Assembly: GCF_000281045.1 (NCBI RefSeq)
Contig: NW_008246152.1
Coordinates: 153,847 to 178,314 of the forward strand
Direction of reading: 5' to 3'
Source of the DNA: Saprolegnia diclina VS20
Lineage: Eukaryota; Oomycota; Saprolegniomycetes; Saprolegniales; Saprolegniaceae
DNA length: 24,468 nucleotides
Each line of letters opens with the position of its first letter. The first letter of the stretch is position 1. The notes under the pieces were generated by a model, which did not search any database, was not told the DNA's origin, and worked only from the letters and a program-made list of their open reading frames with translations. Of the stretch, positions 1-24,468 are shown in pieces. The position numbers and the translations under genes are program-made.

Positions 1-225
1 GCCCTCACGCTGCCTGCCACGGTGTATATCGCCAGCTCCAGCCGGTCGTAATCGTGGCGTGTGTGCTAACCGCGACGCCAACCGTTAAGAAAAAGCAACG
101 CATTTTTTTCAAACCGACTGGATCTTTGTATGTGGACGCGTAGGGTGCAAAAAAAATACACCGCTCGCAGTGCCACGGTCAAGGCGTCACAGTTGACGTT
201 TTGCCACCAAGTCCAGACCCGGCCG

Positions 226-3210
226 ATGGCTCGTCAAGCACCGCCGGGCGTCCCGCCCGAGGTCATGCAAGTGCTCGAGTTCTTCTTCGACAGCGGGATC
301 TTCCCCATCCTCATGCTCGGCCTCTTTGCCTACAAGCTGCTGCCGGCGACCGACCCGATCCTGAGCCTCGTACGTCCATCGCTTGCTATGCATCATATTG
401 CTCATCTGCGCATTATGCGTTGCAGGAGCAAGTGAACCGGAAGCGGCCCAAGTTTGGCAAGCGCCACGTGGCCTTCAAGACCGACCTGGTACGCGCTATC
501 GCATGGGCGAAGGCGATCATCGTCCTCGATACGCTTGTGTAGAAGTGCTACATTGGCTCCGAGACAGGGCCCGACGGCAAGACCAAGGTGCTTGGCGACA
601 ACGTGTGTGGCCGCCAAGTCTGGCGTCCCCATGGTACACTGCATATGCGAAGCATGCGACGCTCAGACGCCATCAACGCTAGGCGAGACGATCGAGCTCC
701 CGCCCTTCTCGGCGGCCGAGAACCCCAACGCCGGCGACAAGCTCTTTCGCCAGCTCATGCTCCAGGGCAAGAAGGCGTCGGCGCCGACGACTCCCGCGTC
801 CTCCAACGTGGAAGAAGCGCTGCTCAAGGCCATTGACTTTTACCAGCTCCTCCAGGTCCGCCTCCGTTCTCTATCTCTTCTCACGCACCTTGGCGAGATA
901 GAGTGAGGATGGGTCGTGGCAAGGCGACTATGGCGGTCCGATGTTTCTCCTTCCTGGCCTCGTTGTCGTCTGCTACATCACGGGCCACGACGTTGGCCAG
1001 TCGATGAAGAACGGCATGGTCGTCCTCCTCAAGAACCACCAGCAGCTCGACGGCGGCTGGGGCATGCACATTGAAGAGGGCTCGACCATGTTTGGCACCG
1101 TCATGAACTACGTGGCGCTGCGTCTTCTCGGTACGACCCATCGTCCATTCTGCGTGTCCTCATGCTCTTTCGCTAGGCGTGCCGGCCACCGACGACGCGT
1201 GCATGGAGGCCCGCGGGTTCATCCGTCGCCACGGTGGCGCGACGCTGGTCCCGTCGTGGGGCAAGTTTTACCTCTCGGTCCTCAACATCTACGACTACGC
1301 CGGCATGGACTCGGTGCCGCCCGAGATGTGGTGCCTCCCGTCCTGGTTCCCGTTCCATCCCGGTCGCATGTGGGTGCACTGCCGCATGGTACGTTATTCG
1401 TATCTGTCATCTTCTTGTCACGGAGGCTCATGAATGATATACGCTAGGTCTACTTGCCTATCTCGTACTTGTACGGCCGTCGGTACCAAGCGCCGCTCAC
1501 GCCGCTGCTCAAGGAACTCCGTGAAGAGCTCTACATGACGCCATATGCGCAAGTGTCGTGGTCGGCGGCCCGGGGCGCGTACTGTCCGCTGGACGAGTAC
1601 CACCCGCCGTCCTTCCTTATGCGGGCCGCCAACTACCTGCTGTCGTGGTACGAGCTGCTGCCTGCGATCACGCCGTTCCGCCGCCGTGGCCTCGAGTATG
1701 CGATGCAGTTCATTCACGCCGAAGACGAACAGACCAACTACTGCGGCATTGGGCCGGTCAACAAGGTCATGAACATGCTCGCTGTCTGGGTCGACGACCC
1801 GACTTCGGACGCGTTCAAGAAGCACCAGCAGCGCATTGAAGATTACCTCTGGTACACTGTTCGATCCCCGCCATTCTGGGTTTTTACATATTTTTCTGTG
1901 TAGGGTTGCGGAAGATGGCGTCAAGATGCAAGGCTACATCGGGTCGCACACGTGGGACACGAGCTTTGCGATCCAGGGCTACTTTGAAGCGGGTCTTGGC
2001 CTCCGCGACGTCAACACAAAGATGGTCGCCCGCGCGTACCACTACCTTGAGCAAGCGCAGAACCGCCATGAAATCGAAAACCGCGCGTACTGGTGGCGCA
2101 GCGAGCAAAAGGGCGGCTGGGGCTTTGGCCCGTCGGCCAACGGGTACCCGGTCACCGACTGCACGGGCGAGGCCATGAAGGCCATGATGCTCATCGACGC
2201 GCACGCCGGCGACGATGTGGTTGCGACCAAGTTGCCGTTTGAGCGCTACTGCGAAGCGGTCGACTTTTTGCTGGCGCTTCAGAATGACGACGGTGCGTCA
2301 CATTCTTCTCGGGGTCGCTCATGGACAATGGCATGTAGGTGGCTTTCCCACGTATGAAAAGAGCCGCGGGTTCGAGTGGTACGAGTACCTCAATCCCGCA
2401 GTCATCTTTGGCGGCATCATGATCGACTACTCGTACATTGAGTGCTCGTCGACGTCGCTCTGCGCGCTGGTCATGTTCCACGAAAAGTACCCGAGTTACC
2501 GCCCCGAGAAGATTCGCCGGTCCATCAAGCGCGCTGAGACGTTCATTCGCCACCAGCAGTTTGCCGATGGCAGCTTCTTTGGCAAGTGGGGCGTCTGCTA
2601 CCTCTACGGCACGTGGTTTGCGGTTGTCGGGTACGCATTGTCTCTTTGTGTTTGGACACATTGTCATCGACTTCGTATAGGCTGCGTGGCGCCGGTGCGA
2701 CCGAGGACGACGAAGATGTCAAAGATGCGGTCAAGTTTGTGTGCTCCAAGCAGCGCGCGGACGGCGGCTGGACCGAGAGCTTCTTTGGCTGCGTGAGCAA
2801 GCGCTACCTCGAGACGGAAGAGAGCCAAGTGGTGTCGACTGCGTGGGCGCTTCTCGGTGCGTGCTGCTGCGGAGAGGGTCACGACATATGCTCATCGTGT
2901 GTATGTCTGATGTAGCGCTGATGAAGGGCATTGAGCGCAAGAACGGACCGCAAGATGGCTTTGAGAAGGAGTGGGACGTGGTGCGCCGGGGCATTCGGGT
3001 ACGTTGCGAGGAGTCGGAAGAAGAGCTGGACGACTCATCGTTGGCTAGTTTTTGATGTCCAAGCAGCTTTCGAGTGGCGACTGGGACCAGGAGCGCATCT
3101 GCGGCGTCTTCAACCGCAGTTGCGGCATCACGTACACGGCGTTCCGCAACGTGTTTCCGTTCTGGGCGCTCGGTCTCTACCACAAGCTCCAGCCTGGGCA
3201 GTCGCTTTAA
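226..3210 (+). CDS. Oxidosqualene cyclase (predicted lanosterol synthase), 12 exons
   Basis: This enzyme cyclises 2,3-oxidosqualene to the first tetracyclic sterol at the ER membrane. Exons: 226-369, 426-488, 543-633, 683-855, 902-1130, 1177-1388, 1448-1851, 1904-2292, 2339-2630, 2681-2856, 2916-2998, 3049-3210. They total 2418 nt (805 aa), against about 760 aa usual for the family. Seen: the GRQVW block near residues 93-97, EDGSWQGDYGGPMFLLPG from 159, several QW-type repeats, VTDCTGE with the catalytic Asp at 524, and the C-terminal GDW...GVFN...FPFWALG signature. Residues equivalent to plant CAS Tyr410, His477 and Ile481 are Tyr450, Asn518 and Val522, which I read as lanosterol rather than cycloartenol formation. 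About 65 extra N-terminal residues include a hydrophobic stretch near 24-39, possibly a membrane anchor. The start is the first ATG that leads into this frame. The family assignment is very secure; product specificity is inferred. Confidence 0.95.
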
Positions 3211-4283
3211 GCATACGACGTCGTTGCCTTGTGTAATGTATTGGGTTGCATCTGCGAGCATCTTGTCCAAGCTGCCACCGTCGACAGCAACCGTTGTAGA
3301 TTCAATATGACGTGGCACGCCCTCCTGTCGAATCTCCAGGACAGGATGCAGTCACCGCTAAGAACTCATAGGTCGATCTATGTATTTTGAGAGGTACTGA
3401 ATCTTGATACGCGCCCCGACGACGGCAACCGAATCTTTCCGCGAGGGTTTGTCCCAATTGTCCCAACACGCGATCGACCCCATATCTCTCCTACCTCTGC
3501 GTGAGGCGTTGCGGACTTGCAGAAGAACCAAGCAGCATCGAGTATCTTCACGACTATTTTTCTCCTTTGAGCATCGACATCTTCGTCCTCTGTTCTCATG
3601 TGAAAATTTGAGAAAAGAATGCAATATGCAACAAATGAAAATGTCGGAAACGACGCTGGAAACCATCATATTGCTGGAAACAAGCGCGAAAACTCCAAGT
3701 CCCAGCTCTCGTCAAGCCACGACTAGCCACATATGCGGGTTACAACGCAGTCGGCAGGTCCCGCAACGTGATGGTTGACGGGAGGAATTGAGGTTTCCTT
3801 TCGAAGACAACCTCGTAGACCTGCGAGAGGACGACATCGTTCAATGTCGAGACGCTTGTTCAAGAGCCCACAATTGCGACGCTGGCGGTATACTTGCTGG
3901 CCTACTACTCGCCTTCTCAAGCCCGTGCGCCCGGGCACGGTTTGCCCCAGAACCGATCTTGGGACAAACCTGTAAAATTTGGGCGCGAGAATCTACGAAT
4001 GCGTTCTGAGAGGTTTCTAGTCGCCCTTTTCTTTGGATATTCTGCAGCATTTGATACATCCGAGCCCGCTTGAAGTTGCATGGTACGCGAAAACGGCTTG
4101 AAATTAATTTCCGCAACTTCAATTCGATCGATAAGCACGGTGTGTTTGTATGCAACATCCGACAAGAAAAAAAAGACGCTTCTCCTGTTTTTTCTCGGCT
4201 GCTTGAAGACCTCTGGAACTCGATATTCGTGGCACGCGGAACCGACGCCGCAGTCGAGAATATCCCACCAAGTACCCAAGACG
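3211..4283. other. Intergenic stretch with no supported gene
   Basis: About 1.1 kb between the cyclase and the PX gene. Open frames on both strands are short and resemble no family I know. One plus-strand frame stays open from about 3840 to 4072 and could be a decayed coding fragment, but it has no start. A GTATCAA-type heptamer (as TTGATAC) lies at 3404-3410. The sequence is more AT-rich than the flanking genes and should hold the cyclase 3' UTR and the PX promoter. Confidence 0.6.
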
Positions 4284-5006
4284 ATGATCAACAAGGTCCG
4301 CACGATCCAGAGCAGCAAGCGCGCCCGCGGCTCCGCGAAGAAGTCCAAGAAGCTCCAGCAGCTCGAGCTGCAGCAGGCCATGGAGGCCGCGACCCTCGAC
4401 GAGCTCCTCATCGTCCCCCTCGTCCCGACGACCGAGACGACGAGCTCCAAGACGACCCCCAGCATGCCCAAGAAGCCCGATGACGCCCATGACGACGAGA
4501 AGACGGACGTCGAAGAAGACGAGAGCGACGCGAACGACGATGGCGACGAGGAAGACGTGGTCGTGATCGCGAGCCCGACAGCGTCGAGCGTCTGCACGCG
4601 CTTCCTCAGCAAGACCTTCTGGAGCCCCAAGGACATCAAGGCGCATGCGTCCGACCCGGATGCGACCTTCTCGGTGAGCATCCCGAGCTTCCGCGACATG
4701 GACGAGGGGTACATTGCGTACAACGTCGTGGTCGAGACGCCGTACCACACGTGGGCGGTCGAGAAGCGCTACTCGGAGTTTGTGCTACTCGCGCAGACGC
4801 TGCAGCTCAAGGAGATCCACATGGACCTCCCGCCCAAGACGTGGTTCAAGGTCACACAAGACACGGTCTTATCAGACCGGCGAGAGCGTCTCGAGGCGGC
4901 GTGCGTCGACCTCCTCCAGCGCGACAACATGGTGTCCATCGCCCTCGTGCGCGAGTTTTTCCAGCTCGACGTGTTTGCCATGAGCTTGACCGAGAGCTGC
5001 CCGTAA
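4284..5006 (+). CDS. PX-domain protein (phosphoinositide binding)
   Basis: A single-exon protein of 240 aa. Residues 1-35 are basic and lysine-rich. Roughly residues 70-95 form a highly acidic Asp/Glu tract. A PX (phox homology) domain fills about 125-237. Visible PX features are the Arg-Tyr-Ser-Glu-Phe core (RYSEF), the proline-containing LPPKTWF loop, and a downstream DRRERLE segment leading into C-terminal helices. In this family those Arg and Lys residues contact a 3-phosphoinositide, usually PI3P, so a peripheral endosomal protein is likely. No BAR domain or other catalytic domain is present, so it is not a full sorting nexin. The frame is open upstream to 4080, but that stretch is AT-rich and unlike the rest, so I chose the ATG at 4284. 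Partner and pathway are unknown. Confidence 0.85.
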   Translation: MINKVRTIQSSKRARGSAKKSKKLQQLELQQAMEAATLDELLIVPLVPTTETTSSKTTPSMPKKPDDAHDDEKTDVEEDESDANDDGDEEDVVVIASPTASSVCTRFLSKTFWSPKDIKAHASDPDATFSVSIPSFRDMDEGYIAYNVVVETPYHTWAVEKRYSEFVLLAQTLQLKEIHMDLPPKTWFKVTQDTVLSDRRERLEAACVDLLQRDNMVSIALVREFFQLDVFAMSLTESCP

Positions 5007-5815
5007 ACGTCACGACCGCGCCCTCTGCATGGACGCCCGCTTGTGGTCTGGCCCTCCATCGACAAAAATTCACACACGTCGCATCACCCGATGCCCCTGT
5101 ACCATACCAACCTCAATAGCCTGCTAGCCCACCTCTCCATGCGAGACCTTATTATAAACCATAAAATACCCTTCATTTCTACTACTCCGACGACGACAAG
5201 GCGCATCCGACGACCTTCATTCAGTCGCATCAGTCGCCAGCGGGCAACCGTGCAAGGATCGCGTCACTGTCGTCAGCAGCTTCAAGATATTTGTTCGAGC
5301 GACCGCGCCCCAGACTGTCGGCAGCAGCGTATCAAGGCCCTTGACAAGCAGTTGCAACCTTGGACGCAAGGGTTGCCGGCTCCTCGTCACTTCAGCTGCA
5401 GCAGAACGACGCATGGCTTCTCGAAGCGACCCTTGTCGCTTGCCTCGGATTCTTCCGTGTTCCTTGCCGCTCCTGCATCTCAAGGTTGCCGAGGGCAGCC
5501 GGCCATGTCCCCGCGGTCGATGCGTGCCATCAAGCAAGGTCATGGACCCTGGCATATTGGGATGGTGGATCCATGCAGCTCCACCTCTCGCCTTTTCAAG
5601 CCCCTGTCATAAAGGCCAGCTGCAAGCCCATGTACGATATGGCGGTCGCCACCAGCTTGCGGTGGCTAAAGTTGTGACGTGGCGTCGTGTTGATGTGCGT
5701 GGATGTTTAGTTAGTCGAAGGGCGTCGACTACGATTGACATGAGATGGGCCAATCAGCAAGCGTCCACGCAGACTCGCGTATGATTGGTCCAAACGGAAT
5801 TGCTCTGCTTTCAAC
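5007..5815. other. Intergenic stretch with no supported gene
   Basis: About 0.8 kb. It begins with an AT-rich segment (about 5140-5190) likely to belong to the PX gene's 3' region. Overlapping open frames of up to 189 codons exist on both strands, but their translations look random (rich in Arg, Ser, Cys, Pro and His) and match no family I recognise. The right end holds two CCAAT boxes, listed separately. Confidence 0.6.
5750..5788 (+). promoter_or_regulatory. Opposed CCAAT boxes before the RAP gene
   Basis: CCAAT lies at 5750-5754 and its reverse complement ATTGG at 5784-5788, 66 and 28 nt before the ATG at 5816. CCAAT boxes are bound by NF-Y in eukaryotes. Their closeness to 5816 favours that ATG over the later one at 5943. 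The promoter role is inferred from position only. Confidence 0.45.
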
Positions 5816-8227
5816 ATGTTGCTGCGGCGGAGCTTGAGCACCCAGCGGCGGTCGCTGCTCGGAAGCGAGTACCCCAAGCCGACGAAGAGCACCGCCAAGC
5901 TCGGTGCATACGTCCGCTGATGCCACGCCTCATGATGGAGCAATGTCGATAGTCTGCGGCAAGTGCGAAAACGTCCTCGTCGCCACGCACGACCTCTTCT
6001 TCCTCAACTGGTACGCCACATGCGCCGACCATATTTAGCCGGCGCGTAGGCTCAAGGGCGTGCACGTGGCGAGCTTCCAAAACATTGCACTCGAGAACGT
6101 CAAGACGGCGGCGCACCCGCGGTCGCCCAAGGAGCCCTGGAAGCACGCCAAGCTGCGCTGCTGCGCGTGCGACCAAGACGTTGCGACGCGCGCGAATGTC
6201 CGCGGCCAAGAGGCGACGCTCTTCTCGGCCAAGAACGTCTCGTTCCAGCTGCCGCTCGGCTCCAGCCCGATTGTGTCCATGTCCGGGCTGCCCTCGGACT
6301 TGATTCGCTTCTCGTCGTACGTCAAGAGCATCGCGTTGCCCGATAAGGATGGTACCATGGCCTTGTAGATGGGGCGACCTGCTGGCGCAGCTGACGGCGT
6401 CGCCCAAGCTTCGATCGGTCCTCAACATTCGCCAAGTACGTTTTTCATTTTCGCAACTGGACGAGTAGTCGTATTGCACCATCCGACATCTCATAGGACC
6501 ACGACACGACGCAGAGCGCGGCCAAGAAGGACCCGACGTCCGACTTTAAAGAATTCAACACCAAGCTGCTCCTCGCCGAGTCGGGCGCCGAAGTGCTCTC
6601 GCTCATGGAAGCGCAGGTAGCTACCTCCATGGCGCATGATCGATGAACAGCCTCCTCCCCGCACCATAGCACCCGCGGTCGCTCAACCACGTCAATGTCC
6701 TTACAGCGTTTCAGCGGTTTGCCATGTTTCACATCCAGACGCACCGCGAGATCTTTGCCATGGTAGGATTGTGGACAGAATGTCCTATCGATATGGCCAT
6801 TCTTTGTATCAAGATATCAATAGAAACGCAAGCGCATGGGGGCGATGGCGTCGATGCCGTCGTCCGACAGTGACGACGACGACACGCTCATTGCACTCGA
6901 GCGCTCCAAGTACCAACGTCTGCATTTGGATACAATGCTCATCTACTCGACACGGTCCGTCAGACAACTTGTCCATTATTGTCCAGGCCTCCTTATGCGA
7001 GGGGTAGGTTTTGGACGTTTGTCGACGAGCTCGAGCGGCACGTGCAAATGCATTTGCATCTCGTGCCGTCGCGCTTCCTCCACGGCTTGATGAAGTCGCT
7101 CATCGGCCTGCAGCTTGCACCGTCCGGCGTCATGGCGTACGCTCCTATTTTTTCTGAATTTTTCCGAATTTTCCCGAATTTTGACATTTTTCTCGATATA
7201 GGAGCCTCGCACAGCAAGTGCTCTACCGCCTCGACCAAGATCGCATCACGCCCGAGCGGCTCGTGCATCTTTTGCATGGCTTTGCGTCGCTCTGCGCCGC
7301 GGTAGCGTCCATTCATTTCAAGCTTTCGTCTGTGAAAAAGCACGGGTTTTCGTAGGATCGAAGTGCCCAGGCGTGGCTGCCCGAGCTCTTTACGCGTGTG
7401 AGCGACTATGTCCTTGCGCAGACGGACCCGGTTTTGACGCCCGAGCTCCTCGGCATGCTCGCGTGGTCGTGCGCGGTCGCCCAAGTCCCGCATGTCGGCG
7501 TCGCCACCCAGCTCTTGGAGACAGCGAGGACGCACAAGAGCCCGAGCATGGCCTTTGCAACCCAGGTGTACCAAGTCCACCTCGAAAACTGGCCTGGTGC
7601 GATAGTCTTATATTGCGAATGACTATGATCTTGACAGTCGCGTATAGGTACCCCACGGCTGCCCGACGCGACGCTCGAGACGTTCAAGGCCAAGCTCATG
7701 CAGCAGGTCGATTTGTTTCGTATCAACGTATCAACTCGTGCCTAACGCTCCGACTAGCAACGCACCAACATCTCGTCGCATCTGCACCGGCAGATCTCGA
7801 CGACACTGGAGCGCATGCAGATCCAGCACGCGAACGAACATGTGCTGTCCCAAGGGTACGCTTCCAACGAGCGCTATGCAGGCATGGACCTTGCATGCAT
7901 TAGGTACTCGCTGGACATTGCGCTGGTTGACGCCAAGATTGGCATTGAAGTGAACGGCCCGATGCACTACCAGCTACGGCGCAACCCGACCGAGCAGTAC
8001 ACCTGCCAAAGTCTATGGTCCCTTGTAGTCTTGTCGCTTGGCGTAGATGGCTCATGGGCTCGACCTTGCTCAAGATGCGCCACATCCAGCTAGAAGGCTG
8101 GACCGTGATCCAGGTGTCGCACTTGGACTTTACAAAGCTGCCGACGCCCAAGCAGCGCGAAGACTACCTCAGTCTACTCCTCGAAGTCGCTACCGCCAGC
8201 CGCGAGCGGCCACCGTCGCCGGCGTAG
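5816..8227 (+). CDS. Mitochondrial-type RAP-domain protein with N-terminal double-CxxC zinc module
   Basis: RAP (RNA-binding domain abundant in Apicomplexans) proteins act in organellar RNA processing or translation. Proposed exons: 5816-5903, 5953-6010, 6050-6316, 6369-6435, 6497-6616, 6670-6762, 6824-6954, 7008-7136, 7202-7301, 7356-7596, 7648-7706, 7758-7855, 7904-7996, 8047-8227. They total 1725 nt (574 aa) and stay in frame throughout. Residues 1-29 are Arg/Ser/Leu-rich with almost no acids, like a mitochondrial presequence. CGKC (31-34) and a second CxxC at 86-89 suggest a beta-tent-type zinc module. The helical middle resembles FASTK/RAP proteins. The C-terminal RAP domain (about 485-560) shows YSLDIAL, KIGIEVNGPMHY, LMGSTLLKMR and GWTVIQVS. 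The 48-nt segment 7856-7903 is in frame and stop-free and may be coding (then 590 aa). The N-terminal zinc part could instead be a separate gene ending at 6368. RAP is secure; the fusion is inferred. Confidence 0.8.
7149..7178 (+). repeat. Three imperfect 10-bp repeats in an intron
   Basis: Inside the intron 7137-7201 three consecutive 10-bp units read tttttctgaa, tttttccgaa and ttttcccgaa. They create an extended pyrimidine-rich tract before the acceptor. Possibly slippage-derived; an effect on splicing is speculative. Confidence 0.7.
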
Positions 8228-8826
8228 ACAGCGCGACCCACGTAGTGTATGTACACAGGAATAGAGATCCAACTACTTCTTGGAATGGTACCGCATGCCA
8301 TCTCGCGGAGAGCGGAGCAGGCGCGCGGAAGCCATTGACAGAGACATGCACGGCAATAGTGGCATCCCGCCCCAACGCAGCAAGATACAGTGCAGAGTGC
8401 TACGATGCGCTTGGCGTCGGCTCCATGACACACGTCTCTGTGGGCCTGCCAGCGTTGCTGGCCGCTGCTCGACCGCCAAAGGCTGTACAAGACGCCTGGC
8501 ATGCATGGCCATGCCACGCCGTCGCCGCCATGGGCCATGGCGCGAGCCATCGCCATCGCTGCCATGGCTACTGCAAGCGGTAGCGGCAAGTCCGTGGCCG
8601 CGTCGCCGTCGTCCTTCTCTGCAGTCGCACCTTGTTGACGAATCCGGGTGCGACGTCGTACTTAGGGGGAATTTTTGCGTATTTTCTCAACCGCCTGGTT
8701 CGATACACTGAGTGTTTGTATGCGCATCTGAGTAAAATGGAGAAATTCCGGTAAAGTGCGGTCGTCACAGTGCTTCTGGGCGGCCGCAACTTGCGCTTTC
8801 ACACCTCTATACATAGCCGCTTCAAG
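8228..8826. other. Intergenic stretch with no supported gene
   Basis: About 600 bp between the RAP gene and the NTF2-like gene. The segment about 8498-8572 is rich in repeated GCCAT/CCATGG words, which keeps open frames without stops on both strands; I treat these as low-complexity artefacts. No motif of a known family was seen. Confidence 0.6.
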
Positions 8827-9544
8827 ATGATGTCCAAGCGACGTGCGAACGGGAAGGACGGCAGCAAGCCCGAGATGGGCATGGCCCAGCGCATGACGCT
8901 CAAGATCCTCTCGCTCTATGACAGCACGACCAACGTCGACGCCATCATCCAGGAGCTGTACCATCCCGAAGCGACGTTCTCGGACCCGCTGGTCGAAGGT
9001 ACCCTCGTGTTCGCCGCCATGGCCTCGCCGCTCATGCGCGTCTAGTCTCGGGCCGCGACAAGGTGGCCGCCCAGTTCCGCGTCTTGCCGTCGTTTGTCGC
9101 GCAGTCGCATGCGACGTTGATCCGCGGCTCGATGGCGGGCGTGAGCATCCTTACGATTGACAGGTAGATGCGACCAGCTGGGGCGGAGGCTCATCGACAT
9201 CTTGTGCTAGCACGGTCACGTACAAGCTCAAGCCGTTCCCAGAGTACATGGGCGGCGCCTTGCGTATGTTTACGGTCATTGAGCTCGAAGACCAAAAGGT
9301 ACAGACTTCGATCCTGCCGAACATACGCATTTAGCCTGCACATTATTAGGTCATTTCCCACACGGACCATTGGGACATTCGTTCGGTCTTGGAGAACGTG
9401 CCGATGCTCTCATTCTTCTACCGGCATTTGCGCACGAGCGTCGGGAGCGCGTCGTCGCACGTCATCAACGTCTTCTTGCCCGAGTCGTCGCCGCCGTCCG
9501 AGGAGAACCAGCTCCTCGACGCGCCGAGTACCGACCACGACTAG
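8827..9544 (+). CDS. NTF2-like / SnoaL-fold protein
   Basis: Exons 8827-8998, 9046-9163, 9211-9298 and 9350-9544 give 573 nt (190 aa). The start is the first of two adjacent ATG codons; the first 20 residues are Lys/Arg-rich. The body reads as a small alpha+beta cone (NTF2/SnoaL-like, DUF2358-like): an N-terminal helix containing IIQELYHPEATFSDPLVEV, then GRDKVAAQFRVLP, beta-strand segments with a MFTVIELED stretch, and a late HTDHWDIR strand followed by a helix. In SnoaL-like proteins the equivalent helix and FxDP segment line the cavity. The tail after about 165 is Ser/Glu/Asp-rich and probably disordered. No signal peptide or catalytic set allows a reaction to be named. The fold is a moderate-confidence call; function is unknown. 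Confidence 0.75.
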
Positions 9545-9993
9545 GATTATCTCGTTAATATAATAGTTTATAGCTGCGCCAGTAGACAAAGAAACGCAGA
9601 TCGGCCTTTTCGTATCAACTTGATACTCGCCAACGCCAACGCGATCGAGTCCGTACAAACCAAACTCTGCAATGCTCCGCGTACAAGCAGTTGCCACGAG
9701 GCAGCTGCCTCATCGGGTGCTACATCTTGTGTACATCTTGTCTGCATTGAGAGGGGTGACGAGGCAGATGAAACCTTCCAACTACCCTACCCCTAGCAAC
9801 ACCATCTGAGGGCCAAACCCTCAATACTTTTATCAACATTGTATCAACCTTTTTTCTATAATCCAGTGTCCAGTCGTTGTACGAAGCTCTTCCACTCGCA
9901 CTAGCAAGTACCGGTTTATACCTAGCCCTACGTTCCGTTGCGAGAGAGCTGCTCTGACGTGCTGCGTCAATCTAGTTGAAAGTACTACATTCG
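9545..9993. other. Intergenic region between convergent genes
   Basis: About 450 bp between the 3' ends of the NTF2-like and ArfGAP-like genes; no gene seen. It contains a near-perfect inverted repeat, gtatcaa-c-ttgatac (9612-9626), another GTATCAA at 9841-9847, and two close copies of tacatcttgt near 9721-9740. It probably holds both 3' UTRs. Confidence 0.6.
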
Positions 9994-11329
9994 TTACTTG
10001 AACGCAAGTCCTGCAAACGGGTCCCGACCGCCGGCCTGGGGCGCGCCGTAGCTCTGCCCATATTGCTGCTGCGGTGGCTGGCCATAGCCTTGCGCGGACC
10101 CGTTGTTGTAGCCGAAGCCAGTCGGTTGCGACGGGTATCCTTGGCCATACGGCGCCTGCGGTTGACCGTAGCCGGTGATCGGTTGACCATAGCCGGTGTG
10201 CGGTTGGCCGTAGCCGGCGTGGGGGTTGGCGACCATGGTTGGGGCCAAGAGCGAGCTGATGCTGTGGCCGCCTGACGGAGGTCCGGACATGGGTGCGTTC
10301 GAATACGCAGTCGGCATGCCTGCTGCGTTGAGCGACTGAGGAATCGCTGCTGCGAACGGGTCGGCGGCCGGCGCGCCTTGAAACGCCGACCAGTGGCCGC
10401 CATTGTTGGTGTTGGCGGAGGTCGTCGTACTGCTTGGTGCGTTGAAGAGCGACGGCGGCGTCGGCGTGAACGACGCCGTCGACGAGGATGACGACGGCGC
10501 CGCCGAAAACCCAAACGGATCGAACGACGACGTCGACGACGGGGCGGGTGCGAGAGGTGCCGAGAATGCATCGAACGTTGGCGACGCGACTTGGGGCTTG
10601 ACCGGCGCCGAGAACGCTTCAAAGGAGGCCGGCGCGACCGGGGCCGAGAAGGCTTCGAACGAGGCTTCGAACGCCGGCGTCGTTGGCGGCGAAAAGCCAA
10701 GCAGGTCCGCGCCTACGAGATCACACTATGGCATCCTCGTCGAGTCGGTATGGGTACGTACTGGGCGCTGCAGGTGCTTCCTTCACTTTCCGAGCCGACG
10801 ACGAGGACGAGGACGATGCGGTCGACGATGGCGCTACTCATCAAGCTCATGGTCAGTCGAGATACGACGAGTGTGAGTGCTACCTGGCGTACGGCTGGGC
10901 GCGCCCTCGGCGAAGAAGGCGCGGTCATTGTACACGGCGTTGATGAAGCGTTTGAAGACATCGACGTGGTCCGACTCGGTCGGCTTGCGCATCGAGCGGC
11001 CGTCTTCGTAGGCGCCGAGCCACGTCCGGCGCGCGACGGCGTTGCCGCCGCCGTTCTCTTCCTTGAGCGCATCGACTTCGTCTTTCGTCCAATTGGACAT
11101 GGTCACGCTCTAATCATCATGCTGCTCGTCATGGCATTGACAAGGCGACGGTCATGCGTACTTTGACGCGGTGGCTGTAGCTCTGGTGCGCGCTCTTGCA
11201 GTTGTTGCAGACAAAGGTCTTGAACTTTTCGCAGATGTTCGAGTGGCCAAACTTGGCGAGCGCGTCGCAGTTGGCGCAGGCCTTGTTGGCCTCGAGCTTC
11301 CGGATCGTGTTGAGTTGCGCTTCGGCCAT
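9994..11329 (-). CDS. AGFG/AGD14-type ArfGAP-fold protein with FG/GYGQP-rich tail
   Basis: Exons on the minus strand: 11329-11162, 11109-10884, 10833-10762, 10712-9994, totalling 1185 nt (394 aa). The N-terminal ArfGAP-type zinc domain has Cys18-x2-Cys21-x19-Cys41-x2-Cys44, then HRVKSVTMSNWT and a WLGAY segment, closest in pattern to human AGFG1 and plant AGD14. At the site of the catalytic arginine (HR in active ArfGAPs) it has His48-Gln49, so GAP activity is doubtful. After a Ser-rich linker the tail carries DLLGF (158-162), repeated FEAFSAP-like units, DPFGF and DPFA. These are typical short motifs for clathrin adaptors and EH or AP-ear domains. Three GYGQP heptads follow near 322-340. An endocytic or vesicle adaptor role is inferred. 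The frame is open upstream, but CCAAT boxes just beyond 11329 support this start. Confidence 0.88.
10153..10215 (-). repeat. 21-bp coding tandem repeat (GYGQP heptads)
   Basis: Three 21-bp units (10215-10195, 10194-10174, 10173-10153 on the minus strand) encode GYGQPHT, GYGQPIT and GYGQPQA. A degenerate fourth unit, PYGQGYP, follows. The repeat lies in the disordered C-terminal tail of the ArfGAP-like protein. Confidence 0.85.
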
Positions 11330-11396
11330 CTCGGTGCTTGGACGCGACTCTAAATATGGGGCCACCGACGGCCGCCCCGCCAGACGCGCCGATGCC

Positions 11397-11436
11397 ATTG
11401 GCCAATATGTTGGCGCCGATAAAAATATGCACCAAT
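11397..11436 (-). promoter_or_regulatory. CCAAT boxes upstream of the ArfGAP-like gene
   Basis: The palindrome ATTGGCCAAT (11397-11406) and a further CCAAT (11432-11436) lie about 70-107 nt before the minus-strand ATG at 11329. This is the usual distance for CCAAT boxes in compact eukaryotic promoters; binding by NF-Y is inferred. Confidence 0.4.
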
Positions 11437-12017
11437 CAACATCGGCGTGAGGAATTACACGCGTTCTTTGACGGGCATTGCTTACGTGGCTTAATCGTGG
11501 CATGTGGCCGCTTATTTCTGGTGCGCGCCAAAAGTAAGCGCCAGCACCAGTCGTATCAGACGCGCGCACATTTGAGACGTGGACATCGCGGAGGTGCTCA
11601 GCTTAAGAGGAGCGACGCTTGCTACCGGTACTATATATATTGGCCGTTTACAGGAAGGTGAGCGCGAGATTCATTACGCCATTTTGAAATGGAGGGTGTA
11701 TTATACAGCTGCTATTTTCACTGTTTAAAACAGAATATTACACACCGCGTTGAAAACCATATGGCTCTTGTTTTGTATGGGTGTGAAAGCAATCTCACCA
11801 GTGTAAAATACGTCGGAAACGTGTTGATTTCAAGGTCGCCCAGTTGCGTGCGAATAGAAACAACGGGTACTCTGTGCAGCGACAGCGTCAATCATAGTAT
11901 TGCGGCCGACGGTCTTCAATCTCTGGTCCTGTCTCTGCTCTGGCATCAGTGCCCATCTTGGCTCGATGAAGGCACTCCAACGCACCGAACTGTAGCGTTG
12001 AGCTTGCATGCCCGAGG

Positions 12018-12044
12018 CCAATTGGTGGCGTGCGTTTAGCCAAT
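12018..12044 (+). promoter_or_regulatory. CCAAT boxes upstream of NEDD1
   Basis: CCAATTGG (12018-12025) and CCAAT (12040-12044) lie 80 and 58 nt before the ATG at 12098. The position matches CCAAT boxes before other genes in this window. Confidence 0.4.
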
Positions 12045-12097
12045 GCTTTTCCGGCGGTATCCGGACACGACCAACACCAGCAACCCCAGCATCGACC

Positions 12098-14001
12098 ATG
12101 CTCCTCGCGGCCGCGGCCGGGAACGCCGTCAGCATCTTCGACGTCGAGGGCGGCAACCTGCGCGAGGGCCGCAAGATCAGCAGCGCGAGCGAGACGACGG
12201 CGACCTGCGCGGTCTGGAACCACAACAGTACGGTGGCCTCATGGCTCCTCCACCATGCTCATGCTGCGTGCAGATCGTATCCTGGCGAGCGCGTTCGCCA
12301 ACGGCCTTCTCTCGATCAACACGCTCACCGCGCGCGAGCCGTCGTTGTGCAATCTGCAGGAAGGCTCGTCGCCCGACAAGGTACACTCATCGAATTGCCT
12401 CTGGATCCGCGGCTCATGCAATGGCCAGCGCATCAACGCCGTCCAGTTCAGCGCCGGGTCCCGCTACCTCATTAGCGGCGGCGCCGACCGCGTCGTCCGC
12501 GTACGTTCTCTTGCACTCTCGTCTACGGCGCGACTCTCGTGTTTGCTAGTTTTGGGACCTCAAGCACCAGCAGCTCAAGCACGTCTTCCCCGAGTGCTCC
12601 AGCTCGATCCAGACGCTCGCGTTTACAGGCCAGAGCGACGAACACGTCGTCGCCGGCAGCGAAGCGTAGGCGGCTGCCTCGCTACACCTCGTCTGATGCA
12701 TCTATGTAGTGGCGTCGTGTACCTGTACACGCAGAATGGCATGCAGTCGAACGTCCTGCAAGTCGACGGCGAGGTCGCGTGCTTTGCCGTAACATGGCAA
12801 ACTTAGCTTTGGGTAGACATCGCCGGTTCAATTCCTCCAGTCGTCACCACACCCGTTTGTCCGCGACAAGGTCGGCGCCGTCTACGGCTCGGGGTCGCTG
12901 CGGGTCTGGGATGCAGCGACCGCGTCGGTCATCTCGAGCTTTGAGCATCTCGTACGCACGCATGCTTTCCTTATGGTCAGGATGCATACATGCGTAGCAC
13001 TGGGCGCCAGCGACGTCGCTCGCCTTCTCACCTGTGAGCAAGAACCTGGTTGCGACTGCAGGCCTCGACAAGCGCATCGTGTTTTGCGATATTGCCCAGA
13101 AAAAGTACACCATTGTCGATAATGACACATACATCGACGATGCTAGGGAAATGAACTGCCTCGAAGGACCGTACCCGATCACGTCCATCTCGCTCTACTC
13201 GAACGGCCACTCGCTCGCGACGGGCACGTCGACAGGTCCACTTCGATCCTCGCCGACCGCCATGATTTTTTATCGATTTTATCATATTGTAGGGCATATT
13301 CTGCTGTACGACATGCGTCGGACGGCCAAACCGCTCTCTGTGCATGTGATCGACGCGCAAAAGCCCGAGAGTGTCAACTTTCTTCAGTTTGGGTCGTCCC
13401 TTGACAAGGTCCCCGCTTCGAACCTCGCAAGCCGCGTTTTTTTTTTACATTTTCAATCGCCGTAGGTGCGCAGCATGGACGATCCGTACAGTCGACCCAA
13501 GATGAAGAAACATCATTCGTTCAGTATGCAGGGCATGCAGTCGTCGCTCCAGCACCTCGCGACACCCAAGGAGCTCAGCACTTCGTCGTCACTGCCGTCG
13601 TCGCCCCTCGTGCCACCGGTGCGACGTGTTCCTACCTCGTCGTCGTCAACGTTTCGTGTACGGTAGGTCTTGTCGGACGCGCGGCCCACCACCAACCAAA
13701 GCCATGACCATGCGCCGTCGACCAAGCTTGATACATCGACGCAGCAGTGGCTGCAGCGCGAGCTCGAGACGATGAAGCAAGCGCTCTCGGACGAGATTGC
13801 CAATGTGCATCTGGAGGTGCTTCGGCAGCACCAGGCCCAGCAGGTACTTGTCGCCTCTTGCAGCCAGAGACATCCCATGTCTTCGTAATGTAGACGGAGA
13901 TGACCAAGGCGCTCCAGGATGTCACCAAGCAGCTCCAAGCCATCATCGCAGAAAACAAACGTCTGCACGATGAGAACGACCGACTACGCAATGTGTTTTA
14001 A
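12098..14001 (+). CDS. NEDD1: NEDD1 (GCP-WD) homologue, gamma-tubulin recruitment factor
   Basis: NEDD1 recruits the gamma-tubulin ring complex to centrosomes and spindle microtubules. Exons: 12098-12227, 12274-12380, 12429-12500, 12550-12665, 12710-12773, 12817-12951, 12998-13235, 13293-13408, 13466-13618, 13667-13843, 13894-14001, totalling 1416 nt (471 aa). Residues 1-325 form WD40 repeats: ISGGADRVVRFWD, TSPVQFLQSSP, LRVWD, and HWAPATSLAFSP followed by VATAGLDKRIVFCD, a block typical of NEDD1. A Ser-rich linker follows. The C-terminal coiled coil (about 400-471) with EIANVHLEVLRQHQ and ENKRLHDENDRLR matches the gamma-tubulin-binding end of animal and plant NEDD1, although the protein is shorter than the roughly 660-aa human one. 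The 12774 donor (GTCGCG) is a choice; a 28-nt alternative starting at 12789 also keeps frame. Intron 12381-12428 is stop-free and 48 nt long. Confidence 0.9.
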
Positions 14002-14049
14002 TTGTGCTAAAAACAAAAACTACGAGTTGTTCGAGGATCGAAGTACCGA

Positions 14050-15002
14050 CTAGATGTACAAGCTCTCAAACGACTTGGTCGTGGCGTCGTCAACGCGCTT
14101 GGTACTGGTGACCGACATGAGCCCGAGGTGCGTCTGGAGCGGACCAAAGCAGCGCGTCGACTCGAGCAGCGATGTGGTCGGGTGCTGGAGCGAGACAAAC
14201 ACGGCGGCGCGCCGACGGCGAAGGGTGCACTAGAAACAGCGTTACTGCATATGACGACAAGAGAGCGAGAAGCGTACGTGGGTCAGGAGCGCGGCAGGAA
14301 TGCCCGTCACGAAGCGCGGCGCCGACAGCATGGGCACGTCCTGTGCATCTTGGTGATGCTCCGACATTGAATCGAGATGCGTACCGAGAGAGGCGACGAC
14401 GACGACGAGGCGAGTTGGTAGAGTACGCAGCCGTCGTGCAAGGTAGCGTCGTACGTGACCGACATGAGCGCGCTCAACGACACGACCTCCTGCGGCGCGA
14501 CGTGGGCAAAGAGCGCATCGACAAACGTCCACACGTCGTGCTCGGCGACCTCGAGCGGCGCGAGGAGCAGCAGCGTCTCGGGCGTGAGAGCCAATAGCGC
14601 GCAGACCGCGGCGGGCCCAGCGCCAAAGGTGGTGTGCGCCTACGGAGGATGCTGTTGGTGCGTGACGACGATGCAAGAGGCCTGTACAATCGGCGTCGTT
14701 GAGAGAACGAGCGTGCCAAGCACGGGCGCGTCCTGCGAGATGGTCTTGCCGAACGCTGTGGCCTCGGCGCCGGTCGCAACGATCAAGCGCGCTGGCGTCA
14801 AGCAGGTTTCGCTGCGGCGCGCGAGGTCCGCTCGCACGCTCGGACTCCACTACGCCAGAATGATGCATGAGGATGGGTGGGCAGGCAGCTCGCGTACGCG
14901 GAAGATGGCGTCGGCCAGCGTCGGCGCGGGCGCTTCCTCGTCGTCGATGAACGTGCGCGAGTGGAAGTCGGCTTCTTCGGGGTACCGGAGCTGGAGTGCC
15001 AT
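14050..15002 (-). CDS. Proteasome assembly chaperone 1 (PAC1/PSMG1-like)
   Basis: PAC1 pairs with PAC2 to help assemble the 20S proteasome alpha ring. Minus-strand exons: 15002-14898, 14849-14688, 14639-14385, 14340-14278, 14229-14050, totalling 765 nt (254 aa). The best family marks are in the C-terminal half: FVTGIPAALLTHC, a hydrophobic strand AAVFVSL, and a closing VDDATTKSFESLY. These correspond to the human PSMG1 segment with IVHDLPAAVLSYC and the helix ending in VEAFKPIL. The middle has an aliphatic core (VCALLALTPETLLLLAPL). Overall similarity is modest, as is usual for this fast-evolving family. The 3' end converges on NEDD1 with 48 bp between stops, and the 5' end is divergent from Dna2, so all three genes may share chromatin or promoter elements. 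Identity is probable, not certain. Confidence 0.72.
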
Positions 15003-15352
15003 GCTGCGGCTTGTGTGCTTTTGACCTTGCGGAAATTGTATTCACAAAAGGGGGTGTTTGTGCCACCCCTTGTATTTAATTTCTGAGAGTTGGTCGTTTT
15101 CATTTGCTGTGCTTGCGTCCAGTAGAGAATCCACGTACGTTGGCTGCTGCAAACCCTTGAGCCTATACCTCCATCGTCGATGCGCTGCGTCTATAGCAGT
15201 TATATGCGCTCGTTGCGGCCCATGCGATGGCATTTGAGATCTCATTTCGAAAGTGGGGTCGCGCGACCACCCCTTTAGGTGAACGGTAATATCCGGATGT
15301 CCGGATACGACTGCACTTGCGTTCGCGTCCTCATCCTGCCGGCCGGATCCCG
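15003..15352. promoter_or_regulatory. Bidirectional promoter region between PAC1-like and Dna2 genes
   Basis: This 350-bp gap separates two divergent start codons. It holds a 12-bp palindrome GGTCGCGCGACC (15257-15268) and the dyad TATCCGG-ATGT-CCGGATA (15290-15307), whose end is 45 nt before the Dna2 ATG. I see no CCAAT box and no open frame of note. Both dyads are candidate protein-binding sites; the factors are unknown. Confidence 0.45.
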
Positions 15353-18300
15353 ATGGAGCGAGCAGCGATCTTTGGCGGAGACGACGACGTCGCCGGCGCG
15401 TCGCCCATGAAGGACGAGGCCATGGGCGTCGTCTGGAAGGAGTCGCCAAGCGACAAGAAGCTCAAGCCCAGCGGCGCCAGCAACCCGCAGGTCAACGCGA
15501 CCGAGCTGCAAGGCTTTGTCACGAGCTTGATCACGAGCCCGTCGCCCAACAAAAAGAGCCAAACCTCCAAGCTCAAGTTCAAGAAGAAGATCGTAGGCGC
15601 ACCCGATGGCATCACACGCCATATCGCGTTCAGCCCGGACAAGCATCTCCGACCTCCGACCGTGCCCATTACGTCGCCCCCAGCCCGCTCGAAGCGGCGC
15701 AAGACAGGCGGCGGCGACGAAGACCAGAACCTGCTCTCGATACTGCAAAAGATGGACGATGCGTACGCCGACTCGCCCGAGAAGGGCCCGCCGACGACGC
15801 TTCCCGCACCCGCCCCTGCCGAGCCACCGGCGACGACCAGTACCATGCCCGATGTGGACATGGACGACGAGGAGTTTACCGAAGAAGCATGGGGCATCCT
15901 GGAAGAGATGGAGATCCAGGCCACGCAGCAGATGCTCGAGCGCGACCAGAAAGCGCAGGCGCGACCACTGGATGCCAGCCCCATGGGTCCGTCCCGTATC
16001 GTCGAGCCGCGCTCTGGGATGAGCCCCGCGGTCGTACCACGCAACCCACTGCATCAAGTCATGCGCCCGCCCACGACGACGCCTGCCATGCCTGCGATGC
16101 CCGCTCACAGCGTACAGCGACACGTACAAGACGGTCCAGGTCGAGATCCAGCACGTCCTGTGGCGCCCGATACGGCGACAACGACCGCGCCACCAGCGCC
16201 CGTGACGCCAGTGCGCGCCAAGCCCACAGACTACATTCGGCTCGTCGCGCTTGAAGCCCATACGGACCATGCGCAGCGCAAGCTGCTGCTTCGCGCCATC
16301 GACGACGACGCTATCGTGCACGACGTCGTCTTGGCCGACGACTGGTATGGCACGCCGCTCGTCATCGGCGATACGTTCAATTTCATCTGGACAACGCCAC
16401 GTACGTCGTCATCCCTCATTGCGAGCAACGCCGCCCATCTCGTGATCGTGCACCCCGATATCCTCGTACACACTAACCAACCTATCCAAGTATCCATGTA
16501 TCCGAGTAGGTGTCGCCGACCGCCGTGACGTCGAGTCTCCGCTGCGGTCGCATGGCGGTGCTCCAGCAGACGCTCTCGATGAACCAGCCGTCGGGTGCAA
16601 AGGCGCTTGTGGGTACGATGAAGCACGACCTCTTTGAACGCGCGCTGCAGTCGGGCTACCATTCGATCCCGTACCTCATTGAGCAAAGCCAAAGCATCAT
16701 CCAAGACAGGTCTATTGTATCAAGAACGTATCAACTTGATCATTTGCAACATGTAGTCTGCTCAAGTGCTTGGAGTCGGGCATCACCGAGACCCAAGCGG
16801 CCGAAGAAATGAGGTCGTCGTTCCAGAGCATGCACGTCTGGCTGCAAAAGCTCCACACGTCCGGCGTCGTTGTCGGCAACGCGACGCTGCGTCTCGAGGC
16901 GGTTCTTGCCACGGAGGAGCCGCTGTGGTCAATCAAATATGGTCTTAAAGGCGCGGTGGACGCGACAATCCGTGTGCTCCAGAACGGCACGCGCAAGACC
17001 ATCGTACCGCTCGAGCTCAAGACCGGCAAGAAGGCGTATGCGCTCGCCGAGCACCACGGCCAAGTCCTCTTGTACTCGCTCCTTCTCGAAGAGCGGTACC
17101 GAGGTAGCGTCGGATTTTATTGATTTATTTGTTGCTCATGGAGTTTGAACCTGAGTAGAGTGCTCGGAGGGTCTCCTCTTATACCTGCTCGAGACCGAGT
17201 CGCTGTTAATTGCACGCGAGATGCCGATCGCCCGTGCGCTGCTCCAAGCACGGAATCAGCACGCCGCCAATATGGCCAAGTACCAAGGCGAGAGCGTGTA
17301 CCCGCCCATGCTCCGCCAGCCGCGCGACTGCGGCTTTTGCTTCTCGGCGGCCGAGTGCATGCTTCACCACGCGTCCGAAGAGATGGGCACGGCGGCGACC
17401 AGGTTTTTTCTTGCTTGATTTGTTTGTATCAATGTATCAATTCTAGTGGCGCCGTCGATGTGTTTGCCAAGCACACGACCCACTTGCTACAAGACGAGCG
17501 CGCGTACTTTGCCACGTGGAATCGGCTCGTGGACCTCGAGTTCCGGTCGAGCCAAACCGCAGTCCAGCAGCTCTGGCTCAACTCGAACGACGACCGTGCT
17601 GCGAATGGCTCGTGCTTGCTGCACTTGAGCCTCGCGAACGTGACGCCCAAGACGCTCCGGCTGCGATCTCGGACACTACTGGCCTCGACCGATCTCAAGT
17701 TTCACGTCGACGATCGCGTCATTTTGAGCTGCGAGTCGGACGCCGCTCTGCTTCTCCATACAGCCAAAGGACGCATCACAGGTACTAAGTTCAACGAAAT
17801 GGCCAAAGAAATGACTATATGGCCATGATGTACACTAGCGTTGCTTGACCAAGACATTGAAATCGCCTTGTTTGCGCCGATCTCACGCGCCGTGCTGCAA
17901 GGCGACTCGGTCGTGGGCGCGCACCCGCACTGGCGCATGGACAAGGACATGGTGTCGTGGGGCCTCTTGCAAGCCAAGCGCAACCTCGCGCAGCTCTTTG
18001 TCGGCCCGTCGCCGCACGGTATCTCGGCCGGCGTCCATCCGACCCGCTTCCTTCGACCACCCCTCGATCCCGAGACCGACAAGTGCGGCGACGACGTCCG
18101 GCGCAAGTTGATTTGCCGCCTTGAACCGCCTCGGTTTCTAGCCCCTACGACGACGCTGGGCATGCTCCAAGCCCATGCGATCGCGCATCCGACAAGCCCG
18201 CGCTACGAAGCCCTCTACAACGACTTCTTACGCATGAACCCCGACCAGCAGCGTGCGATTGAAAAGGTGTGAACGCGTCGTTTCGATTTGGTTTCTCAAG

Positions 18301-19825
18301 CAAGAGGCTAGGTGCTCCATGCCAAGGACTATGCGTTGATCCTCGGCATGCCGGGCACAGGCAAGACGTCGGCGATCACCATGTGTGTGCGTCTCTTGCT
18401 GCACTTGGGCTTTTCGGTGCTCGTGACGAGCTATACGCACTCGGCCGTCGATACGCTACTGCTGAAATTGCTCGAGTTCAACGTGCCAATGCTCCGCGTC
18501 GGCTCGAAAGACCAAGTGCACGCAAGGCTACAGCCTCACTTGCTCTCGACTGTGTGCCACCCGCTGCGAACGACCGCGGCGATTGAGACTGTCATGGTGA
18601 ATGCGACACTCGTCGGCTGCACGTGCCTTGGCACCAACCATGTGCTCTTTTCGAAGCGGCGCTTTGACTATTGCATCGTCGACGAAGCGTCGCAGATCAC
18701 GCAGCCCGTGCTGCTGGGTGCACTGCGGTGCGCCGATACGTTTTGCTTGGTGGGCGACCACTACCAGGTACACGGTGTTTCCTGTCGTGGGTAGGGTAAT
18801 ATGGTGGAAGGATGTAGTTGCCGCCACTGGTGACGGCGCTCAAGGCGAAATTGGGCGGACTCGACGTAAGTCTCTTTAAACGCTTGGGCGAGGCCCACCC
18901 GAGTGCAAGCGTCCAGCTCGGGTACCAGTACCGCATGCATCCGGATATCATGCTGCTCTGCAACGACCTTATCTACAACCACCAACTCAAGTGCGGCGAG
19001 ACGAGTGCGCATATCGCGCCGTGGGAGCTGTCGCCGCTACCGCTACCGCATTGGCTGAGCCATGTGCTCTCGCCGAGCGTCAGCGTAGTGTTTTTAGACA
19101 CGGATGCCTTGGGCTTGCACGAATCCCGGCAGTCGAAAGGCATCGTCAACCCCGTGGAAGCCAGCGCAGTGCTCCAGGTCGTCCGTGCGCTGCAGCAAGC
19201 GGGCGCCATAGACATTGGTGTGCTCTCTCCGTTCCGGTCCCAAGTCCACTACCTCCAGACACACCACCACGGCCCGCCCGTCGAGGTATCGCAGCATCTT
19301 TCAAGCTGCTACTCGGTGTTGATAGATTGATACTAATTAGATTTCAACCATCGACAAGTACCAAGGCCGGGATAAAGATGCGATCATCGTGTCGTTTGTC
19401 CGCTCGAATGCGACACCGACGGTACGCATGCAAAAGTTTCAATGTATCAGCAGACGAGACCATGGTAGGTTGGCGAGCTGCTTTTGGACTGGCGGCGCAT
19501 CAATGTAGCGCTGACGCGCGCCAAGAAGAAACTCGTGCTCGTCGGGTCACCGTCGACGCTCGCAGGAAGCCCTGTGCTGCGGTCGCTCCTGGAGCTTGTG
19601 CAGAGGCAGCAGTGGGTGCTGCCATTGCCCGCGGCTGCAACCAATGTGCCCATGCTCCCACTATCAACGACCGACGTGTCTGGCGGTGCACAGCGCGTGT
19701 ACGTCCACGCCCCGGTGGACGCAGGTGCGATCGAAGGCCTGGCCATCAACGAGTTGCCGCGACGCGCGCCGCTGCGGCCGCATATGCCCGTGTCCCGCAA
19801 CATTTTGGACGAAACCATGGGCTAA
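15353..19825 (+). CDS. DNA2: DNA2 nuclease-helicase, 10 exons
   Basis: Dna2 trims long Okazaki flaps and resects double-strand breaks in the nucleus and, in many organisms, in mitochondria. Exons: 15353-16465, 16510-16709, 16757-17103, 17159-17402, 17447-17781, 17839-18266, 18312-18767, 18818-19285, 19341-19421, 19469-19825, totalling 4029 nt (1342 aa). Residues 1-280 are low-complexity, Lys/Pro-rich and probably disordered. An OB-type segment with DDWYGTPLVIGD follows. The RecB-type nuclease shows GTMKHDLFE (406-414), VDA with Asp506, and LELKTGKK with Glu524 and Lys526. Four cysteines (383, 611, 614, 620; the last three as C-x2-C-x5-C) fit the 4Fe-4S site. The SF1B helicase shows GMPGTGKT (901-908), DEASQ (1013-1017), LVGDHYQLPP, YQYRMHP, IDKYQGRDKD and RRINVALTRAKKKL. 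All key residues are present, so it should be active. Several introns carry GTATCAA doublets. Confidence 0.97.
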
Positions 19826-20725
19826 GGACATGTGTATGCGATAGAGTAGATGCGTAGTAGAGTAAGCAGCATTGGTGAAGTAGAAAATGCTAGTTAAAGC
19901 ACTGTACATATTGTCGTCGAGAGGACGGAGCGTGCTGCTAAGGGACACGATCTTGATTTGATACCGGTATGTCGCCTCTCGCTCGATGTGGACGGTATCA
20001 GGTCGAGCGGCAACTTCAACTCGCAAGAAGATTTGGCACGTTGGTCAAACTAGAATTGGATCTGGACGCGTCTCGTGGATCTGGTTGGGAAACTGCGATA
20101 GCAACAGAGTTGTCGACTTTGTCGCACCAAGTAGCAGCCCAATGACCAAGGAAGTGTTTTGCTGGGGTGGGGTCTGGTCGTCGCAAAGGCGGCGCGTCGC
20201 CACACAGTGGGACGAGATGCAATCGAGGTGCGCGGCCATAAATATGCATACGAAAGCCGAGTGTAGCGTCTCTTCAACAAGTGCTCGACAGGGTTACTGC
20301 GTCGTACGGTGCGTCCAAGGGGCACTGAGAGACACCTGAGCACGCTTATGGGCATCGTGGCGTCTTACGCAGCTCCTTCTGTTGTTGTTGATTCTTTGCG
20401 GGTGTCTAGTCGCTGGTCGTCGCCAGGAGATGGCCACGGGGCCAAAGACCAAACGGGTTGTCGGCTCTCTGCATCGAAATTGCATTTTAACCAATTGTTG
20501 CTCGATTACACATTGTGCGGCTGTGGATTGGGTACAAAAGATTCAATATGCAACCAATCCGTGACTTGGATACGGAATCGCGCCTCGGGATTGGTGGAAT
20601 ATCCATGTTGCCGCAACCGCTACGATCCAGATCTGATTGCCCGCGGCGATGGCGGTTCTTGAAGGTAGCAGCTGGCTTGCCACTTCTGCTCCTGCCGCCT
20701 CGACTGCCCACCACACGCCTCTATC
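19826..20725. other. Intergenic stretch with no supported gene
   Basis: About 900 bp after Dna2. The minus strand has an open frame from 20026 through Dna2's 3' end that reads plausibly (VHIEREATYRYQIKI) and is preceded in another frame by an open stretch 20249-20016. I could not join them convincingly or name a family. CCAAT or ATTGG words cluster between about 20479 and 20595. The rest shows nothing recognisable. Confidence 0.5.
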
Positions 20726-20980
20726 ATGTCGGACAACCTCGCCAACGCCTCCCTACCGCTGCCTCTCGTCCTCCTCCTGGACGTAGCGTCGCAGCTCGCG
20801 TCGGCCGTCGCCTTGGTGCTTATCTGCATCATGGCCATCAACGCACCGATCATTGCCGTCTTATGTTTTGTCGGCCTCTCGATTGCCAGTGCGCTCTGCG
20901 ACCCCGAGACGACCTCTTTGGCGGTTGCGGCGCTCGAGCGCCTCTTGCATACCCAAGCGCCGCTACTGCAACTGCTCTGA
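20726..20980 (+). CDS. Small hydrophobic (membrane) protein, unknown
   Basis: An 84-aa open frame with no intron, family not recognised. Residues 1-10 are polar, then about 11-58 are almost continuously hydrophobic (Leu, Val, Ile, Ala), enough for two membrane-spanning helices. Within them are isolated Asp and Gln residues, near DVASQLAS and before the IMAINAPII segment. The last 25 residues are amphipathic and Leu-rich. Codon use is GC-rich like neighbouring real genes, which is why I prefer this frame to a longer overlapping one (20515-21033) whose product is Arg/Pro-rich and irregular. CCAAT words lie 130-250 nt upstream. Function unknown; existence moderately likely. Confidence 0.5.
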   Translation: MSDNLANASLPLPLVLLLDVASQLASAVALVLICIMAINAPIIAVLCFVGLSIASALCDPETTSLAVAALERLLHTQAPLLQLL

Positions 20981-21668
20981 AGCGACCTCCTCGCTGCGGA
21001 CTCTTATTTATCTCATCCTTCGCGACTTGCTAATATACATATAATACGTATAACCCTCATATGACGGACAATGCACGGCTTCGAACCCAACGACAAGAAA
21101 GCTACGCGTTTGTGCTGTAAACGTCTAGCCAATATCGACTTGCTCATGTGTGCCAGTCGGATTGATTGACCAGTGATCCAGACAATCTCATTATCAAAAA
21201 GCCAAAGAATTGCTCAAGTCCCACCGCGTACAATTACAGGAGACGCTTGGAAGAGCTCTGCCCATGTCCTTGCCATTTCGACTCTCATACCCTCGAATGA
21301 GATCAACGGTTTAGAACCATCGCCGTCGCCTCTGCGCTTGTACAATGAGGTGGCATCTGCGTGGCGCACGGAACGCGCCAGGTTCATACATGTAGCTGGT
21401 TAATCCATCAGCAACAATGAGTCGCCAGAACCCTATACACACCGAGCAATGCAGGGCAGTCGCAAAGCCGAGTACCGTCGTTTGGAGACGCCACGAAAGA
21501 ACGTTCTAGCCACCGGATCGAGTCGAGTTTAGCCGAAGCCGCAAGCGCTTAGCTCAAGGTGGAGCGTCTCGCCCACATCGCGCTTCGTTCGCAACGGCCA
21601 AGATGTTGCTATAGCAGTCGAGATGCGGTCCATAATGCAGAATGGTGGTGTATTGAAGAATAGGGTGT
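20981..21668. other. Intergenic region between convergent genes
   Basis: About 690 bp between the small hydrophobic gene and the sterol desaturase, whose 3' ends face each other. The left part is AT-rich (about 21005-21055). No open frame longer than 76 codons is present and none resembles a family I know. A tRNA-like B-box at 21080 was examined and rejected. Confidence 0.6.
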
Positions 21669-22559
21669 TTACGCGGCCTTGGCCTTCATCTTCTTGACGT
21701 CGTCGAGGGGGCCGGTGCCCGTGAACGGACTCGGTTCGCGGTACGAGCCACCAAGATGGTCCCAGAGCGTAAAATATTGGCCATAGTTGACCGTAAAAAA
21801 CAAGTGGTGGTCCGTGTGGTGCGCGGCGCCGTTGACGATCTTCTCAAACCACCACGGCATCTTGTCCATGACAAAGTCACCGTCATGGATCGAGATGGTC
21901 CAAAAGTTGACAAGCACAAAGAGGCCCAGATACACGACTAGAATGTGTGCAATGTGAGAAATCCAGATAGCACAAGATCTGGTCGACATACCTTTTTGAA
22001 GCGGCATCAGAAAGATGAAAATGTGGTACGGCGTCGACTGGAGAAAGCCGTCGAGCGGGTCGAACGCATGGCTCGCAAACGGCGACGGCACGAGCCACTT
22101 GTGGTGCAGCTTGTGGACGTGCTTGTAGATGAGCGGGTGGTGCAGCCAGCGGTGGATCCAGTAGATGGCCATGTCGTTGAACATCATAAAACAAAAGATG
22201 CTGAATGCAAGGTACGGGTAACCATACTCGTCGAGGTCGTCGTAGAGGAAGCTGTAGCCGCGCACTTCGGCGAGGAAGACGGGCAGCGTCAATAGCGTCA
22301 TGACCGGAATCGCCGAGCACGACACCTTCATCTCGAGCCAGATCTGATTTTTCAGAAACTTGGGGTGCTTCATGTACTCCTTGTCGTACACAAAGTGGTA
22401 GCTCAGCGTCGCAAAGCTTAGGTAGAGGACGTAGCCGCCGAGCATCGTGATGAAGAAGAGCGAGATGGCTTGGCGGTAGACGTCGTCGGCCGGCCATGAC
22501 GCCGGGTACACGTGCGGCGTGAGGACGTACTCGTCCGCGGCCGCGAGCACCAAGTCCAT
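21669..22559 (-). CDS. Sterol C-5 desaturase (ERG3/SC5D-like)
   Basis: This is an ER-membrane di-iron enzyme introducing the C5-C6 double bond of Delta7 sterols, a late step of the pathway begun by the cyclase at 226-3210. Two exons, 22559-21992 and 21937-21669, give 837 nt (278 aa), close to the usual length. The three histidine clusters of the fatty acid hydroxylase superfamily are present: HRWLHH (136-141), HKLHH (149-153) and HTDHH (230-234). ERG3-typical text follows: PFASHAFDPLDG, PLQK, NFWTISIHDGDF, NYGQYFTLWDHLGGSYREP. Hydrophobic spans lie near 30-50, 82-97, 115-130 and 176-205. The intron 21991-21938 (GTATGT...TAG) is 54 nt and stop-free, so it can be read through as 18 extra residues. 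Splicing restores the family consensus PLQK-x-x-YLGLF, so I treat it as an intron. The C-terminus is Lys/Ala-rich, possibly an ER-retrieval tail. Confidence 0.94.
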   Translation of the reverse strand: MDLVLAAADEYVLTPHVYPASWPADDVYRQAISLFFITMLGGYVLYLSFATLSYHFVYDKEYMKHPKFLKNQIWLEMKVSCSAIPVMTLLTLPVFLAEVRGYSFLYDDLDEYGYPYLAFSIFCFMMFNDMAIYWIHRWLHHPLIYKHVHKLHHKWLVPSPFASHAFDPLDGFLQSTPYHIFIFLMPLQKGMSTRSCAIWISHIAHILVVYLGLFVLVNFWTISIHDGDFVMDKMPWWFEKIVNGAAHHTDHHLFFTVNYGQYFTLWDHLGGSYREPSPFTGTGPLDDVKKMKAKAA

Positions 22560-23781
22560 ATTGCTGCTGCTGGAATATCGACAAGTGAGGAAGGCGTCGA
22601 AGGACCTCAGCAGATGTAAACACTGCCGATTACTGGCGCTGCCTTTCTACCAATCACAAGCATTCGCGTTGGAATTATAGCCAATCCACGACGCGTATTG
22701 GAACGCCCGTCCAAAACGATCTGGCTTTTTGACCAATGGCAAAAGACCTGGCTTGTTTTTGCAGCGCTTGACGACGGCGCTGGTCCATGCTACCATCGGC
22801 CGGGCGGAGAGTGACTGCAAGGACATGGACGACGACGACGAGGCAGCGCATCCTCTCGTCGATGGACGTCCATCGAGGTACGAGCGGCCGTCATTGCAGT
22901 GTCTGCAGCGTATGGCAATGGCGCCTCAGACCACATAGCGATCACGTTGAAGCGAGCGGCAAGTCGGTGACAGCACGTTCAAGTGGTTTCGCTGCATAGC
23001 AACACGCATGGCGTCAGCGATCGACAGAGAGGAAGCGACTGCGCCCTTTGGTACTCGTAGATCGCGAACGGTGGTGGGCGAAACGCTGCGTAGCCACGTG
23101 GGCGAGAGCTGATGCCATACGACTAGTGTTATGCGTTTGCTGCTGCAACAAAGCGCTATGGCCTTGGGGTCTACCAAGGGTCCAAGCATTGGATCCACGT
23201 AGCAGCTCGTTTCCATGCTTCGTCGTCGTCCAAACGAGTGTGTTTATGGTGTTTACGCAGGCGAATTGTGGTGTCGACCCACATGTCCCGCAACCTACAG
23301 TCGTGTCTATACAGGCGCGGAGCTTGACACGAAGAAGACTGCCAGGACCAGTCCAAAGCGCATTGCAAATGGCACAGCAACCACAAGTACCAGCGAGGAG
23401 CTTGTGACCAAGCAAGTAATACAGGTAGTCCCTTGCTCGCGCCTTCGTGGGAGTGAGAAGTAATCGGGTTGCATCGTCGTCCATGCGGCAAGTCTATTGC
23501 CGCTCGACTTGTCCCGGTACTGCGACCTACGGTGGCAACGAGGTGGAGTCATTTTGAAAACAATAAGGATTGAGCGCGGCCCCAGCTTTACGTACACGTA
23601 GCTCACCAGTGTCTACTGTGCTCGACTTTGAAGCCAGCAGCTTCCCTCTCTGACGAAAGCGAAGCGATAGCGCAGGCCGGCACACTGGTCTCGCGGCGCC
23701 ACGAGATGCGCACCAGAACGAAGTGATCGTACCACTAGCACTAGGATTTACAAGTGTACTAGTATTGGTTTAGTAAGCTGA
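22560..23781. other. Intergenic region upstream of the sterol desaturase, no firm gene
   Basis: About 1.2 kb. CCAAT or ATTGG words at 22650, 22681, 22698 and 22733 lie 91-178 nt before the desaturase ATG and are candidate promoter elements. Two coding candidates were weighed: a plus-strand chain starting at 22827 (MDDDDEAAHPLVDGRPS, then small exons to about 23130) and a Cys-rich minus-strand frame 23484-23014 (156 codons). They overlap on opposite strands, neither resembles a known family, and I do not call either. Confidence 0.5.
22650..22737 (-). promoter_or_regulatory. CCAAT-box cluster upstream of the sterol desaturase
   Basis: CCAAT at 22650-22654, 22681-22685 and 22733-22737, plus ATTGG at 22698-22702, lie upstream of the minus-strand start at 22559. 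Four copies within 90 bp are more than chance would usually give. The regulatory role is inferred. Confidence 0.4.
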
Positions 23782-24468
23782 CTAGGGATCGGTAGGAAAG
23801 CACGGCGTCATCTTGAGGTCTGGGAACGCGTCCATGCCGTTCATGGCCTTGAGAAACGGTGCGTTCACCGAGCGCCAGTCCTTGTTGAGGAGACCTTCAA
23901 TGTAGTTGCCCGGCGTGTCCATCGGGTTGTACTGGTACGCGGACTCGGGGTTGAGACACCACATATACCCCCCGGCATAGCTCTCGCTCACCATGGTCTT
24001 GATCGTGTACTCGGAGCAGCGCTGGGTCGTCTTCTTCGGGTGCAGATCCTGCGTGTAGAGGCCGCCAAACTCGCCAAGGACCACCGCGGGCCCCTTGCCG
24101 TCGTTGAGGTAGCCAAACATGTGGTGCATGGTCTTCCCGACGCGGCCCAAGAGCTTCTCGTCGTCGAGCTCCGTGTAGTTGGTGATTGCGTTGTTCGGAA
24201 GCGTCTTGCCGCCGCCCACGAGGTAAATTTGCGGAAACACCGCCGGGTTGTAGTAGTGCGGCGCGTACACGAGCTTGTTGGCGGTCGGAAGGACGACCGG
24301 GTAGTCGCCGGCCTTTTGGAGGCCGCCGCCATACCAGTCGTAGTAGCCAAATTCTTGACCGTCGAGCACGACCGTGTGCTGGGCGTTGACGCCTTCGACA
24401 AAGACGAGCCACTTCGGACAGCCCTTGAGAATGCGCGCGCCAATGAGCTCGGCGCCGAGCTTGAAGTC
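23782..24468 (-). CDS. GH5 cellulase-like glycoside hydrolase (5'-partial)
   Basis: The C-terminal 228 residues of a protein whose start lies beyond the right edge; the frame is open to base 24468. The pattern is that of glycoside hydrolase family 5 (clan GH-A), which cleaves beta-1,4-glucans and related polysaccharides. Visible are WLVFVEGVN (late core strand), LVYAPHYYNP (the conserved His-Tyr of the active site), and VVLGEFGGL carrying the probable catalytic nucleophile Glu. YMWCLNPES with a conserved Trp follows. The acid/base NEP motif would be upstream, outside the window. The cysteines suggest a secreted protein; a signal peptide cannot be seen. In oomycetes such enzymes remodel the cellulose-containing cell wall or attack plant walls. 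No intron is visible in this part. Substrate and subfamily are not resolved. Confidence 0.88.
   Translation of the reverse strand, partial: DFKLGAELIGARILKGCPKWLVFVEGVNAQHTVVLDGQEFGYYDWYGGGLQKAGDYPVVLPTANKLVYAPHYYNPAVFPQIYLVGGGKTLPNNAITNYTELDDEKLLGRVGKTMHHMFGYLNDGKGPAVVLGEFGGLYTQDLHPKKTTQRCSEYTIKTMVSESYAGGYMWCLNPESAYQYNPMDTPGNYIEGLLNKDWRSVNAPFLKAMNGMDAFPDLKMTPCFPTDP

Follow-up and report, generated by a model that had tools for sequence, protein, structure and literature searches.

Here we show that an entire oxidosqualene cyclase (OSC) gene, almost certainly encoding a lanosterol synthase (EC 5.4.99.7 type), lies in a 24,468-nucleotide stretch of the Saprolegnia diclina VS20 genome (the window). 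The enzyme would have descended from a cycloartenol synthase (CAS)-like enzyme of algal/stramenopile type that had Tyr, His and Ile (Y,H,I) at the three discriminating positions, and would have done so separately from plant LAS1 and from the cyclases of methanotrophs. At these positions the S. diclina enzyme has Tyr, Asn and Val (Y,N,V), of which Asn/Val is the pair with which chemists made a lanosterol synthase out of a plant cycloartenol synthase. In the sampled tree the pair is present on three distinct branches, those of oomycetes, plants and methanotrophs, which confirms the repeated evolution already published. Our additions to this are modest: the position in the tree becomes firmer, the pair is placed on a third natural branch, and changes specific to oomycetes are listed on the side of the substrate pocket.

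The gene runs from 226 to 3210 on the forward strand in 12 exons, with 805 codons and a stop, encoding a protein of 805 amino acids. Its 11 introns, of 46 to 59 bases, are all GT-AG, and there are no internal stops (Table 1). Both cyclase domains are found in the protein, PF13249 with 157.3 bits against a cut-off of 26.2 and PF13243 with 182.6 bits against 26.1, and the catalytic acid of the DCTGE motif, Asp524, corresponds to Asp455 of human lanosterol synthase (LSS). The protein and structure searches were run with an 803-residue version of the query, two residues fewer than the final protein. The closest homologue is SPRG_11783 (SpLASA) of Saprolegnia parasitica (P0001), likewise of 805 residues, with 95.3% ungapped identity, the same domains, and Y450, N518 and V522 at the same numbering, so that the two differ in about 5% of their residues. 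Identity amounts to 82% for Achlya, 77% for Thraustotheca and 62-64% for three Aphanomyces species. In the 54-Mb genome the search yielded one cyclase locus, with at least three matches of PF13243 and at least three of PF13249, counts that are lower bounds and that all fall within this gene; S. parasitica, in contrast, has a second, truncated copy, SPRG_17895.

Table 1. Exons of the cyclase gene, residues of the three discriminating positions and the catalytic motif, and the positions that are changed in oomycetes. Positions are those of the window; human LSS numbering was taken from the alignment with structures 1w6j/1w6k.
Feature	Position	Strand	Remark
Exon 1	226..369	+	Start ATG; encodes hydrophobic N-terminal stretch
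Exon 2	426..488	+	
Exon 3	543..633	+	
Exon 4	683..855	+	
Exon 5	902..1130	+	Acceptor set from homologue comparison
Exon 6	1177..1388	+	Carries Val300 (human Cys231), adjoining the His aligned with human His232
Exon 7	1448..1851	+	
Exon 8	1904..2292	+	Tyr450, Ile451, Gly514, Asn518, Tyr520, Val522, catalytic Asp524
Exon 9	2339..2630	+	
Exon 10	2681..2856	+	
Exon 11	2916..2998	+	
Exon 12 and stop codon	3049..3210	+	
Tyr450 (TAC)	1935..1937	+	AtCAS1 Tyr410, human Thr381
Asn518 (AAC)	2139..2141	+	AtCAS1 His477, human Cys449
Val522 (GTC)	2151..2153	+	AtCAS1 Ile481, human Val453
DCTGE catalytic acid motif	2157..2171	+	Asp524 is GAC at 2157-2159
Residue 300			Human 231; Cys to Val in oomycetes
Residue 451 (Ile451)	1938..1940	+	Human Asn382; Asn in almost every other OSC sampled, Ile/Val in oomycetes
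Residue 514			Human 445; Ser to Gly in oomycetes
Residue 520 (Tyr520)	2145..2147	+	Human Trp451; Trp in almost every other OSC sampled, Tyr in oomycetes
Residue 648			Human 577; Trp to Phe in oomycetes
Residue 697			Human 630; Gly to Ser/Thr in oomycetes

The AtCAS1 motifs KMQGYNGSQ (406-414) and TADHGWPISDC (474-484), which hold Tyr410, His477 and Ile481 (PMC7060231), align with the cyclase without gaps and place Tyr450, Asn518 and Val522 at exactly these sites, in agreement with the alignment to human LSS. The initial annotation had paired the residues in this way and had placed them in the interval 1904-2292, which is exactly exon 8; the alignment with homologues also puts Y,N,V of this enzyme, rather than other residues, at the three sites. 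Val522 occupies the position of human Val453, where, following the Val/Ile rule, Val has been linked to lanosterol (PMC4919349). Natural CAS1 carries the Tyr/His/Ile triad of cycloartenol synthases, unlike the cyclase studied here. With its Y,N,V triad and its place in a well-supported oomycete clade (see below), the protein belongs to the oomycete lanosterol synthase group of Dahlin et al. (2016).

That work reported Y,N,V for SPRG_11783 (positions 450, 518 and 522) as well as for S. diclina, three Aphanomyces species and plant LAS (PMC5101207). Moreover, the triad of plant LAS1 was published in 2006, and the LAS1 enzymes of Arabidopsis and Lotus have been characterised as lanosterol synthases (both as cited in PMC5101207). 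The presence of the Asn/Val pair in the oomycete and plant enzymes is therefore an already published observation, correct and ordinary, and the newness that the initial annotation implied for a natural occurrence of the pair falls away, while its residues, its prediction of lanosterol and its CAS-like ancestry all stand. As for the product, recombinant SPRG_11783, which was also purified, yielded lanosterol with no other sterol detected, in vitro as well as in E. coli cells (PMC5101207). Because this ortholog is 95.3% identical and makes only lanosterol, we infer the same product for the S. diclina enzyme.

In the OSC family, a cascade of ring closures and subsequent methyl and hydride shifts follow protonation of the epoxide. 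In the S. diclina enzyme, Asp524 of the DCTGE motif would protonate the epoxide of 2,3-oxidosqualene, and the cascade and shifts would proceed as in all OSCs. The pocket would then steer the last deprotonation towards the C8-C9 double bond of lanosterol, instead of the C19 cyclopropane of cycloartenol. By analogy with plant mutagenesis, Asn518 and Val522, which replace the His and Ile of CAS, are most likely the main cause of this outcome. The same two residues make up the Arabidopsis CAS1 H477N/I481V double mutant, reportedly an engineered lanosterol-forming enzyme (Lodeiro and colleagues, 2005), which differs in being laboratory-made.

How common the triad is was read from four sets of cyclases. 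Aligning the protein of the window with the best 120 of 1764 matches gave 107 Y,H,I rows, nine Y,N,V, three Y,Q,V, one E,Q,V and one that was unreadable. Eight of the nine oomycete rows (the window and P0001-P0008, from eight species) have Y,N,V; in the gene model of the ninth, P0008, the stretch with the triad is missing. Among the 111 non-oomycete rows of the same 120 best matches, leaving aside one Populus sequence, 107 are Y,H,I, three Y,Q,V and one E,Q,V. With Y,N,V in eight of nine oomycete rows and in none of these 111 others, its presence in oomycetes is not a matter of chance. The pair is also found elsewhere: 60 of 121 plant rows (P0010 and P0121-P0240, the latter the best 120 of 7242 matches) have Y,N,V, next to 47 with Y,H,I and 14 with rarer triads or gaps. 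The bacterial set, the best 80 of 137 matches, comprises 78 loci, mostly from Bacteroidota and methanotrophs, with 41 Y,H,I, 20 Y,Q,V, nine Y,H,V, five Y,N,V, two Y,Q,I and one unreadable. The five Y,N,V loci are those of a Methylobacter (L051) and of Methylomonas lenta (L056), and three labelled Methylococcaceae (L057, L068 and L084). We saw no mention of this case among the patterns named in PMC5101207; two other Methylobacter strains are known to have made methylated sterols (PMC4919349). With Y,N,V present in oomycete, plant and bacterial rows, the Asn/Val pair is a recurring natural solution. The human query returned mostly vertebrate proteins, with T,C,V in 104 of the 120 rows (best 120 of 5286). 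No fungal or kinetoplastid cyclases were noticed among the named rows of the four sets.

In order to place the oomycete enzymes, we rely on a tree of 69 of the 320 aligned rows, 28 of them forced in and the rest picked at an identity cut of 64%. It was built on 636 columns, with positions 450, 451, 518, 520 and 522 taken out; the cyclases of Gemmata, Stigmatella and Methylococcus capsulatus that PMC5101207 names were not added to it. The seven oomycete rows form one clade (100/100), which lies within a clade of 19 rows (100/99). Of the other 12 rows in this larger clade, which include Ochromonas (P0012) and Ectocarpus (P0046), 11 have Y,H,I and one has Y,Q,V; the label algal/stramenopile-type rests on such named rows, both in this tree and in a preliminary FastTree of 308 rows. 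The immediate sister of the oomycetes is weakly supported (90/68), and the oomycete stem is long (0.68). The plant Y,N,V rows form a clade by themselves (100/99) that has the plant Y,H,I rows as its sister; in methanotrophs, the Y,N,V rows are sister to Y,Q,V rows. Contrasting Asn/Val with everything else takes three changes on the tree, a kind of count that cannot separate gain from loss.

An origin other than a CAS-like ancestor was put forward in 2016, namely an ancient Y,H,V lanosterol synthase of bacterial type from which the oomycete enzyme arose by a single His-to-Asn change, without ever having been a CAS. Group 2 of that study unites heterokonts with three bacterial cyclases (PMC5101207), and among our bacterial loci nine of 78 (best 80 of 137 matches) do encode a Y,H,V cyclase. 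Even so, we consider this origin very unlikely, as the oomycetes sit inside a clade that is almost exclusively Y,H,I, and constraining them with the six-row bacterial Val clade, which is made up of L092 and five rows of methanotroph type, was rejected at a cost of 102 log units (p-AU 2e-5). Grouping them with all eight bacterial Val522 rows was rejected as well (161 log units, p-AU 8e-53), and so was forcing all 14 Asn/Val rows together (618 log units, p-AU 7e-43). These last two constraints mix separate clades, and their cost is partly inflated because they also split other clades; the six-row constraint and the one with plant rows are fairer. The groups were in all cases chosen after inspection of the tree. 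With this clade position and these rejected constraints, the tree speaks for a CAS-like ancestor rather than for a bacterial Y,H,V origin. The independent route from such an ancestor that the initial annotation proposed is thereby supported: the line would lead from a Y,H,I enzyme to the oomycete Y,N,V form, apart from both plant LAS1 and the Y,N,V cyclases of methanotrophs.

Horizontal transfer or gene conversion from plant LAS1, whether of the gene or just of the stretch with Asn and Val, is vanishingly improbable. Y,N,V is common to both, and Dahlin et al. call cross-species transfer tempting (PMC5101207), but placing the oomycetes and the four plant Y,N,V rows in one clade, which a shared origin would require, was rejected by 157 log units (p-AU 7e-8). 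Furthermore, the local context differs, with GY[IV]GS and NGYPV in oomycetes against mostly GYNGS and NGWPV in the plant rows, and there is thus no sign of a local conversion from a plant gene. Finally, the source names of P0002 and P0003 label these oomycete homologues as cycloartenol synthases. It is extremely unlikely that the S. diclina enzyme is one, given that two of its three discriminating residues depart from Y,H,I, that its 95% identical ortholog is lanosterol-only, and that cycloartenol was undetected in S. parasitica mycelium (PMC5101207).

The metagenomic P0097, with a Glu/Gln/Val triad, adjoins the oomycetes in the FastTree (0.896) and shares Val at position 300 with them. We do not trust this placement, and P0097 was kept out of the main tree because it was suspected of being a long branch; it is possibly either a divergent relative or a long-branch artefact. 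Ten rows that were short, gapped or fused (P0007, P0008, P0010, P0126, L078, L082, L084, L085, L088 and L091) had been removed before the FastTree, together with two further rows with more than 25% gaps. The Y,Q,V rows P0086, P0095 and P0096 group within the algal/stramenopile-type Y,H,I clade, and in all three Thr replaces the Cys that follows the catalytic Asp. These rows may represent a further Val-type cyclase line in protists.

Beyond the triad, the oomycete enzymes depart from other cyclases at sites that are otherwise strongly conserved. Of 145 columns that are at least 95% conserved across up to 311 rows from outside the oomycetes, six differ in every one of the seven full-length oomycete rows (positions 300, 451, 514, 520, 648 and 697; Table 1). 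Across 431 non-oomycete rows, including the 120 of the human query (best of 5286), there were none with Ile or Val at 451, Gly at 514 or Tyr at 520, while Val at 300 occurs in one (P0097), Phe at 648 in seven and Ser at 697 in two. Tyr at 520 is present in all eight readable oomycete rows; the Tyr of P0008 at this position is a product of misalignment, as the stretch is missing from its gene model. Positions 300, 451, 514 and 520 are at most two residues away from His232, Thr381, Phe444 and Cys449/Val453, which we take to be pocket sites. It should be noted that the six-column pattern was spotted post hoc, that proximity to the pocket means proximity in sequence, and that fungi and kinetoplastids are outside the sample. 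Cys231 and Asn382, two of the residues replaced, are among ten conserved template residues (PMC6678101), and in the main text of PMC5101207 we came across no mention of the substituted positions.

These substitutions also set the oomycete enzymes apart from the other natural carriers of Asn/Val. Plant LAS1 has the Y,N,V triad in common with them but forms its own clade, and has Ile/Val at 451 and Tyr at 520 in none of the sampled rows; the cyclases of Methylococcaceae share the triad, yet are bacterial, fall beside Y,Q,V relatives and are likewise without the oomycete-type changes at 451 and 520. So could a lineage-specific remodelling of the pocket wall, in which Cys231, Asn382, Ser445 and Trp451 (human numbering) were replaced, have given lanosterol specificity beyond the Asn/Val pair? 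We regard this as a tentative idea that is rather less probable than not. If true, it would mean that the same product is made by a chemically distinct pocket, and that Asn/Val alone is not the whole switch. In the 2016 work, versions of SPRG_11783 with Y,H,V, with Y,N,I and with Y,H,I were constructed but their expression was unsuccessful (PMC5101207), and other oomycete-specific changes could thus matter as much as the pair. As such, the neighbouring substitutions found in oomycetes only provide a testable list for the share of the switch that lies outside the classic triad.

The genome holds further matches to protein families, namely to squalene epoxidase, ERG4/ERG24 (two loci), sterol methyltransferase (SMT) and several FA_hydroxylase genes; the EBP family gave one weak and partial match, at 27.6 bits. 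One FA_hydroxylase-family gene lies in the window itself, about 18 kb from the lanosterol synthase gene, as a single exon of 296 amino acids at 21669-22559 on the reverse strand. Presumably, the motifs of its protein resemble those of a Delta5 (C-5) sterol desaturase. In S. parasitica, ten locus tags separate SPRG_11783 from SPRG_11773, which is predicted to be a Delta5 sterol desaturase (PMC5289490). With a similar pair some 18 kb apart here, the linkage of lanosterol synthase and Delta5 desaturase appears to be conserved in Saprolegnia. Elsewhere in the window, an open frame at 4080-5006 on the forward strand carries a PX domain (33.3 bits), and another at 15317-16528, on the same strand, weakly matches the Dna2 replication factor, with a score barely above the cut-off (23 bits). 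Two more FA_hydroxylase-family genes are located on opposite strands at G000:C7:1076423-1078952, with about 2 kb between them, and one of these (L094) has what we take to be a sterol C-4 methyl oxidase-like motif.
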